Positions 1-64,000 of a stretch of 64,000 bases of DNA are shown piece after piece. How positions within the stretch are numbered: position 1 is the first letter of the stretch; the number at the start of each line of letters is the position of its first letter. A program made the translations under genes and the position numbers. This stretch comes from Devosia sp. GTDB lineage: Bacteria > Pseudomonadota > Alphaproteobacteria > Rhizobiales > Devosiaceae. The notes under the pieces were generated by a model that made no database searches, was not told the origin of the DNA, and saw nothing but the letters and a program-made list of their open reading frames with translations. Location of the stretch: NCBI GenBank assembly GCA_015234425.1, contig JADGNE010000003.1, positions 1-64,000 of the forward strand, in the 5' to 3' direction.

Positions 1-684
1 CGCGCTCGCGAGCGGCTTGACCACCTCAGTTACACCACGTCCCGGGACACGACCCTTGAAGTAGCCGAGGGGGAGGCGGTATCGGCGTTCGATCTCGTTG
101 AGAACAACGAAGCTGCGCGCTGTCATGGGCAGAAGTTGACCGGTGCACCACTTCATTAGAGTGCGCTGGTCTTGCGCAGCTCCGCGGGCCGCCAAAGAGA
201 GGTAAAGGTGCCGAACGCTATCGCCATGCCGGCGCATGTGCAGGTCGAGGGCCGTTCTGAACTCGGCAGGATCATCCCACTCTGTAAAGAGCGGCTCAGG
301 GAATTCGACGATCGACTTTGGCGCTGGACCTCGGCGCGCTCGCTCTTTCGGAGCCGACCTCTTATGAGTCGATGGCTCCTGATTGCTCTCAGGTCGCAAA
401 GGTGCGTCACGCTCTTGCACGCCGACCGATCTGGCGACGGCATCCAGCACCGGTTTGATCTGCAGCCGCGCGGCCTTCAGTCTTTCTACTTCGATACCAG
501 TAACATCTGCCAGCGAAGTCCAATCGATTCCGCTTCCTCTGTAAGGAGGGTAAGCCATTATCTCGAGCAGGCCGACGAGGTAGTTCGCCATCAACTCGAT
601 CTCGCCATCAACAAGGACGGATTTCAGCCTTAGGCGACAGAATTCCGAGATCATCCGAGGGGTCAGGGACCGGGTCTTTGGCAA
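1..684 (-). CDS. Probable integrase-like protein, N-terminal part (runs off the left edge)
   Basis: An open frame reads leftward from a TTG at 684 to the window edge, giving 228 residues without a stop. The start is supported by a Shine-Dalgarno AAGGAGG at 691-697, six bases before the TTG. Residues 45-55 read YPPYRGSGIDW and residues 200-212 read RRYRLPLGYFKGR, after a short helix-turn-helix-like stretch. From memory these patterns occur in the N-terminal part of large (about 700 residue) rhizobial proteins annotated as site-specific integrases. The catalytic tyrosine-recombinase domain would lie outside the window, so this assignment is an inference. It is the gene closest to the island end that points inward, which suits a mobility gene. 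It could instead be an uncharacterised island protein. Confidence 0.55.
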   Translation of the reverse strand, partial: MPKTRSLTPRMISEFCRLRLKSVLVDGEIELMANYLVGLLEIMAYPPYRGSGIDWTSLADVTGIEVERLKAARLQIKPVLDAVARSVGVQERDAPLRPESNQEPSTHKRSAPKERARRGPAPKSIVEFPEPLFTEWDDPAEFRTALDLHMRRHGDSVRHLYLSLAARGAAQDQRTLMKWCTGQLLPMTARSFVVLNEIERRYRLPLGYFKGRVPGRGVTEVVKPLASA

Positions 685-690
685 CAGTAT

Positions 691-697
691 CCTCCTT
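691..697 (-). promoter_or_regulatory. Ribosome binding site fixing the TTG start at 684
   Basis: On the minus strand AAGGAGG stands six bases upstream of the TTG at 684. It is the main reason for calling that rare start codon. The 180-bp gap between this gene and the rightward gene at 866 must hold two divergent promoters; I see no clear operator there. Confidence 0.6.
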
Positions 698-865
698 GAT
701 GTAGAGGGTTGCCCATTGGACGAGTCACCGCCTTTGGCAAGACGAACTTCGAGAGAACAATTAGACTTTCCCCAACCACACCGTGGGTGGCTACCCGACG
801 CACTTTCGATTGCAGAGTACCTTCCCCAACCCAGCCAAGTCATGCATCCTGGCGCCGGGGGTGCC

Positions 866-1711
866 ATGGCCGATCGGACAAGACAGGGCGAGGATTGGAA
901 TCCTTTCGAGCTCGACGCGATTATCGCCGACTATTTCGCCATGCTCGGCGAAGAGTTGGCCAGGCGTCCATACGTCAAAGCGCATCACCGTGCCATCCTC
1001 ATGCAGCAGACGGGTCGGTCGGCGGCATCGATCGAGTTCAAGCACCGAAACATCTCAGCAGTGCTGCAGGAGCTTGGGCTTCCATGGATCTGGGGCTACA
1101 AGCCTGCGCTGAATTATCAGGATGCTCTGTTCGACGCCGTGGACCGCTACCTCAGCGGACATCGCGAAGCCGTTGAGCAGCAGTCAACCCTGGTCGCTCC
1201 CACCGTCGCTTTTCCTGACGACGTATTCACAGCCATGCCGGTATCGGCGCGTCGACCGCGCCGCGCCAGCCTGGAGCGACTCGTCCGCAAGTTCGATCCC
1301 GTCGAGCGCGATTTTAGAAACAGGCAGCTGGGTCGAGCAGGGGAGGAGTTCGTCGTCGACATAGAACGACGTCGCCTGATCGCCCAGGACAGGACGGACT
1401 TGGCGGGCAAGGTCCGATGGGTGGCGATGGAGGACGGCGATGGCGCGGGCTTCGACATCCTATCGTTCGATCCTGCAGGCAAGGAACGCCTGATCGAGGT
1501 GAAGACCACCAATGGCGCCGCGCAGACACCCTTCTTCATGACCCACAATGAAATGGCGGTGGCAGCTGAGCGGCCTGAACATTGGCACTTATACCGCGTC
1601 CACCTGTTCTCGCAGCAGCCGAAGATCTTCACCGCTCGGCCGCCGCTTGAGCAGGTCCTCAGGCTGGACCCGGAGACATGGCGCGCTGCGCCGGCGAACT
1701 TACCCACCTGA
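866..1711 (+). CDS. DUF3883 domain protein, PD-(D/E)XK nuclease-like
   Basis: A 281-residue protein. The C-terminal half (from about residue 149) matches my recollection of the DUF3883 (protein NO VEIN, C-terminal) family: an RAGEEFV segment, then GFDILSF near residue 195 and IEVKTT near residue 210. The D...E-x-K spacing is that of a PD-(D/E)XK nuclease fold, often present in restriction and defence proteins. The N-terminal half (residues 8-100) is helical and not recognised. ATG 866 is preferred because it is followed by conserved-looking sequence; in-frame TTG 716 and ATG 842 lie upstream but have poor ribosome sites. It lies in an island cut into comM and is followed 42 bp later by a small gene on the same strand. 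Whether it acts as a nuclease or only binds DNA cannot be told from sequence. Confidence 0.7.
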   Translation: MADRTRQGEDWNPFELDAIIADYFAMLGEELARRPYVKAHHRAILMQQTGRSAASIEFKHRNISAVLQELGLPWIWGYKPALNYQDALFDAVDRYLSGHREAVEQQSTLVAPTVAFPDDVFTAMPVSARRPRRASLERLVRKFDPVERDFRNRQLGRAGEEFVVDIERRRLIAQDRTDLAGKVRWVAMEDGDGAGFDILSFDPAGKERLIEVKTTNGAAQTPFFMTHNEMAVAAERPEHWHLYRVHLFSQQPKIFTARPPLEQVLRLDPETWRAAPANLPT

Positions 1712-1753
1712 CTTTAGGGCCGGCTATGATCCTTTCCATCAAGGAGGATCATC

Positions 1754-2086
1754 ATGGCTCAGGTTCTAGCTGCCGCGATGACGGCGACACTAACAGGTCT
1801 TGGCTGGATCATTTCCAGATGGCTGAAGCGCGACGCGCTGACGGAGCGTGTCGATCGCCGCCTTAAGCTCATCGCATTGCATCAGCGGATGAGGGAAGCC
1901 GGTCTGACACTGAACGACCTCGAAAGGCTGGAGGAGAGGCTAAACGATTTTCCTCCAGGCGTGGTGCCCGCCGTAAAAGTCGGCAGCACATCAGCTGCGG
2001 AAACGTTCAGGGAAACTGAACACTCAAAGGCGATCGATGCTCGAAGCAAAACATTGGTTTCTGGAGCACAACTTTGGTGTTTTTAA
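1754..2086 (+). CDS. Small membrane-anchored hypothetical protein at the island end
   Basis: A 110-residue protein with a near-ideal Shine-Dalgarno (AAGGAGGATCATC before the ATG). Residues 4-23 form one hydrophobic segment, followed by a basic, helical stretch (residues 24-65). The last third is low in recognisable features, because the frame runs through the terminal repeats of the mobile element: its TAA stop at 2084-2086 lies inside the terminal palindrome. No family was recognised. It probably forms a two-gene unit with the DUF3883 gene 42 bp upstream. The strong ribosome site argues for translation; the C-terminal 20 or so residues are probably not under protein-level selection. Confidence 0.6.
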   Translation: MAQVLAAAMTATLTGLGWIISRWLKRDALTERVDRRLKLIALHQRMREAGLTLNDLERLEERLNDFPPGVVPAVKVGSTSAAETFRETEHSKAIDARSKTLVSGAQLWCF

Positions 2087-3019
2087 CACATTGGGCTGGA
2101 ATTCGGGCAACTCATCGAGAAAGAGCACGCCATTATGGGCGAGGCTGGCCTCCCCCGGCCGGACGCGCAGGCCGCCACCGACAAGAGCGGCCATGGACGC
2201 CGAATGGTGAGGCGCGCGGAAGGGTCGACGATCCGAGAGCACCCCGCCGACCAGCTCTCCTGCCACCGACTGGATCATCGACACATCAAGCAGTTCGCGC
2301 GGGCCAAGCGGCGGCAGAATGGAAGGAAGGCGCTGGGCCAGCATGGTTTTTCCCGAGCCGGGCGGACCGATCATGAAAAGGTTATGACCACCTGCGGCGG
2401 CCACTTCGAGGGCTCGGCGCGCCAGAGGCTGCCCGCGAATATCGGAGAGATCGGGTAAACTGCCGGGCTCGGCGCTGTGCCGACGCGGTTTTGGACGCGC
2501 CTGGAGCTGGTGCCCGGTGAGGTGGTTGACGAGCGCGAGGAGGCTATCGGCGGCGATGATGTCGATGCCTTCGCCGGCCCAGGCGGCTTCCGGGCCGGAG
2601 TCGCGCGCGCAGATAATGCCCATGTCCCGCCCCAGAGCGGAGATGGCGGCGTTGAGAATGCCGCCGACGTGAGCGAGACGGCCATCGAGCCCGAGTTCGC
2701 CAAGCACGACGAAATTGTCGAGTGCGTCCTGCGGGATGGCACCCATGGCGGCCATCAGCCCGAGGGCAATGGGGAGATCATAGTGGCTGCCCTCCTTGGG
2801 CAGATCGGCAGGAGCGAGATTGATGGTGATGCGCTTGGGTGGCAGGCCGAGCCCGGAGGCCACGAGCGCGGCGCGAACCCGCTCGCTCGATTCTTTGACG
2901 GCCTTATCGGGCAGGCCGACCATGAGAAATTTCGCGATGCCCGGCGCAATCTGCACCTGGACGTCGACCGGCACGGCATCAATGCCCTGAAATGCGACAG
3001 TGGCAACACGCGTAACCAT
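2024..3019 (-). pseudogene. comM: comM (yifB) Mg-chelatase-like AAA+ ATPase, truncated by an insertion
   Basis: Residues 1 to about 309 are a normal ComM/YifB N-terminus: the Lon-like ChlI domain (VQVQIAPGIAKFLMVGLPDK near residue 20-40), Walker A GPPGSGKT (218-225) and GVLFLDELPEF (about 297-307). The family is usually about 510 residues long. After PEFQPN the sequence turns into unrelated residues and ends at a TGA at 2024, inside the island terminus. The C-terminal part of the AAA+ module and the zinc region are missing, so the gene is expected to be inactive. ComM is a branch-migration helicase acting in natural transformation. comM is a known integration hotspot for Tn6022/AbaR-type elements in Acinetobacter. 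Start ATG 3019 gives the conserved MVTRVATVAFQG opening. Confidence 0.88.
2043..2090. mobile_element. Right end of the mobile island, with terminal repeats
   Basis: comM homology on the minus strand stops at the codons for PEFQPN. The plus strand just left of that point reads GTGTTTTTAACAC (2077-2089), an inverted repeat GTGTT/AACAC, then A at 2090, so the element would end in ACA as Tn7-like elements do. Two direct repeats lie inside it: GGAGCACAACTTTGG at 2063-2077 and GAAGCAAAACATTGG at 2043-2057 (12 of 15 identical, 20-bp period), resembling transposase-binding repeats. The other end is outside the window, so target duplication cannot be tested. Confidence 0.55.
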
Positions 3020-3205
3020 GCTCGAAAATGCCCCCGGCCTCAATGAAAGCTAACAGAAGCTTAACAAAGGCTCAAGAACGGAGAGCGAACGCAATATGGT
3101 CTGTTAACCATGCCTGCTGCCACATTGGTTACCCTAAAGCTCCATTAACTTTGCCCGGCGCAATTGAATGTAAATTTTACTCTTGCGTGCCGAGTACTTG
3201 CGTTC

Positions 3206-4048
3206 ATGGGCCTTCCTCTACGCTTCCCCCGTTCCGTTTCTGCCGCGCTGCGCGGTGTCGCCATCGGCTTCACCGTTTTGGCACTGGCGGCCTGCGCCTC
3301 TGGTGGAGGCCTCTATGGCGCCATTCCGGGTGACAATCGGCCGCACAAGGCTGTCGATCGGGCGCGCAGCATGCCCGTGCAGGGCATCGACGTGGCGCGC
3401 TATCAGGAAAATGTCGATTTTCCGCGGGCCCGCAGCGCCGGCATCCAATTCGTCTTCATGAAGGCGACCGAGGGCAAGGACTATATCGACCCCGATTTCC
3501 AGCGGAACTGGATCCGGGCGCGCGACTCCGGCATGCCGCGCGGCGCCTATCACTTCATGACCTGGTGCTCGCTGGCGTCCGAACAGGCGGCGTGGTTTGC
3601 CCAGAACGTGCCGGCGGACCCGAGCGCGCTGCCGCCGGTGCTCGACCTCGAGTGGAACAATCACTCAAGCTGCAAGGTGAAGCCGAGCCGCGAAAATGCG
3701 CTCGAAAAGATCCGCTACATGCTAGAGGCGATGGAACGCCACACGGGCAAGATGCCGATCATCTACACCGACATGAACTTCCACCGCGATATCCTGGCGG
3801 GCGAATATTTCCCCAACGCCTTCTGGCTGCGCTCGACCGCTGCCGAGCCCCATGAGCGCTATGACAACCGCCCCTGGACCTTCTGGCAGTATACCCAGAC
3901 CGGTGTGGTGCCGGGCGTGAAGGGGGAAGTGGACCGGAACGTCTTCTACGGCAACCAGAACGACTGGCTGATGTTCCTCTCGACCGGTTGCGATCCACGC
4001 GCCATTGCCGCGCTCGCCCCGACCGGGCGCTGCCAGTTCTCCAAATAA
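3206..4048 (+). CDS. Glycoside hydrolase family 25 lysozyme-like lipoprotein
   Basis: A 280-residue protein. The N-terminus has a basic region, a hydrophobic segment and a lipobox LAAC with the modified cysteine at about residue 30, predicting an outer-membrane or periplasmic lipoprotein. The rest is a GH25 domain: QGIDVARYQ, VFMKATEG, AYHFM, VLDLEWN (the D-x-E catalytic pair) and a closing WTFWQYTQTG strand. GH25 enzymes cleave the MurNAc-GlcNAc bond of peptidoglycan. ATG 3164 is an alternative in-frame start; 3206 is preferred because it gives a standard signal peptide, though neither has a strong ribosome site. The 186-bp gap to the divergent comM holds its promoter. Confidence 0.85.
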   Translation: MGLPLRFPRSVSAALRGVAIGFTVLALAACASGGGLYGAIPGDNRPHKAVDRARSMPVQGIDVARYQENVDFPRARSAGIQFVFMKATEGKDYIDPDFQRNWIRARDSGMPRGAYHFMTWCSLASEQAAWFAQNVPADPSALPPVLDLEWNNHSSCKVKPSRENALEKIRYMLEAMERHTGKMPIIYTDMNFHRDILAGEYFPNAFWLRSTAAEPHERYDNRPWTFWQYTQTGVVPGVKGEVDRNVFYGNQNDWLMFLSTGCDPRAIAALAPTGRCQFSK

Positions 4049-4064
4049 GGTTTTGTGAGCGGCG

Positions 4065-4691
4065 TCAGCTGCCTAGAAGCCCACTTGCCTTGACGCCGTC
4101 GAAGATGAACTGGACGGCGAGGGCCGCGAGGAGAATGCCGACCACGCGGGAGACCACCGAGAGGCCGGTGAGCCCAAGCAGGCGCTGGATCGGAATAGCG
4201 ATCAGCAGGGTCAGCCAGGCGAGGAAGAGGATGACCACGATGGCCGCCAGCACCAGCCAGAACTCAAGGTCTGACTGAGCGCCTGTTGTCAGCAGGATGA
4301 CGGCGCTGATGGCGCCGGGACCGGCCATGAGCGGCATGGCGAGGGGAAAGACCGAAATATCGTGGCTCTGACGCGCCTCGATTTCTTCCTCATCGGTGGT
4401 GCCGGTGCCGCCCGAATGGCGGGCAAAGACCATGTCGATGGCGATCAAGAGCAGCAAGATGCCGCCGGCCGTGCGCAGCGCCGGAATGGTGATGCCAAAG
4501 ACATCAAGGATGAGATTGCCGAGGACGGCAAAGAACAGAAGGATCGCCAGCGCCACCAGCACGCCGCGGGTGGCAAAGACCCAGCGTTGCTGGGCGGTAT
4601 TATCCTTGGTCAGAGCCGCGAAGATGAAGGCGATATCGGCGACGCCAACGGTGGCGAACAGCGTGGCGAAGGCCACAAGGAAAGAATTCAT
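4065..4691 (-). CDS. MarC family integral membrane protein
   Basis: 208 residues with about six membrane segments and no signal cleavage site. It has the MarC/UPF0056 layout: an N-terminal helix with FATVGVADIAFIFAALT, a short acidic cytoplasmic loop near residues 95-110 (TDEEEIEAR), the family motif PLAMPLMAGPGAISAVILL near residues 117-136, and a C-terminal pair of helices. Its role is unknown; the family name comes from the mar region of E. coli, but no drug-resistance function is established. It stands alone, leftward, 65 bp downstream of gshB. The start at 4691 gives a normal family length. Confidence 0.88.
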   Translation of the reverse strand: MNSFLVAFATLFATVGVADIAFIFAALTKDNTAQQRWVFATRGVLVALAILLFFAVLGNLILDVFGITIPALRTAGGILLLLIAIDMVFARHSGGTGTTDEEEIEARQSHDISVFPLAMPLMAGPGAISAVILLTTGAQSDLEFWLVLAAIVVILFLAWLTLLIAIPIQRLLGLTGLSVVSRVVGILLAALAVQFIFDGVKASGLLGS

Positions 4692-4756
4692 TTTGGCCCC
4701 CTGCGCGCAATTTGCCTAGAACTAGGGCATTTGCGCGCCGAGGCCAAGCTTGGTGA

Positions 4757-5701
4757 CTAGGCGGCGCGGCGCTTCTCAATGGCGTCCCAGATCATCACAG
4801 CGATGTCCGGACCACCAAAGCGCTTGATCTCGCGAATGCCGGTGGGGGAGGTGACGTTGATCTCGGTGAGATAGTCGCCGATGACGTCGATGCCGACAAA
4901 GATCATGTCGCGCTCTTTCAGCGCCGGGGCGATGGTGGCGCAGATTTCCCTTTCGCGGGCGGTCAGCTCGGAAAGCTCCGGACGGCCGCCGACATGCATG
5001 TTGGAGCGCGCTTCGCCTTCGGCCGGGATGCGGTTGAGGCCGGCCACGGGCTCACCATCGATGATGATGATGCGCTTGTCGCCCTTGCGCACGTCCGGCA
5101 GGTATTTCTGGACCATGAAGGGTTCGCGGAAGCTTTGCTCGAAGAGCTCGATCAGCGAATTGAGATTATGGTCGCCTTCCTGGATGAAGAAGACGCCAGC
5201 GCCGCCATTGCCGTAGAGCGGCTTGACGATGATGTTGCCGTGCTCCTTGCGGAACGCGTGGATTTCGGCGCGGTCGCGCGTCACCAGGGTCGGCGGCATC
5301 AGCTCGGGAAATTCTGTGACGAGGATTTTTTCCGGGGCGTTGCGCACGGCCGCGGGCGGGTTCACCACCAGGGTTTTGGGGTGCAGCCGCTCAAGGATGT
5401 GGCTGATGGTGATGTAGTTCATGTCGAAGGGCGGATCCTGGCGCATCAGCACCACGTCCTGAGTGGAGAGATCCACGCGGCTGGCTTCACCAAGGGTGAA
5501 GTGCTGGCCCTTTTCAGCGTCCGTGACGGTGATGGGCTGGCAAAGGGCAGTGACGACATTGTCGCGCAGGGACAGGGTATCGGCCGTGTAGTGCAGCAGT
5601 TGATGCCCGCGCGCCTGGGCTTCGAGCATCATGGCGAAGGTGGAATCACCGCGCGGATTGATGGTGGAGACATGGTCCATCTGGACGGCGACTTTGAGCA
5701 T
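4757..5701 (-). CDS. gshB: Glutathione synthase
   Basis: 314 residues, the full length of bacterial GshB, which joins gamma-glutamylcysteine and glycine using ATP in the cytoplasm. The N-terminal domain opens with [20 protein letters not shown]. The ATP-grasp domain shows [17 protein letters not shown] (157-173), [10 protein letters not shown] (210-219) and [14 protein letters not shown] (279-292), which carry metal and ATP ligands. ATG 5701 follows AAGGGACA; the open frame extends far upstream but without family similarity. It lies downstream of yraN and rsmI on the same strand, the arrangement seen in many proteobacteria. Confidence 0.96.
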
Positions 5702-5732
5702 ATTTGTCCCTTTTCGCGATGGGCGCTCCGGA

Positions 5733-6119
5733 TCAGGCGCCCGCGTCAAATGCATTGATGAGATGGCGCGGCCAGCGGCCAGGTGCAAGGAAAATAACGT
5801 CGAACCGGCAGGACTTTTCCGCCTCGCGCGGATGGCGGGAAAGCCAATGCTCGGCGGCACGGATGATCCGGGCCTGGTTGATGGCTTCAAGTGCCTCGGC
5901 TTCGCTCGCCGCTTTGAGGCGGGATTTGACCTCCACGAAGACGATGGTGCCGCCGCGCTCGGCAACGACGTCGATCTCGCCGCCGGGTGTTTTGTAGCGG
6001 CGATCCCGGATGCGGTAGAATTTGAGCTGCAGGAAGAAGGCGGCCAGCGCTTCGCTGCGCTGACCATAGAGATTGGCTTTTTGTCTTTTATTCCCGGGCC
6101 TTGAGAGCGAGGGCGGCAT
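5733..6119 (-). CDS. yraN: YraN family (UPF0102) nuclease-fold protein
   Basis: 128 residues with the UPF0102 signature: GEID at 47-50, FVEVK at 61-65 (a PD-(D/E)XK-type active-site pattern), then an [14 protein letters not shown] helix. Biochemical function is not firmly known. The start at 6119 lies inside rsmI (32-bp overlap) but has a perfect AAGGAGG a few bases upstream, embedded in rsmI codons, so the overlap is real. The next in-frame features start too late to keep the domain intact. It sits between rsmI and gshB, the standard neighbourhood. Confidence 0.92.
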
Positions 6120-6969
6120 CGTAGACCTCCTTGCGCTTGAGCGCGTAGCGCTGGGCGATTTCGTCCACCGCGCTGCGCATGGGCTGGTCGGCCATTGCGG
6201 CTTCGAGGGCTGCTTGCCAGTCTTCAGCAGATGGAGCGGCCGGCTCGTCGGCACCGGCAACGCTGATGACGGCTTCGCCCTTGGTGTCGTCCTCGGCAAA
6301 TTGCGCGGCGAGTTCGGAGAGGGGGCCCCTGAACGTGCGTTCGAAGCGCTTGGTCAATTCCAACGAGACGCTGGCCTGACGGTCGCCGAACACTTCTGCC
6401 ATGGCGGCGAGCGTATCGGCGAGACGGCGCGGAGACTCGTAGAACACGAGTGTTTCACGTGAATCCGCCAGTTTTGCCAAGGCATTAGCGCGGGCGCCGG
6501 CCTTGTTGGGGAGGAAGCCGTGGAAGGCGAAAGCGTCGGTGGGGAGACCCGCAACGACCAGCGCCGAGAGCAGGGCCGAAGCGCCGGGAATGGGAAAGAC
6601 CGGCAGGCCGGCTTCGGCGAGGGCACGAATCAGCGGGAAGCCGGGATCGGAGAGAAGCGGTGTTCCGGCATCGGAGATCAGCGCGATGGCTTCGCCGGCG
6701 GCGATGCGCGAGACGATCTCCTCGGCCCGGGCCCGCTCGTTATGTTCATGTAAAGCCTGGCGTTTTCCCTTGATACCGTAGTGATCGAGCAGGCGCGCCG
6801 AGGTGCGGGTATCTTCGCAGAGCACGATGCTGGCAGCGGCCAAGGTCTCGAGAGCCCGGACGGTGATGTCGCGCAGATTGCCGATCGGGGTGGAGACGAC
6901 ATAAAGCCCGGCCGCCAGCGGTGGGGCGGGAAAGTCGGTGCCGGCGATGTAATAACGGGGGTCGGTCAC
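6088..6969 (-). CDS. rsmI: 16S rRNA (cytidine1402-2'-O)-methyltransferase
   Basis: 293 residues. RsmI methylates the ribose of C1402 in the ribosomal P site using S-adenosylmethionine. The tetrapyrrole-methylase fold is plain: [18 protein letters not shown] (about 22-39), [22 protein letters not shown] (about 98-110) and [11 protein letters not shown]. The C-terminal DNA-binding-like domain follows, ending in [18 protein letters not shown] parS-like 16-mer (6451-6466) lies within the coding sequence. It is transcribed leftward into yraN and gshB, and divergently from the lipoprotein gene at 7023, with a 53-bp shared promoter gap. Confidence 0.96.
6451..6466. other. parS-like site (14/16) inside rsmI
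   Basis: TGTTTCACGTGAATCC matches the bacterial parS consensus TGTTTCACGTGAAACA at 14 of 16 positions. The changed arm creates GAATC, a GANTC methylation site. It lies in coding sequence about 44 kb from the parS cluster, so chance or weak binding is possible. Confidence 0.45.
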
Positions 6970-7022
6970 TGTGCTCCGGGGGTTGGGCGAGGCTTAGCAT
7001 TGGTTAACCTGAATGGGGGACA

Positions 7023-8318
7023 ATGTTAACGGACTGTGATCATTTCGAACCCCTGAAGGTGAATTTGCACCACTTCCGTCACACCAGACGCGGCGTCCTT
7101 GCCCTCATCGCTTCGGGCCTGCTGACCGCCTGTGCGCCCGGCACGCTGCAATGGGGATCGCGCACGCTTGGTTGGCCGGAGCGCGGGTCTGGTGCAGGGC
7201 AGGGCAGCGGCCCTACCCAGAGCGTGCAGCCCCAACCGGAACAACGCACGATGGGTTCGGGACGCACCGAGGTGTTCGGGCGGGGACCGGTGCCGGTGGC
7301 GATGCTGATGCCTCTCTCGGGGGATGCGGCTCTGGTGCAGGTAGGCACCTCGCTTGCCAATGCGGCCAAGCTCGCTATCGGCTTCATCGAGGCCAATCCC
7401 AATATCGGGGAGAATATCACCATCACGCTGCACGACAGCGGGAGCGGGGCAGCGGGCGCGACCAGTGCGGCGACTGCCGCTGTGCAGGCCGGGGCAAAGC
7501 TTATCCTCGGGCCGGTCAGCGCCGACCAGGTGAGTGCTGCGGGCACCGTGGCGCGGACGGCGGGCATAAAACTGATCGGCTTTGCCAATAATCCGTCGGT
7601 GGCCGGGCAGGGGGTGTTTCTTCTCTCGGTGCTGCCGGACATGGAGATGAAGCGGGCCATTGGCCACTTGAAAGCAGATGGGCGCCGCGGCCTGGCGGGG
7701 ATTTTTCCGGCGACGCCCTATGGCGAAGCGCTGGCCACCGCCTTCCGGCAGCAGGCGATTGCGGCGGGGTTCTCGCCGAGCGCGGTCTATATGTTTTCCT
7801 CGCCCGGAGAGGCCGCGCAGATTGCGGCACAGGCCAAGCCGCTGATCGACCGGAACGCCATTGACGCGATCTTCCTGCCCGAGCGGACCAGCGCGCCGGC
7901 CTTTGCAGCAGCCCTATTGCAGGCGGGCGCCATGCCGGGGGATCTGTTGCAGCTCGTGGGGTCAGCCGATTGGGCGGGAGATGCCGCCATTCTTGCCGCG
8001 CCGGGATTGCAGGGGGCGATTTATCCGGCGGTGGACGAGGCGGGGTATAATGCCATTGCTGGCGATTATGCGGCGCGGTTTGGGGGGCGGCCACACCAGC
8101 TGGCGACACTTGCCTATACGGCGGTCATTCTCGCCAATGTGAACCGGCTGTCCCTCGCGACACCGCCCTATGACACGACGCTGCTGACCGCGCCGGGTGG
8201 ATTTAACGGCCGGGATGGGCAGTTCCGGTTTTTGTCCAATGGACGGGCGGAATATGCACTGGCGCTCCGCAAGGTGCAGGCTGGGGGGGTCGTGGCCGTG
8301 GACGGGGCGAAGATTTAA
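7023..8318 (+). CDS. Penicillin-binding protein activator, LpoA-like periplasmic lipoprotein
   Basis: 431 residues. A twin-basic n-region, hydrophobic stretch and lipobox LLTAC place the acylated cysteine at residue 37. After a Gly/Gln-rich linker (about 55-85) comes a type I periplasmic binding-protein fold of the Leu/Ile/Val-binding or LppC family: PVAMLMPLSGDAALVQVGTS, ITLHDSGSGAAGATSAA and LILGPVSADQVSAAG. LpoA-type proteins sit in the outer membrane and stimulate peptidoglycan synthases; ligand binding is an alternative role. Divergent to rsmI, its classical neighbour. ATG 7023 follows ATGGGGGACA. It could also be described simply as an ABC-transporter substrate-binding-like lipoprotein. 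Confidence 0.82.
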   Translation: MLTDCDHFEPLKVNLHHFRHTRRGVLALIASGLLTACAPGTLQWGSRTLGWPERGSGAGQGSGPTQSVQPQPEQRTMGSGRTEVFGRGPVPVAMLMPLSGDAALVQVGTSLANAAKLAIGFIEANPNIGENITITLHDSGSGAAGATSAATAAVQAGAKLILGPVSADQVSAAGTVARTAGIKLIGFANNPSVAGQGVFLLSVLPDMEMKRAIGHLKADGRRGLAGIFPATPYGEALATAFRQQAIAAGFSPSAVYMFSSPGEAAQIAAQAKPLIDRNAIDAIFLPERTSAPAFAAALLQAGAMPGDLLQLVGSADWAGDAAILAAPGLQGAIYPAVDEAGYNAIAGDYAARFGGRPHQLATLAYTAVILANVNRLSLATPPYDTTLLTAPGGFNGRDGQFRFLSNGRAEYALALRKVQAGGVVAVDGAKI

Positions 8319-8384
8319 GCGCGCGAAGGGAGCTGGGCGATCGCGGTGTGTGTCATCGGCTGTTCTGCGCGGTTGAGATTTTAC

Positions 8385-8584
8385 CCCCACCCTTGATCCC
8401 TCCCCACAAGGGGGAGGGAGACGACTGATGGAATGATGGTCGAATGGGCCGCGTTGTCTGATGGCTCACCGGGCAGGCTTCCCTCCCCCTTGTGGGGAGG
8501 GAATGAGGGTGGGGGCGGGCAACTCCATAGTCTCCAGCTTGCGCGAAGACCCCCACCTGGCCTCCCCCTGGAGAAGGGGAGGGA
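8385..8584. repeat. Three GC-rich palindromic intergenic repeats (lpo-grpE gap)
   Basis: The 346-bp gap between the convergent lpo and grpE genes holds no gene. Copy 1 (8385-8420) contains the hairpin CCCTCCCC-ACAA-GGGGGAGGG. Copy 2 (8479-8516) is its near-exact inverted copy. Copy 3 (8550-8584) is a diverged version with CCTCCCCCTGGAGAAGGGGAGG. The same family occurs near 19.1, 24.3 and 29.0 kb. Confidence 0.75.
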
Positions 8585-8611
8585 CGATGGGGCCGAGAAG
8601 CCGGTGGCCTA

Positions 8612-8643
8612 AAACAAAAAATCCCCACCGAGGCGGGGATTTT
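8612..8643. terminator. Terminator between lpo and grpE
   Basis: The stem AAATCCCC/GGGGATTT (8619-8642) is flanked by an A-rich tract on the left and a short T run on the right. It fits leftward termination after grpE best and may work in both directions. Confidence 0.75.
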
Positions 8644-8664
8644 GGTTTGTCGTGAGCGACCTGA

Positions 8665-9258
8665 TCAGGCGCTTTTGTCGATGTTTTCGCCGTTGGGGGC
8701 CGGGGGAGCGGCGGGGCCGCCCTTGGAGACGCCGACCATGGCGGGGCGCAGGACGCGTTCGCCGATGGCAAAGCCTTCCTGGACAACCTGAACAACCGTG
8801 CCTTCAGGCACTTCGGTGTTCGGCACTTCGAACATGGCCTGGTGCTTGTGCGGATCGAATTTCTGGCCGGCGGCCTCGATCTGCTTGACGCCATGCTTGG
8901 CAAGGAGGCGCTGGGTTTCGCGCTCGGCCAGCTCGATGCCTTCAATGAGGCTTTTCAGCGTGCCATCAGCGGTGGAGCGCTCATCGGCCGGGATGACCAT
9001 CAGGGCGCGGCTCAGCGCATCCGTGGCCGAGAGCATATCGCGGGCAAAGCCGGCGATGGCATAGGTGCGCGTATCGGCAACGTCGCGCTCGGTGCGCTTG
9101 CGCAGATTTTCCATCTCGGCAACCGAGCGCAGAAGGCGATCGCGCAGTTCTGCGTTCTCGGACTGCAGGGCTTCGACGGGATCGACCTCCGAAACGGTGT
9201 CGGTGGCGAGATTTTCAATGTCCGGCGTTTCGCCTGTCGTGGCGTTCTCGTCGCTCAT
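8665..9258 (-). CDS. grpE: Nucleotide exchange factor GrpE
   Basis: 197 residues. GrpE releases ADP from DnaK. The N-terminal half is acidic, then a long coiled-coil helix (about residues 25-90, with [23 protein letters not shown]). The C-terminal beta domain has [13 protein letters not shown] and [29 protein letters not shown] 9258 follows GGAGATGAG; the longer open frame adds 77 residues with no family similarity. It lies 100 bp downstream of hrcA on the same strand, so hrcA-grpE is a heat-shock unit, with dnaK and dnaJ about 9-10 kb away. A terminator follows. Confidence 0.95.
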
Positions 9259-9295
9259 CTCATCTCCATGGGCGCTGTAAAACTGTTGTGCCCCG

Positions 9296-9325
9296 CATAT
9301 CGGCCAAGGCGGCAGGTTTTTCAAT
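9296..9325 (-). promoter_or_regulatory. Possible heat-shock (RpoH-type) promoter of grpE
   Basis: On the minus strand ATTGAAA is followed at about RpoH spacing by CCGATATG, similar in layout to the dnaK promoter. The match is imperfect. It would give grpE its own start site besides read-through from hrcA. Confidence 0.3.
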
Positions 9326-9358
9326 AGTGGGACTGCGGTTCGGGTCCCGCACGGCCGA

Positions 9359-10438
9359 TTAGCCGCGCTTTGTTGCCATGAGGCGGGTGACCAGATTGGC
9401 GGTGTAGTCGACGACCGGCACGATGCGGGCATAATTGAGCCGCGTCGGGCCGATGACGCCGAGCACGCCCACCACCTTGTCATTGGCATCCTTATAGGGC
9501 GAGAGAATCACCGAGGAGCCGGAGAGCGAAAAGAGCTTGTTCTCCGAGCCGATGAAGATGCGGACGCCCTGGGCCTTTTCCGCGTCGCCGAGGAGCTCGA
9601 GCAAGCCATCCTTGCTTTCAAGTTCGTCGAAGAGCTGACGCATCCGGCTGAGGTCTTCGCTGGCCATGGTGTCGTTGATGAGATTGCCGCGTCCGCGAAC
9701 AATGATCGTGGGGGCGCTGGCGCCGCTCTGCTTGCCCAGAGTGGCAATGCCGGCGTCGACCAGTTTCTGGGTCAATTCGTCGAGCTCGGCGCGCTGTTCC
9801 TGCCGGCGTTCGGCAAGAATTTTCTGGGCCTCTGCGAGGGTGCGGCCGACGACATAATTGGCGAGGTAATTGCTCGCCTGGGTCAGCGCGGCGGCAGTGA
9901 AGCCGGGCGGCAGTTCCATGATGCGGTTTTCGACCTGACCATCATCGCCGACAAGCACGGCCATGGCCCGGCTTTGGTCGAGCCGGACGAATTCGATGTG
10001 GCGCAGCACCATGTCCGCCTTGGTCGCGATAACCACTCCGGCGCCATGGGAGAGGCCGGACAGCAGCGACGAGGCCTCGGTGAGAAGGTCTTCGACCTGT
10101 CCACGACCGGCATTGCCTTCGATGTGACGGGCGATCTGGCTGCGCTCGGTCTCATCGACGGCACCCACTTCGAGCATGGCATCGACGAAAAAGCGCAGGC
10201 CCAGCTGCGTCGGGGCGCGGCCGGCGGAAGTGTGCGGGGCAGCGATGAGGCCAAGATCTTCGAGATCGGCCATCACATTGCGCACCGAGGCGGGCGAGAG
10301 TTCGACCTGCAGCATACGGCTGAGATCGCGCGAGCCAACGGGCAGGCCGGTATCGAGATAGCGTTCGACCAGCCGCCGGAAAATATCCTGACTGCGGGCG
10401 TTTAGCGCGCTAAGAAAATCCTCGGATGGGCGGTTCAT
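9359..10438 (-). CDS. hrcA: Heat-inducible transcription repressor HrcA
   Basis: 359 residues, normal length. HrcA binds CIRCE operators and represses groESL-type genes. The N-terminal winged helix (about 10-75) has [17 protein letters not shown] and [19 protein letters not shown]. The GAF-like domain has the family motif [14 protein letters not shown], and the C-terminus has [25 protein letters not shown] and [26 protein letters not shown]. No CIRCE inverted repeat was seen in this window, so its targets are probably elsewhere. It is divergent from rph, sharing a 148-bp regulatory gap with a CtrA-type box. Confidence 0.96.
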
Positions 10439-10541
10439 GGTCTTTTTGCTTAAAATTTTCGGCTTTAACCTTGCGCTCTTATTTAAGCGCTGAAGGCCCG
10501 AACGCCAAGCGCCGAGCGCTTGTGGAGGGCGGCGATGAAGG

Positions 10542-10556
10542 TTAAGAGGCGGTTAA
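10542..10556 (+). promoter_or_regulatory. CtrA-type box (TTAA-N7-TTAA) upstream of rph
   Basis: TTAAGAGGCGGTTAA is an exact TTAA-N7-TTAA, the full CtrA motif of alphaproteobacteria, 30 bp before the rph start and 103 bp before the divergent hrcA start. A single box may be chance, since the motif has only eight fixed bases. Confidence 0.4.
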
Positions 10557-10586
10557 GGACTATTTGCCAGAGAATTTGAGGTGCCC

Positions 10587-11303
10587 ATGCGGCCATCCCT
10601 GCGCGCCCCCGACCAGATGCGGGCCGTCACCATAGAGCGCAATGTGGCCATGAAAGCTGAAGGCTCATGCCTTATCAGCTTCGGTAACACAAAGGTGTTG
10701 TGCACCGCTTCGGTCGAAACCAGCCTGCCGGGCTGGCTGCGCGGCAAGGGCCAGGGCTGGGTCACGGCCGAATATGGCATGCTGCCACGCGCCACCGGTA
10801 GCCGCACCCGCCGTGAGGCCACGGCCGGCAAGCAGACCGGCCGCACCCAAGAAATCCAGCGCCTGATCGGCCGCTCGCTGCGCGCCGTTGTCGACCTCAC
10901 CCTCCTGGGCGAGGCGCAGATCACCCTCGACTGCGACGTGCTGGAGGCCGATGGCGGCACCCGCACCGCCTCGATCACCGGCGCCTATGTGGCGCTTGTG
11001 GACGCCATCCGCTGGATGGAAGAGCGCAAGCTGACCAAGGGCCAGGCGCTGAAAGACAGTGTTGCGGCGGTGTCGTGCGGGATCTATCGCGGCGCGCCGG
11101 TGCTCGACCTTGATTATCTCGAGGACGTGGAAGCCGAGACCGACGCCAATTTCGTCATGACCGGCTCGGGTAAATTTGTCGAAATCCAGGGGACGGCAGA
11201 AGGCGCGCCGTTCGACCGCGCCGAGCTCGAGGCGCTGATGGACCTTGCCGGCAAGGGCATTGGCGAATTGAGCCTGCTGCAACAGGCGGCGCTCAACGCA
11301 TGA
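10587..11303 (+). CDS. rph: Ribonuclease PH
   Basis: 238 residues. RNase PH trims tRNA 3' ends by phosphorolysis. Family motifs: [68 protein letters not shown] (phosphate and RNA contacts), [21 protein letters not shown] and [19 protein letters not shown] 10587 follows GAGG with five-base spacing; an in-frame GTG lies two codons upstream. First gene of a tight rightward series with a 64-codon ORF, rdgB and hemW; its stop overlaps the next start as ATGA. The CtrA-type box upstream hints at cell-cycle control. Confidence 0.97.
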
Positions 11304-11494
11304 AGACGCCACGGGACCTGATTGCAGCCCTGTCCAACCGCACCGCCGAGACCCGGCGGGCGGGCAGGCCGGCGCGCGCCGGGGCCCATGGCGAGACGAC
11401 ACAGGATGTCGCGCCCGATTGCGCCATCTGGAATGACATTGTGCGCGCGCTCGATCTCGGGTGCGGCGCCGAAAAGAACGGAAGCGCCAAATGA
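11300..11494 (+). CDS. Small hypothetical protein coupled to rph and rdgB
   Basis: 64 residues (begins [18 protein letters not shown]). The family is unknown. Its start overlaps the rph stop as ATGA, and its stop overlaps the rdgB start as ATGA, so the frame fills exactly the space between two housekeeping genes and would be translationally coupled on both sides. The composition is Ala/Arg-rich with a short helical C-terminal part ([12 protein letters not shown]) and no membrane segment. The double ATGA fit is the main evidence that it is a true gene; without homologues, a relic or a leader for rdgB coupling remains possible. Confidence 0.55.
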
Positions 11495-12135
11495 GCACTC
11501 TCCCCCGCCTGCGCCGCGGCGACCGGCTGGTCATCGCCACCCATAATGCGGGAAAGCTCAAGGAGTTTCGCGAGCTGTTCGAGCCGTTTGGGCTTGAGCT
11601 GGTGTCCGCTGGCGAACTGGGCCTGCCCGAGCCGGAAGAAACCGGCACGACTTTTGCCGAAAATGCCCGCACCAAGGCCCATGCTGCCGCCAAGGGCGCC
11701 AATATGCTGGCGCTTTCCGATGATTCGGGAATCAGCGTCGATGCGCTCGATGGCCAGCCGGGCGTCTACACGGCCGACTGGGCCGGCGTGCCGCGCGATT
11801 TCGGCAAGGCCATGCAGCGGGTGGAAGACGAATTGCAGGCCAAGGGGGCAACCGATCCCGCCCAGCGCCGCGCCGCGTTCAACGCTACGCTCTGCCTTGC
11901 CCATCCCGATGGTCGCGACGTGCTCTATGTCGGCACCTGCCCGGGCACGCTGATCTGGCCGCCGCGCGGCACCCAGGGCCATGGCTATGACCCGATGTTC
12001 ATGCCCGACGGGCACGAGATCACCTTTGGCGAGATGGCGGCCGAAGTGAAGCATTCCTGGTCGCCGGGACAAGAAGGTCTGTCCCATCGCGCCCGCGCCT
12101 TTGCCCAATTCGTGGAGAACCAGATTGAGCGCTAA
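11491..12135 (+). CDS. rdgB: Non-canonical purine NTP pyrophosphatase (RdgB/HAM1)
   Basis: 214 residues. It hydrolyses dITP, ITP and XTP to monophosphates, keeping them out of DNA. Family motifs: [16 protein letters not shown] (residues 14-29), [37 protein letters not shown] (catalytic acidic residues), [13 protein letters not shown] and LSHRARAF near the C-terminus. ATG 11491 is chosen because it overlaps the preceding small ORF by ATGA and gives the standard N-terminus; ten extra in-frame residues upstream lack support. It overlaps hemW by 11 bp. Confidence 0.96.
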
Positions 12136-13282
12136 CCCGAACGACCTGTTCGGCGTCTATGTGCATTGGCCGTTCTGCGCGTCCAAATGCCCATATTGCG
12201 ACTTCAATTCCCATGTGCATCGCGGCCCCTTCGACGAGGACGCCTATGTCGAGGGTTACAAGCGCGAGATCGCCCATATGGCCGCGCTGGCGCCGGGTCG
12301 GCTGGTGCAGTCGATCTTTTTCGGCGGCGGCACGCCTTCGCTGATGAGCCCCAAGGCCGTCGGGACCATTCTCGACGCCATCGCCGGCGCCTGGCAGATC
12401 GACACCAACGCCGAGATCACGCTCGAAGCCAATCCGACATCGGTGGAAGTGGACCGGTTCCGCGGTTTCCGCAGCGCCGGGGTGAACCGGGTGTCGCTGG
12501 GCGTGCAGTCGCTGCGCGAGGGTCCGCTGGCCGAGCTTGGCCGTCGCCACAGTGTCGACGAGGCCATCGCGGCCGTGCGCGTGGCGCAGTCGATCTTTGA
12601 TCGCTCAAGCTTTGACATCATCTATGCCCGCCCCAAGCAGACGCTTGAGGACTGGGAGGACGAGCTCAAGGAAGCCATCTGGCTGGCGCGGGGGCACCTC
12701 AGCCTCTATCAGCTGACCATTGAGCACGGCACGCGCTACTATGACCTCTATAGCGCCGGCAAGCTCAAGATGCCGGATGAGGATCTGGCGGCCGATTTCT
12801 ACGAGATGACGCAGGAGCTGACGGCCGCCGCCGGCATGCCCGCCTACGAGATTTCCAACCATGCCGTGCCCGGCCAGGAAAGCCGGCACAACATGCTCTA
12901 CTGGCGCTATGGCGAATATGCAGGGATTGGCCCGGGCGCGCACGGCCGGCTGATGGTCAACCACCAGCGCCACGCCACGGCGACCGAGAAGATGCCGTTC
13001 GAGTGGCTCAAGCTCGTCAACGAGTTCGGCCATGGCATGACCACCGACGATGTGCTGACCTGGGAAGAGCAGGGGGATGAATTCCTCGTCATGGGGCTGC
13101 GCCTCAAGGAGGGCATTTCCCCGTCGCGGTTCATGTCGATCTCGGGCCGGTCGATCGCCGAAAAGCAGATCGAGGCCTTAAAGGGGTATGGATTTGTCGA
13201 GACCCTGCCCAATGGCAATATCCGGGTGACGGAAAAAGGCTTTCCGGTGCTCGACGCAGTGGTGGCGGATCTGGCGGCGTAA
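12125..13282 (+). CDS. hemW: Radical SAM heme chaperone HemW (coproporphyrinogen oxidase-like)
   Basis: 385 residues. The radical-SAM cluster motif C-x3-C-x2-C is seen as [13 protein letters not shown] near residue 18. [12 protein letters not shown] and [11 protein letters not shown] follow, then [10 protein letters not shown] and ISNHAVPG, and a C-terminal HemW domain (about 280-385, with MGLRLKEGI). HemW inserts heme into target proteins; annotations as oxygen-independent coproporphyrinogen oxidase are usual but the short N-terminus favours HemW. The start is a TTG at 12125 with GGAG about 10 bases upstream; a further TTG at 12101 would overlap rdgB more. Last gene of the rph operon. Confidence 0.92.
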
Positions 13283-13303
13283 AACGCCGACAGATCCTCA
13301 ATG

Positions 13304-14086
13304 CTATGGCGCCATAAGAGGCGCAAGAGCGGCGCGGGTTTCGACCAGCGCCGTTTTCGTATCGGCTGTCGGGCGGAATTCGAGGCCGATATAGCCATCA
13401 TATCCCTGGGCGATCAGCGCAGTGAGCGGGGTGAGCAAATCGAGCTTGCCCGAGCCCGGCTGGTTGCGGCCGGGGCGATCGGCGATGTGCAGATGGACGA
13501 TGTGGTGGCCGCGATTGCCGATCACGCTGATAGGGTCCTCGGCCATGACCATCGAATGGTAGAGATCATAGGTGATGCCGATCTCTGGACGGTCGACCGC
13601 ATCCATGATGTCGAGGGCCTCACTCGTGGACGTAAGAAAATAGAGCGGGTGATCGACCCGGTCATTGAGCGGCTCAAGCCCCAGTTTTACCCCTGAGCCC
13701 TCCAGCACATCGGCGGCGCGTTTGAGGACGCTGGTGAGGGCATCGCGCTGGCGCTGGCGATCGACGAGCAGGCGGTTATTGCCCGATTGGCAGATCAGCA
13801 CCGGTGCACCGAGCCGCACGGCCACGTCGCGGCTCTGTTCGAGGCCACGCAGGAAATCGTCGTGGGTCTTGGGATTGGTGAGCTTGGCAAAAGGCTCGGC
13901 GACGATGCCGGCGAGTTTCACGCCGGTTTCGTCGAGCGCGCGCTCGATGGCGTCGAGATCCTTGTTGGACCAGAGCCAGAATTCGACGGCCTCAAAGCCT
14001 TCGGCCCTGGCCAGATGGATGCGCTGGACGGGATCAGAACTCTCCGCCGTAAAGAGCATTTCGATGCAGGCGGAGAGTTTTGTCAT
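13304..14086 (-). CDS. Hydroxypyruvate isomerase-like TIM-barrel protein
   Basis: 260 residues of the xylose-isomerase-like TIM-barrel superfamily. Strand-end residues fit Hyi-type isomerases: LSACIEMLF at the start, FEAVEFWLW, LGLEPLN (metal-binding Glu near residue 137), ITYDLYHSMV, HIVHLHIADRPGR and GYIGLEFRP near residue 240. Such enzymes interconvert hydroxypyruvate and tartronate semialdehyde, but related proteins use other sugars, so the substrate is an inference. It follows pyrF by three bases in the same direction and is probably co-transcribed. It converges on hemW with a 21-bp gap. Confidence 0.8.
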   Translation of the reverse strand: MTKLSACIEMLFTAESSDPVQRIHLARAEGFEAVEFWLWSNKDLDAIERALDETGVKLAGIVAEPFAKLTNPKTHDDFLRGLEQSRDVAVRLGAPVLICQSGNNRLLVDRQRQRDALTSVLKRAADVLEGSGVKLGLEPLNDRVDHPLYFLTSTSEALDIMDAVDRPEIGITYDLYHSMVMAEDPISVIGNRGHHIVHLHIADRPGRNQPGSGKLDLLTPLTALIAQGYDGYIGLEFRPTADTKTALVETRAALAPLMAP

Positions 14087-14089
14087 TTT

Positions 14090-14791
14090 TTACGCGAGCC
14101 TTGTTCCGGAGCCGGCCATTTCGGCCAGGATTGCCCGGGCAGCTTCGGCCGGATCGGGCGCTTCCACAATAGGGCGGGCGATGACGAGATGGGTGGCGCC
14201 CACGGCGAGGGCCTGGGCGGGGGTCATGATGCGCTTCTGGTCGCCGGCTGCGCTGCCCGCCGGGCGAATGCCGGGGGTGACGATGGCGAGCTTCGGCCCG
14301 ACGATGGTGCGGACCATTTCGGCTTCGTGCGAGGAGGCGACAATGCCGCCAATGCCGGCTTCACGCGCCTGCTGGGCGCGCAGTGCAACGAGGCCCGCCG
14401 CGTCGCGCTCGTAACCGGCCTCCTTGACGTCGGCATCGTCCATCGAGGTGAGGACGGTTACGCCAAGCACGCAGAGGTTAGAACCCTCGGCGGCGCGAGC
14501 GGCGGCGCGCATGGTCTTGGGATAGGCGTGGACGGTCAGCATGGCCGCGCCGGTTTCGGCAAAGGCGGCAACGCCCTTTTCGACCGTGTTGTCGATGTCG
14601 AGGAGTTTTAGGTCAAAAAAGACCTTCTTGCCGGCGGCGATCAGATCCTTGCCCAGGGCAAAGCCGTCAGCGCCATAAAAGCACTGGTAGCCGATCTTGT
14701 AGAAATCTACCGTGTCGCCCAAGGTGGTGACGATTTCCTCGGCGCGTGCGCGTGACGACACGTCGAGCCCAACAATCAGCTGGCCGGCCAT
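14090..14791 (-). CDS. pyrF: Orotidine 5'-phosphate decarboxylase
   Basis: 233 residues. It decarboxylates OMP to UMP, the last step of de novo UMP synthesis. Motifs: [13 protein letters not shown] at the start, the catalytic tetrad region [14 protein letters not shown] (D-x-K-x2-D, about residues 58-71), VLGVTVLTS, and [25 protein letters not shown] near the phosphate-gripping loop. ATG 14791 follows AAAGGAAA. It leads a two-gene unit with the isomerase-like gene and is divergent from the MarR gene; the 22-bp palindrome in the shared gap could also affect pyrF. Confidence 0.97.
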
Positions 14792-14871
14792 GGCAGTTTC
14801 CTTTCTGTCGCGATCGGCGTGAGGTCGCATATCGGCCGGGCGGGAGCAAGGCAAAATTGCGGGGAGTTTGG

Positions 14872-14919
14872 GCTGCTATGGCGCCATAGCAGCTTGCCAG
14901 AGCGATGCTATGACAGCAT
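14872..14919. promoter_or_regulatory. Palindromic operator pair upstream of the marR gene
   Basis: A perfect 22-bp palindrome (14872-14893) has the centre TGCTATGGC/GCCATAGCA. A second, weaker inverted repeat ATGCT-N5-AGCAT lies at 14905-14919. Both are in the 166-bp gap between pyrF and the MarR gene. MarR dimers bind such palindromes and usually control their own gene. Confidence 0.65.
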
Positions 14920-14957
14920 AAGGCCCCCGATTCCCTTCCTGATTTGCCCGGATTTTC

Positions 14958-15389
14958 ATGCAGCAGCAGGCTCTTTCGACCCTTGTCGCCTGGATGCGGC
15001 TCGACCAGTCCATCTCCGCCTTCCACACCATGCTCAAGGCCAGACACGGCATTACCGGGCTGCAGCTGGCCGTGCTGCATATCCTGGCCGAACGCCCGCA
15101 CATGGCGCTGGCGGCGCTGCGCAAGGGGCTCAACATGCATGCAGCGACCCTTGGGCAGTCGATCGACGAACTGCGCCGGCTCGAGCTCTGCATCGTGCGC
15201 ACCGATCCACGCGACCGGCGGGCCCGGTTGGTGGCGATCACTGAAAAGGGGCTGGAGCTGGTCAAAGCCGTTCCGCTGGCCGGGCCAAACAGGCTGCGCC
15301 AGATCGAGACCGATCCGGCCCGGCTCGATCAGCTGACCACAGCGCTCAATGATGCGCTCGATATTTTTGGGCTGGCGGAGAAGGGGTAG
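14958..15389 (+). CDS. MarR-family transcriptional regulator
   Basis: 143 residues with the MarR winged-helix layout: an N-terminal dimer helix (residues 5-30), TGLQLAVLHILAERPHMALAAL, a recognition-helix region (about 58-80) and a wing with DPRDRRARLVAITEKG, the family's most typical stretch. These regulators usually respond to small phenolic or oxidant ligands; the ligand is unknown here. The palindromes 65-85 bp upstream suggest autoregulation. The nearest genes are pyrF (divergent) and a phosphatase (convergent), so its target beyond itself is not obvious. An alternative frame start at 14944 has no similarity. Confidence 0.88.
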   Translation: MQQQALSTLVAWMRLDQSISAFHTMLKARHGITGLQLAVLHILAERPHMALAALRKGLNMHAATLGQSIDELRRLELCIVRTDPRDRRARLVAITEKGLELVKAVPLAGPNRLRQIETDPARLDQLTTALNDALDIFGLAEKG

Positions 15390-15446
15390 GGAGCGCGGTT
15401 AGGTCGTATTTTTACCCCACCCTCTTTTAAGCCGCTCGACCTAAGG

Positions 15447-15496
15447 CCTCCTCATCCGGCCTTCGGGCCACCTTCTCCCTCAAGGGAGAAGGAAGA
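15447..15496. repeat. Intergenic palindromic repeat (CTCATCCGGCC type)
   Basis: This copy has CTCATCCGGCCTTCGGGCC then CTTCTCCCT-CAAGGGAGAAG, two hairpins in tandem. Related copies lie near 35.25 kb (same orientation) and 40.29 kb (inverted). It stands between the convergent marR and phosphatase genes. Confidence 0.7.
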
Positions 15497-15515
15497 ACAG
15501 AAACCAGTTGTCGGT

Positions 15516-16124
15516 CTAGCCTTTCCACCAATCGAGTAAAATATCCTCCATGGGCACCCAGTCGGTGAGGAGGGCGAGGGTTTTCATGTCGAAGACAAAG
15601 CCATTGCCGCCGCCCTGAGCGCCGCGCCGGCTCTGGTCTTCTTCGCGCGAAATCGGCAGCCCGCCGAGATGGCATTTAAGCAGCGTGCCGACGGCGCCGT
15701 GGCCGCAGAAGATGGCCGGGGTATCTGGCGGCACCGACTGCAGCGCGAGACCGACCGTGGCGACGATGCGGACCTGCGCGTCGCTGGCCGTTTCCCAGCC
15801 ATCGATACTGGTGTCGGGTGCGGCGAAAAAAGCGTCGGCCGTGGCTTCAAAGAGAGGGGCCGGCAGAAAACCGGTGGCGGTACGGTCGTTTTCGCCCATC
15901 AGGTGATCAGAGAGGGCCGGAGTACCGGTGATCTCGGCAAAGAGATCGGCCATCTGCATGGCCTTGGTCTCGCGGCTCGTGAACACAAAAGCGCCCGCCG
16001 GAATGGTCCGGCGGGCGATAAAATGTTCAACGCGTTGGCGCCCCTCATCCGAAAGGGACCACAGGGGCACCGGGATGAGAGGATCCATTTGAACCTGGGG
16101 GTGGGTCAGATAGAGCGCCCGCAT
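15516..16124 (-). CDS. Histidine phosphatase superfamily protein
   Basis: 202 residues of the phosphoglycerate-mutase-like fold. The catalytic RHG motif at the N-terminus is replaced by LTHPQVQMD: the histidine remains, but the usual Arg before it and Gly after it do not. FTSRETKAMQMADLF (about 48-62) corresponds to the S-x-R-A...T segment, and IFCGHGAVGTLLKCHL (about 141-156) carries the second catalytic His. It may still be an active phosphatase on an unknown substrate. Downstream neighbour of the FMN-reductase gene on the same strand (5-bp gap), probably one operon. Confidence 0.78.
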   Translation of the reverse strand: MRALYLTHPQVQMDPLIPVPLWSLSDEGRQRVEHFIARRTIPAGAFVFTSRETKAMQMADLFAEITGTPALSDHLMGENDRTATGFLPAPLFEATADAFFAAPDTSIDGWETASDAQVRIVATVGLALQSVPPDTPAIFCGHGAVGTLLKCHLGGLPISREEDQSRRGAQGGGNGFVFDMKTLALLTDWVPMEDILLDWWKG

Positions 16125-16129
16125 GATCT

Positions 16130-16675
16130 TTACCCCCGGCTGAAATGGGTGAGTTCTTCAACGATCTGATCGACCTTGCGGATGATCGCCGGTTCAACCG
16201 GCTCGCCCTGTTCGTTGAAGGCTTCCTTGGCGGGGCCGATGCCGAGGAGGGTTGGCACGACCAGCGTGCCGATTTTGGTCAGCGATTCGCGCAGATGGCT
16301 GAGGCCCCAGATGGTGCCGTATTTGCCCGAGCTGACGCCGCCAATGCCGAACACGGCATGACGGAAGGGGCTTGGCCGCTGCCGGCTGAGCCAAGTGATG
16401 GTGTTCACGATGAGCGGGCTCGCGCCGCCATTATATTCAGGCGAGGCGATGAAGACGATCTCGTGGGTGCGGAACATCTCGGCGAGGCGCACTGCCGCCT
16501 CCGGAGTGTTGTCGGCCTCCAGATCCTCGTTGAAGATCGGCATGTCAAAATCGCCGAGATCGATCGAGGTGACCTCGACGCCGGCCGCGGCCAGCTTTTT
16601 GTCCATATGGTGCTGCAGCAGGCGATTATAGGACCCCTGGCGGATGGACCCGGAGAGGGTAAGAGCGCGCGTCAT
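16130..16675 (-). CDS. NADPH-dependent FMN reductase family protein
   Basis: 181 residues with a flavodoxin-like fold. SGSIRQGSYNRLL (residues 8-20) binds the FMN phosphate, and FIASPEYNGGASPLI (about 75-89) is the conserved loop of the NADPH-dependent FMN reductase family, which includes quinone and chromate reductases. The substrate is not predictable. Stands first of a two-gene leftward unit with the histidine phosphatase; the start at 16675 gives a normal length. Divergent from the VOC gene at 16802. Confidence 0.88.
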   Translation of the reverse strand: MTRALTLSGSIRQGSYNRLLQHHMDKKLAAAGVEVTSIDLGDFDMPIFNEDLEADNTPEAAVRLAEMFRTHEIVFIASPEYNGGASPLIVNTITWLSRQRPSPFRHAVFGIGGVSSGKYGTIWGLSHLRESLTKIGTLVVPTLLGIGPAKEAFNEQGEPVEPAIIRKVDQIVEELTHFSRG

Positions 16676-16801
16676 GCAATTTCCTTAAGCAATGGCTGTC
16701 GAAAGTGGCGCGGCCGAAGCGTCTATGCAAGAGCGTTGACCAGCTTCGGCCAAGGCTTATCGTTTCAAGAGCGAAGTAACCGCGTGGCGAAGGAGCCAAA
16801 C

Positions 16802-17215
16802 ATGCCAGCCCCGATGATTTTCGTGAACCTGCCGATCAAGGATCTTGCCGCCTCCATGGCCTATTACAAGGCACTGGGGTTTTCGCATAATCCGCAATTT
16901 ACCGACGAGACCGCAGCCTGCATCGTCATTTCGGACACGATATTCGTGATGGTGCTCACAGAAGCCAAATTCAAAGAGTTTGCGCCGCTGCCCATTCCCG
17001 ACCCCAAGGCCCAGACGCAGGCGCTCTATGCGCTGTCGCGCGACAGCCGTGAGGCCGTGGACGAGATTGCCGAAGCCGGCCTCAAGGCAGGCGGAAACGA
17101 GTATCGTCCTGCCCAGGATATGGGCTTCATGTACTCGCGCGCCATCGCCGATATCGACGGGCATGTGTGGGAATATGTCTGGATGGATATGAGCGGGGAA
17201 CCGCCTGCCGCGTGA
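16802..17215 (+). CDS. VOC (glyoxalase/bleomycin resistance) family protein
   Basis: 137 residues, two beta-alpha-beta3 modules. It begins MIFVNLPIKDLAASMAYYKALGF, typical of the lactoylglutathione-lyase-like group without a fixed substrate, and ends with DIDGHVWEYVWMDM, which holds the late metal-site Glu. ATG 16802 follows GCGAAGGAGCCAAAC; the longer frame back to 16145 is antisense to the reductase and has no similarity. It may bind a metal and a small electrophile, but no specific reaction can be assigned. Confidence 0.87.
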   Translation: MPAPMIFVNLPIKDLAASMAYYKALGFSHNPQFTDETAACIVISDTIFVMVLTEAKFKEFAPLPIPDPKAQTQALYALSRDSREAVDEIAEAGLKAGGNEYRPAQDMGFMYSRAIADIDGHVWEYVWMDMSGEPPAA

Positions 17216-17263
17216 CAGGGAGGCGATAGGGGATCATGCTTGGGCTGAAAAGGGAGATCGCAC

Positions 17264-17476
17264 ATGGCAAGCGAACTGATCATCGCCCATCTCGGCCACG
17301 ATCTGCAGGCGAAAAAGAGCTTTGTGACCTTTCTCTGGTCGGATGATCCGAGCAAGCGGCTGGGGCTCGAGGTGCCGTTCGGTACGAAGATCGAGGACGC
17401 CGAGAGCGAGGCGCGGAAGGCAATCGGCGCGTTGATTACCGAGATGACGGACGCAAAGCTGCGGCCGTTGCGGTAG
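17264..17476 (+). CDS. Small hypothetical protein
   Basis: 70 residues, soluble, with a mixed beta/alpha pattern (MASELIIAHLGHDL, then SFVTFLWSDDPSKRLGLEVPFGT, then a charged helix). No family recognised. ATG 17264 follows AAAAGGGAGATCGCAC, a good ribosome site. It lies 48 bp after the VOC gene on the same strand and is probably co-transcribed. Two hairpins downstream could end the transcript. Confidence 0.6.
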   Translation: MASELIIAHLGHDLQAKKSFVTFLWSDDPSKRLGLEVPFGTKIEDAESEARKAIGALITEMTDAKLRPLR

Positions 17477-17508
17477 GGCGGGGCGAAAGCCCCGCGGCCA
17501 CTAGCCAT

Positions 17509-17524
17509 GGTTTCACGTGAATCA
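17509..17524. other. parS-like site (14/16), intergenic
   Basis: GGTTTCACGTGAATCA shares the core GTTTCACGTGAATC with several others in the window. It lies between the small ORF and dnaJ, just before two copies of the GCCATTCGAGC repeat. The right arm holds GAATC (GANTC). Confidence 0.5.
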
Positions 17525-17564
17525 GGTTGAGGGTCCGTCAGTGCGTGAAGAGCCTCGGCGTTCG

Positions 17565-17694
17565 TGCCACTCGAGCATAGCCTTAAGGCCTAAAATCGCT
17601 CAATAGGAGCGATTTTTACCGTGGCCCGCCATTCGAGCATAGCTCTCGTGGCCTTAGGGCGGGAAATTGCTCCACTGGAGCAATTTCTCTTCCG
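17565..17694. repeat. Two copies of the GCCATTCGAGC repeat with hairpins
   Basis: Copy A (17565-17617) has CACTCGAGCATAGC and the hairpin AAATCGCTC-AATAG-GAGCGATTT. Copy B (17627-17694) has GCCATTCGAGCATAGCTCTC and the hairpin AAATTGCTCCACTGGAGCAATTT. The same head appears at 28813 and 62748 with a different hairpin. Together with the parS-like site they fill the 220-bp gap before dnaJ. Confidence 0.7.
17592..17617 (+). terminator. Probable terminator after the small ORF
   Basis: The nine-base stem AAATCGCTC/GAGCGATTT with a five-base loop is followed by TTTTT on the plus strand. It is also part of repeat copy A, so the repeat may serve as a terminator. Confidence 0.6.
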
Positions 17695-17696
17695 CC

Positions 17697-18830
17697 TTAA
17701 GCCTCAAACATTTTTTTCAGTTTGTCGAAGAAACCGCCCGAAGCGGGGCTGGTTTCGTCGGTTTCGAGGCGCGCGAATTCTTCGAGCAGTTCCCGCTGCT
17801 TGCGGCTGAGGTTCTGCGGGGTCTCGATGTCGAGCTGGACGTAGAGATCGCCGACGTCCTTGCTGCGCAGCACCGGCATGCCCTTGGCCTTGAGGCGGAC
17901 GCGCTGGCCCGGCTGGGTGCCAGCCGGCACCTTGACCTTGGCCCGGGCATTGTCGAGCGTCGGCACTTCGAACTCGCCGCCGAGCGCCGCCGTCGTCATG
18001 GAGATCGGCACGCGGGCGTAGAGATCGGCGCCGTCGCGCTGGAACAGGCTATGCGGCTTGATGGAAATGAAGATGTAGAGATCGCCCGGCGGGCCACCGC
18101 GCACCCCGGCCTCGCCCTCGTTGGCGAGGCGAATGCGGGTGCCGTCTTCGATGCCCTTTGGAATATCGACCGACAGCTTGCGGTTTTCCTGGCGACGGCC
18201 CTGGCCGGAACAATCGGTGCAGGGCTGGTCCATCATCACGCCGCGACCCTGACAGACCGGGCAGGTGCGTTCGATGGTGAAAAAGCCCTGGGCGGCGCGG
18301 ACCTTGCCGTGGCCGTTACACTGGCGGCAGTTGTGTGTGCCGGTGCCGGGCTTGGCGCCCGTGCCTTCGCAGGTGTCGCAGCCGACGAGCGAGGGCACGT
18401 CGATTTCGACCGTGCGGCCCTCAAAGCTCTCTTCGAGCGAGATTTCGAGATTATAGCGCAGATCCGAGCCGCGCAGTTTTGAGGCACCGCCGCCGCCGCC
18501 GCGCCGGCCACCGCCCATGAAGTCGCCAAAAATGTCCTCGAAAATATCGGACATGGAGGAGGAGAATTCGGGCCCGAAGCCAGCGCCACCGCGCGGGCCG
18601 CCGTTCTCGAAGGCGGCATGGCCGAACCGGTCATAGGCCGCGCGCTTCTGCGCGTCCTTGAGCGTGTCATAGGCGTCGCTGATTTCCTTGAACTTGCCTT
18701 CCGCCTCCGCATCGCCGGGATTGCGATCGGGATGGAACTTCATTGCGAGCTTGCGATAGGCACTCTTGAGCGTTGCCTCGTCGGCGCCCTTCTGGCAGCC
18801 GAGCACCTCGTAAAAGTCGCGTTTGGACAA
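17697..18830 (-). CDS. dnaJ: Chaperone DnaJ (Hsp40)
   Basis: 377 residues, type I DnaJ with all domains: J domain (1-70) with [10 protein letters not shown] carrying the HPD motif that triggers DnaK ATPase; Gly/Phe-rich region (about 75-115); four zinc repeats C-x2-C-x-G-x-G ([32 protein letters not shown]; about 150-215); and a C-terminal substrate-binding part. It lies downstream of dnaK in the same direction, but the 441-bp gap contains a terminator and repeats, so dnaJ probably has its own promoter. On the minus strand a CTTGCGG...CCATCTAG pair lies roughly 60-100 bp upstream, only weakly RpoH-like. Confidence 0.97.
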
Positions 18831-19013
18831 AAATCTTCTCCGATACAGTCGGTCGCAGCACCGCGCCCTGACTAAAGCCCGCTCATCATTTCAACCTAGA
18901 TGGCAATCGCACTCGCGACCCGCAAGGGGCCGGGGTCAACAAGAGGCAGCGCCGTGTTGGATTGCTTTAGCAAGAGAGGCGAGATGGGGCAATCTTGCTG
19001 ACGCAAGAGCAGT

Positions 19014-19029
19014 GATTCACGTGGAACGT
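19014..19029. other. Weak parS-like site (13/16), dnaJ-dnaK gap
   Basis: TGATTCACGTGGAACG differs from the consensus at three positions, including one in the central palindrome. It holds GATTC (GANTC). It is the weakest of the sites listed. Confidence 0.25.
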
Positions 19030-19048
19030 TTTGGGGGGCGGGGGGGCA

Positions 19049-19160
19049 CCCCCACCCGAGCTACCCCTGGGAGGGGAGGCGTTAGGACGGTGGCATTTGT
19101 GGATCGGCGGCGTGTGGCTCACCCCCTCCCTGGCCCTCCCCTCAAGGGGGAGGGTGGGGC
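19049..19160. repeat. Two GC-rich intergenic repeats between dnaJ and dnaK
   Basis: Copies at 19049-19080 (with ACCCCTGGGAGGGGAGG) and 19121-19160 (with CCCTCCCCTCAAGGGGGAGGG) belong to the same family as the 8.4-kb set. They take up much of the 441-bp gap; the rest has no gene that I can see. Confidence 0.65.
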
Positions 19161-19212
19161 CAGTTCCTTTGGCACCATCATGCACACGCTGCGTCTGTGC
19201 CTTCGGGGGCAC

Positions 19213-19248
19213 CAAAAACAAAAGAGCCCGGTGTTTCCACCGGGCTCT
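19213..19248 (-). terminator. Rho-independent terminator of dnaK
   Basis: The eleven-base stem AGAGCCCGGTG/CACCGGGCTCT with a TTTC loop has an A-rich tract on its plus-strand left side, which is the U tract of a leftward transcript. It lies 24 bp beyond the dnaK stop. Confidence 0.88.
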
Positions 19249-19271
19249 AGAATTCAAAACTCTGACAAAAA

Positions 19272-21176
<1,905 letters not shown>

Positions 21177-21298
21177 TTGTAATAGCCTCTCTTTCAGCGA
21201 ACCCAGTGCGAAGCCCTTTCAAACGAAAGCAGCCTCGTGTCCTAAGGGGGTCGGGTCCCTCGTAGGTTTGAAAATCGCCCGTCGCCGGGCCTGGGGCG

Positions 21299-21328
21299 TA
21301 TATAGGGGGGTGCGACTGGGGCTTCAAG
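21299..21328 (-). promoter_or_regulatory. RpoH-type heat-shock promoter of dnaK
   Basis: On the minus strand CTTGAAGC is followed by CCCCCCTATATA with the first T of the TTG 23 bases before the TATA. This closely fits the alphaproteobacterial sigma-32 pattern (CTTGAA, C-rich -10 with TATAT). It lies 123-152 bp before the dnaK start. Confidence 0.75.
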
Positions 21329-21395
21329 CGCGTGTCGCAGCAGATTTCCCCTTCAAAGGGGTGGCGCTGCCCGACAAAGGCAGCGCCTGTGCAAA

Positions 21396-21728
21396 TCAGT
21401 CGGTCAGCGTGTAGCTGCCGAGCGAGCAGATATCGACTTCATAGACGTCGAGCTCGGCGCCTTCGGCGGTCTCGAAGCGCAGGTCATAAAGGCACTGATC
21501 CGAACCATCGCCAATGAAAACACTGGCTTCGTAGCCGGCTTCGAGAATGCCCTTCTCGCCCAGGAGGTCATCGCCCCAATCCTCGGTGTTGCTTGGCGCA
21601 ACATAGAGATAGGTCAGTGTATGCGAGCTGTTATTGATCAGCGTGAATTCGACATCCTGCGCAATGGCCGGCGAAACGGCGGCAAAAAGCGTCAGGGCGG
21701 CAACAGCGCCCAGCAGTTTGTTTGTCAT
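21396..21728 (-). CDS. Secreted hypothetical protein
   Basis: 110 residues. It starts with a signal peptide (MTNKLLGAVAALTLFAAV, cleavage after AIA near residue 23). The mature part is acidic and beta-rich with two cysteines (QCLYDLRFET and DICSLGS), which may form a disulfide in the periplasm. No family recognised with confidence. ATG 21728 gives the clean signal peptide; upstream frame sequence has no similarity. It stands alone between the dnaK promoter region and the divergent pabBC gene. Confidence 0.72.
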   Translation of the reverse strand: MTNKLLGAVAALTLFAAVSPAIAQDVEFTLINNSSHTLTYLYVAPSNTEDWGDDLLGEKGILEAGYEASVFIGDGSDQCLYDLRFETAEGAELDVYEVDICSLGSYTLTD

Positions 21729-21851
21729 GGAAATATACCCTCGTGCCGACGCACATGCGCCGGATCGAGGCTTTCTGCCATGCCGCAATTTTCTAGCCAA
21801 GAGGCTCGATGAAGCCCTTTCCGTCACGGTAAATCCGGCTAAATAGACGCC

Positions 21852-23636
21852 ATGTTGACCCCTCACAGCGTGCTCCTCCACGACAATCTGACGCAGCACG
21901 GGCAGAACCTGCTGTTCACAGCCCCGCGCGAGATCGTCGTCGCCCATGATGCGACAACTGCGCGCAGCGCGCTCAAGCGGATCGCCGAGGCCGGGCGGGA
22001 GGGGCTGTGGGCCGCCGGTTACTGCGCCTATGAACTAGGGATGGTGTTCGAGGAGCGGCTCGAAAAACTGCTGCCGCCACCTTCGAACATGCCGCTCCTC
22101 TGGTTCGGGCTCTATGACGCCCCGCAGGCGCTCACGACGCAGGCGGTGTCGGCGGTGCTCGCCAGCGGCGCGGCCGGTGGGGCAGACAATCTTGCGCCGA
22201 CGCTCGATTTTGAGGCCTATTCCCGCGCCTTTGAGGCTGCAAAAGCCCTGATCGCTTCGGGGGATATCTATCAAGTCAATCTGACGCTCAAGGCGCGGTT
22301 CGATCTTATCGGCGATGCCTTGGGGCTCTACCGGAGGCTCGCGGCGAGCCAGAAGGTCGCCTATGGCGCCTATATCGACACCGGCGCACATAAAATCCTG
22401 TCGCGCTCGCCGGAGCTGTTTGTGTCAGGGACCGGCCATCTCCTCAGGGCGCGGCCTATGAAGGGGACGCTGAAGCGCGGGCGGACGATTGCCGAGGATA
22501 TTTCGGGGCGCGCAGCCCTCGCCGCCGATGAAAAGAACCGCGCCGAAAACCTGATGATCGTCGATCTCCTGCGCAATGACCTCGGGCGGATCGCCGAAAT
22601 GGGCTCGGTGAAGGTGACAGACCTTTTCACCGTCGAAACCTATCGCAGCCTTCACACCATGGTGTCGGGGATCGAGGCGCGGAAGCGGCGCGACTTAGGC
22701 CTCGTGGAAATGCTCGAAAATCTCTTCCCCTGCGGCTCGATCACCGGGGCGCCGAAATTGCGGGCGATGGAGATCATCCACGCGCTCGAAGCGGAGCCGC
22801 GCGGGGTCTATACCGGTTCGATCGGCTATATTGCCCCGAACGGCGATTTTGCCTTCAATGTCGCGATCCGGACCGCGGTGATCGACGAACAGGGACGCGG
22901 CGAAATCGGCATTGGTGGCGGTATCGTCGCCGATAGCTCGGCCGAGGCCGAATATGAGGAAGCGCTGCTCAAATTGAAATTCCTGTCCCAGCCGGCCGAG
23001 GCCGTCACCCTGATCGAAACGCTGAAATGGACGCCGGAAGACGGTTTCTGGCTCCTCGAGCGGCATCTCGACCGCATGGCTGATTCGGCCGCCTATTTTG
23101 ATCTCCCGTTCGATCGCGCGGCGCTTGCAGCAATGGTGCAGAGCGCAACGGGGGAATGGACGGGGCCGATGCGCGTGCGCCTGACGCTGGGCGAAGCGGG
23201 ACCCGATCTCACCGCGGTGCCACTGCCGGCCAATCCGGATGTGTTCAGATTTGCCATCGCCCCGGAAAGACTGGATTCCAGCTCGATCTGGCTGGCGCAC
23301 AAGACGACCAACCGGGATTTCTACGACCGTCCCCGCCAGGAGGCGCAAAAAACGCTGCTGGTGGATGAGGTGTTGTTTCTCAATGAGCGGGATGAGCTGG
23401 CCGAAGGCTCGATCACCAATGTCTTCATTGGAAAAGATGGAAAGCTTCTCACGCCGGCGCTGAGCTCCGGATTGTTGCCGGGCACGTTGCGGGCTGAGCT
23501 GATTGCCACCGGCAAGGCCGAGGAAGCAGTTCTGACCCTTGCCGATCTTCATGCCGCCGACGATATCTGGCTGGGTAATTCCGTGCGCGGGATGATTCGT
23601 GCTGAACTCTTTGAGCCCAAGGATGCTGCCCCATGA
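21852..23636 (+). CDS. pabB: Aminodeoxychorismate synthase I fused to aminodeoxychorismate lyase (PabB-PabC)
   Basis: 594 residues with two enzymes in one chain. Residues 1 to about 375 are the chorismate-binding domain: SGDIYQVNLTLKA, ILSRSPELF, RPMKGTLKRG, ENLMIVDLLRNDLGRI, PCGSITGAPKLRAMEII and EIGIGGGIVADS. Residues about 385-594 are a class IV PLP aminotransferase-like lyase: LLERHLDRM, ARQEAQKT-like substrate loop, NERDELAEGSITNVFI and LLPGTLRAELI. Together they make 4-aminobenzoate for folate from chorismate, with a separate glutaminase (PabA) elsewhere. The stop overlaps the pncA start as ATGA. Confidence 0.94.
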   Translation: MLTPHSVLLHDNLTQHGQNLLFTAPREIVVAHDATTARSALKRIAEAGREGLWAAGYCAYELGMVFEERLEKLLPPPSNMPLLWFGLYDAPQALTTQAVSAVLASGAAGGADNLAPTLDFEAYSRAFEAAKALIASGDIYQVNLTLKARFDLIGDALGLYRRLAASQKVAYGAYIDTGAHKILSRSPELFVSGTGHLLRARPMKGTLKRGRTIAEDISGRAALAADEKNRAENLMIVDLLRNDLGRIAEMGSVKVTDLFTVETYRSLHTMVSGIEARKRRDLGLVEMLENLFPCGSITGAPKLRAMEIIHALEAEPRGVYTGSIGYIAPNGDFAFNVAIRTAVIDEQGRGEIGIGGGIVADSSAEAEYEEALLKLKFLSQPAEAVTLIETLKWTPEDGFWLLERHLDRMADSAAYFDLPFDRAALAAMVQSATGEWTGPMRVRLTLGEAGPDLTAVPLPANPDVFRFAIAPERLDSSSIWLAHKTTNRDFYDRPRQEAQKTLLVDEVLFLNERDELAEGSITNVFIGKDGKLLTPALSSGLLPGTLRAELIATGKAEEAVLTLADLHAADDIWLGNSVRGMIRAELFEPKDAAP

Positions 23637-24268
23637 CCCTCTCCATCGGCCCCCAGGACGTGCTCATCGTCACCGATGTGCAATATGACTTCCTCCCCGG
23701 CGGCAGCCTTGCTGTCGCAGGTGGTGACGAGATCGTGCCGTTGATCAATACGCTGGCCAAGCAGTTCACCAATGTGGTGCTGACCCAAGACTGGCACCCG
23801 GCAAACCATGTGTCCTTCGCCAGCCAGCACGCCGGCAAAAAGCCCTTTGATACCATTGAGCTCGACTATGGCACCCAGGTGCTCTGGCCGGACCATTGCG
23901 TGTGGAACACCCGCGGGGCCGAGCTGTCTGCCGATCTCGACATTCCCCATGCAACCCTCGTTATCCGCAAGGGCTATCACCGCGGCATCGACAGCTATTC
24001 AAGCTTCCAGGAAGCCGACCGCAAGACCCTCACCGGGCTGGCGGGCTATTTTGGCGAACGCGAGGCCGGGCGCCTCTTTATCGTCGGGCTGGCCACCGAT
24101 TTCTGCGTCGCGTGGTCGGCCCTCGACGGCGCAGCGGGCGGCTTTGATGTCACCGTCATCGAGGACGCAACGCGCGCCATCGACACCAATGGCTCGCTGG
24201 AAAAGGCCTGGGCCGACATGGAAGAAGCCGGTGTGCAGCGCATCATGAGCAAGGATATTTTGGGGTAG
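23633..24268 (+). CDS. pncA: Nicotinamidase (pyrazinamidase)
   Basis: 211 residues of the isochorismatase-like hydrolase family. It converts nicotinamide to nicotinate for NAD salvage. The triad residues are visible: Asp in VTDVQYDFLPGG (residue 12 region), Lys in VIRKGYH, and Cys in GLATDFCVAWSALDGA. The metal motif DWHPANH (D-x-H-x3-H) is at about residues 53-59. It overlaps pabBC by four bases and is probably co-translated with it. GC-rich repeats follow. Confidence 0.94.
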   Translation: MTLSIGPQDVLIVTDVQYDFLPGGSLAVAGGDEIVPLINTLAKQFTNVVLTQDWHPANHVSFASQHAGKKPFDTIELDYGTQVLWPDHCVWNTRGAELSADLDIPHATLVIRKGYHRGIDSYSSFQEADRKTLTGLAGYFGEREAGRLFIVGLATDFCVAWSALDGAAGGFDVTVIEDATRAIDTNGSLEKAWADMEEAGVQRIMSKDILG

Positions 24269-24289
24269 TTTTGGGGGTGGGGTGTTTTG

Positions 24290-24402
24290 ACCCCCACCCG
24301 GCCTCCCCCTGGGTAGGGGGAGGGGAAGGATCTGTGGCTCACTGACCGCACCGCACATTCGATATATCCCTCCCCCTTCTCAGGGGGAGGCTAGGAGGGG
24401 GT
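24290..24402. repeat. Inverted pair of GC-rich repeats between pncA and adenosine kinase
   Basis: Copy 1 (24290-24329) contains CCTCCCCCTGGGTAGGGGGAGG. Copy 2 (24366-24402) is in the opposite orientation, with CCTCCCCCTTCTCAGGGGGAGG. They face each other between two convergent genes, where they could block read-through. Confidence 0.7.
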
Positions 24403-24421
24403 TCTTCCACCCCCGTAAAAC

Positions 24422-25426
24422 CTAGCCGGCCAGGCCGTGCTGGCGGGTGAGGTCGGCGAGGTCGAGCTGGGGGCGGGCGCCGATGTGAGAAATCACTTCT
24501 GAGGCGGCGAGACAGCCGGTCTTGAGGGCAGACTCGATGGTCTGACCGCGCGCGACGCCAAGGAGGAAGCCGGCTGCGAAGAGATCACCGGCGCCCGTGG
24601 CATCAACCACCTTGTCGACCGGGAAGGCCGGGACGGAAATCACTTCGCCATTGTGGATGGCCATGGCGCCTTCGGCACCCATGGTGATGGCGGCCAGTTC
24701 GGCATCCTGGGCGATGGCGCGCACGGCTTCGCCGAGATCGTCGGTTTCGTAGAGCGACTTCAGCTCATGCACATTGGCAAAGACATAGTCGACGGTCTTC
24801 GAGCGGATGAGATCGAGGAATTCGGGGCGGAAGCGATCGACGCAAAACGGGTCCGAGAGGGTGAAGGCGGCAGCGCGCTCATTCTTGTGGGCATAGTGCG
24901 CGGCGAGCACGAAGGCCTTCTTGGCTTCGACCGGATCCCAGAGAAAGCCTTCCATATAGGTGACGGCAGCGCCGCCGATCTCGTCTTCCTTGATATCAGC
25001 CTCGGTGAGCTGATGGCAGGCGCCGAGATAGGTGTTCATGGTGCGCTCGCCATCTTCGGACACGAAGATCATGCAGCGGGCGGTCAGGGCGCCGTTCTTG
25101 AGGCGCGCGGTGGAATAGTGGACGCCTGTCTCGGACAAATCGGTTTCGAACACATCCCCCAGAGTGTCGTCGGCGACCTTGCCAACGAAGGCGGCGCGGC
25201 CGCCGAGGGAGGCGACGCCAGCGGCCGTATTGGCGGCCGAACCGCCGGAAATCTGTTGCCGGCTCAACGGCATCTTCGAATAGAGGTCTTCGGCCCGATC
25301 GGTGTCGATCAGGTGCATGATGCCTTTGGTCATGCCTTCGCGCTCGATGAAGCCGGGCTCGACCGGGGCGATGATGTCGACGATCGCATTGCCGATGGTG
25401 AGAACATCAAAGCGGGTCTGGGTCAT
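24422..25426 (-). CDS. Adenosine kinase (PfkB family)
   Basis: 334 residues of the ribokinase/PfkB carbohydrate kinase family. Substrate motif ISGGSAANTAAGVASLGG (about 59-76) and the C-terminal signature VVDATGAGDLFAAGFLLG (about 281-298) with the catalytic Asp. The best functional match by memory is alphaproteobacterial adenosine kinase, which salvages adenosine to AMP; other nucleosides or sugars are possible. Single leftward gene. Start ATG 25426 gives the usual N-terminus FDVLTIGNAIVDII. Confidence 0.87.
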   Translation of the reverse strand: MTQTRFDVLTIGNAIVDIIAPVEPGFIEREGMTKGIMHLIDTDRAEDLYSKMPLSRQQISGGSAANTAAGVASLGGRAAFVGKVADDTLGDVFETDLSETGVHYSTARLKNGALTARCMIFVSEDGERTMNTYLGACHQLTEADIKEDEIGGAAVTYMEGFLWDPVEAKKAFVLAAHYAHKNERAAAFTLSDPFCVDRFRPEFLDLIRSKTVDYVFANVHELKSLYETDDLGEAVRAIAQDAELAAITMGAEGAMAIHNGEVISVPAFPVDKVVDATGAGDLFAAGFLLGVARGQTIESALKTGCLAASEVISHIGARPQLDLADLTRQHGLAG

Positions 25427-25523
25427 GGGATTTTCCGTTAAAAACGCGCGGGGCCGCCGGCCGGTTTAGCCCAAGGCGCCGAAGCGGGCAATGTTTTCGC
25501 CCTGTCTGCAGGCGTCCCTAGGG

Positions 25524-26084
25524 TCACAGGCTCTCGATGATCCGGGCAATGAGCGTCTCTGTATCCTCACCGGCGCGGATGGCGATCTGCCCATCAAGCA
25601 GCAGGACGGCAAGGCCGTGGACCTTGGCCCAGGCGGCAAGGGTTCTTGTGCGGGCTGCCGCATCCTCGCCGCCAACTGCCTCCCGCAGCGTTTCGAAAGC
25701 CGCGTCAGCAGCCATGCGCAGGCCGGGCCGGGCATCCTTTTTCAATTGCGGCGAGAACATCAGCCGGAAGAGGTTCGGGTTTTGGAGGGCAAAGACGACA
25801 TAAGTCTTGCCCATGGCGGCCAGCACATCATCGGGCTGGCTGTCGATCACCTCGCGCATGCGCGCAGCAAAGCGCTGGAAGCCCGTGACCGCCAGAGCCT
25901 CGAGCAGGGCTGCCCGGCTATCAAAGTGACGATAGGGCGCGGCCGCCGATACGCCAACAGCCCGGGCGAGATCGCGCAGGCCGAGCCCCGCCTCTCCCTC
26001 GCGGGCAAGGATGGAGAGGGCGGTTTCGAGCAGGACCTGCCGCAGATTGCCGTGATGATAAGGGCTATTTGATAAAGTTGACAT
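25524..26084 (-). CDS. TetR-family transcriptional regulator
   Basis: 186 residues. The N-terminal TetR helix-turn-helix is clear: YHHGNLRQVLLETALSILAREG followed by LGLRDLARAVGVSAAAPYRHFDSRAALLEALA (residues about 9-62). The C-terminal domain (70-186) is of the WHG type and binds an unknown ligand. Divergent from the DUF2214 membrane protein gene 60 bp away, so that gene is the likely target. A rightward TTGACA element in the gap lies within reach of a repressor bound there. Confidence 0.9.
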   Translation of the reverse strand: MSTLSNSPYHHGNLRQVLLETALSILAREGEAGLGLRDLARAVGVSAAAPYRHFDSRAALLEALAVTGFQRFAARMREVIDSQPDDVLAAMGKTYVVFALQNPNLFRLMFSPQLKKDARPGLRMAADAAFETLREAVGGEDAAARTRTLAAWAKVHGLAVLLLDGQIAIRAGEDTETLIARIIESL

Positions 26085-26110
26085 TGTTTACATGGCAAGA
26101 ATAGAGTGTG
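26075..26110 (+). promoter_or_regulatory. Possible promoter of the DUF2214 gene, in the TetR divergent gap
   Basis: TTGACATTGTTTACATGGC begins with a consensus -35 hexamer, with an A/T-rich AATAGAG about 17 bases downstream. GTTGACATTGTTTAC contains a loose inverted repeat that may be the TetR operator. The -10 match is weak. Confidence 0.4.
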
Positions 26111-26143
26111 AGCATAGATAACATCCGGAGCCGAGGGACGCAA

Positions 26144-26584
26144 ATGGACTGGAGCTTTATCCTTGCCTGCGCCCACCATGTCGCGGTGTTTGCCCTGGTG
26201 GGCGTTTTCGCGGCCGAGTTCGCCCTCATCCGCCCCGGCCTTTCGGCAGCACAGGTCAGCCAGCTCTCGAAGATTGACGCGGCCTATGGAGGACTGGCGG
26301 TGCTGGTCATCATCGTTGGCGTCATCCGTGTCTGGTTCGGCACCGGCGATCCCGGGTATTACTTGGGCAATTGGGCCTTCTGGGCCAAGATCGGCGCCTT
26401 CACTATCATGGGCGTTCTCACCATTCCGCCGACGCTCGCCATACGGAAATGGCTCAAGGCCGGGCAGGGGGCACCACCCGCCGGCGAGATTGCAGCCGCA
26501 CGGCGCTATGTGCATCTCCAGGCAGTGGCGCTGGTATTTGTCCCCATTTTCGCCGCCGCCATGGCGAGGGGCTATGGGGCCTGA
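26144..26584 (+). CDS. DUF2214 family membrane protein
   Basis: 146 residues with four predicted membrane helices (about 5-28, 45-63, 74-97, 122-142). The family has no known function; its members contain conserved His and Asp residues (HHVAVFALVGVFAAEFALI at the start). ATG 26144 follows GAGGGACG. It is divergent from the TetR gene and may be its regulated partner. A GTG at 26108 in frame would add 12 residues without a better ribosome site. Confidence 0.83.
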   Translation: MDWSFILACAHHVAVFALVGVFAAEFALIRPGLSAAQVSQLSKIDAAYGGLAVLVIIVGVIRVWFGTGDPGYYLGNWAFWAKIGAFTIMGVLTIPPTLAIRKWLKAGQGAPPAGEIAAARRYVHLQAVALVFVPIFAAAMARGYGA

Positions 26585-26590
26585 GTCGGA

Positions 26591-27265
26591 TCAGCTGCGG
26601 GCCGGGTTTTCGGTCTTGGGTTCGAACCGGCACCATTGGGCGATGGGGCACCGCCAGCATTCAGGCTTTCGTGCCTTGCAGATGTAGCGACCATGCAGGA
26701 TCAGCCAGTGGTGGGCATGGAGCATGAAACGCTCCGGCACCTGCTTCTCGAGCGCCAGCTCCACCGCCAATGGCGTTGCCCCCGGCGCGAGCCCGGTGCG
26801 ATTGCCTACCCGGAACAAATGCGTGTCGACCGCAATGGTGGGTTGCTTGAAGAAAATGTTCAGCACCACATTGGCCGTCTTGCGGCCGACGCCGGGCAGG
26901 GCCTCGAGCGCCTCGCGCACGTCGGGTACCTCGCCACCGTGCTTTTCGATCAGCTGCTGGGAGAGCGCGTAGACGAATTTCGCCTTGTTGCGATAGAGCC
27001 CGATGGTCTTGATTTCGGTCTCGATCCCCTCGACGCCGAGGGCCACCATGGCAGCCGGCGTGGGGGCGAGCTGGAACAAATTCTTCGTAGCGCGATTTAC
27101 CCCAACGTCGGTAGCCTGGGCAGACAGGACCACCGCGACGAGAAGGGTAAAGGCATTGACGTAATCGAGCTCGCCCTTGGGCTCCGGCTCGATCTCGTGA
27201 AAGCGGGTAAAGATGGCCTCGGCGTCGGCGCGGCTCAATTTCTTAACTTTTTTCGCGGTTGCCAT
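26591..27265 (-). CDS. nth: Endonuclease III
   Basis: 224 residues. A bifunctional DNA glycosylase and AP lyase that removes oxidised pyrimidines. The HhH-GPD core has VLSAQATDVGVNRAT, ALEALPGVGRKTANVVLN with the catalytic Lys (about 124-141), and IAVDTHLFRVGNRTGL with the catalytic Asp. The C-terminal [4Fe-4S] loop C-x6-C-x2-C-x5-C is complete (CKARKPECWRCPIAQWC). ATG 27265 begins with a short lysine-rich stretch. It converges on the DUF2214 gene with a six-base gap and is divergent from the DUF2244 gene. Confidence 0.96.
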   Translation of the reverse strand: MATAKKVKKLSRADAEAIFTRFHEIEPEPKGELDYVNAFTLLVAVVLSAQATDVGVNRATKNLFQLAPTPAAMVALGVEGIETEIKTIGLYRNKAKFVYALSQQLIEKHGGEVPDVREALEALPGVGRKTANVVLNIFFKQPTIAVDTHLFRVGNRTGLAPGATPLAVELALEKQVPERFMLHAHHWLILHGRYICKARKPECWRCPIAQWCRFEPKTENPARS

Positions 27266-27310
27266 TCTCTCGCCTTCGAATCTCTGCCAATAGTTCTTGG
27301 AGAGACAGCC

Positions 27311-27796
27311 ATGCCGATGCAAGCCACAACCACTGCTCCGCTCTTTTCCGCCACGCTGCGACCCGACCGTTCGCTGCGCCCGGCCGGCGGCTGGGTGTCG
27401 CTGATCATTGCCGCCATTGTCGCTGTCCCCTTCCTGATCGCGGTGCCGGATTTCCTGCTGCCGGGTGCCGTCGCATTCGCCATTGCCGCCGCTGCGCTGG
27501 TGGCGCTGAGCATGCGCCAGGCCCGGCGCGACCGGATCATCCAACAGATCACCGTCTGGCCCGAGCAGATCGAGCTGTCATTGCGTGGCCCCGGTCAGGA
27601 GCGCAGCCTCGCGCGTTTTGCCCCGCGTGACGTGCGCCTCGTGCTCATCCGCGACGAGAATGAACGCACCACTGCCGTCCACCTCCGCCATGGCGAGGAC
27701 AATGTCGAGATCGGAGCTTTCCTCAGTTCCGACGACAAGGCGAGCTTTGCCCGCGCGTTCGGCCAGGCGCTGCGCCGGGCGCGCCGCGCCGCCTGA
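27311..27796 (+). CDS. DUF2244 domain membrane protein
   Basis: 161 residues. Two membrane helices (about 28-46 and 49-67) follow a short cytoplasmic N-terminus, then a cytoplasmic domain with ITVWPEQIELSLRG and VHLRHGEDNVEIGAFLS typical of DUF2244. This family is widespread in alphaproteobacteria and its role is unknown. It is divergent from nth; an adjacent nth/DUF2244 pair is common in related genomes, from memory. It could be co-transcribed with the Ada-like gene 75 bp downstream. Confidence 0.85.
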   Translation: MPMQATTTAPLFSATLRPDRSLRPAGGWVSLIIAAIVAVPFLIAVPDFLLPGAVAFAIAAAALVALSMRQARRDRIIQQITVWPEQIELSLRGPGQERSLARFAPRDVRLVLIRDENERTTAVHLRHGEDNVEIGAFLSSDDKASFARAFGQALRRARRAA

Positions 27797-27871
27797 TGGT
27801 CAAAACCGGGTCGCTGCGCCGGCTGGGCTGCCCTAGAACAGCGCCAGACTGATCCGATGAGAGGCCCAGCC

Positions 27872-28741
27872 ATGAACCAGCTCGGCACACTGGTCCCCCG
27901 GGACGATTACGACATTATCCGCGCCGCCATCCGCTACCTCAGCGAAACCGGGCCTGACGCCACCGATCTCGGCGCCTTTGCCCGCGCGATGGGCCTGAGT
28001 GAACGCCAGCTGACCGAGCTGTTTCGGCGCTGGTGCGGCCTCAGCCCAAAAAGCTTTGCCCAGGCGGTGGCGCTTGACCATGCAAAGTCCCTGCTGCGGG
28101 GACAGGCCAGCGTCCTCGACACCACCTATGAGGTGGGGCTCAGCTCAACCTCGCGGCTGCACGATCTCTTTGTCGCCTATGAAGCCATGCCACCGGGCGT
28201 GTTCCGCGCAGGCGGGGCAGGGCTCGACATGATCTGGGGCGTGGCCCCTTCACCCTTCGGCACGGCGGTGATGACGGCGACTGAATATGGTGTGTCGGGG
28301 CTGGGATTTGCCGATGCGGAGACGAGCGTCGATGAGGCGTTTGCCGATCTGGCTAATCGCTGGCCCAATGCCCGTTTCGTGCGGGACGATCTGAGCATCG
28401 CGCCTCTTGTGGCGCAGATCTTCGAGCCTGGGCGCTGGTCGGCGGAACAGCCGGTGCGGGTGGTGCTGATCGGCACGGATTTTGAGGTGCAGGTATGGGA
28501 CCGCCTGCTGAAAATCCCGATGGGGCAGGCGACCACCTATTCGAGTGTTGCCCAATCCATCGGAAGACCCAAAGCCTCTCGGGCCGTGGGTGCGGCGGTG
28601 GGCAAGAACCCGATCAGCTTCGTCGTGCCCTGCCACCGCGTGGTGGGGACCTCAGGCGCGCTGACCGGGTATCACTGGGGCGTACCGCGAAAGCGGGCAA
28701 TCCTGGGCTGGGAGGCCGGGGTGATTTCGGCGGCGCATTGA
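27872..28741 (+). CDS. Ada-like methylated-DNA-protein cysteine methyltransferase with AraC domain
   Basis: 289 residues. The N-terminal part (about 10-105) is an AraC-type double helix-turn-helix (LGAFARAMGLSERQLTELFRRWCGLSPKSFAQ). The C-terminal part is an O6-alkylguanine transferase with IPMGQATTYSSVAQSIGRPKASRAVG and the active-site PCHRVVG. The Ada N-terminal zinc domain that senses methyl-phosphotriesters is absent, so it repairs alkylated guanine and may regulate genes without that sensor. ATG 27872 follows GAGAGG; ATG 27857 is an alternative. Confidence 0.88.
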   Translation: MNQLGTLVPRDDYDIIRAAIRYLSETGPDATDLGAFARAMGLSERQLTELFRRWCGLSPKSFAQAVALDHAKSLLRGQASVLDTTYEVGLSSTSRLHDLFVAYEAMPPGVFRAGGAGLDMIWGVAPSPFGTAVMTATEYGVSGLGFADAETSVDEAFADLANRWPNARFVRDDLSIAPLVAQIFEPGRWSAEQPVRVVLIGTDFEVQVWDRLLKIPMGQATTYSSVAQSIGRPKASRAVGAAVGKNPISFVVPCHRVVGTSGALTGYHWGVPRKRAILGWEAGVISAAH

Positions 28742-28812
28742 TTTTTTGGGGCCAATGGCTCCCGTGCCATTCGCGTTAATTCGCGGGTTTGCCCTGCAGG
28801 ATGGCCTTCGCT

Positions 28813-28906
28813 GCCATTCGAGCGTAGCTCTCATGGCCTTCTCACCTCAAAACGCGCCACTGGCGCGTTTTGCCCTGCGGGACGGTTCGAAGTTTCACGT
28901 GAATCC
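28813..28906. repeat. 94-bp repeat ending in a parS-like site (copy 1)
   Basis: Begins GCCATTCGAGCGTAGCTCTC, includes the hairpin AAAACGCGCCACTGGCGCGTTTT, and ends in AGTTTCACGTGAATCC. A copy of exactly the same length lies at 62748-62841 and differs at only a few positions, with paired changes in the hairpin. The head is shared with the copies at 17565-17694. It lies within the 458-bp gap between the Ada-like gene and gpmA. Confidence 0.85.
28891..28906. other. parS-like site (13/16) at the end of the 94-bp repeat
   Basis: AGTTTCACGTGAATCC contains the 14-mer GTTTCACGTGAATC common to most sites in the window, with GAATC (GANTC) in the right arm. Confidence 0.45.
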
Positions 28907-28916
28907 TTGGGTGGGT

Positions 28917-29187
28917 ACCCTCACCTAGCCTCCCCCTGAATCAGGGGGAGGGACCGGCTGGTGGCTGTCGGGCCGCATGCCTTTCGAAGCCACCATTCTT
29001 TCTTCATCACCTGGCGTGTCCGGGTGATCCATACCGCCGCCAAGTGGATTGCCCGGACAAGCCGGGTGATGACGATGGAGGGGAGAACGTGGACAGGGCC
29101 AAAAGAGCGATGAGCGGCGCTCTGCCAGCGCAACGCACTCGATCGGTCCCTCCCCCTTTTTCAGGGGGAGGTTAGGAGGGGTGCCCC
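28917..29187. repeat. Inverted pair of GC-rich repeats upstream of the gpmA end
   Basis: Copy 1 (28917-28954) holds CCTCCCCCTGAATCAGGGGGAGG. Copy 2 (29146-29187) is in the opposite orientation with CCTCCCCCTTTTTCAGGGGGAGG. The sequence between them includes CGGGTGATCCATACCGCC and a stretch resembling one near 40.19 kb (CCGGACAAGCCGGGTGATGACGATG); I see no gene in it. Confidence 0.7.
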
Positions 29188-29199
29188 TCGGCAATTGCC

Positions 29200-29814
29200 T
29201 TAAAGCAGGACGCGCTCGACGAGTTTGCCGTCGGGGCCGATCTTGTAGACCGTAGGTTCGCCGGTGCCGATTTCGCGGGCGAGGATCTCGTCGGGGGTCA
29301 GGCCCTCGATGGCCATGACGAGCGCGCGCAGCGAGTTGCCGTGGGCGGCAACCAGCACGGTTTTACCGGCCTTGAGCTGCGGCACGATCTCGGCCTCGTA
29401 ATAGGGCAGGGTGCGCGCGGCAGTGTCCTTGAGGCTCTCACCACCTGGAGGCGGCACGTCGAAGGACCGGCGCCAGATCAGCACCTGCTCCTCACCCCAC
29501 TTCTTGCGCGCATCATCCTTGTTGAGACCCGAGAGGTCTCCATAGTCGCGTTCGTTGAGCGCGATATTGCGGGTGATGGTGACGTTGAGGATGCCCATTT
29601 CCTCGAGGATGAGGTCGAGCGTGTGCTGGGCGCGGCGGAGGGCCGAAGTGTAGAACAGGTCAGGCGCATAACCGCCGGCCTTGAGGGCCTGGCCGGTGGC
29701 GCGGGCTTCCCCCACACCCTTTTCGGTGAGGTTGGGATTGCGCCAACCGGTGAAAAGGTTTTCCAGATTCCATTCGCTCTGGCCGTGGCGGACGAGGATC
29801 AGCGTGCCGGTCAT
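29200..29814 (-). CDS. gpmA: 2,3-bisphosphoglycerate-dependent phosphoglycerate mutase
   Basis: 204 residues, the short alphaproteobacterial form. It interconverts 3- and 2-phosphoglycerate in glycolysis. [31 protein letters not shown] start carries the phosphohistidine RHG motif (residues 8-10), then [33 protein letters not shown] and the second His in [14 protein letters not shown]. Lies 15 bp downstream of dapB in the same direction, so the two are likely co-transcribed. Confidence 0.96.
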
Positions 29815-29829
29815 GTTGTTTTCTGTCCC

Positions 29830-30642
29830 TTAGTCGTTGAGGCCGAGCACATCGGCCATGGAATAAAGCCCCGCCTGCTGACGGGCGGCCCAGAGGGCAG
29901 CGCGAATGGCGCCATTGGCATAAATCGTGCGGTCCTGGGCGCGGTGGGTCAACTCGATGCGCTCCGAAGCGCCGGCGAGGATCACCATGTGATCACCGAT
30001 GACATTGCCGCCGCGCAGGGTGGCAAAGCCGATGGTACCGGCTTCGCGCGGGCCGGTGTGGCCATCACGGACACGGACCGAATTGTCCTTGAGGGAGATG
30101 CCGCGCCCCTTGGCAGCAGCTTCGCCCAGCATGAGGGCCGTACCCGAGGGGGCATCGACCTTGAGATTGTGGTGCATTTCGAGCACTTCGACATCATAGT
30201 CGGAGAGTGCGGCGGCGGCCTTTTCGACAAGCACCGCGAGCGCGACCATGCCCGGCGAGAAATTGCCCGACTTTACAATGCGTGCGCCGGCAGCGGCGGC
30301 ATCGACGATGGCGCTGACATCAGCCTCGGAGCAGCCTGTCGTGCCGATGATGTGCACCAGCCCGCGCTCGGCAGCCTTCTGCGCCAGGGCGACGCTGGCG
30401 GCAGGGGCGGTAAAATCAATGATGGCGTCGGCGCTGTCGAGGAGCGCGGAAATATCATCGCTGACGAGAACGCCGAGTTCTTCGAGACCGGCCAGGAGCC
30501 CCGCATCCTTGCCCAGGGCAGGAGCGCCGGGGCGATCGACCGCGCCCACAAGGACCATGTCGGGATGGGCGGCCACGGCCCTCAAATTGGCAGCGCCCAT
30601 GCGCCCGCCTGCGCCCGCAATAATGGTCCGCAATCCCGCCAT
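29830..30642 (-). CDS. dapB: 4-hydroxy-tetrahydrodipicolinate reductase
   Basis: 270 residues. It reduces the dihydrodipicolinate precursor with NAD(P)H in the lysine/diaminopimelate pathway. The N-terminal Rossmann fold has [17 protein letters not shown] (residues 6-22). [30 protein letters not shown] and [21 protein letters not shown] carry the catalytic His and Lys. ATG 30642 is chosen because AAGGAG lies eight bases upstream; an in-frame TTG at 30648 is too close to it. Lysine is needed here also for peptidoglycan. Confidence 0.96.
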
Positions 30643-30768
30643 AGCCAAATCTCCTTGCCGTCCGCCCCGCCTATAGCAGTGCCGCGCGCCGACGCCAACT
30701 GCGCGTCACAATCGACACAATTGGAAACAATGACTAGGCTGAGCCCGAAGCAGTCGAACGGAACCGGA

Positions 30769-31119
30769 ATGACCATCACGAATGCGCTGGCCAGTATCGC
30801 CGTAGAAAGCCTCAGCGAATCCCTTGTCTGGTATGAATATCTCTTCGGCCGGCCCGCCGACGCCCGGCCCATGGCCGATGTGGCCGAATGGAAATTGCCC
30901 GGCGGCAGCTGGGTGCATGTTGCCACCGATGCAGACCGGGCCGGCGCCAGCGTCGTCATGCTGATCGTCGATGACATTTCAGATGAACTGGGGCGTCTTG
31001 AGATCTTCGGCATCAAGCCGGTGGCCAAGGCGATCGGCGATTTTTTCAAGACCGCAAAACTGCGCGACCCCGACGGCAACCTCATCGTGCTGAGCCAGCC
31101 GCAGCCCGGGACCTATTAG
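30769..31119 (+). CDS. VOC family protein
   Basis: 116 residues, one glyoxalase-like domain: ALASIAVESLSESLVWYEYLFGRPADARPM at the start and LRDPDGNLIVLSQP at the end, where the Asp-Pro-Asp-Gly-Asn-Leu is the family's closing motif. Lacks a clear set of metal ligands. The start at 30769 gives the normal domain; the longer frame upstream is antisense to gpmA/dapB. Possibly an antibiotic- or metabolite-binding protein, but nothing specific can be said. A second VOC gene follows 71 bp later. Confidence 0.85.
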   Translation: MTITNALASIAVESLSESLVWYEYLFGRPADARPMADVAEWKLPGGSWVHVATDADRAGASVVMLIVDDISDELGRLEIFGIKPVAKAIGDFFKTAKLRDPDGNLIVLSQPQPGTY

Positions 31120-31190
31120 CCGGGCCTGTCGAAAAGCCCGAGGCTGGCCCGTCGCTCTCCTGTCAGGGACAATGATGAGGGAGACAGACA

Positions 31191-31583
31191 ATGAAGCCCG
31201 AGGTGAAGGTCAACATCAGCATAGACGTCGCGTCGCTCGAGAGCGGGCTGGCGTTCTATCAGGGCCTATTCGGCTTTGAGGAAGTGGCGCGACCGTTTCC
31301 GACCATGGCCATACTTGATGCGGGAACGACGAGCATCTGCGTCCATGAAAAGGCCGAGGGGTCGCAGAGCTCTGAGACGAGCAGCGACACCCGCCGCTAC
31401 GCGCGACACTGGACCCCGGTGCATCTCGATTTCCATGTCGATGCGCTGACGCCGTTTGTCGATCAGGTCACCGCGGCGGGCGGGGTGGTGGAGCGCCTTT
31501 TCCTTACCGAGGGACCGCGACCGGTGGCCTTCTGCGCCGATCCCTTCGGCAATGGCTTTTGCATCATCGCCCAGCGCCGCTAG
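31191..31583 (+). CDS. VOC family protein (glyoxalase/dioxygenase-like)
   Basis: 130 residues. The opening VNISIDVASLESGLAFYQGLFGFEEV and the closing VAFCADPFGNGFCIIAQR are typical of the VOC superfamily. The central loop (about 50-70) is acidic and Ser-rich. ATG 31191 has the good ribosome site GAGGGAGA. It follows another VOC gene on the same strand, so they may be an operon or an old duplication, though their sequences differ considerably. Function unknown. Confidence 0.85.
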   Translation: MKPEVKVNISIDVASLESGLAFYQGLFGFEEVARPFPTMAILDAGTTSICVHEKAEGSQSSETSSDTRRYARHWTPVHLDFHVDALTPFVDQVTAAGGVVERLFLTEGPRPVAFCADPFGNGFCIIAQRR

Positions 31584-31633
31584 CGCGCCGGACTCGGATA
31601 TTCGTTCTCTCCTCGGAGAGCGCAGTGCCGATG

Positions 31634-32584
31634 CTACACCCGGCGCAGGCTCACATTGGAAATGAGATGGTCTGCGCCCTTCTTGAGGATCAGGTCGGCG
31701 CGACCTTTGGTGGGCAGGATATTTTCAACCAGATTGGGCAGGTTGATGGTGCGCCAGACTTCCCGACCCAGCGCGCCGGCCGCAGTTTCGCTCATCGAAG
31801 CGAAGTGGCGGAAGAACGAGTTCGGATCCTGGAAGGCGGTTTCGCGCAGGCGGAAGAACCGCTCCATGAACCAGGCTTCGAGATCATGCGTCTCGGCGTC
31901 GATATAGATCGAGAAATCGATGAAATCCGAAGCGAAGAGGATCGGGTTTCCGGTCTTGGGCAATTCGCCCGGCTGGAGGATGTTGAGACCCTCGACGATG
32001 AGGATGTCGGGACGGCCGATGACCACTTCCTTGCCCTCGACCACGTCATAGACGAGGTGGGAGTAGACAGGGACAGCGACCTTTTCCTTGCCGGATTTGA
32101 TATCGGCGAGGAAGTTCACAAAGCGGGAGCGATCGTAGCTTTCCGGAAAGCCCTTGCGGTCCATCAGATTGCGGCGCTTGAGCTCGGCATTGGGATAGAG
32201 AAAGCCGTCGGTGGTAACGAGATCGACACGCGGGCTCGATGGCCAGCGCGAGAGCAGGGCCTGCAGGATACGGGCGGTGGTGGATTTTCCCACCGCAACC
32301 GAGCCGGCGACCCCAATGATGAAGGGCACCTTGTGGTCGGGCTTCTTGAGGAAGCGCGAGGCCACATTATGGAGGTCCTGAATGGCCTCAACGTAATGAG
32401 AGAGCAGCCGGGTCAGCGGCAGGTAGACTTCTTCGGCTTCTTCGAGCGAGATCGGGTCATTGAGACCGCGCAGCTTGTCGATATCGCTCTGGGCCAGCGT
32501 CATGGGCTGGCCGTTGCGCAGCTGGCTCCACTCGGCAATGGTGAAATGGTGGTAGGGATCAAGCGCTGGGGAACGGCGGGCCAT
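31634..32584 (-). CDS. coaA: Pantothenate kinase, type I
   Basis: 316 residues, the prokaryotic type I PanK, first committed step of coenzyme A synthesis. P-loop IIGVAGSVAVGKSTTARIL (about 88-106), VDLVTTDGFLYPNAELKRR, FPESYDRSRFVNFL and the IVEGLNILQ strand are all present, followed by HFASMSETAAG, part of the lid. Its start overlaps the hisE stop by one base (TGATG), so it is translationally coupled to the end of the his operon, a conserved arrangement in Hyphomicrobiales. Confidence 0.97.
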   Translation of the reverse strand: MARRSPALDPYHHFTIAEWSQLRNGQPMTLAQSDIDKLRGLNDPISLEEAEEVYLPLTRLLSHYVEAIQDLHNVASRFLKKPDHKVPFIIGVAGSVAVGKSTTARILQALLSRWPSSPRVDLVTTDGFLYPNAELKRRNLMDRKGFPESYDRSRFVNFLADIKSGKEKVAVPVYSHLVYDVVEGKEVVIGRPDILIVEGLNILQPGELPKTGNPILFASDFIDFSIYIDAETHDLEAWFMERFFRLRETAFQDPNSFFRHFASMSETAAGALGREVWRTINLPNLVENILPTKGRADLILKKGADHLISNVSLRRV

Positions 32585-32898
32585 CAGCTTTCCTTCCGCG
32601 CGGCTTTTTCGGCGAGGCCGGACTGGGCCGTGCGCATGTCGAGTTCCTGCATCACCTCGGCCAGCGGCACGCCAGAGGCGCGCAGCACGACAAGCAGGTG
32701 ATAGAGCACATCGGCGCTTTCCTTGACCAGCTCGGCACGGTCGCCGGTCACGGCGGCAATCACTGCCTCGGTGGCTTCCTCGCCCAGCTTCTGGCTGGCC
32801 TTGTTGATGCCGCGGGCAATGAGTTTTGCCGTATAGCTTTCCTCAGGCGAAGCAGCAGCGCGCAACGCAACGCGCTGTTCCAGTTCTTCCAAAGTCAT
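32584..32898 (-). CDS. hisE: Phosphoribosyl-ATP pyrophosphatase
   Basis: 104 residues of the MazG-like alpha-helical fold. It removes pyrophosphate from phosphoribosyl-ATP, step two of histidine synthesis. [26 protein letters not shown] and [17 protein letters not shown] hold the E-x2-E and E-x2-D metal residues. ATG 32898 follows a GGAGAGG in the 110-bp gap after hisF; extra upstream in-frame residues have no support. Stops within the coaA start. Confidence 0.96.
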
Positions 32899-33008
32899 TC
32901 GGAGAGGTCTCCTCACCCACCGCCTGAGGTGGCTTAAAACACGGAATGCTGCCGGACGTCACCATGGAATGGTGCCTGATGTCACCAGCAACCTTGGTCT
33001 GACGCCGT

Positions 33009-33797
33009 TTACGCCCGGGGCGCCGGGGCGTCCATGCGCATGTCGATGCCATGCTCGATCATGTAGCGCTTGGCCTCGGGAATGGTGAAAGTGCCGAAGT
33101 GGAAGATCGAAGCCGCGAGCACGGCGCTGGCGTGTCCTTCGGTAACGCCGTCCACGAGGTGCTGCAGCGTGCCGACGCCGCCCGAGGCGATAACCGGCAC
33201 TTCCACGCTGTCCGCAATGGCACGGGTCAGCTTGAGGTCGAAGCCGGATTTGGTGCCGTCGCGGTCCATCGAGGTGACGAGCAGTTCGCCCGCGCCGCGC
33301 TCAACCATGCGGTGGGCGAATCCCACGGCATCAATGCCGGTCGGCTTGCGGCCGCCATGGGTAAAGATTTCCCACCCCTCGCCACCATCGCTGCGCTGCT
33401 TGGCATCGACCGAGACGACAATGCACTGATTGCCGAACTTGTCGGCGGCGCGGGCGATGAAATCGGGGTCGTTCACGGCAGCCGAATTGATCGCCACCTT
33501 GTCGGCGCCGGCCAGCAAGAGCTTGCGGATATCTTCAACCGAGCGCACACCGCCACCGACCGTGACGGGCATGAAGCAATGTTCGGCGGTGCGGGCGACG
33601 ACGTCGAAAATCGTGTCGCGGCCTTCGTGGCTGGCGGCGATGTCGAGGAAGGTCAGCTCGTCGGCCCCGGCCGCGTCATAGGCCATGGCCGCTTCCACGG
33701 GATCACCGGCATCGACGAGATCGACGAATTGCACGCCCTTGACCACGCGGCCGCCGGCGACATCGAGGCAGGGGATGATGCGGGTTTTCAGTGTCAT
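33009..33797 (-). CDS. hisF: Imidazole glycerol phosphate synthase subunit HisF
   Basis: 262 residues, a TIM barrel. It cyclises PRFAR with ammonia from His[16 protein letters not shown] (residues 7-21) has the catalytic Asp; [17 protein letters not shown] and [13 protein letters not shown] phosphate loop, then [17 protein letters not shown] near the C-terminus with the second catalytic Asp earlier in [14 protein letters not shown]. Its start overlaps the preceding small membrane gene by four bases (ATGA). Confidence 0.97.
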
Positions 33798-34114
33798 GAG
33801 GAAACCTTCGAAGACCGCCGCCAGGCGATGAAATGAATGATGAGAATGACGAGCAGGACGAGGAGGGCGCCGCCCGCCAATGGCAGGGTCGCCAGCAGCA
33901 ACCAGGCCAGCACGAAGAGCGCATAGAGCATGCCTCCCCAGTCGCTGCCGCCGACCATGCAGACATGGACCGTGCCCTCATTGAGCGTACAGCCGTTGAG
34001 ATTGGCAACAGTGTCGGCAAAGACCACGCCGAAGAGCGGCAGCAGGCCAATGACGATAATGAGAATGGCGAGGACGATATAGACCCGCCAGGGGAATTTT
34101 GGAGCGTCCGTCAT
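33794..34114 (-). CDS. Small membrane protein inside the his operon (1)
   Basis: 106 residues with two strong membrane helices (about 12-34 and 64-92) and a short extracytoplasmic loop holding two cysteines (NGCTLNEG and HVCMVGG) that could form a disulfide. It ends in a basic cytoplasmic tail. No family recognised. It overlaps the next gene (hisF) and the previous small gene by four bases each, so it is embedded in the transcript and probably translated by coupling. Its presence between hisA and hisF is not the usual arrangement. Confidence 0.75.
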
Positions 34115-34389
34115 ATCCGACCCTTCCCTCTGCGCCGGCGCCAGACCAGGAGATGGATGGCAAGGGCCGCGAACCAGCCAAGCAGCGCCATGCCGCCGAG
34201 CGCGAAAGGGCTCAATATCAGCCAGCCGAGAACGCCCCAGCTGGCCATGAGTTCGGTGAGGGTCATCGGCGCGCCGCCAGGGCCGGGGCCGGCAAAGACG
34301 AGAGCGATCACTGGAGACAAGGTGAAGACAAGGATCACCACAAGGGCGATCCCGTAGCCCAGCCAGGGAAATCCCCGCGGGCCGGCCAT
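34111..34389 (-). CDS. Small membrane protein inside the his operon (2)
   Basis: 92 residues with two membrane helices (about 9-34 and 49-80) and a basic tail RRRRGKGR. The layout parallels the next gene, so the two may be paralogous or act as a pair, but I see no strong sequence similarity beyond hydrophobicity. It starts 2 bp after the hisA stop and overlaps its neighbour by four bases. Function unknown. Confidence 0.75.
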   Translation of the reverse strand: MAGPRGFPWLGYGIALVVILVFTLSPVIALVFAGPGPGGAPMTLTELMASWGVLGWLILSPFALGGMALLGWFAALAIHLLVWRRRRGKGRI

Positions 34390-34391
34390 GG

Positions 34392-35123
34392 TCAGGCCGA
34401 CGCCTTCAGAAGCGCGAGTGCTTCACGTGAATCAATGCGCCCGTCATAGAGCGCACGGCCGGAGATCGCGCCTTCGAGCACGGCCGCATCGGGCTGGGTC
34501 AGCCGTTCGATATCGGCCATGGAGGCGAGACCGCCCGACGCGATCACCGGGATGGAGGTGGCGCGGGCCAGCTCAAGGGTCGAGTCCCAATTGATGCCAG
34601 CGAGCACGCCGTCGCGATCAATGTCAGTGTAGATGATGGCCGCAACCCCGGCGCCTTCAAAGCGCTTGGCGAGTTCGATGACGCTGAGCTCGGAGGTTTC
34701 GGCCCAGCCTTCCACCGCCACCATGCCCTTTCGCGCGTCGATGCCGACGGCGACCTGGCCAGGCCACTTTTGGGCCGCTTCCTTCACCAGCGCCGGATCG
34801 CGCACGGCGACCGTCCCGAGGATGACGCGGGCCAGACCCTTGTCGAGCCAGGCTTCGATATGGCCGAGATTGCGAATGCCGCCGCCCAACTGGACGGGGA
34901 ATTTCACGGTTTTGAGAATCTCTTCGACCGCGCCGCCATTGACGCTCTCGCCGGCAAAGGCGCCGTTGAGGTCGACGACGTGGAGATATTCAAAGCCCTG
35001 GTCCTCGAAGGATTTTGCCTGGGCGGCGGGATCGTCGTTGAAGACGGTCGCCTGGTTCATGTCGCCCAGTTTCAGGCGCACGCACTGGCCGTCCTTGAGG
35101 TCGATGGCGGGGAAAAGGATCAT
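34392..35123 (-). CDS. hisA: Phosphoribosylformimino-5-aminoimidazole carboxamide ribotide isomerase
   Basis: 243 residues, the TIM-barrel isomerase of histidine synthesis. [17 protein letters not shown] has the catalytic Asp at residue 8; [20 protein letters not shown] and [16 protein letters not shown] carry the phosphate loop and the second Asp; [13 protein letters not shown] follows. ATG 35123 is the conserved start. A parS-like site lies near its 3' end (34419-34434). Separated from hisH by a 175-bp gap with repeats. Confidence 0.97.
34419..34434. other. parS-like site (14/16) inside hisA
   Basis: TGCTTCACGTGAATCA matches the consensus at 14 of 16 positions, with GAATC (GANTC) in the right arm. 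It is in coding sequence. Confidence 0.35.
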
Positions 35124-35138
35124 TGGTTGAACTCCGGT

Positions 35139-35281
35139 ACTCCCCTCTGCCCTTGAGGGAGAGGGTGGATCGCGCAAGGCGCGAGACGGGTGAGGGGTAT
35201 GGCGCCGCAAGCTTTGACTTGAAGGAAGGCCCCCCTCATCCGCCCCTTCGGGGCACCTTCTCCCTCGAGGGGAGAAGGGGA
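35139..35281. repeat. Two intergenic repeats between hisA and hisH
   Basis: The first (35139-35200) has CCCTTGAGGGAGAGGGTGG and GGCGCGAGACGGGTGAGGGG. The second (35233-35281) has CTCATCCGCCCCTTCGGGGC and CTTCTCCCTCGAGGGGAGAAG. The same pair occurs inverted near 40.3 kb. These interrupt the his operon; I see no gene in the 175-bp gap. Confidence 0.75.
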
Positions 35282-35298
35282 GACCGCGCTCAACAGGT

Positions 35299-35952
35299 TC
35301 AAGGCGTCCACCCCAGGAAATTTTCGATCAGCTTCAAGCCCAGGGCCTGGCTCTTTTCGGGGTGAAACTGGGCGCCGAAAATATTGTCGCGACCGACGCA
35401 GGCGGTGACACTGCCGCCATATTGGGTGGTGGCAAACAGCGTGTCCGGGCTCTCGGTGACCATGTGGTAGGAGTGCACGAAATAGGCGTGCAGCCCGTTT
35501 TCCCCGTCGGGGATATTGGCGAGCAGGGCATGGGGGCGGACAATCGAAATCGTGTTCCAGCCCATATGCGGGATTTTCAGGTTCGGGTCTGACGGCGTGA
35601 TCTTTTCGACCGCGCCGGGGATCCAACCGAGACCGGCCGTCACAGTCTTTTCGCGGCCTTCGCTGGCGAGCAATTGCATGCCGACGCAGACGCCGAGGAA
35701 AGGCGTGCCATTGTTGAGGACGCGCTCTTCCAGCGCCTCGACCATACCCGGCACGGCATCGAGCCCGGCCTTGCAGTCGGCATAGGCGCCGACGCCGGGG
35801 AGCATGATGCGATCGGCGCAGCGGACGATCTCCGGGTCAGCGGTGACGATGATCTCGGGACCATTGGTCAGAGAGCCAGCAACCCGCTCAAAGGCATTGG
35901 CGGCCGAGCGCAGATTGCCCGCGCCATAATCGATAATGGCGACAGAACTCAT
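35299..35952 (-). CDS. hisH: Imidazole glycerol phosphate synthase subunit HisH
   Basis: 217 residues, the glutaminase partner of HisF. It supplies ammonia from glutamine. The class I amidotransferase triad is complete: Cys in [15 protein letters not shown] (near residue 87), and His and Glu in [15 protein letters not shown] (near residue 199). ATG 35952 overlaps the upstream DUF2628 gene by four bases. Confidence 0.97.
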
Positions 35953-36305
35953 GGGCGTTTCTCCAGAACGGCGAGGCGGGCAAGATCTTCATTGGCCGCA
36001 AAAGAATGGCCGATGGCAGTGTGGCCACGGCGCTTGAGCGCGCGGAGTTGCGCGCCCGGGGCGGCAAAACCGAACGCGACAGCGACCAGCAGATAGAGCC
36101 AGAACCCGGCATCGCTGCCCAAAAAGCGCGTCGTCAGAACAGTAGCGCCAAGGCCAATGACAAAAAGTCCGAGCATGTCCCAATGGCGATGGGTCAGCGC
36201 ATGGACCGGCGGCAGCAGAGCGGCGAACAGCGAAAACCGCTCCGGCACGGCTACCGGCAGGGCGGTGGGATCATCCACGGATTGGTAGAGGGCAAAAAGG
36301 GTCAC
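35949..36305 (-). CDS. DUF2628 family membrane protein
   Basis: 118 residues. Two or three membrane helices (about 46-61 and 67-85) and a basic C-terminal part (RALKRRGH). By memory this matches DUF2628, often found next to hisB and hisH in Hyphomicrobiales. Function unknown. It overlaps hisH by four bases, so it is translated within the his operon. Confidence 0.75.
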   Translation of the reverse strand: MTLFALYQSVDDPTALPVAVPERFSLFAALLPPVHALTHRHWDMLGLFVIGLGATVLTTRFLGSDAGFWLYLLVAVAFGFAAPGAQLRALKRRGHTAIGHSFAANEDLARLAVLEKRP

Positions 36306-36374
36306 CTTGGGCCTCCCACGAGGGAATAGGGTCCCCTTAGTGCAAAACGCCGAATGGGGAAAGGGCAGGAGTGC

Positions 36375-36962
36375 CTAGAGCGTCCCCTTGGTGCTTGGCA
36401 CGCGGTCGGCCTGGCGGGGGTCGATCTCAAGCGCATCGCGCAGGGCCCGGGCAACCGCCTTGAACATCGACTCGGCCAGATGATGGTTGTTGTCGAAGTA
36501 GAAGTTTTCGATGTGGAGCGTGATCCCGGCGTTCATGGCAAAGGCCTGGAAGAACTCCTGGAAGAGCTCGGTGTCGATCTCGCCGATCTTGTCCCGGGAG
36601 AACTCGGCCTTGAAGACGAGGAAGGGACGGCCCGACACGTCGAGCGCGGCGCGGGTCAGGGTGCCATCCATCGGCAGGTCGCAGGAGGCGTAGCGCCGGA
36701 TGCCCTTCTTGTCGCCGATCGCGTCTCTGACGGCCTGGCCCAGGGCAATGCCGACATCTTCCACCGCGTGGTGAAAATCGATGTGGAGGTCGCCCTTGCA
36801 GGTGACGTCCATGTCGATCAGCGAGTGGCGCGAGAGCTGGTCGAGCATATGGTCGAAGAAACCAACGCCGGTGTTCATGGCATGAGTGCCGGTGCCATCA
36901 AGATTGATCGAAACGGAAATCTCGGTCTCGTTGGTCTTGCGGGCAATGGTCGCTGTGCGCAT
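36375..36962 (-). CDS. hisB: Imidazoleglycerol-phosphate dehydratase
   Basis: 195 residues, the single-function form. It dehydrates imidazole glycerol phosphate. Metal-binding motifs: [16 protein letters not shown] (near 33-48), [20 protein letters not shown] (about 57-76) and [25 protein letters not shown] (about 150-174). ATG 36962 follows GGAGGA; a longer frame is not supported. First gene of the leftward his operon; divergent from the secreted protein gene at 37097, with 134 bp between them. Confidence 0.97.
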
Positions 36963-37096
36963 GAGGTCCTCCGGCGTTGAGCGGCTGAGTAGCAGACTTG
37001 CAGCCTGGCATAAAGATGGCGATGCCATTGTCTGTCCCGAGACGGCCACATTAGTCGATGAGCATCGGCGGCATTGCCCCTCATCGGATTGTTTTC

Positions 37097-37585
37097 ATGC
37101 GCTTTGCCATTTCCCTGCTCGTCGCCCTCAGCCTCTCCGCGCCGGCACTCGCCCAAAGTCGGGAGGCCTGCGAGATGGCGACCCCGGAGCTGCTGGCCAA
37201 TGTGCTGGGCCAAGATTACGAGATCTATGAAACGCAAAATCCGGCCCCGGGCATGTCGTTCTGCGCCTGGAAGGGGGACGACAGAAAAATCATCAACATC
37301 CACTCGGTGACGGCCGAGAGCGAGGGCATCGACAAGGACCAGGCGGTCGAAGCGTTCAACATCTATCTGGCGGTGCAGAAAGAGCAGCTGCCGGGTTATG
37401 TTCACGAGCTCGAGGGGCCCTGGCAGTCCGCCTACATCATCGAAGACGCCAACGAAGCGACCAACCCCGACCACGCCTTCAGCATCAGTTTCGTCAACCA
37501 GGGCGACAGCGTCACGGTGCAGACAGCGTTTGTTGACCGCGACATTGCGATAGCCCTTGCCGAAAAGGTCGCTGAAGGAATGTAG
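37097..37585 (+). CDS. Secreted hypothetical protein
   Basis: 162 residues. A signal peptide (MRFAISLLVALSLSAPALA, cleavage near residue 19) leads to a soluble acidic domain with two cysteines (ACEMAT and SFCAWKG). The start of the mature domain, CEMATPELLANVLGQDY, resembles proteins with DUF3558-type folds, but this is only an impression. ATG 37097 gives the signal peptide; upstream in-frame starts would bury it. Single gene between hisB (divergent) and hslV. Confidence 0.72.
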   Translation: MRFAISLLVALSLSAPALAQSREACEMATPELLANVLGQDYEIYETQNPAPGMSFCAWKGDDRKIINIHSVTAESEGIDKDQAVEAFNIYLAVQKEQLPGYVHELEGPWQSAYIIEDANEATNPDHAFSISFVNQGDSVTVQTAFVDRDIAIALAEKVAEGM

Positions 37586-37601
37586 CCATCGCAGCATGGA
37601 C

Positions 37602-37631
37602 CGTTGCAATCACCGGGCGGGCCCCTAAATA
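37602..37631 (+). promoter_or_regulatory. Possible RpoH-type promoter of hslV
   Basis: CGTTGCAATC is followed by GCCCCTAAATA with 22 bases from the TTG to the TAAATA, nearly the spacing of the dnaK promoter. It lies 29-58 bp before the hslV start. hslVU is heat-shock regulated in other bacteria. Confidence 0.45.
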
Positions 37632-37659
37632 GTACCCAACAGTTCGGAGTACCTCCCCC

Positions 37660-38220
37660 ATGAGTGATAGCAATTTTCCCGGCTGGCACGGCACCACGAT
37701 CGTGTCGGTCCGCAAGGGCAACAAGGTGGTGATTGCGGGCGACGGCCAGGTGTCCATGGGCCCCACCGTGATGAAGCACGGCGCCAAGAAAGTGCGTCGT
37801 CTCGCCGACGGCAAGGTGATCGGCGGCTTTGCCGGCTCCACCGCCGATGCCTTTACCCTGTTCGAGCGGCTTGAAGCCAAGCTGGTGCAATATCCCGACC
37901 AGCTGATGCGCGCCGCCGTCGAACTGGCCAAGGATTGGCGCACCGACCGATATCTCAGAAAACTCGAAGCCATGATGATCGTGGCCGACAAGACCGATAC
38001 CTTGGTGCTGACCGGCAATGGCGACGTGCTGACCCCGGATCACGGCGTCATCGCCATCGGCTCGGGCGGCAATTACGCCCATTCGGCCGCTCTGGCGCTG
38101 CATCAGGCGACCGATCTCGATGCTGAGGATATCGCGCGTCGGGCCATGAAGATCGCAGAGGAAATCTGCGTCTACACCAATGGCAATGTGAGCGTCGAAA
38201 CCATCGAGCTCGGCAATTGA
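37660..38220 (+). CDS. hslV: ATP-dependent protease peptidase subunit HslV
   Basis: 186 residues. The N-terminal Thr nucleophile follows a short propeptide (SNFPGWHG, then [20 protein letters not shown]). [18 protein letters not shown] and [16 protein letters not shown] are conserved. It forms the proteolytic double ring that works with HslU. The stop overlaps the start of the following acetyltransferase gene. A possible RpoH-type promoter lies upstream. Confidence 0.98.
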
Positions 38221-38762
38221 GCTATTCCATTCGCAGGCTCGGCGTTGACGATCTGGTGGCCTATCGGGCCATAAGGATGGAAGCGCTCACCAATCATCCG
38301 GAGGCTTTCCTCACCAGCGCGGAGGGTTTTGCCCAGCGCAGTGACGCGGAAGTCCGCCAGATGCTGGAGGACGTCACGGTGTTTGGCGCCGAGACTTCGG
38401 ATGGCGAACTCGTCGGCCTCAACGCCTTCATCCGCAACGACACTCTCAAGGAGCGTCATCGCGGCTGGATGGTGCAGGTCTATGTCAGGCCCGAGCATCG
38501 CGGCACGGGCCTTTCCAAACAGCTCTGCGAACATCTGATCGACTACGCGCGGCACCACGTCCTGCAGGTCCATCTCGGCGTCTGGGCGGAAAACGTCCCG
38601 GCGATCAAGCTCTACGAACGGCTCGGTTTCAGCGTTTATGGCACCGAGCCCAGATATCTCTTCGTGAACGGTCGTTTTATCGACGAACACATGATGGTGC
38701 GCTTCCTGGATCGCGACCCGGTCCAACAGCAAGGCACTCTGGAAAGTAACCGCAATGTCTGA
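38217..38762 (+). CDS. GNAT-family N-acetyltransferase between hslV and hslU
   Basis: 181 residues. The acetyl-CoA site reads [20 protein letters not shown] (about 89-108), and [17 protein letters not shown] (about 130-146) is the standard C-terminal strand. It begins at a TTG overlapping the hslV stop (TTGA) and ends 8 bp into hslU, so the three genes form one translation-coupled unit. The substrate is unknown; protein or small-molecule acetylation is equally possible. Its place in the protease operon suggests a linked role but is not proof. Confidence 0.88.
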
Positions 38763-40065
38763 AACCAATTTTTCGCCGCGCGAGATCGTTTCCGAGCTCG
38801 ACCGCAATATCGTCGGCCAGAATGATGCCAAGCGCGCCGTCGCCGTGGCCCTGCGCAATCGCTGGCGCCGCCAGCAGCTCCCGCCCGAGCTGCGGCGCGA
38901 GGTGACGCCGAAGAACATTCTGATGATCGGGCCGACCGGCGTCGGCAAGACGGAGATTTCCCGTCGCCTGGCGCGGCTGGCGCAGGCGCCATTCGTCAAG
39001 GTCGAAGCCACCAAGTTCACCGAAGTGGGCTATGTCGGCCGCGACGTCGAGCAGATCGTTCGTGACCTCGTCGAGGCCGGCATCACCGTATTGCGCGACA
39101 AGCGTCGCCGCGATGTGCAGGCCCAGGCTCACCACAATGCTGAAGAGCGCGTACTCGATGCCTTGGTCGGCACCTCGGCGACGCCCTCGACCCGCGACAG
39201 TTTCCGCAACAAGCTGCGCAATAACGAACTCGACGACAAGGAAATCGAGATCGAGATGCAGCCCTCGCCGGGCGCTGGCGGATTTGAAATCCCCGGCATG
39301 CCCAATGGCGGCATCGGCATGATCAACCTCTCCGACATGTTCAAGTCGGCGATGGGCGGTCGTGGGGTCAAGCGCAAGGTCAAGGTCAAGGACGCCTATG
39401 AGCCGCTGATCGCCGAAGAGGCCGACAAGCTGCTCGACCAGGACCAGCTCAAGACCGAAGCCATCGAGCTCGTGGAAAACCACGGTATCGTCTTCATCGA
39501 CGAGATCGACAAGGTCGCGGCCCGCGAGGGTGGCGTATCGGGCGGCCCCTCGCGCGAAGGCGTGCAGCGGGACCTGTTGCCGCTGATCGAAGGCACGACC
39601 GTCGCGACGAAGTATGGACCGGTCAAGACCGACCATATCTTGTTCATTGCGTCCGGCGCGTTCCACGTCTCCAAGCCATCGGACCTGCTGCCCGAGCTGC
39701 AGGGTCGTCTGCCGATCCGGGTGGAGCTGAAGGCGCTCACGCGCGAAGATTTTATCCGCATCCTCAACGACACCGAGGCCAGCCTTGTGCGCCAGTATGT
39801 GGCGCTGATGGGGACCGAAGGAGTGACGCTGAGCTTTACCGATGACGCCATCGAAGCCATTGCCGATGCGGCGGTGAAGGTGAATTCGAGCGTCGAGAAT
39901 ATCGGTGCCCGACGCCTGCAGACGGTGATGGAACGGCTGGTCGAGGAAATCTCCTTTGACGCACCCGACCGCGCCGGCCAGACCGTCAACATCGACGCCG
40001 CCTTCGTGCGCGAAAAGGTCGGCGTCCTCGCCGGTGACACGGACCTCTCCAAGTTCGTTCTCTGA
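38755..40065 (+). CDS. hslU: ATP-dependent protease ATPase subunit HslU
   Basis: 436 residues. AAA+ unfoldase that feeds HslV. Walker [17 protein letters not shown] (about 62-77), the I-domain (about 110-220) with a low-complexity stretch, Walker [17 protein letters not shown] (about 244-259) and the C-terminal [21 protein letters not shown]. It overlaps the GNAT gene by 8 bp. A terminator follows at 40090. Confidence 0.98.
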
Positions 40066-40089
40066 GCCAGCACCCAATCTGACGACAAG

Positions 40090-40118
40090 ACCCCCGGGGC
40101 CAGCCTCGGGGGTTTTTT
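40090..40118 (+). terminator. Rho-independent terminator of the hslVU operon
   Basis: CCCCCG pairs with CGGGGG (40091-40112) and is followed by six T bases on the plus strand. It lies 25 bp after the hslU stop. Confidence 0.85.
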
Positions 40119-40265
40119 GTTTTGTGCCGCTGTCCCCAGCACGCCGTCTTTGCCCGGCTCGTCTGGGCAATCCAGTTTGCTGAGACATGGATCACCCGGA
40201 CAGCTGGGTGATGACGATGAGGGGAAATGAGTGCAGGTCAGTCCAGCCTGCAAATCGTGCCCTAT

Positions 40266-40470
40266 ACGCGATCTTCCTTCTCCCCTTGAGGGAGAAGGTG
40301 CCCCGAAGGGGCGGATGAGGGGTTCGGATTTAGTAGGGCAACTCAGTATGGGCAAGAACCCCTCACCCGTCTCGCGCTGTGCGCGATCCAGCCCTACCGG
40401 GCCTTGCTCGCTGAAATCGCTCCACCGGAGCGATTCCCGGGCGCTCCCAAGCCTCTCCCTCATGGGGAGG
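40266..40470. repeat. Composite of intergenic repeats (inverted version of the 35.2-kb set)
   Basis: 40268-40322 has CTTCTCCCCTTGAGGGAGAAG and GCCCCGAAGGGGCGGATGAG, the inverse of the copy at 35233-35281. 40350-40395 has CCCCTCACCCGTCTCGCGC, the inverse of 35160-35200. A hairpin AATCGCTCCACCGGAGCGATT lies at 40415-40435, and a further GC-rich element at 40446-40470. These fill the 425-bp gap between hslU and the XRE gene; I see no gene there. Confidence 0.75.
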
Positions 40471-40490
40471 GGAACGGCCGTGGTGATGGA

Positions 40491-40862
40491 TCAGGACCGC
40501 TTCCGCGTCGCGCGCTTGACCAGTTCATCGCGCAGAAATTTGACGTCCTCGGGGTCGAGGCGGCCGATGTTGTCGCGCAGGCGATTGGTGAATTCGGTCG
40601 CTTCCGGCGTCATGCCGCCTGTATCGATCGTCACCTTGGGGTCGGAGATCTCCGACAGGCGCTGCAATTCCTCGGCTTCGTCCCAGATCACGTTGAAAAA
40701 CGCGATGATGCGGTGGAGGAGGAAGGAGGTCGGCACGCCGCGCTTTCCATGTTCCAGCGCCGACAGGTAAGCACTCGATACATTGAGGGCTGCCGCCATT
40801 TCCTTGAGCGAAATGCCCCGGGCCTCACGCATGGCCCGCAATTTTGCGCCGAGCGGGGTCAT
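40491..40862 (-). CDS. XRE-family helix-turn-helix regulator
   Basis: 123 residues. The N-terminal helix-turn-helix is clear: LGAKLRAMREARGISLKEMAAALNVSSAYLSALEHGKRG (residues 4-42). The C-terminal half is helical and of unknown function, with LRDNIGRLDPEDVKFLRDELVKRA near the end. This small regulator, adjacent to smr and timA near gyrB in many Hyphomicrobiales, is conserved but uncharacterised. It starts in a four-base overlap with smr. Confidence 0.88.
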   Translation of the reverse strand: MTPLGAKLRAMREARGISLKEMAAALNVSSAYLSALEHGKRGVPTSFLLHRIIAFFNVIWDEAEELQRLSEISDPKVTIDTGGMTPEATEFTNRLRDNIGRLDPEDVKFLRDELVKRATRKRS

Positions 40863-41443
40863 GGTCGTCTCAACCTCACATACCAGGCTCCGTCGCCACC
40901 ATGTCCGCGCGCCGCGATGCTCCAGCCGGAAATCATATGGGCAAGTCCCGGCTCGTTGAGCCAGATGGGCAGCATGGTGCGCAGGATTCCGCGCTCGGTC
41001 ATGGCCATCACATAGTCATTGTCGGTCCGCACGCCCTTGCCGGTGATCACCAGAATAGTCCGGTCACCCCGGCTGAAGCGGGACGAAATATAGCGGTGGA
41101 GCACCTGGCGCGCCTCCGCCTGGGTCATGCCATGCAGATCGATCGTGCCGTCGATCTCGATCTTGCCGCGCCGGACCTTTTTGTGAATGGCCGGATCGAC
41201 TGCCTTTTCTGGGAGGGTGGAGGGCTGCCGGGGCGCCTGATAGGGCGCGAGGAAGGGCTGTCGCGGTGGTAGCCTTTTCGGCGGAGCCTTGATGTCGGGG
41301 AGAGGGGGCTCGGCTTCAGGAACCGGGAGCGTACCCTGGCCGTGCTTGAGCAGGCCCTTGCGCCGGAGCGGATCCACGGTGGCAGCCACCGTGGTCCAGA
41401 GGTGAAAATCGTGCGGCAGGCGCTTCGGGTTGCGCTTGGACAT
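40859..41443 (-). CDS. Smr domain protein (MutS2-type nuclease domain)
   Basis: 194 residues. The C-terminal Smr domain (about 95-190) has IDLHGMTQAEARQVLHRYI, LVITGKGVRT and a WYVRLRR closing strand. The basic, proline-rich N-terminal half (about 20-85) is probably unstructured. Smr domains are endonucleases on DNA or RNA; the HGxT and GxG motifs are present. The stop overlaps the next gene's start by four bases (ATGA). Its exact substrate is not known. Confidence 0.9.
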   Translation of the reverse strand: MSKRNPKRLPHDFHLWTTVAATVDPLRRKGLLKHGQGTLPVPEAEPPLPDIKAPPKRLPPRQPFLAPYQAPRQPSTLPEKAVDPAIHKKVRRGKIEIDGTIDLHGMTQAEARQVLHRYISSRFSRGDRTILVITGKGVRTDNDYVMAMTERGILRTMLPIWLNEPGLAHMISGWSIAARGHGGDGAWYVRLRRP

Positions 41444-41467
41444 GGAAGACGGCCTGCCGGATAGGTT

Positions 41468-42190
41468 TTAGTCGAGCTGGCTCGTCGCGATGACTTTCCA
41501 ATTGGGGTCGCGCGATTTCGGATTGCGCGCAAAAGTCCATTCGTCAGCGATGGTCTGGACCTGGTCGGCATTGCCTTCCACCAGATTGCCGTCGCGGTCG
41601 CGGATGGCAGTAACCACCTCGGCATGGAAGCGCACGGTCACGAGAACATTCTTCTTGTCGTACTCAGCCTGCGAAATTTCGACCTTGGGCAGACCCACGA
41701 AGGTGAAATCATTGGTGTGGCCGGCAGCCTCGCGCTCGGTGATGGCGCGGGCAAAGCTGTCGAACACATCCTTTTCGAGGAGATTCTTGAGCATTGGGCG
41801 ATCCCCTTCGGCAAAGCCGGTGACGATCATCTCGTAAGCCTGTTTGGCGCCTTCGAGGAAGGATTTGGGCGTAAAGCCGGGGTCGGCTTCGTTGACGCTG
41901 CGCAGACCTGCTGCGAGCACCTCATTGCCGCGGGCGGCCTGTTCGATCTCGGCCTCGAGCTTGCGGGCACGGCGTTCATCGTCAAGGTCAGGTGCACGGG
42001 GCGCGCGCGGCTGCATGGGCACGACATTGTCGTCGCCATTTGCGGCCTTTTCCGTCGGCGTGGAGCGGGACCGATCGATCGGCGGTCGCTCATTGCCGGT
42101 GCGCGTTCCCAGAACCGACCGCAGGCGGAACAGAACGAAGACGGCTACCACAATGGCGATAAGAGTGGGCAGATCGAGAAAATCGTCCAT
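41468..42190 (-). CDS. timA: Tim44/TimA domain-containing membrane protein
   Basis: 240 residues. One N-terminal membrane helix (about 8-25), a charged linker (about 30-75) and a C-terminal Tim44-like domain (about 95-240) with SFLEGAKQAYEMIVTGFAEGDRPML and DEWTFARNPKSRDPNWKVIAT. TimA-type proteins are inner-membrane proteins of alphaproteobacteria related to mitochondrial Tim44. ATG 42190 is preferred over an upstream frame start. Divergent from fxsA. In many relatives an mltA gene lies between timA and smr; I do not see one here. Confidence 0.9.
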   Translation of the reverse strand: MDDFLDLPTLIAIVVAVFVLFRLRSVLGTRTGNERPPIDRSRSTPTEKAANGDDNVVPMQPRAPRAPDLDDERRARKLEAEIEQAARGNEVLAAGLRSVNEADPGFTPKSFLEGAKQAYEMIVTGFAEGDRPMLKNLLEKDVFDSFARAITEREAAGHTNDFTFVGLPKVEISQAEYDKKNVLVTVRFHAEVVTAIRDRDGNLVEGNADQVQTIADEWTFARNPKSRDPNWKVIATSQLD

Positions 42191-42345
42191 GAAATGATGC
42201 ACCTAAAGCCAGGAGACGTCGAAAAAGTCGAATTTCGGCGCTCGCGAAGCGCCATGCTCGACCCTATATAAGCAAAGCTTTAGCCCAAAACCAGTTCACT
42301 ATGGGGCGAGTTCCGATTTTGACGCGTCTTCAACGCTAACAAAGG

Positions 42346-42825
42346 ATGACCCGGGTGGCCCGCTTCATTCCCATCGCCCTTCTCGCGCTGCCGCTGCTCG
42401 AGATCGCCATGTTCATCGTCGTCGGCCGTGCCATCGGTGTGTTTCCGACCCTGGCGCTGATCATTCTGGCGGCCATAGCGGGAGGTCTGCTGCTACGCCA
42501 GCAGGGGCTGAGCGTGCTCAATCGCATGCGCACCAACATGAGTGCGGGTACGTTGCCGGGGCAGACGCTGTTCGATGGCATGGTGATGGCCGTGGCGGCG
42601 CTCCTGCTGATCATCCCGGGTTTTCTCGGCGATATCATTGCGCTGGTGCTGCTGATCCCCCCGGTTCGGACCTGGCTCTACAAAAAACTGACAGCCGGCA
42701 TGGTGGTGACCACAACCACCACCAGCTATCGCCGCTGCGAGGATCCCACCGACATCAATCCGTCCCCGCTTTCGGGGCCGCGCACCATTGATCTCGATGA
42801 TGATGACTGGCAGCGCAAACCGTAA
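42346..42825 (+). CDS. fxsA: FxsA family membrane protein
   Basis: 159 residues. Three or four membrane helices in the first 125 residues with the FxsA motifs PLLEIAMFIVVGRAIGVFPTL and LIIPGFLGDIIALVLLIPPVR. The C-terminal cytoplasmic tail has DLDDDDWQRKP. FxsA limits F-plasmid exclusion of phage T7 in E. coli; its role here is unknown. Divergent from timA and 89 bp before secB, as in other alphaproteobacteria. Confidence 0.9.
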   Translation: MTRVARFIPIALLALPLLEIAMFIVVGRAIGVFPTLALIILAAIAGGLLLRQQGLSVLNRMRTNMSAGTLPGQTLFDGMVMAVAALLLIIPGFLGDIIALVLLIPPVRTWLYKKLTAGMVVTTTTTSYRRCEDPTDINPSPLSGPRTIDLDDDDWQRKP

Positions 42826-42914
42826 AAAGCCGCTCTTTGCTTGTCCCGAAGGGGCAAAAATGCTAGCCAGCGCGCAAGAATAATCCGCTATTCGGAAATA
42901 ATGAGGACCTGATA

Positions 42915-43436
42915 ATGGCTGACGAAACCCTGGGCGCCGCCGCGCCGCAGCCCGGCACTGCACCCAGCATGAACCTGGTGGGCCAGTATGTGCGCGACCT
43001 TTCTTTCGAGAACCCAGGCGCACCGGGTTCGATCATGGCCGGTGGCGGCAATCCCGCCTTCAACGTCTCCATCTCGGTGGGCGTCAAGAAGCAGGCCGAT
43101 GACCTCTATGCCGTCGAATTGAACCTCAAGGCCCAGGCCAAGCGCGAAGAAACGCTGCTGTTCAACGTCGAGCTGGTCTATGGCGGCGTTTTCCGCCTCA
43201 AGAACATCCCGGAAAACCAGATCAGCATGCTGCTGATGGTGGAATGCCCGCGCCTGATCTTCCCGTTTGCCCGTCAGGTCCTGGCCAGCGTCACCCAGCA
43301 GGGCGGTTTCCCGCCGCTGATGATGGAGCCGGTCGACTTCCTGGCCATCTATCGCCAGAACCTTGCCGCGCTGGCTGCCAAGCAGCAGGCCGATGGCGGC
43401 GCCGAAATCCCGGCTCCGACCGACAAGCCCAACTGA
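42915..43436 (+). CDS. secB: Protein-export chaperone SecB
   Basis: 173 residues. SecB keeps preproteins unfolded for SecA. The conserved core is VRDLSFENPGAPGSI, VNFEVELNLKAQAK-like strand, LFNVELVYGGVFRL, and CPRLIFPFARQVLASVTQQGGFPPLMMEPVDFLAIYR. N-terminal extension of about 20 residues is Ala/Pro-rich, as in other alphaproteobacteria. A strong terminator follows. Confidence 0.97.
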   Translation: MADETLGAAAPQPGTAPSMNLVGQYVRDLSFENPGAPGSIMAGGGNPAFNVSISVGVKKQADDLYAVELNLKAQAKREETLLFNVELVYGGVFRLKNIPENQISMLLMVECPRLIFPFARQVLASVTQQGGFPPLMMEPVDFLAIYRQNLAALAAKQQADGGAEIPAPTDKPN

Positions 43437-43458
43437 TTTTTGGTTTTCGCCAAAGACA

Positions 43459-43488
43459 AAAGCCCCGGATTTTCCGGGGCTTTTTTTG
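43459..43488. terminator. Terminator between secB and dnaQ
   Basis: AAAGCCCCGGA, a TTTT loop and TCCGGGGCTTT followed by TTTTT on the plus strand, and an AAAGACAAAAG tract on the left. It should terminate secB and probably dnaQ as well. Confidence 0.88.
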
Positions 43489-43529
43489 TAAGCGTGTGTG
43501 GGTGTGACTAAGCGCTCTGGCCCAAAAAC

Positions 43530-44240
43530 TCACTCGGCAGCCGGGCGCTCTTCATATTGGGTCCAGATGGCGCTGTCGCCCATCTTGGCAAGAAAGGCGT
43601 AATGCGCCTCGGCCTCTGCCGCGGTCACCCGCGAGGGCAGGGGCGTGGGACGCGGGCGTGCCGGCACGCGCTGCAGCAAGCCATCTTCACCATCACTTCC
43701 AGCGTCGGCGATGAGCGCCAGGCTCACCTGCTTGCCGCCGATCAGCTCGAGATAAACCTCGGCGAGGATCTCACTGTCGAGCAGCGCGCCATGAAGCGTG
43801 CGGCGGGAATTGTCGATGCCATAGTGCTTGCAGAGCGCATCGAGGCTGACGCGGGCACCCGGGTGCTTCTTGCGCGCCACCATGACGGTGTCGATCACCT
43901 CGTTGGTGAGGCGCGGGAAGGATGCCTTCTCCAGCTCGGCATTGAGAAAGCCCATGTCGAACGGCGCGTTGTGGATCACCAACGTGCCATCGCCGATAAA
44001 GTCAAGAAAGTCCTGGGCCACCGCTTTGAACACCGGCTTGTCCTTGAGGAATTCCTCACTCAGCCCGTGCACGCGGAAAGCTTCTTCAGGCATAGAGCGT
44101 TCGGGATTGATATAGATGTGGTGCGTCTTGCCCGAGGGGATGTGATTGATCAGCTCAACGCAGCCGATTTCAACGAGGCGATCGCCGTCGTTGGGAGAAA
44201 GGCCGGTGGTTTCGGTATCGAGGACGATTTCCCGGATCAT
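43530..44240 (-). CDS. dnaQ: DNA polymerase III epsilon subunit (proofreading exonuclease)
   Basis: 236 residues. The 3'-5' exonuclease domain has ExoI EIVLDTETTGLSP (about 4-16), ExoII VIHNAPFDMGFLNAEL (about 92-107) and ExoIII HGALLDSEILAEVYL (about 155-169). The C-terminal linker (about 180-236) joins the polymerase core. Overlaps coaE by four bases and is the third of four leftward genes maf, aroE, coaE, dnaQ, in a block next to oriC. Confidence 0.97.
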   Translation of the reverse strand: MIREIVLDTETTGLSPNDGDRLVEIGCVELINHIPSGKTHHIYINPERSMPEEAFRVHGLSEEFLKDKPVFKAVAQDFLDFIGDGTLVIHNAPFDMGFLNAELEKASFPRLTNEVIDTVMVARKKHPGARVSLDALCKHYGIDNSRRTLHGALLDSEILAEVYLELIGGKQVSLALIADAGSDGEDGLLQRVPARPRPTPLPSRVTAAEAEAHYAFLAKMGDSAIWTQYEERPAAE

Positions 44241-44830
44241 GGCCTGGTCTTTTCTTTCAGCGTCTCGACCAAAGCCCTGACCTCTGCGTCGATGGTCTCG
44301 CGGGGCAGGGCAGTGTCGAAAAGATAATCGGCGCGAGCCTTCTTTTCGGCCTGTGGCATCTGGCGGGCAAGGATGGTGTCGAGCTTTTCCACGGTCATGC
44401 CCGGACGCGCCAATGCCCGCTCCCGCTGGATGGCATCATCGACATGGGTGATGGCGACGGCGTCAAAGCCATAATCATGGCCGCTTTCGAACAACAGCGG
44501 CACTTCGACGGCGGCGACCTTATGGCCGGTCTGTTCAGCGTTGGCGAGAAAATCTGAAATAGCAGCGCGCACCAGTGGATGCACCACGGCTTCGAGGCGC
44601 GTGAACCCTGAGGGGTCAGCGGCGAGCCGGACCGCGAGCGCCTGTCGATCGATCACGCCATCATGGGTGACGCCGGGAAAGAGCGCTTCCACCGGCGCAA
44701 CGGCTTCACCAGCATAGAGTTCGGCGACGGCCGCATCGGCGGAGAAAATCGGCACACCGGCTTTTTCAAACGCCGCCAGAAGGGTGGATTTGCCTGTCGC
44801 GATCGAGCCGGTAATGCCGATGCGCCACAT
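44237..44830 (-). CDS. coaE: Dephospho-CoA kinase
   Basis: 197 residues. Last step of coenzyme A synthesis. P-loop IGITGSIATGKSTLLAAFE (residues 4-22), DAAVAELYAGEAVAPVEALFPG, then VAAVEVPLLFESGHDYGFDAVAIT with the substrate-binding region. The dnaQ start overlaps its stop by four bases. Follows aroE with a three-base gap. Confidence 0.97.
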   Translation of the reverse strand: MWRIGITGSIATGKSTLLAAFEKAGVPIFSADAAVAELYAGEAVAPVEALFPGVTHDGVIDRQALAVRLAADPSGFTRLEAVVHPLVRAAISDFLANAEQTGHKVAAVEVPLLFESGHDYGFDAVAITHVDDAIQRERALARPGMTVEKLDTILARQMPQAEKKARADYLFDTALPRETIDAEVRALVETLKEKTRP

Positions 44831-44833
44831 GAA

Positions 44834-45664
44834 TCAGTGCCCCAACGTGGCTTCGACGCGCGCCCGCAGTTCCGGCGTCACCTTGGGCTCGACGCCAAAC
44901 CAGGCGGAAAAACCGGGGGCGGCCTGGTGAAGAAGCATGCCCAGACCATCGACCGTTTGAAGGCCATGGGCGGCGGCATCTTCGAGAAGCGGGGTCACAA
45001 GCGGAGTATAGACGATATCAGTGACGAGGCTGTTCTTTGGAAGGAGGCTCATATCGAGCCAATCAAAGCGCGTGCCATGCATGCCGATGGAACTGGTGTT
45101 GACGACGAGGCCGGTGTGGCCGGCGAGCGCGGCAAAATCCTCAAAACCATGGGCTTCAAACGGGCCGTCGATCACTTCGACCAGCGCCTGGGCATTGGCC
45201 AATGTGCGATTGAGCACATGGACCTTGCCGCCATTGCGCCGCCGCAGGGCGACGAGGATGGCGCGGGCCGCACCACCGGCTCCGATGACGATGGCATCAT
45301 TGGGTCCATCCGACCAGCCCGGTGCTTCGGCGTCGAGATTGCCGAGAAAGCCAAGATAGTCGGTATTAGTCCCAAACACTTTGCCGTCGCGCGCCACCAG
45401 CGTGTTCACCGCGCCGATGGTCCGGGCGAGGGGATCGACCTCGTCGCAGAGCGCGAAGACCGCTTCCTTATGGGGAATGGTGACATTGCCACCGGCAAAT
45501 TCGCCGCTGCGCAGGCGCTCGAAAAAGGCCGGGAGGTCGGCGGGCGCCACATCGATAGCTTCATAAGTGCCGTCGATTTTGTGTTCGGCCAGCCAGGTTC
45601 CATGAATCAGGGGCGAGCGGGAATGGGCAATAGGATGCCCGATAACAAAGGCTTTTGTGGTCAC
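44834..45664 (-). CDS. aroE: Shikimate dehydrogenase
   Basis: 276 residues. Reduces 3-dehydroshikimate with NADPH. HPIAHSRSPLIHGTWLAEH (residues 9-27) binds shikimate, FAGGNVTIPHKEAVFALC carries the catalytic Lys, and VIGAGGAARAILVAL is the NADPH P-loop. Start ATG 45664 overlaps the maf stop by four bases. The second gene of the maf-aroE-coaE-dnaQ series. Confidence 0.97.
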   Translation of the reverse strand: MTTKAFVIGHPIAHSRSPLIHGTWLAEHKIDGTYEAIDVAPADLPAFFERLRSGEFAGGNVTIPHKEAVFALCDEVDPLARTIGAVNTLVARDGKVFGTNTDYLGFLGNLDAEAPGWSDGPNDAIVIGAGGAARAILVALRRRNGGKVHVLNRTLANAQALVEVIDGPFEAHGFEDFAALAGHTGLVVNTSSIGMHGTRFDWLDMSLLPKNSLVTDIVYTPLVTPLLEDAAAHGLQTVDGLGMLLHQAAPGFSAWFGVEPKVTPELRARVEATLGH

Positions 45665-46269
45665 GAGTGGGCCTGGGCGGTCAGAAGTTCGGGCGCGATA
45701 TCGCGCAGGGCGGCCAGAAGCGGGAGCAGCGGCAGGCCCAGAATTGTAAAATAGTCGCCGACGACGGTTTCAAAGAGCCGGATCGACGGACCTTCCAGCC
45801 GATAGCCACCAACGGAGTGCAGCGCTTCATCGCCCTCGAGATCGAGAACGGTGTCGCGCTCCTCAGCGGTAAACTCGCGCATGGTCAGCTCGGCGGTCTG
45901 AATGTCGGACCAGATGAGCTCGCCATTGCGCACCAGTGTCACGGCGGCATGAAGGCGATGGGTTTTTCCGCGCAGGTGATCGAGCTGGGCTTCAGCGTCA
46001 GCGCGATCGGACGGCTTGTGCAGGAGCTCAAGACCGAGAGCCAGGGTCTGATCCGCGCCAATGACGAGGGCATCGGGATGGAGCGCCGAGACGGCTTCGG
46101 CCTTGTGGCGCGCGAGCAGAAGAGCGACGTCCCGACCATCGGCGCCGGCAGCAATTGCTTCGGCTTCGAGGCTGCGTTCATCAATCGCCGCCGCCTCAGC
46201 GGAAAACGGCAATCCGGCCTTGTCTAGCAAGGCTTTCCGGGTGGCACTGCTCGAAGCAAGGATCAGCAT
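45661..46269 (-). CDS. maf: Maf-like nucleoside triphosphate pyrophosphatase
   Basis: 202 residues. Maf proteins hydrolyse modified or non-canonical NTPs. ILASSSATRKALLDKAGLPF at the start carries the S-S-S-x-x-R motif; DALVIGADQTLALG (about 85-98) and ETVVGDYFTILGLPLLPLL (about 167-185) are conserved. It is the first gene of the leftward block beside oriC: its start codon at 46269 marks the left end of the origin region. Confidence 0.95.
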   Translation of the reverse strand: MLILASSSATRKALLDKAGLPFSAEAAAIDERSLEAEAIAAGADGRDVALLLARHKAEAVSALHPDALVIGADQTLALGLELLHKPSDRADAEAQLDHLRGKTHRLHAAVTLVRNGELIWSDIQTAELTMREFTAEERDTVLDLEGDEALHSVGGYRLEGPSIRLFETVVGDYFTILGLPLLPLLAALRDIAPELLTAQAHS

Positions 46270-46506
46270 GTAGGGAGTTTTTCCACACTGTCATCCCCAG
46301 CTCAAGTCAGAATTGTGGGAAAGACTCGTAACTTTGGGCCCTGGCCGGATTTGTTCGACCTGTCCGCAAAACAGTCCACAAACACCGTCGCGAGCCGTCG
46401 CGATGGCGCTGTGTGAATCTGTGGGGACAACTGCCATAGACCATGAGAGGTTATCAACTCGTTAAAATGCAATCTATTTTGGTCCCTTGACTCGGCGAAG
46501 CCTCAA

Positions 46507-46531
46507 TTAACCTTTCGTTAATTCCCATTAA
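46507..46531. promoter_or_regulatory. CtrA boxes in oriC
   Basis: TTAACCTTTCGTTAA is an exact TTAA-N7-TTAA. The second TTAA pairs with a further TTAA after six bases, a near-match that shares a half-site. Confidence 0.7.
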
Positions 46532-46563
46532 GGGGCAGGGAAACGGCGAGTTTGCCACAGGCG

Positions 46564-46578
46564 TTAACACCTCATTAA
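46564..46578. promoter_or_regulatory. CtrA box in oriC (2)
   Basis: TTAACACCTCATTAA is an exact TTAA-N7-TTAA, 57 bp right of the first CtrA box. CtrA binding at such boxes blocks initiation in Caulobacter. Confidence 0.7.
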
Positions 46579-46707
46579 CGAATACCTGCGCGCAAGTGTC
46601 ACCGAGGGCAGCGATTGTGGAGGGCCGTGAATTGGCTCAAAACACCGCCATAATAATAGAGATACGAAGTAAGAAAGACTCTTTTGGGTTTTTGAAAGGT
46701 AGGCAGA

Positions 46708-47742
46708 GTGACCGAGGTGACCCCCAAGCCCATGCTCGAAACGGTGCTGGGACGTAAGCAGACCAGACCGCCGGTGTGGATCATGCGCCAGGCAGGCCGC
46801 TATCTTCCCGAGTATCGTGAAGTCCGTCAGAAGGCCGGTGGCTTTCTTGACCTGTGCTACACGCCTGAACTCGCAACCGAGGTGACGCTGCAGCCGCTGC
46901 GCCGGTTCGATCTCGATGCGGCAATCCTCTTCTCGGACATTCTGGTCATTCCGGATGCGTTGGGACAGAAGGTTCGCTTCGAGGTGGGTGAAGGCCCACT
47001 CCTCGAGCCCCTCGACGTGAATGGAGTGGATCGGCTTGATCGCGCCCGGGCTGGGGAGCATTTGCAACCCGTTCTGGAGACCGTGCGTCGTCTCCGGGCT
47101 GCGCTGCCCGCCAACAAGACCCTGATCGGCTTCTGCGGGTCTCCCTGGACGGTGGCCACCTATATGCTCAACGGTCGGGGATCTCCGGACCAGTGGGTTG
47201 CCCGCCGCTTTGCCCTCGAACACCCCGCCGCTTTTGCCAAGCTGATGGATGTGCTCGTCGACACCAGCATTGAATACCTCGTCGCCCAGTTCGAAGCGGG
47301 CGCGGATGTTGTGCAGCTGTTTGAAAGCTGGGCGCTCAATCTCGACGACGCGGCTTTCACCACCCAGGTGATCGGGCCAAACAAGCGGATCGTTGACGGC
47401 GTTCGTGCGCGCATTCCCAATGCGCCGATCATCGGCTTCCCGCGTGGGGCTGCCGGCAATATCGCGCGCTTTGCCCGGGAAACCGGCGTCAATGTCGTGG
47501 GTATCGACTATGCGACCCCGCTCGATTTCGTGCGCACCAATCTGCCGACCGATCTTCCGGTCCAGGGCAATCTCGATCCGCTGCGCCTCGTTATCGGCGG
47601 CGAGGTGATGGAAAACCGGGCCCGCGAGATCATCGCGGCATTTTCAGATCGTCCGCATATCTTCAACCTCGGGCATGGTATCGTCCCGGAAACGCCGATC
47701 GCCCATGTCGAGCGGCTGATCAATCTGGTCAAGAACGGTTAG
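46708..47742 (+). CDS. hemE: Uroporphyrinogen decarboxylase
   Basis: 344 residues. It decarboxylates uroporphyrinogen III to coproporphyrinogen III in heme synthesis. PPVWIMRQAGRYLPEYREVR (about 19-38) is the conserved N-terminal motif, followed by DAAILFSDILVIPDALGQ and FCGSPWTVATYML. The GTG at 46708 with AAAGG upstream gives the usual length; an ATG eight codons later is the alternative. The promoter lies in the oriC region, as in Caulobacter. Followed by hemJ with a 10-bp gap. Confidence 0.96.
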   Translation: MTEVTPKPMLETVLGRKQTRPPVWIMRQAGRYLPEYREVRQKAGGFLDLCYTPELATEVTLQPLRRFDLDAAILFSDILVIPDALGQKVRFEVGEGPLLEPLDVNGVDRLDRARAGEHLQPVLETVRRLRAALPANKTLIGFCGSPWTVATYMLNGRGSPDQWVARRFALEHPAAFAKLMDVLVDTSIEYLVAQFEAGADVVQLFESWALNLDDAAFTTQVIGPNKRIVDGVRARIPNAPIIGFPRGAAGNIARFARETGVNVVGIDYATPLDFVRTNLPTDLPVQGNLDPLRLVIGGEVMENRAREIIAAFSDRPHIFNLGHGIVPETPIAHVERLINLVKNG

Positions 47743-47752
47743 GAGCCCGGCC

Positions 47753-48178
47753 ATGTATGAATGGGTAAAGGCGCTCCACGTCATCTCCGTCATCTCCTGG
47801 ATGGCCGGAATGCTCTATCTGCCGCGGTTGTTCGTCTATCACACCAAGGCCGCGATTGGTTCGGAGCAGTCCGAAACCTTCAAGGTCATGGAACGGCGGC
47901 TGATGCGCGCCATCACCACGCCGGCGATGATCGCGACCTGGCTGTTCGGCCTCGGGCTCGTTCACCTCGGCGGCGCGGACTGGAGCTCGGGCTGGACCTG
48001 GGCAAAGGCGCTTTTCGTGATCCTCCTCAGCGGGTGCCACGGCATGCTGGCGCGTCACCTCAAGGATTTCGCGAACGACCGAAACACCAAGCCGGAAAAG
48101 TATTTCCGCATGATCAACGAGGTGCCGACGGTGCTGATGATCGGCATCGTCATCATGGTCATCGTCAAGCCGTTCTGA
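47753..48178 (+). CDS. hemJ: Protoporphyrinogen oxidase HemJ
   Basis: 141 residues with four membrane helices. HemJ oxidises protoporphyrinogen IX in the inner membrane. The N-terminus WVKALHVISVISWMAGMLYLPRLFVYH carries the conserved His and Trp residues, and KYFRMINEVPTVLMIGIVIMVIVKPF closes the protein. It lies directly downstream of hemE, in the arrangement of many alphaproteobacteria. A long hairpin and a parS-like site follow it. Confidence 0.95.
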   Translation: MYEWVKALHVISVISWMAGMLYLPRLFVYHTKAAIGSEQSETFKVMERRLMRAITTPAMIATWLFGLGLVHLGGADWSSGWTWAKALFVILLSGCHGMLARHLKDFANDRNTKPEKYFRMINEVPTVLMIGIVIMVIVKPF

Positions 48179-48180
48179 CC

Positions 48181-48196
48181 TGTTTCACGTGAATCT
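48181..48196. other. parS-like site (14/16) after hemJ
   Basis: TGTTTCACGTGAATCT starts two bases after the hemJ stop. The right arm carries GAATC (GANTC). It is about 2.7 kb from the first parS site of the main cluster. Confidence 0.6.
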
Positions 48197-48200
48197 GCCC

Positions 48201-48240
48201 GTTCCGCCGTCGGTTTCTTTCTTGAAACCGGCGGCGGAAC
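48201..48240 (+). promoter_or_regulatory. Long hairpin in the rho leader
   Basis: Arms GTTCCGCCGTCGGTTTC (48201-48217) and GAAACCGGCGGCGGAAC (48224-48240) pair at 16 of 17 positions with a six-base loop TTTCTT. No T run follows, so it is not a standard terminator. It may end hemEJ transcripts or regulate rho. The rest of the hemJ-rho gap (180 bp) has no gene. Confidence 0.6.
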
Positions 48241-48358
48241 AGTTTACATGATTTCCATCTTGCATATCTTCTGGCGCGGCCCTCCCTGTCGCTGCGCGGT
48301 GCAGTCCCCCCTTTTTTAGTCCCTTCCTACCGATTTCCCTCAAGGGTCCATCGCCTAC

Positions 48359-49624
48359 ATGCAGAATATCAAGCTCAGCGAGCTCAAGGCCAAATCCCCG
48401 GCCGAATTGCTGGCGTTCGCCGAAGAACTCGAAGTCGAGAACGCTTCGACCATGCGCAAGCAAGAGTTGATGTTTGCCATCCTCAAGGAACTGGCAGCTC
48501 AAGACATCAACATCGTTGGTGAGGGTGTGGTCGAAGTTCTGCCAGACGGTTTTGGCTTCCTGCGCTCACCCGACGCAAACTACCTTCCAGGGCCGGACGA
48601 TATCTATGTCAGCCCCAGCCAGATCCGCCGCTTCGGCCTGCGGACCGGCGACACGGTCGAGGGCGAAATCCGCTCTCCCAAGGAAGGCGAGCGCTACTTC
48701 GCGCTGCTCAAAGTAAGCACCATTAACTTCGAAGATCCCGAGGCGGTTCGCCATAAGGTCAACTTCGACAACCTCACCCCGCTCTATCCCGAAGAGCGGC
48801 TGCGGATGGAAATGCCCGATCCGACGCTGCGCGATCGTTCTGCGCGCCTGCTCGATCTGGTGGCGCCGCTCGGCAAGGGCCAACGCGCGTTGATCGTTGC
48901 GCCTCCGCGTACTGGTAAGACCGTATTGTTGCAAAATATTGCACAATCGATCGCGACCAATCACCCCGAATGCTATCTCATCGTGCTCCTGATCGATGAG
49001 CGTCCGGAAGAAGTGACCGACATGCAGCGCTCCGTGCGCGGCGAAGTCATCTCCTCGACCTTTGACGAACCGGCAAGCCGCCACGTGCAGGTCGCCGAGA
49101 TGGTCATCGAAAAGGCCAAGCGCCTTGTCGAGCACAAGCGCGACGTGGTTATCCTTCTCGACTCCATCACCCGACTGGGCCGCGCCTACAACACCGTCGT
49201 TCCAAGCTCCGGCAAGGTCCTCACCGGTGGTGTCGACGCCAATGCCCTGCAGCGCCCGAAGCGCTTCTTCGGTGCAGCGCGCAATATCGAAGACGGCGGT
49301 TCGCTGACCATCATCTCGACGGCGCTGATCGATACCGGCAGCCGCATGGACGAAGTGATCTTTGAAGAATTCAAAGGCACGGGTAACTCGGAAATCATCC
49401 TCGACCGCAAGGTTGCGGACAAGCGCATCTTCCCGGCGCTCGACATCACCAAGTCGGGCACCCGCAAGGAAGAGCTGCTGGTCGAAGCCGACATCCTCAA
49501 GAAGATGTATGTGCTGCGCCGCATCCTCAACCCGATGGGCACGATCGATGCGATGGAATTCCTGGTCGACAAGGTCCGCCAGACCAAGACCAATTCCGAT
49601 TTCTTCGACTCGATGAATACCTGA
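48359..49624 (+). CDS. rho: Transcription termination factor Rho
   Basis: 421 residues. The N-terminal RNA-binding domain has [30 protein letters not shown] (about 61-91). The ATPase part has Walker [19 protein letters not shown] (about 178-195), [17 protein letters not shown] and [16 protein letters not shown]. The Q-loop and R-loop (ADIT-type RNA contacts) are intact. Separated from hemJ by 180 bp with a long hairpin; rho is autoregulated in E. coli. Followed by mnmE after 23 bp. Confidence 0.98.
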
Positions 49625-49647
49625 TCCCGATCAGGTCACAAGAGCCA

Positions 49648-50937
49648 ATGCACGGCGATACAATTATGGCGTTGTCGTCGGGAAGTCTTCCCTCCGGCGT
49701 CGCAATCATCCGCCTCTCGGGCCCAAAGGTCCGGGAGGCGCTGTCGTTTCTGGCTGGCGCAGTGCCAGAGCCGCGAAAAATGGTCCTGCGTCGCATCGGC
49801 CAGGAGCGCCAACTCGACCAGGGCCTGGTTGCCTTTTTCCCCGGCCCGCAGAGTTTTACCGGCGAGGACTGCGCCGAACTTCACGTGCATGGTTCGCCAG
49901 CCGGCGTTAAGGCCATCTTGCGTGAACTGGGCGGGCAGGGCCTTCGTCTGGCTGAGGCCGGAGAATTCACCCGCCGGGCCTTCGAGAACGGGAAACTCGA
50001 TCTGGTGGCCGTTGAGGGGCTGGGTGACCTCCTCAGCGCCGAAACGGAAAAACAACGCCAGCAGGCCCTTGCACGCTATGACGGCCGGTTGACAGAAGAG
50101 ATCGACAGCTGGCGGGATGCGCTTCTCGATCTGCGCGCCGAAATTGAAGCCCGCCTCGATTTTTCTGACGAAGGCGATGTCGAGGACGACCTTCCTCAAA
50201 GTTTTCAGAATGATCTGGCCGATCTTCGCGGCAAACTGCAGGATGCGCATGACCGCATAACCAGCGGCCGCATTGTCCGTGAGGGCGTCCGGGTTGCCCT
50301 GGCTGGTGCACCCAACGCCGGCAAGTCGAGCCTCATCAACGCCTTATCCCGCTCGGACGTGGCTATTGTTTCGGACGAAGCCGGGACGACCCGCGACGTC
50401 AGGGAAGTGCCCCTCGATATCGGTGGGCAGCTGTTTATCCTGCTCGATCTCGCCGGCTTGCGGGAGACGGACAGCCGCGCCGAAGCCGAAGGCATCCGAC
50501 GCGCTGAGAAGGCAATTGGGGATGCTGACATCGTCCTTTGGCTTGAAGCCCCAGATACCGAGCACGTCGACCGACCCGCGATCACGGGGCAACTCCTTGT
50601 CGTTGGCACGAAGATCGACATCGGGCCAAACACCACTGCCGATATCACTCTTTCGACACAGACGGGCGAGGGACTGGACAGTCTGGTTGACCGTCTGCGC
50701 ATAATCGGTGAAAAGCTCGCCGGCGGTGAGCCAGCGCTGGTCAGCCACGAGCGCGATCGCGTTGCGCTGGTTCAGGCTATTGCGGCTGTCGAGCACGCAG
50801 GCCAGCAGTTGCAGAACTGGGAATTGGCAGCGGAATCTCTCCGTCAGGCATCCGCCTGTCTCGAGCGATTGATTGGCCGTCTGGATGCCGAGAAAGTCCT
50901 CGATCGGCTGTTTGCGAGCTTCTGTATTGGAAAATGA
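49648..50937 (+). CDS. mnmE: tRNA uridine-5-carboxymethylaminomethyl(34) GTPase MnmE
   Basis: 429 residues. With MnmG it modifies the wobble uridine. The N-terminal tetrahydrofolate domain has [14 protein letters not shown] and [20 protein letters not shown]; the G domain has [19 protein letters not shown] (about 215-233), [11 protein letters not shown] and [10 protein letters not shown]; the C-terminus is the essential FCIGK. The stop codon overlaps a parS-like site at 50935. Followed by mnmG after 70 bp. Confidence 0.97.
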
Positions 50938-50950
50938 TTCACGTGAAACA
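50935..50950. other. parS site (15/16) overlapping the mnmE stop
   Basis: TGATTCACGTGAAACA differs from the consensus only at the third base. It begins with the mnmE TGA stop. GATTC (GANTC) lies in the left arm. Confidence 0.8.
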
Positions 50951-50970
50951 CCTGATCCACAGTCGTGGAT

Positions 50971-50986
50971 GGATTCACGTGAAACA
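50971..50986. other. parS site (14/16) between mnmE and mnmG
   Basis: GGATTCACGTGAAACA lies 36 bp from the preceding site, separated by a small inverted repeat ATCCAC-AGTC-GTGGAT. GATTC (GANTC) lies in the left arm. Confidence 0.75.
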
Positions 50987-51007
50987 TCGGAAAGAAAAGA
51001 CACTGAG

Positions 51008-52870
51008 ATGACCGACTATGCAGTCATTGTCGTTGGTGGCGGACACGCCGGATGTGAGGCCGCAGCAGCGTCCGCCCGTCTCGGGGTCCCTACGGCCCTC
51101 ATCACCCACAAGGTCGCGACCATTGGCGAGATGAGCTGCAATCCGGCCATTGGTGGCCTGGGCAAGGGTCATCTGGTTCGGGAGATTGATGCGCTCGATG
51201 GCCTGATGGGGCGCGTTGCCGACCAGGCCGGCATCCAGTTTCGCGTGCTCAATCGCCGCAAGGGTCCGGCCGTTCGTGGTCCGCGAGCGCAGGCCGATCG
51301 GCAGCTCTATCGCGCCGCAATGCAGGCCGCGCTCTCTGCCCAATCCAACCTCGATATTTTCGAGGGCGAGGTGGATGACCTCGAAGTAAGCGGTGGACAC
51401 ATTACCGGCGTCGTCCTTCTGGACGGCCGTCGGTTCTCCACCAAGGCCGCCGTGCTCACGACCGGCACCTTCCTGCGCGGGCTGATCCATAGCGGCGATC
51501 ACAGCTATCCGGCTGGCCGTATTGGCGAGAAGCCGGTCCTTGGTCTGTCGACGCGCCTCGAGGCACTAGGCCTTACGCTTGGACGTCTGAAAACCGGTAC
51601 GCCGGCGCGCCTTGACCGTGACAGCATCGACTACTCCGTGCTCGAAGAGCAGCCAGGCGACACGCCGCCAGAACCCTTTTCGATGCTCACCGAGGCGATC
51701 ACGACGCGTCAGGTGTCGTGCCACATCACCCGGACAAGTGCTGAAACACACGCGATCATCGCGGCCAATGTGCATCGCTCGGCGATGTACTCGGGACGGA
51801 TTCAGAGCCGTGGCCCGCGCTATTGCCCGTCTATCGAGGACAAGATCGTCCGGTTCGCGGACCGCGACAGCCATCAGATTTTCCTGGAGCCCGAAGGGCT
51901 TAACGACCAGACGGTCTATCCGAATGGTGTCTCGACCTCCTTGCCGGCGGAAGTTCAGGATGAATTCCTGCGCACCATGCCCGGCCTCGAGAACGTCCGC
52001 ATCATTCAATACGGCTATGCCATTGAGTACGACTATGTCGACCCGCGCGAGTTGCGGCCGACCTTGGAACTCAAGAAGCTCCCGGGTCTTTATCTTGCCG
52101 GTCAGATCAACGGCACCACCGGTTATGAAGAAGCCGGCGCCCAGGGCCTGCTTGCCGGCGCCAATGCTGCCTTGGCAGGGCAGGGGGCCGATCCGCTCAT
52201 CCTGTCGCGCACCGAAAGCTATCTCGGCGTGATGGTCGACGATCTCGTTACCCGTGGTGTGAGCGAGCCCTATCGCATGTTTACATCGCGTGCGGAGTTC
52301 CGGCTGCACCTGCGTGCTGATAATGCTGACCAACGCCTCACGCCTCTCGGCATGAAGACCGGCCTCGTCGGTGAGGAGCGGCGTGAGCACTATGCCAGAA
52401 AGTCGGCACGGTTGACCGCGGGACGATCAATCCTCCAGGCAGCGAGCGCCTCGCCGACTGAAGCCCGCAAGGCTGGGATCATGGTCAATGAGGATGGCAA
52501 GCGTCGGACGGCCTTTGATCTGCTGTCCTATCCGGATATGACGCTGGAGAGTCTCAAGCCCCTGTGGCCCCAGCTGACAGAGATCGACGAAGAGATTGTC
52601 GAGCAACTGACAATTGATGCGCAATATGCCGTCTATCTCGACCGTCAGCGTGCCGACATCGAAAGCATGCGGCGGGATGAGCAGCGCGCCATCCCTGACG
52701 ATTTGGACTATGAGGGAATCGCTGGGCTCTCCAATGAGATGCGGCAGAAGCTGAGCTTTTCCCGCCCACAGACGATGGCCCAGGCGCAGGCATTGGATGG
52801 CATGACACCGGCGGCACTCACCCTGCTGCTCGCAGTGATCAAGCGTGGCGAATTGCGTAGGGCTAGTTGA
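51008..52870 (+). CDS. mnmG: tRNA uridine-5-carboxymethylaminomethyl(34) synthesis enzyme MnmG
   Basis: 620 residues. FAD enzyme partner of Mnm[22 protein letters not shown] (about 6-26) is the FAD motif, [20 protein letters not shown] (about 43-62) is the GidA signature, and [21 protein letters not shown] (about 360-380) is conserved. ATG 51008 follows AAAAGACACTGAG. The stop overlaps the rsmG start by one base (TGATG). The mnmE-mnmG-rsmG-parA-parB order is classical near the origin. Confidence 0.97.
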
Positions 52871-53517
52871 TGTCGAATATTGATAAGCTTGCGCCTTATG
52901 CGCAGCACTTTGGCCGTCCCGCAGCGGAAGTGGCCAGAGATCTGGAATCCTATGCCAATCTTATCAAGAAGTGGCAGGCTGTACAGAATCTTGTTTCACG
53001 TGAAACACTCGGCCAGGTATGGGAGCGTCACTTTATCGACAGCCTGCAGGCCATGACGCTACTCCGGCCAGAAGACGAGCATTTCATGGACATCGGAAGT
53101 GGCGGCGGTTTCCCCGCGCTCCCCTTGGCCATCGCCAGTAAGGGGCTTAACCGGCGCTTCGTATTGGTGGAGCCCACCACGCGCAAGGTCAGCTTTCTCC
53201 GAACGGTTGCCCGTGAACTCAAGCTCAGTGTCGAGGTGATTGGCCTCCGCAGTGATCAGATTGATTCACGTGAAACACAGGTGCCTGACGTCATAACCTC
53301 CCGCGCGCTGGCTGCTTTGCCGCAATTATGCGCCTGGATGGCCCCCTTTTTTGGACCTTCCACGCGGGCTGTCCTGCACAAGGGGCGGGAACATGTTGAA
53401 GAGTTGCGCGAAACGAGTGTGCTCTGGGACTATGACGTGTTAATAGACAAGAGCGATACCGATCCAAGTGGTGTTATCCTGACTTTGCAGAATCTTTCAG
53501 CAAAATCAGGCGTTTAA
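52870..53517 (+). CDS. rsmG: 16S rRNA (guanine527-N7)-methyltransferase RsmG
   Basis: 215 residues. It methylates G527 of 16S rRNA. VWERHFIDSLQAM and MDIGSGGGFPALPLAI (about 75-90) form the S-adenosylmethionine site; VVEPTTRKVSFLRTVARELKL-type helix follows. Two parS sites are embedded in the coding sequence, one encoding NLVSRET (52992) and one encoding DSRETQ (53272). ATG 52870 overlaps the mnmG stop; an in-frame TTG at 52867 is an alternative. Confidence 0.96.
   Translation: MSNIDKLAPYAQHFGRPAAEVARDLESYANLIKKWQAVQNLVSRETLGQVWERHFIDSLQAMTLLRPEDEHFMDIGSGGGFPALPLAIASKGLNRRFVLVEPTTRKVSFLRTVARELKLSVEVIGLRSDQIDSRETQVPDVITSRALAALPQLCAWMAPFFGPSTRAVLHKGREHVEELRETSVLWDYDVLIDKSDTDPSGVILTLQNLSAKSGV
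52992..53007. other. parS site, perfect consensus (16/16), inside rsmG
   Basis: TGTTTCACGTGAAACA is identical to the canonical parS palindrome. It lies within the rsmG codons for LVSRET, about 580 bp from the parA start. It has no GANTC. Confidence 0.92.
53272..53287. other. parS site (15/16) inside rsmG
   Basis: TGATTCACGTGAAACA is identical to the site overlapping the mnmE stop. GATTC (GANTC) lies in the left arm. Confidence 0.8.
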
Positions 53518-53578
53518 CTTAGTCCATCTTGGCTTGTGATTCCCTGTCGTGCTTCGGCGACACAAGCGGAGGCCTGCT

Positions 53579-54379
53579 TTGGCACCTCGTATTCTGACTC
53601 TGGCCAATCAAAAAGGCGGCGTGGGCAAGACCACGACGGCAATCAACCTTGCCACGGCTCTCGCAGCCATTGGCGAGCGCGTGTTGATCGTCGACCTTGA
53701 TCCGCAGGGTAATGCCTCTACCGGTCTCGGTATCTCGCGTACGGACCGCGAGATTTCGGCCTATGACGTGCTCGTGGGGGAGGCCAGCGTGGCCGAAGCC
53801 GCGATCATGACCAGCGTACCCAATGTCGCCATCGTCCCCTCGACGATGGACCTGCTGGGCGTCGAGTTGACCATCGCCGGCCATGGCGACCGCGCCTTCA
53901 AGCTGCGCGACGCCTTCAAGGCCATCGGCGATCTGGAGATTAACGAGAAGCCCGTCAGCTACATCCTCATTGACTGCCCGCCGTCGCTGAACCTGCTCAC
54001 CATCAACTCTCTGGTTGCCGCGGATGCGGTCCTGGTGCCATTGCAGTGCGAGTTCTTCGCGCTAGAAGGTCTCAGCCAGCTGCTGCAGACCATTGAGCAA
54101 ATCCGTTCGACGCTCAATCCGCGTCTTTCGATCCAGGGCGTGGTCATGACCATGTTCGACAAGCGCAACAATCTTTCCGAGCAGGTGCTCAACGACGTGC
54201 GTAGCGAAATGGGGGACCTTGTCTATGACACAGTCATTCCCCGCAATGTCCGGTTGAGCGAGGCGCCGTCATACGGCAAGCCGGCACTGCTCTATGATCT
54301 GAAATGTGCCGGTAGCCAGGCCTATCTCAGGCTTGCCACCGAAGTCATTCGCCGTGAGCGGCGCCTTAACGCAGCCTAG
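53579..54379 (+). CDS. parA: Chromosome partitioning ATPase ParA
   Basis: 266 residues. A Walker-type ATPase that moves ParB-parS complexes. ILTLANQKGGVGKTTTAINLA (5-25) carries the deviant Walker A, and VDLDPQGNASTGLG and ILIDCPPSLNLLTINSLVAADAVLVPLQCEFFALEGL follow. The start is a TTG at 53579 with GGAGG six bases upstream; an upstream in-frame GTG at 53549 has no ribosome site. 61 bp after rsmG, followed by parB with a nine-base gap. Confidence 0.95.
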   Translation: MAPRILTLANQKGGVGKTTTAINLATALAAIGERVLIVDLDPQGNASTGLGISRTDREISAYDVLVGEASVAEAAIMTSVPNVAIVPSTMDLLGVELTIAGHGDRAFKLRDAFKAIGDLEINEKPVSYILIDCPPSLNLLTINSLVAADAVLVPLQCEFFALEGLSQLLQTIEQIRSTLNPRLSIQGVVMTMFDKRNNLSEQVLNDVRSEMGDLVYDTVIPRNVRLSEAPSYGKPALLYDLKCAGSQAYLRLATEVIRRERRLNAA

Positions 54380-54388
54380 GAGCCCGAG

Positions 54389-55264
54389 ATGAACGACAAG
54401 CCGACACGTCTGGGCCGTGGCCTTGCAGCGCTCATTGGCGATATGGCGACCCTTGAGGGCGCCCGTGTTACCGAATCCGGTTCCGGCAGCAAGAAGCTGC
54501 CGGTCGAGTTCATTATTGCCAACCGGGCAAACCCGCGACGGACTTTTGACCCCGAGCAGCTTGAAGAACTTGCGAACTCCATCCGCGAAAAGGGTGTGAT
54601 GTCGCCCTTGCTGGTGCGGCCGACGGACGATCCGAATATTTTCGAGCTGATTGCCGGCGAACGCCGCTGGCGCGCCTCGCAGATGGCTGGTCTGCACGAT
54701 GTGCCCGTGATCATCCGCGAAGTGGACGACAAGGAAGCGCTCGAACTCGCGATCATTGAGAACGTGCAGCGCGCCGACCTCAACGCTCTGGAAGAGGCGA
54801 TGGGGTATGGCCAGCTGATCGAACAGTTTGACTATACGCAGCAGGACCTGGCGCAGGTAATCGGCAAGAGCCGCTCGCATGTCGCCAATACGCTGCGTCT
54901 CCTGAAACTGCCGGAAGACGTCCGCTCCATGGTCGCCAGCGGCACGCTGACGGCTGGACACGCTCGCACGCTGATCACGGTCGAAGAGCCAGGTCAGTTG
55001 GCGCGGCAGATCGTCGAGAAGGGGCTTTCCGTCCGCGAGGCAGAAGCGCTCAGTCAGCAGCGTGAGCCGGCGCCCCGGCCCAAGCCACCGGAAGAAACCG
55101 GTCGTGATGCCGATACAGTCGCGCTAGAGCGTCGGTTGTCGGACGCTTTGGGACTGTCGGTGTCGCTCAGCCATTCTGAAAAGGGTGGACGCGTAGAGAT
55201 CCGCTACAAGACCCTCGAACAGCTCGATAATATCTGCGGCAAGCTGACGGGCCAGTCGCAGTAA
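54389..55264 (+). CDS. parB: Chromosome partitioning protein ParB
   Basis: 291 residues. The N-terminal ParA-stimulating motif LGRGLAALIGD (8-18), the CTP-binding domain with NPRRTFDPEQLEELANSI and ELIAGERRWRAS (about 85-100), the helix-turn-helix with QQDLAQVIGKSRSHVANTLRLL (about 150-171) and a C-terminal dimer domain with IRYKTLEQLDNICGKL. It binds the parS sites of this region. A parS site and terminator follow its stop. Confidence 0.97.
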   Translation: MNDKPTRLGRGLAALIGDMATLEGARVTESGSGSKKLPVEFIIANRANPRRTFDPEQLEELANSIREKGVMSPLLVRPTDDPNIFELIAGERRWRASQMAGLHDVPVIIREVDDKEALELAIIENVQRADLNALEEAMGYGQLIEQFDYTQQDLAQVIGKSRSHVANTLRLLKLPEDVRSMVASGTLTAGHARTLITVEEPGQLARQIVEKGLSVREAEALSQQREPAPRPKPPEETGRDADTVALERRLSDALGLSVSLSHSEKGGRVEIRYKTLEQLDNICGKLTGQSQ

Positions 55265-55273
55265 TTCGATAAA

Positions 55274-55289
55274 AGTTTCACGTGAAACC
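55274..55289. other. parS site (14/16, perfect inner 14-mer) after parB
   Basis: AGTTTCACGTGAAACC has the whole central palindrome GTTTCACGTGAAAC; only the outermost bases differ. It lies 10 bp after the parB stop, between gene and terminator, and has no GANTC. Confidence 0.85.
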
Positions 55290-55319
55290 AAGGCGCGCTG
55301 TGTTCAGCGCGCCTTTTTT
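55290..55319 (+). terminator. Terminator of parAB
   Basis: AAGGCGCGCTG and CAGCGCGCCTT form an eleven-base stem with a TGTT loop, followed by TTTTTT on the plus strand. Confidence 0.88.
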
Positions 55320-55337
55320 CTGCCTGGTGATCGTAGC

Positions 55338-56360
55338 TTAGTGCGTTGCTGCCTGAATGCAGAGCGCCAGCGTCGTGCGCCGGAGGATGGTTTCCGCCAA
55401 CACTGGCTTGCGGCGGCTGTCGCTCGTGGCATTGAGTAGGCGCTCAGTTGCATTGGCCAGTGCTGGCTCGCTCCACAGCCGCAACTGCTGCTCGAGATTG
55501 CCAATGCGCGAAAAATGCGGCCTGGGTTTCACCGCCTCAAGCACGGCACGTGGGGGCTTGCCGTTGTCCACCTCAACGCGCCAGCGGCGCAGATTGGCGA
55601 AGTGATTGGCGAGCATTGCCAGTAGCTGCTGAGGGTTCACAGAGGCCGCCAGAGCGCGATTGAGGGCCATCTCCAGCTTCTCTGCATGTCCACCCCCAGA
55701 CGCGTCCAGAATGGCGTCTATGGCCAGCGCACCGTTGTCTGCGCAGAGCAGCAAGATGTCTTCCCGGGTCAGGGTCTTGGTCGTCGCGGCGAACAGCGTC
55801 ACCTTTTCCAGTTCCCGCCGCGTTATCTCGCGGTCGTTACCCAGAATATCGCGCAGCGTCGGGATCACATCCGCGTCGGCGCGGATACCCTGCTGATTGA
55901 ACGTGTCGCGCATCAGATTGGCGAGGGTTTCGTCAGTGTCCGGGTAGCAGGGCAGGGCGCGGCCGAGCTTTGCTGATTCAATCAAAGCCCGTAGAGCATC
56001 ACGCGGTGTGAGATTGCCGGCCTCGAGAATAATGGCTGCACCGCCCGGATCGTCGCGTAGCTCGGTCAGCGGCATCACCAGCGACTTGGTGGCATTGCGC
56101 ACGCGGATGATGCGCTTGCCGCCGAACAGCGACACGCTGCGGGCTTCCATGACCAGGCGGCCGAGCTCGGCGTCGAGCTCGGGGCCGTCAAAAATGGTGA
56201 GGCTTGCGGAGGCTGGATCATCGCCACTGAGCTGGCGGATCAGGCGCTGGGCGGTTTCACGAACAAGGCCCCCATCGGGACCATAGGCGAGGAAAATGCC
56301 TTCGGAGAGATCGGGTCGCGCCAGATAGCGCGCGACCTCATGAGCCTTGAGAGCGGTCAT
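55338..56360 (-). CDS. holA: DNA polymerase III delta subunit
   Basis: 340 residues. HolA opens the beta clamp in the clamp loader. The N-terminal domain has IFLAYGPDGGLVRETAQRLI, a P-loop-like but nucleotide-free fold, and FGGKRIIRVRNATKSL follows; ALFANHF-like lid residues LLAMLANHFANLRRWR lie near residues 245-260. It converges on parAB with a terminator between, and begins directly after the lptE stop. Confidence 0.93.
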   Translation of the reverse strand: MTALKAHEVARYLARPDLSEGIFLAYGPDGGLVRETAQRLIRQLSGDDPASASLTIFDGPELDAELGRLVMEARSVSLFGGKRIIRVRNATKSLVMPLTELRDDPGGAAIILEAGNLTPRDALRALIESAKLGRALPCYPDTDETLANLMRDTFNQQGIRADADVIPTLRDILGNDREITRRELEKVTLFAATTKTLTREDILLLCADNGALAIDAILDASGGGHAEKLEMALNRALAASVNPQQLLAMLANHFANLRRWRVEVDNGKPPRAVLEAVKPRPHFSRIGNLEQQLRLWSEPALANATERLLNATSDSRRKPVLAETILRRTTLALCIQAATH

Positions 56361-56864
56361 TCAGGGTGCCAGAGCGGCATAGATGGCGAGGCGCAGAGAC
56401 TCGGCGAGGGCCTTGGCCGCGCGCTCCTGGGCCTCAAGCTCGGCGGCCTGTTCGGCGAGAACCTGCCCACTCCGGTTAAACTGTGCCGTGGCGGTACGGG
56501 TGACACGGACAGGGGCGCGGCCGCTGTTGTCGCGATAGGTGATCACGAGGTCGCCCGTTACCCTGGCTTCATGCAGCTTGTTGGGATTGGCCGTCTGGCT
56601 GCGGAAAGCGACGGCTGTTTCCGGCCGCACGCTTATGCTGACAAGTGGCGCGTCCGGCCGGGCAGACGTGCCAAGCCGGAACGAAAGCTCCTGGTAGACG
56701 ATCTGTTCGAGGCGCGTGTTGGGCGCCGCGTAGGCCAATTGCATCTGGGCTGCTTCCGCCAGCCGACCGCTATGGACCGGCTGGAAGGAGCAGGCGCTCA
56801 GAGCCACTCCCCCGGAAAGAGAGAGGGCGATGAGCGCGATGCGTGATGGCCTAAACAACGACAT
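56361..56864 (-). CDS. lptE: LPS assembly lipoprotein LptE
   Basis: 167 residues. A signal peptide with lipobox LSAC (cysteine at about residue 25) precedes the mature domain. LptE plugs the LptD barrel that inserts LPS into the outer membrane. The gene order leuS-lptE-holA is the standard proteobacterial arrangement and is the main support, since LptE sequences vary. ATG 56864 overlaps the leuS stop by 14 bp; a longer frame would extend into leuS. Confidence 0.88.
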
Positions 56865-59472
56865 TGACGATCCTGTTGGGTACCACGACGATTTTCTTCG
56901 GCGCCTTGCCTTCCAGAATGCGCACAACGTCGTCCAGTGACAAGACCAGCTTTTCGACTTCGGCCGCTGGCGTGTCCTTGGCAACGGTGATTTCGCCGCG
57001 ACGCTTGCCGTTGATCTGGATCGGCATGGTGACTTCGTCGTCGACCAGCATTTTCGGATCGACGTCCGGCCAGGCGGCGTCGGCCACGAGACCGGGCTTG
57101 CCGAGGACCTGCCAGCAGGTTTCCGCCAGATGCGGCATCATGGGCGAGAGCAGCTGGATGAGGCTCGAAACGCCGTCCGACAGTTCGCTCCGCTGGGCGG
57201 CGCTGAGGCCATTGCCCTTGCCGGCAGCCTTGATGAGGGCGTTGCTCAGCTCATAGATCTGGGCCACGGCGCGATTGAAGCGCAGGCCTTCGATGTCCTG
57301 GGCAATGCCATGGACGCAACGATGGACGATCTTGCGCAGGGCAAGCGCCTCATTGTCATCAGATGATGCAACAGTCTCGGAAGACTGTGCGTTCAGAATG
57401 TCCAGTGTGTCGTGAACGAGGCGCCAGATGCGCTGCTGGAAGCGGCTCGCGCCTTCAACGCCGGCCTCGGTCCACTGCACATCGCGCTCCGGTGGGGAGT
57501 CCGAGAGCATGAACCAGCGGGCGGTATCGGCGCCATAGGTGGCAACGATCTCGTCGGGATCGACGACGTTCTTCTTGGACTTGCTCATCTTTTCGACAGA
57601 GCCGATCGAAATCGGCGCGCCGGTCTGAATGTGGCGGGCTGAGCGGTTGTCGCCGTCGCTTTCCAGCACGATCTCGGTCGGATTGACCCATTCGCCCGTC
57701 TCGGACTTGTAGGTCTCGTGGGTGACCATGCCCTGGGTGAAGAGACCCTTGAACGGCTCGTCGATGCCGACGTGGCCGGTGGCCTTCATGGCGCGGGTGA
57801 AGAAGCGCGAATAGAGCAGGTGCAGGATCGCGTGCTCGACACCACCGATATACTGGTCCACCGGCAGCCAGCGATTGGCGACGCCGGGAATGGTTGGCGT
57901 ATCGGCGTCCGGGGCGGTAAAGCGGGCAAAATACCAGGACGAGTCGACGAACGTGTCCATGGTGTCCGTCTCGCGACGGGCCGCGCCGCCGCACTGCGGG
58001 CAGTTGACGTGCTTCCAGCTCGGATGATGGTCGAGCGCATTGCCGGGCTTGTCGAAGCTGACATCGTCCGGCAGCACGACCGGCAGGTCCTTCTTGGGGA
58101 CCGGGACAGTGCCGCAGACCTCGCAATGGATCACCGGAATGGGGCAACCCCAATAGCGCTGGCGGGAAATGCCCCAGTCGCGCAGGCGGTAGTTGACCTC
58201 GACCTTGCCCTGCGGCTTGCCGTCGACGGTGCGCGCGCCGAAGAACTCGGCGATCTTGTGCTTGGCGTCTTCGATCGAGAGGCCATTGAGGAAGCCGGAA
58301 TTGAAGATGTTGCCAGCGTCAACATAGGCTTCGGTGCCGATTTCAAAGGTTTCGGCATCGGCGCCGGGCGGCAGCACCACGGGCTTGACCGAGAGGCCAT
58401 ATTTACGGGCGAGATCCAGGTCGCGCTGGTCATGGGCCGGGCAGCCGAAGATGGCGCCGGTGCCGTAATCCATGAGAATGAAATTGGCGACATAGACGGG
58501 CAGGGTTTCGCCTTCGATCACCGGGTGTTTCACCCGAAGACCGGTATCAAAGCCCTGCTTTTCGGCTTTTTCCAGGGTCTCGTTGGAGGTGCCGTGGCGA
58601 TGGCACTCCGCCACGAACTCAGCCAGGCCGGCATTGTCCGCGGCCAGCGCCGTGGTCAGCGGATGATCGGGCGAGAGGGCAACGAAGGATGCACCGAAGA
58701 TGGTATCTGGGCGCGTGGTAAAGACCTCGATGCTGGTGGCATCACTCTTGTCGCTCGGCACGAGGTCGAACAGCAGGCGCAGGCCTTCGGACTTGCCGAT
58801 CCAGTTGCGCTGCATGGTGCGCACTTTTTCCGGCCACTCGGTCAGCGTGTCGAGCGCCTCAAGCAGGTCCTCGGCATAGTCGGAGATCTTGAAGAACCAC
58901 TGGGTCAGCTCGCGCTGCTCGACCGGGGCGCCGGAGCGCCAGCCCTTGCCGTCGATGACCTGCTCATTGGCGAGCACGGTCATGTCGACCGGGTCCCAGT
59001 TCACCTTGGAGCTCTTGCGTGTGATGAGGCCCGCTTCGAGCATGTCGAGGAACATGGCCTGCTGGTGGCGATAATAGGAGGGATCGCAAGTGGCGATTTC
59101 GCGCGTCCAGTCGATGGAGAGGCCCATCGACTTGAGCTGCTTTTTCATCGCCTCGATATTGGAATAGGTCCAGGTGCCCGGGTGGGTCTTGCGCTCGATC
59201 GCGGCGTTTTCAGCCGGCAGGCCGAAGGCGTCCCAGCCCATGGGGTGCAGCACATTCTTGCCGCGGGCGCGGTGATAGCGCGCCACGACGTCGCCCATGG
59301 CGTAGTTGCGCACATGGCCCATGTGGATGCGGCCGGAGGGGTAGGGGAACATCTCGAGGACGTAGTAAGGGTCGCGCGGGTCGTCATTGGCGGTGACGAA
59401 GCTCTTTGCGTCTTCCCACACCTTCTGCCATTTCGGTTCGCTTTCGCGCGGATTGTAGCGTTCGCCGCTCAC
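56851..59472 (-). CDS. leuS: Leucyl-tRNA synthetase
   Basis: 873 residues. [30 protein letters not shown] start holds the HIGH motif (HMGH, about 51-54). The editing domain is present (about 220-410, with [20 protein letters not shown]), and the [12 protein letters not shown] motif lies at about 632-643. The C-terminal domain ends NRIVNVVV. It leads the leftward leuS-lptE-holA unit and is divergent from yggS. Confidence 0.98.
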
Positions 59473-59603
59473 TGTTCTCGTCCTTGCAAGATTAGCGTCG
59501 CTATGCCGGAAAAGAGCGGCACAGCTTGCGTTTTTTGGGGTATTTGGCTACCGGGACCATCACCAGAAATCCCCTCCAAGGTCAACAGAAACGGGGCCGT
59601 GTC

Positions 59604-60290
59604 ATGACCGACAAGCAGCCAGACGGAATTGTGCGGGCAAAAACGGCCCTCGACTACATCACCGGCCGTATGGAGAAGGCCCGCAACCGCTTCGGCGCAC
59701 CTCCGGAAAAGGTGCAGTTGGTGGCGGTTTCCAAGACGTTCTCGGGCGAACAGGTTGAGCCGTTCCTTGTTGCAGGGCAGCGGGTCTTTGGGGAAAACCG
59801 CGTCCAGGAAGCCAAGGACAAATGGCCGGAGCTGAAGGCGCGCTACCCGGATGTGCAGCTCCATCTCATCGGGCCGCTGCAGACCAACAAGGCCCGCGAG
59901 GCCGTGGCGCTGTTTGACGTTATCCAGAGCGTTGATCGCGACAAGCTGGCGGGCGTGCTAGCAAGCGAAATGGAGCGGGCAGGGCGGAAACTTCCCTGCT
60001 TCGTCCAGGTCAATATCGGCGGCGAAGAGCAAAAGGCCGGCATCCCAGTCGATGAGGCGGTCGACTTCGTGGCCCGATGCCGTACCGAGCACGGGCTCGA
60101 AATCGTCGGGCTGATGTGCATTCCGCCCGATGGTGTGCCGGCGGCTCCCTATTTCGCGCAGTTGGCAGAACTGGCGGCAAAGGCCGGTGTGTCGGAAATC
60201 TCTATGGGCATGAGCGGAGATTTTGAGACAGCCATTGCCATGGGCGCGACCTATGTACGCGTGGGTTCGGCGCTTTTCGGCAAGCGCTGA
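59604..60290 (+). CDS. YggS family PLP homeostasis protein
   Basis: 228 residues. A PLP-binding TIM-barrel protein that balances free PLP and amino acids. VQLVAVSKTFSGEQVEPFL (about 33-51) carries the PLP lysine; FGENRVQEAKDKW, HLIGPLQTNKAREAV, and ISMGMSGDFETAIAMGATYVRVGSALFG near the C-terminus are typical. ATG 59604 is chosen because it yields the normal start; an upstream frame overlaps the leuS promoter region. Stands alone; 245 bp before cenR. Confidence 0.94.
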   Translation: MTDKQPDGIVRAKTALDYITGRMEKARNRFGAPPEKVQLVAVSKTFSGEQVEPFLVAGQRVFGENRVQEAKDKWPELKARYPDVQLHLIGPLQTNKAREAVALFDVIQSVDRDKLAGVLASEMERAGRKLPCFVQVNIGGEEQKAGIPVDEAVDFVARCRTEHGLEIVGLMCIPPDGVPAAPYFAQLAELAAKAGVSEISMGMSGDFETAIAMGATYVRVGSALFGKR

Positions 60291-60534
60291 CCGCAATTTT
60301 GCCACTCCTGACAAGCATATAACCGGCGCACTCCAGGGGCGTCGGTGACTTTGGTGTGCCGGTCGTCCAGACATCTTCGGTCTGGGCGAAGCGTTTGCTT
60401 TTGTTGGGATTTGCAACTTTTTCCACGGCAGACACGTTCCTACCCGTCGAATAACGCCGATGTGATTGGCCGACCCAAACGCAGTCGCAATGATGTGACC
60501 TTGGTCGTCCAGAGCAATTTGACCGGAGAACCCA

Positions 60535-61218
60535 ATGAACAAGCGACGCATCCTTGTTGTGGACGACGACGCGGATCTTCGTGAAACCCTGGTCGAGCAG
60601 CTGCGGGGGCAGGCCGATTTCGAGATTCTCGATGTCGGCACAGCCAATGACGCGCTCAAGGCCTTGCGCGAGAACAATATCGAGCTGACCATCCTCGATG
60701 TGGGCCTGCCGGACATGGATGGGCGCGAAGCGGTCAAGGTCATGCGGGAGGAGGGGATTAAGAGCCCCGTCCTGATGCTGACCGGCCATGACAGCGAAGC
60801 TGACGAGATCAAGGGCCTCGAGTCGGGCGCCAATGATTATCTCACCAAGCCCTTCCGCTTCCCCGTGCTGATGGCCCGTATCAACGCGGCGCTGCGCCAG
60901 CATGACCAGAGCGAGGACGCGGTCTTCACCATCGGCCAGTACAGCTTTCAACCCGCAGCCAAGACGCTCGAGACCAATGACGGCCTCAAGGTGCGCCTGA
61001 CCGACAAGGAGACTTCCATCCTGAAGTATCTCTATCGGCAGGGACCCAAGACCATCACCCGCGATGTGCTGCTTAAGGAAGTCTGGGGCTACAACAACCG
61101 GGTCACCACCCACACGCTTGAAACCCACATCTACCGGCTGCGCCAGAAGATCGAGCGGGATCCGTCCAATGCCCGCCTGCTTGTCACCGAGGATGGCGGC
61201 TACCGGCTTGTCCCCTGA
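60535..61218 (+). CDS. cenR: CenR/OtpR-type response regulator
   Basis: 227 residues. The receiver domain (1-120) has ILVVDDDADLRETL, the phosphorylatable Asp in ELTILDVGLPDMDG (about residue 55), LMLTGHDSEADE, and the Lys in YLTKPFRFPVL. The C-terminal OmpR-type winged helix (about 130-227) has LKVRLTDKETSILKYLYRQGP and VTTHTLETHIYRLRQKIE. By memory it matches CenR, an orphan cell-envelope regulator of alphaproteobacteria (OtpR in Brucella). The 244-bp gap upstream must hold its promoter; I see no CtrA box there. Confidence 0.88.
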   Translation: MNKRRILVVDDDADLRETLVEQLRGQADFEILDVGTANDALKALRENNIELTILDVGLPDMDGREAVKVMREEGIKSPVLMLTGHDSEADEIKGLESGANDYLTKPFRFPVLMARINAALRQHDQSEDAVFTIGQYSFQPAAKTLETNDGLKVRLTDKETSILKYLYRQGPKTITRDVLLKEVWGYNNRVTTHTLETHIYRLRQKIERDPSNARLLVTEDGGYRLVP

Positions 61219-61320
61219 TCGGGGACAAAGAGGTTCAACACTGGATCGAACTGCCCTATAGGAATTGAGTTGACCCTGTCGGAGCGGCATCCGGCGGGCG
61301 GGCGCAGTTGGGTCTGACGA

Positions 61321-61779
61321 ATGAGAATGGACGATGCAGCCGCTGTCCTCGGGCGGGCTGACTTCTTCGATATGTGCACTGACGAACAGCGCGCCATGCT
61401 GGGCTTTGCCAGCGACCGTCAGCGCATTGATGCCGACGATGTCGTGTACAAGGCTGGCGACGTGCCCCTGGGCGCCTATGTGCTGATTTCTGGGACATTG
61501 AAGGCCAGGAACGAGGGGCCGGAGGCGGGCAAGCCCTATGCGCTATCTGAACCGGGCAGCGTGATTTCCCCAACAGCGTTGATTCTCGACAAGCCGCGCC
61601 CGGTGACCATCACCGCGGTCACCGATTGCGAACTGTTGTTCGTACCGCGCCCGGCCTTCCTCAAGCTTTTGCGCAATTACCCGGACCTGGCGCAAAAGGC
61701 CGTGCAGCGGGTCGAGCGCGAGCTCAATTCCTATCTCAATGCCCTCGATCCCCTCCGTCGCAAGATGAAGGATCGCTGA
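61321..61779 (+). CDS. Cyclic nucleotide-binding domain protein without a DNA-binding domain
   Basis: 152 residues. The frame is a single cNMP-binding beta-roll (about 10-125: DADDVVYKAGDVPLGAYVLISGTLKA, SVISPTALILDKPRPVTITAVTDCELLFVPRPAFLKLL) followed by a helix (128-145). The Crp-type helix-turn-helix is missing: the frame stops where it would start. The phosphate-binding cassette is not the canonical RxA form, so cNMP binding is uncertain. It follows cenR by 102 bp and may share its transcript; this could point to a regulatory role beside CenR. Confidence 0.82.
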   Translation: MRMDDAAAVLGRADFFDMCTDEQRAMLGFASDRQRIDADDVVYKAGDVPLGAYVLISGTLKARNEGPEAGKPYALSEPGSVISPTALILDKPRPVTITAVTDCELLFVPRPAFLKLLRNYPDLAQKAVQRVERELNSYLNALDPLRRKMKDR

Positions 61780-61792
61780 GCGGGCGCTGCCC

Positions 61793-62605
61793 TCAGGGCC
61801 GCGTGAAGCGGGCGATCACCGGCACATGGTCGGACGGCTTGTCGGTCCAGCCGCGGGCAGGGCGGATGATTTCGGCGGCAATGCAGTGCTCGGCGACATC
61901 GGGGGTGGCCCAGATGTGGTCGAGGCGGCGGCCGCGATCTGACTTTTCCCAATCGAGCCCGCGATAGCTCCACCAGCTGTAGATCTTCTGGTCATAGGGC
62001 ACGTGCTTGCGCACGAGGTCGACCCAGCCGTGTCCGCCCGTCAGCAGGGCATCGAGCGCCTCGGTCTCGATCGGGGTATGGCTGATGACCTTGAGCAGCT
62101 GCTTGTGGCCCCACACGTCGTTCTCATGCGGGGCAATATTGAAATCGCCGGCGATCAGCTGGCCGCGCGCGAACATGGGCTCGCCGAACCAGCTCTTGAG
62201 TTCGTCGAGGAAGCCTAGCTTGTGCTTGAACTTGGGATTGATCTCGGGATCAGGCTCGTCACCCCCCGCCGGGATATAGAAATTGTGGAGGGTCAGCGGA
62301 CCGTGGCCGATATCGACCAGAGCCGAGACGTGACGCGATTCGGGGATCTCGCAGAACACCCGGTTCGACACATCGGTGAGCGGGAATTTCGAGACGATGG
62401 CCACGCCATGGTAGCCCTTCTGGCCATGAACGGCCATGTGCGGATAGCCCGCTTCCTCGAAGGCATTCCGGGGAAACTGGTCATTGGTGCATTTGATTTC
62501 CTGCAGCATCAGCACGTCGGGCTGATACTGGGCGAGGAAATCGAGCACCATGCCGATGCGCAGGCGGACCGAATTGATGTTCCAGGTGACGACGGAAAGG
62601 GTCAT
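61793..62605 (-). CDS. xthA: Exodeoxyribonuclease III
   Basis: 270 residues. An AP endonuclease and 3'-exonuclease. VVTWNINSVRLRI (5-17), LMLQEIKCTNDQFP (with the metal Glu, about 33-46), HNFYIPAGGDEPD, LIAGDFNIAPHE (about 149-160) and KPSDHVPVIARF near the C-terminus are the conserved motifs. Convergent with the cNMP-domain gene, 13-bp gap. ATG 62605 gives the normal start. Confidence 0.96.
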   Translation of the reverse strand: MTLSVVTWNINSVRLRIGMVLDFLAQYQPDVLMLQEIKCTNDQFPRNAFEEAGYPHMAVHGQKGYHGVAIVSKFPLTDVSNRVFCEIPESRHVSALVDIGHGPLTLHNFYIPAGGDEPDPEINPKFKHKLGFLDELKSWFGEPMFARGQLIAGDFNIAPHENDVWGHKQLLKVISHTPIETEALDALLTGGHGWVDLVRKHVPYDQKIYSWWSYRGLDWEKSDRGRRLDHIWATPDVAEHCIAAEIIRPARGWTDKPSDHVPVIARFTRP

Positions 62606-62747
62606 TGCGGATCCGCTGGTTCGGGGAGGCGAGGGGCGAGGACTTCATATCACCAAGCCGGCGAGCCGGGTAAGCCGGAAATGGCCGCGCCGCGACAAGT
62701 TGTGTCAGGAGAGGCCGTTCAGGAGCGCCTCCGGGGGCGGGCTCCTG

Positions 62748-62841
62748 GCCATTCGAGCCTAGCTCTCATGGCCTTCTCACCTCAAAACGTGCCACCGGCA
62801 CGTTTTGCCCCTGGGGACGGTTCGAAGTTTCACGTGAATCC
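62748..62841. repeat. 94-bp repeat ending in a parS-like site (copy 2)
   Basis: Begins GCCATTCGAGCCTAGCTCTC, includes AAAACGTGCCACCGGCACGTTTT and ends in AGTTTCACGTGAATCC. It is the same length as the copy at 28813-28906, with compensatory changes in the hairpin stem. It lies in the 320-bp gap upstream of xthA and before the rplS terminator. Confidence 0.85.
62826..62841. other. parS-like site (13/16) at the end of the 94-bp repeat
   Basis: AGTTTCACGTGAATCC, identical to the site at 28891, with GAATC (GANTC) in the right arm. Confidence 0.45.
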
Positions 62842-62849
62842 ATCAGGCA

Positions 62850-62882
62850 AAGAAAAACCCGGCGCCGATGAGGGGCCGGGTT
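62850..62882 (-). terminator. Terminator of rplS
   Basis: AACCCGG pairs with CCGGGTT (62856-62882) and is preceded on the plus strand by AAAGAAAA, the U tract of a leftward transcript. A second GC-rich hairpin GGCCCGCCGCGAAGCGGGCC lies about 15 bp closer to the gene. Confidence 0.8.
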
Positions 62883-62925
62883 CAGAAACGTCAGCGGCCC
62901 GCCGCGAAGCGGGCCGAAACAAATC

Positions 62926-63477
62926 TTATTCGCTCTTGGCTTCGCCTTCAGCGTCAGCGGCCTGTTCAGCGGCGGCAGCTGCTGCTGCGGCTTCCGCTTC
63001 CTTGGCAGCCTGCTCAGCGGCAAATGCCTGTGCTGCTGCGATCTTCTCGGCTTCGCGAGCTTCCTTGGCTGCCAGGGCAGCGCTGCGCTCGGAGGCTTCG
63101 ATCTTGCGGGTACGCGAGTTGGTCGATTCGAAAATACGAGCCGACTTACCGCGACGGTCGCGCAGGTAGTACAGCTTGGCGCGACGCACCTTACCGCGCT
63201 TGATCACTTCGACCGAAGCAACGTTCGGGGAGTAGATCGGGAACACGCGTTCCACGCCTTCGCCGTACGAGATCTTGCGCACGGTGAAGCTTTCCATGAT
63301 GCCGCCGCCGGAGCGGGCGATCACCACGCCTTCATAGGCCTGGAGGCGTTCCTTGTCGCCTTCGCGGATCTTCACCCACACCTTGACGGTATCGCCATGG
63401 GTGAAATCGGGAAGTTCGCGCTTGGCGGTGAGGGCGGCAACCTGCTCGGCCTCGATCTGTTCGATAATGCTGCTCAT
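62926..63477 (-). CDS. rplS: Ribosomal protein bL19 with C-terminal Ala/Glu extension
   Basis: 183 residues. Residues 1 to about 125 are a normal L19 ([70 protein letters not shown]). Bacterial L19 is usually about 115-125 residues; the last 55 or so here are rich in Ala, Glu and Lys and predicted helical. L19 lies at the 30S-50S interface. ATG 63477 is preferred; the longer frame upstream has no similarity. Downstream of trmD, the usual rpsP-rimM-trmD-rplS order, with a 208-bp gap in which I see no gene. Confidence 0.96.
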
Positions 63478-63685
63478 TGTCGATCCGTTCTGATCTTTTC
63501 TCAGGGGTGACTTGCTGGGCTCTTTGCAGGGCCCGTCACCCGGTCTTGGTTGATAACGGAGGGTCGTCTTTTTCTTCTTGCCGCGGACCAGCTCCGAATT
63601 GCCGGTCACACGAATGGGCGGCTCATAGGCGAAATCAGGCCAAGAGTCCAGCCTTGGCGGGCCTATTGTGCCCAGCTTGTGCCAT

Positions 63686-64000
63686 TCAGCGTGATTTCGT
63701 CTTGTTGCGCGCCGCCAGAGCGATGCCGGCGAGGTCGGGACGCCGCTCCTCGGTCAGCGCCAGCGATTGTTCATGGCGCCAGCGGGCTATCTTTCCGTGG
63801 TCTCCGGAGGTCAGGACCGCTGGGATATCCCGGCCCTCGAACTGCTGCGGCCGGGTATATTGCGGGTATTCGAGAAGGCCGTTTTCAAAGCTCTCTTCGT
63901 CGCGGCTGTCGAGCGCGCCGAGCACGCCGGGGATCAGCCGAACGACGGCCTCCAGCAGCACCATGGCCGCCACTTCGCCGCCGGCGAGTACATAGTCGCC
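63686..64000 (-). CDS. trmD: tRNA (guanine37-N1)-methyltransferase TrmD, C-terminal part (runs off the right edge)
   Basis: The visible 104 residues begin [28 protein letters not shown], part of the trefoil-knot S-adenosylmethionine site, and continue with [44 protein letters not shown], the linker to the C-terminal tRNA-binding domain. TrmD methylates G37 next to the anticodon, preventing frameshifts. The 5' part is beyond 64000. The C-terminal domain is short, ending in ARNKTKSR. Confidence 0.95.

Follow-up and report, generated by a model that had tools for sequence, protein, structure and literature searches.

The comM gene is a known insertion hotspot, as Tn6022, Tsy and a CAST have already been published at it. 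The passages of PMC10293859 on comM report that a conserved 10-bp stretch of its Walker B region is the target both of Tsy and of Tn6022, the latter encoding a 369-aa TniQ and a 498-aa TnsF, and that TnsF and Tsy are tyrosine-recombinase derived. In the same passages, a small TniQ is given as a hallmark of elements whose selector is a separate protein, a size above 400 aa being taken to suggest direct targeting. Type I-B1 CAST also uses comM, via crRNA, according to part of PMC11406308. For Acinetobacter, excerpts of PMC11472951 associate inactivation of comM by AbaR and other elements with low transformation, and AbaR25 is described in a section of PMC3691203 with a 5-bp ACCGC duplication in comM. 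Literature searches for comM with Tn7-like, Walker B, Alphaproteobacteria or TnsF found nothing on the subject beyond PMC10293859 and PMC11406308; the excerpts of PMC8649781 and PMC7508600 held nothing bearing on the comM question, and that of PMC12955456 concerned other genes.

Here we analyse a stretch of 64,000 nucleotides (hereafter the window) that starts with the first base of contig C3 in the 74-contig draft of a Devosia sp. genome (G000) and opens within an island interrupting comM. Compared with the comM hits described so far, the apparent differences are the host group, a large TniQ in the fuller relatives and the lack of TnsF.

Results

The comM gene is split after its Walker B codons

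In a profile search, the ComM/YifB open reading frame at 2024-3043 on the minus strand aligns with positions 4-313 of the 499 positions of TIGR00368 and also matches PF13541 and PF01078, the score of 331 bits lying below the 362 of the family cut-off for a full-length match. The comM 5' part itself occupies 2094-3019 (minus strand) and extends through the Walker B codons (DELPEFQP), the final residues of the reading frame being element sequence. As far as the comM of the same-species genome G054 reaches before its own break, the two are 99.8% identical. The initial annotation had described comM as normal up to Walker B and foreign DNA as following to the window edge, which proved accurate, with the foreign stretch at 1-2088 and the window edge corresponding to the end of contig C3. 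The leftover comM fragment, whose existence that description left to be established, was found on contig C57 at 117373-117957 (minus strand), where it covers TIGR00368 positions 308-499 with 174 bits and no internal stop. The window comM is hence a split gene with its second half on another contig. The whole G000 genome was searched with the ComM C-terminal domain and TIGR00368, and no second, intact comM was recovered; with the interruption falling immediately behind Walker B and no other copy found, loss of ComM function is likely.

A target duplication and Tn7-like ends flank the island

Read in the direction of comM, the junction in the window is ...GAATTCCAGCC-CAATG-TGTTAAAAACACCAAAG (read to a different extent, GAATTCCAGCC-CAATG-TGTTAAAAACACCAAAGTTGTGC), and that on C57 is ...GAGGTCAGCA-CAATG-TGCTCGATAGCC (to a different extent, TTTGGTGAGGTCAGCA-CAATG-TGCTCGATAGCCTGCG). 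Both have the 7 bp CAATGTG in common, of which five are taken as the target duplication because the elements of two other genomes of the family, G028 and G037, have TG...CA ends. The junction and the 5-bp duplication that the initial annotation advised looking for were thereby located, one copy of CAATG at 2089-2093 (minus strand) and the second beside the comM 3' part on C57. Its further proposal of a mobile island interrupting comM immediately behind Walker B is supported; a 5-bp duplication accompanies the insertion, and the ends and relatives of the island are Tn7-like.

Tn7 carries multiple transposase sites at its ends. The left terminal inverted repeat of the island, TGTTAAAAACACCAAAG (2072-2088, minus strand), matches the right end at 12 of 17 positions, the corresponding 17-bp ends having 11 identities in G028 and 13 in G037, and the ends are homologous among the three genomes. 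Two TnsB-site-like repeats of the CCAAAGTT type follow at positions 12 and 32 from the left terminus, namely CCAAAGTTGTGCTC (2064-2077) and CCAATGTTTTGCTT (2044-2057), both on the minus strand, and the same two positions are occupied in G028 and G037. At the right end all three genomes have such repeats at positions 12 and 107; a further one is present at 84 in G000 and G028, where G037 has a variant. Each repeat count was attained by 0-3 of 5000 mononucleotide shuffles of the 150-base stretches, and we infer that the repeats represent TnsB sites. Features of the Tn7 clade, i.e. a 5-bp duplication and inverted ends with several spaced putative transposase sites, are accordingly present in three genomes.

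The duplicated 5 bp, CAATG in G000, CCCAG in G028 and CCAGC in G037, start within 4-6 bases of the last of the Walker B codons (DELPEF) in all three cases seen, occupying bases 4-8 after these codons in G028, 5-9 in G037 and 6-10 in G000 (up to two bases further, given the seven common bases). The different offsets indicate three separate insertions, and the Walker B region of comM has thus received at least three insertions in one bacterial family.

The single locus returned by a pattern search for a Walker B junction of comM next to ACTTTGGT lies on a contig of Anaerolineales; it was discarded, as neither comM nor tns similarity was detected there by tblastn. The pattern fits the left ends of G000 and G028 and not that of G037, and the collection searched may omit near relatives.

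Two fuller relatives carry Tn7-type transposition genes

The survey of comM covered 136 genomes of the family to which G000 belongs; a match at E<=1e-25 was obtained in 131 of them. In G028 and G037 the gene is split at the same place as in the window (profile positions 3-308/310-499 and 212-324/307-499, respectively), by elements of 36.6 kb and 39.5 kb. Towards the right end of both islands run four adjacent genes encoding a TnsA-like endonuclease, TnsB, TnsC and TniQ, with 57-61% identity between the two genomes. The TnsA-like protein (222 aa in G028) matches NF033179 below the cut-off in G028 (E 1.2e-6) and PF08722 at the cut-off in G037 (E 9.7e-6) and with E 8.2e-4 in G028. TnsB, of 797 aa in G028, matches TnsB chains of the PDB (E 2e-27), and TnsC matches PF05621 (TniB) with E 2.5e-15 and 1e-9 in the G028 and G037 elements. 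TniQ, of 634 aa in G028 and 632 aa in G037, matches PF06527 (E about 1e-14) together with a weak helix-turn-helix match; it had no match in the PDB. The gene after tniQ encodes 413 aa in G028 and 646 aa in G037, and as no mutual similarity was found between these products, the elements have no TnsF-like partner in common. Neither TnsF nor TnsE was recognised in the two elements, the absence of TnsF being judged from family-library searches and from the lack of a common extra gene, and not against a TnsF sequence.

TniQ is a candidate target selector

In a drawn sample of 397 genomes of the order, 12 encode a TniQ of the G028/G037 kind at E<=1e-30, G028 and G037 not being among them. Ten of these 12 keep a full-length comM, and their elements therefore sit elsewhere. 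The other two, G643 and G670, belong to a different family of the order, and their comM is interrupted elsewhere, near profile positions 280 and 290 (L245, L247; L246); the TniQ stretches retrieved from them contained no comM. TniQ identity to G028 is 57% in G037 and, expressed as means over 80-residue windows, ~40% in G618, ~37% in G749 and ~33% in G705. At the level of the class, a TniQ relative was detected at E<=1e-20 in one genome of a drawn sample of 385, with 26% identity. G028 itself holds a second element (L229, G028:C2:41000-60999) with similar right-end repeats, whose TnsB is 42-43% and whose TniQ is 41% identical; its right end abuts an open reading frame near 6026, not comM. Related elements with a different TniQ thus sit elsewhere, which fits TniQ in the unproven role of selector. 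By an analogy that draws on size, position and correlation, the large, TnsD-type TniQ would read comM DNA.

A tyrosine-recombinase-like protein is more likely cargo

Close to the contig edge, 55-690 (minus strand) encodes the N-terminal ~220 aa of a protein of ~755 aa (the ORF1 family), cut by the end of an insertion sequence. Residues 2-220 are the sole part found in the whole of G000, so the remainder has been lost or lies in sequence absent from the assembly. Full-length relatives have 754-785 aa, a ~755-aa member being found at L164:10934-13201 (minus strand). The C-terminal region of the family is tyrosine-recombinase-like, in that an alignment reading finds R...HxxR...Y-like residues in the full-length relatives; one member gives a sub-threshold Phage_integrase match, the G028 member has no Pfam match, and the family profile has no match in the PDB. 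In G044, G095 and G127 one contig carries both a member and a TnsB relative. Members also occur on 104 plasmid records (searched with a partial query), with no comM annotation in the two stretches inspected.

Such a protein might itself select comM, as an analogue of TnsF or as a Tsy-type recombinase. It is present, cut or remnant in all three Walker B elements, the recombinase-like residues are kept in its full-length relatives, and a tyrosine-recombinase ancestry is what part of PMC10293859 describes for TnsF and Tsy. We nevertheless regard this reading as unlikely, since 21 of the 136 family genomes carry the family and only three of them within a comM element, since it also occurs on plasmids, and since G037 retains just a 64-residue remnant. 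Moreover, Tsy is described in those passages without inverted ends, whereas the comM elements here have ends and a duplication. With 18 of the 21 carriers harbouring it outside any comM element, the role of a comM-specific selector was set back, and the occurrence in comM elements of three genomes only is why we treat the family as cargo, retaining TniQ as the preferred selector.

The window island resembles a decayed remnant

Apart from the truncated ORF1-family gene, the island part of the window contains a small open reading frame of 110 aa at its left end (1754-2086, plus strand), weakly similar to the left-end reading frames of the G028 and G037 elements, and a cargo gene for a NOV_C/DUF3883 protein (716-1711, plus strand; true start probably near 866). 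The latter matches PF13020 (E 3.8e-22) and, with 363 bits over residues 57-326 of 331, the candidate phage-defence family PDC-S36 of PADLOC. Relatives of this protein occur in 1207 of 72,556 plasmid records, all below 60% identity. On a Paracoccus seriniphilus plasmid (L019), a DUF3883 relative adjoins genes for TniB and TniQ, and this cargo may therefore travel with Tn7/Tni elements more widely.

The first 54 bases of the window (1-54), at the contig edge, are probably the end of an IS256-family insertion sequence. They are common to seven contig ends of G000, each diverging beyond, and share 83.9% identity with a Mesorhizobium repeat that lies ~0.1 kb ahead of a gene for an IS256 family transposase. 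The assembly was therefore probably interrupted at the window edge by the end of a multicopy element of the IS256 type. Among the contig ends of G000, one IS256-type end and a second one similar to it are each represented by seven copies; judged by eye, several flank pairs share duplications of 8-9 bp, and the flank at C3 has no partner, which suggests that an IS-linked event, either a deletion or a rearrangement, took place next to the comM island.

The tnsA, tnsB, tnsC and tniQ set seen in G028 and G037 was not seen in G000, where the island interior is unassembled and contigs C58, C59 and C62 consist of N, such that genes taken as lost could be hidden. Searches with PF09299 and PF06527 returned nothing in G000, and as the control genomes were equally silent, TnsB and TniQ protein searches were also used. 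TnsB gave no match at E<=1e-30 in G000 or in G054, and TniQ gave none in G000 with either PF06527 or the TniQ proteins. The TniB, TniQ and IS256 transposase proteins of plasmid loci likewise had no match in the G000 contig pieces searched. With no TnsB or TniQ match obtained in G000, the island in the window has the appearance of a Tn7-like element that has decayed to a remnant.

In G054, which is a single contig, both comM flanks lie on one chromosome about 9.4 kb apart. Its comM is 99.8% identical to that of G000 up to residue ~231, and is followed by ~9.1 kb of other DNA; a 246-base piece of the island (window 548-793, 99.2% identical; L169) is then fused to comM from residue ~347, again at 99.8% identity. 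This fusion to the 3' part suggests deletions within the island in G054, and the two genomes are most simply reconciled if the island was present in their common ancestor and was eroded differently in each.

A second break lies just before Walker A

In at least 12 of the 136 family genomes, comM is broken just before Walker A, at profile positions ~210-220. Among the matches listed, both halves were found in G024, G035, G037, G038, G067, G085, G119, G121, G126 and G129, and one half in G054 and G095, the latter with a deletion joining comM residue ~52 to the Walker A site. The junction loci are L165-L182 and L230-L233. All counts of split comM are lower bounds among the matches listed; two genomes were not scored as insertions, G027 because its pieces adjoin with a break in frame and G006 because its pieces overlap at contig ends, and other partial matches, e.g. 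in G013, G052, G061, G096, G105 and G127, were left out.

A large serine recombinase is encoded within 2 kb of the junction in eight of these 12 genomes, Pfam-checked in G024, G035, G037, G067, G121 and G129 (Resolvase, Recombinase, zinc ribbon) and identified by similarity alone in G085 and G126; none was found in the junction stretches of G038, G119, G054 and G095. The recombinases of G121 and G129 are 87% identical, those of G037 and G129 being otherwise 35-45% identical to the others, which suggests that the Walker A site is an attachment site for several integrases. In G037 both the Walker A and the Walker B sites are occupied. Among the papers listed by literature searches we found no report of the Walker A site of comM, which is weak evidence of absence.

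Discussion

Based on the split gene, the element ends and the machinery of the fuller relatives, we consider it very probable that the left end of a Tn7-like comM island lies in the window, and that this island was placed by TnsA, TnsB and TnsC with a large TniQ and has since decayed. In the proposed mechanism, TnsA and TnsB would cut the TG...CA ends through CCAAAGTT-type sites, in the manner of Tn7-type cut-and-paste, with TnsC as the presumed ATPase regulator. A single large TniQ of the TnsD type would recognise conserved comM DNA and place the element, leaving the 5-bp duplication. The G000 element would since have lost its transposition genes, likely in an IS256-associated manner, and may persist as a passive island with at least one candidate defence gene.

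Alternatively, the island could be an element of the Tn6022/AbaR family, with TniQ and TnsF, that has reached this bacterial group. The likeness is considerable, as the comM Walker B region is interrupted in G000, G028 and G037 alike, the 5-bp duplication parallels that reported for AbaR25 in the PMC3691203 section, and the TnsA-B-C-TniQ set is that described for Tn6022 in part of PMC10293859. However, G028 and G037 each have one TniQ of 632-634 aa against the 369 aa given there for Tn6022, nothing resembling TnsF or TnsE was recognised, and what follows tniQ is unlike in the two genomes. The short TniQ operonic with TnsF that typifies the Tn6022 group, compared here by description, is absent from G028 and G037; the host group is another one, and no tns genes were found with the window copy. 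We therefore judge membership of that family improbable. The initial annotation had proposed either wider use of the Tn6022/AbaR hotspot or convergence on it: wider use, through three independent insertions, and the Tn7-like nature stand, while the large TniQ of the fuller relatives, with no TnsF or TnsE recognised, makes the island look like another Tn7-like lineage converging on the site and not like Tn6022/AbaR.

It is very improbable that ordinary IS activity or deletion broke comM and that the Tn7-like look arose by chance. An IS256-type repeat does lie at the contig edge, repeat ends are found at many contig ends, and rearrangement is evident at the G054 locus. As an account of the comM junction itself, however, this explanation is strongly contradicted by the matching duplication, by the inverted ends, by repeats that are spaced alike in three genomes and by the tns genes in two. 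An assembly artefact joining unrelated sequence is just as remote, for although the draft has 74 contigs and the comM halves lie on different ones, the junctions are ~2 kb inside C3 (window side) and ~0.77 kb inside C57 (3' side), and the single-contig G054 keeps both flanks with a piece of the island joined to comM.

Returning to the Tn7-like island placed by a large TniQ, we think it rather probable that this lineage has independently evolved a one-protein reader of the comM Walker B region, beside the solutions of TnsF and of the guide-RNA CAST, and that diverse serine recombinases use Walker A in addition, making a single gene a double landing pad that is hit at both places in G037. Elements without common descent strike comM at two places, both of them coding for catalytic motifs. 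Should the Walker B stretch recognised by TnsF also be read by a TnsD-type protein, comM would represent a clear case of convergent target choice, and it could be asked whether the gene is chosen for its conserved DNA or because loss of ComM protects the element from removal by transformation recombination. An element that has a large TniQ, and whose ends and target are known, also offers a small, testable targeting system.

Among the other described systems, Tsy resembles the island in targeting the Walker B region of comM, and the island also has a tyrosine-recombinase-like gene. Tsy differs, however, in having a YRec-HTH-TnsF set and no detectable inverted repeats, a combination that is not matched here, where inverted ends and a duplication are present, tns genes occur in relatives, and ORF1 lies mostly outside comM. 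Type I-B1 CAST, compared with the comM island by description, is likewise a Tn7-like element converging on comM, but uses a guide RNA. Canonical Tn7 shares with the G028 and G037 elements TnsA, TnsB, TnsC, a large TniQ/TnsD-type protein, the 5-bp duplication and multiple end sites; in contrast to Tn7 with TnsD and attTn7, no TnsE was recognised, and insertion takes place inside comM, interrupting the gene, not beside glmS. The comM island lineage is thus apparently distinct from the published ones and converges with them on a known hotspot.
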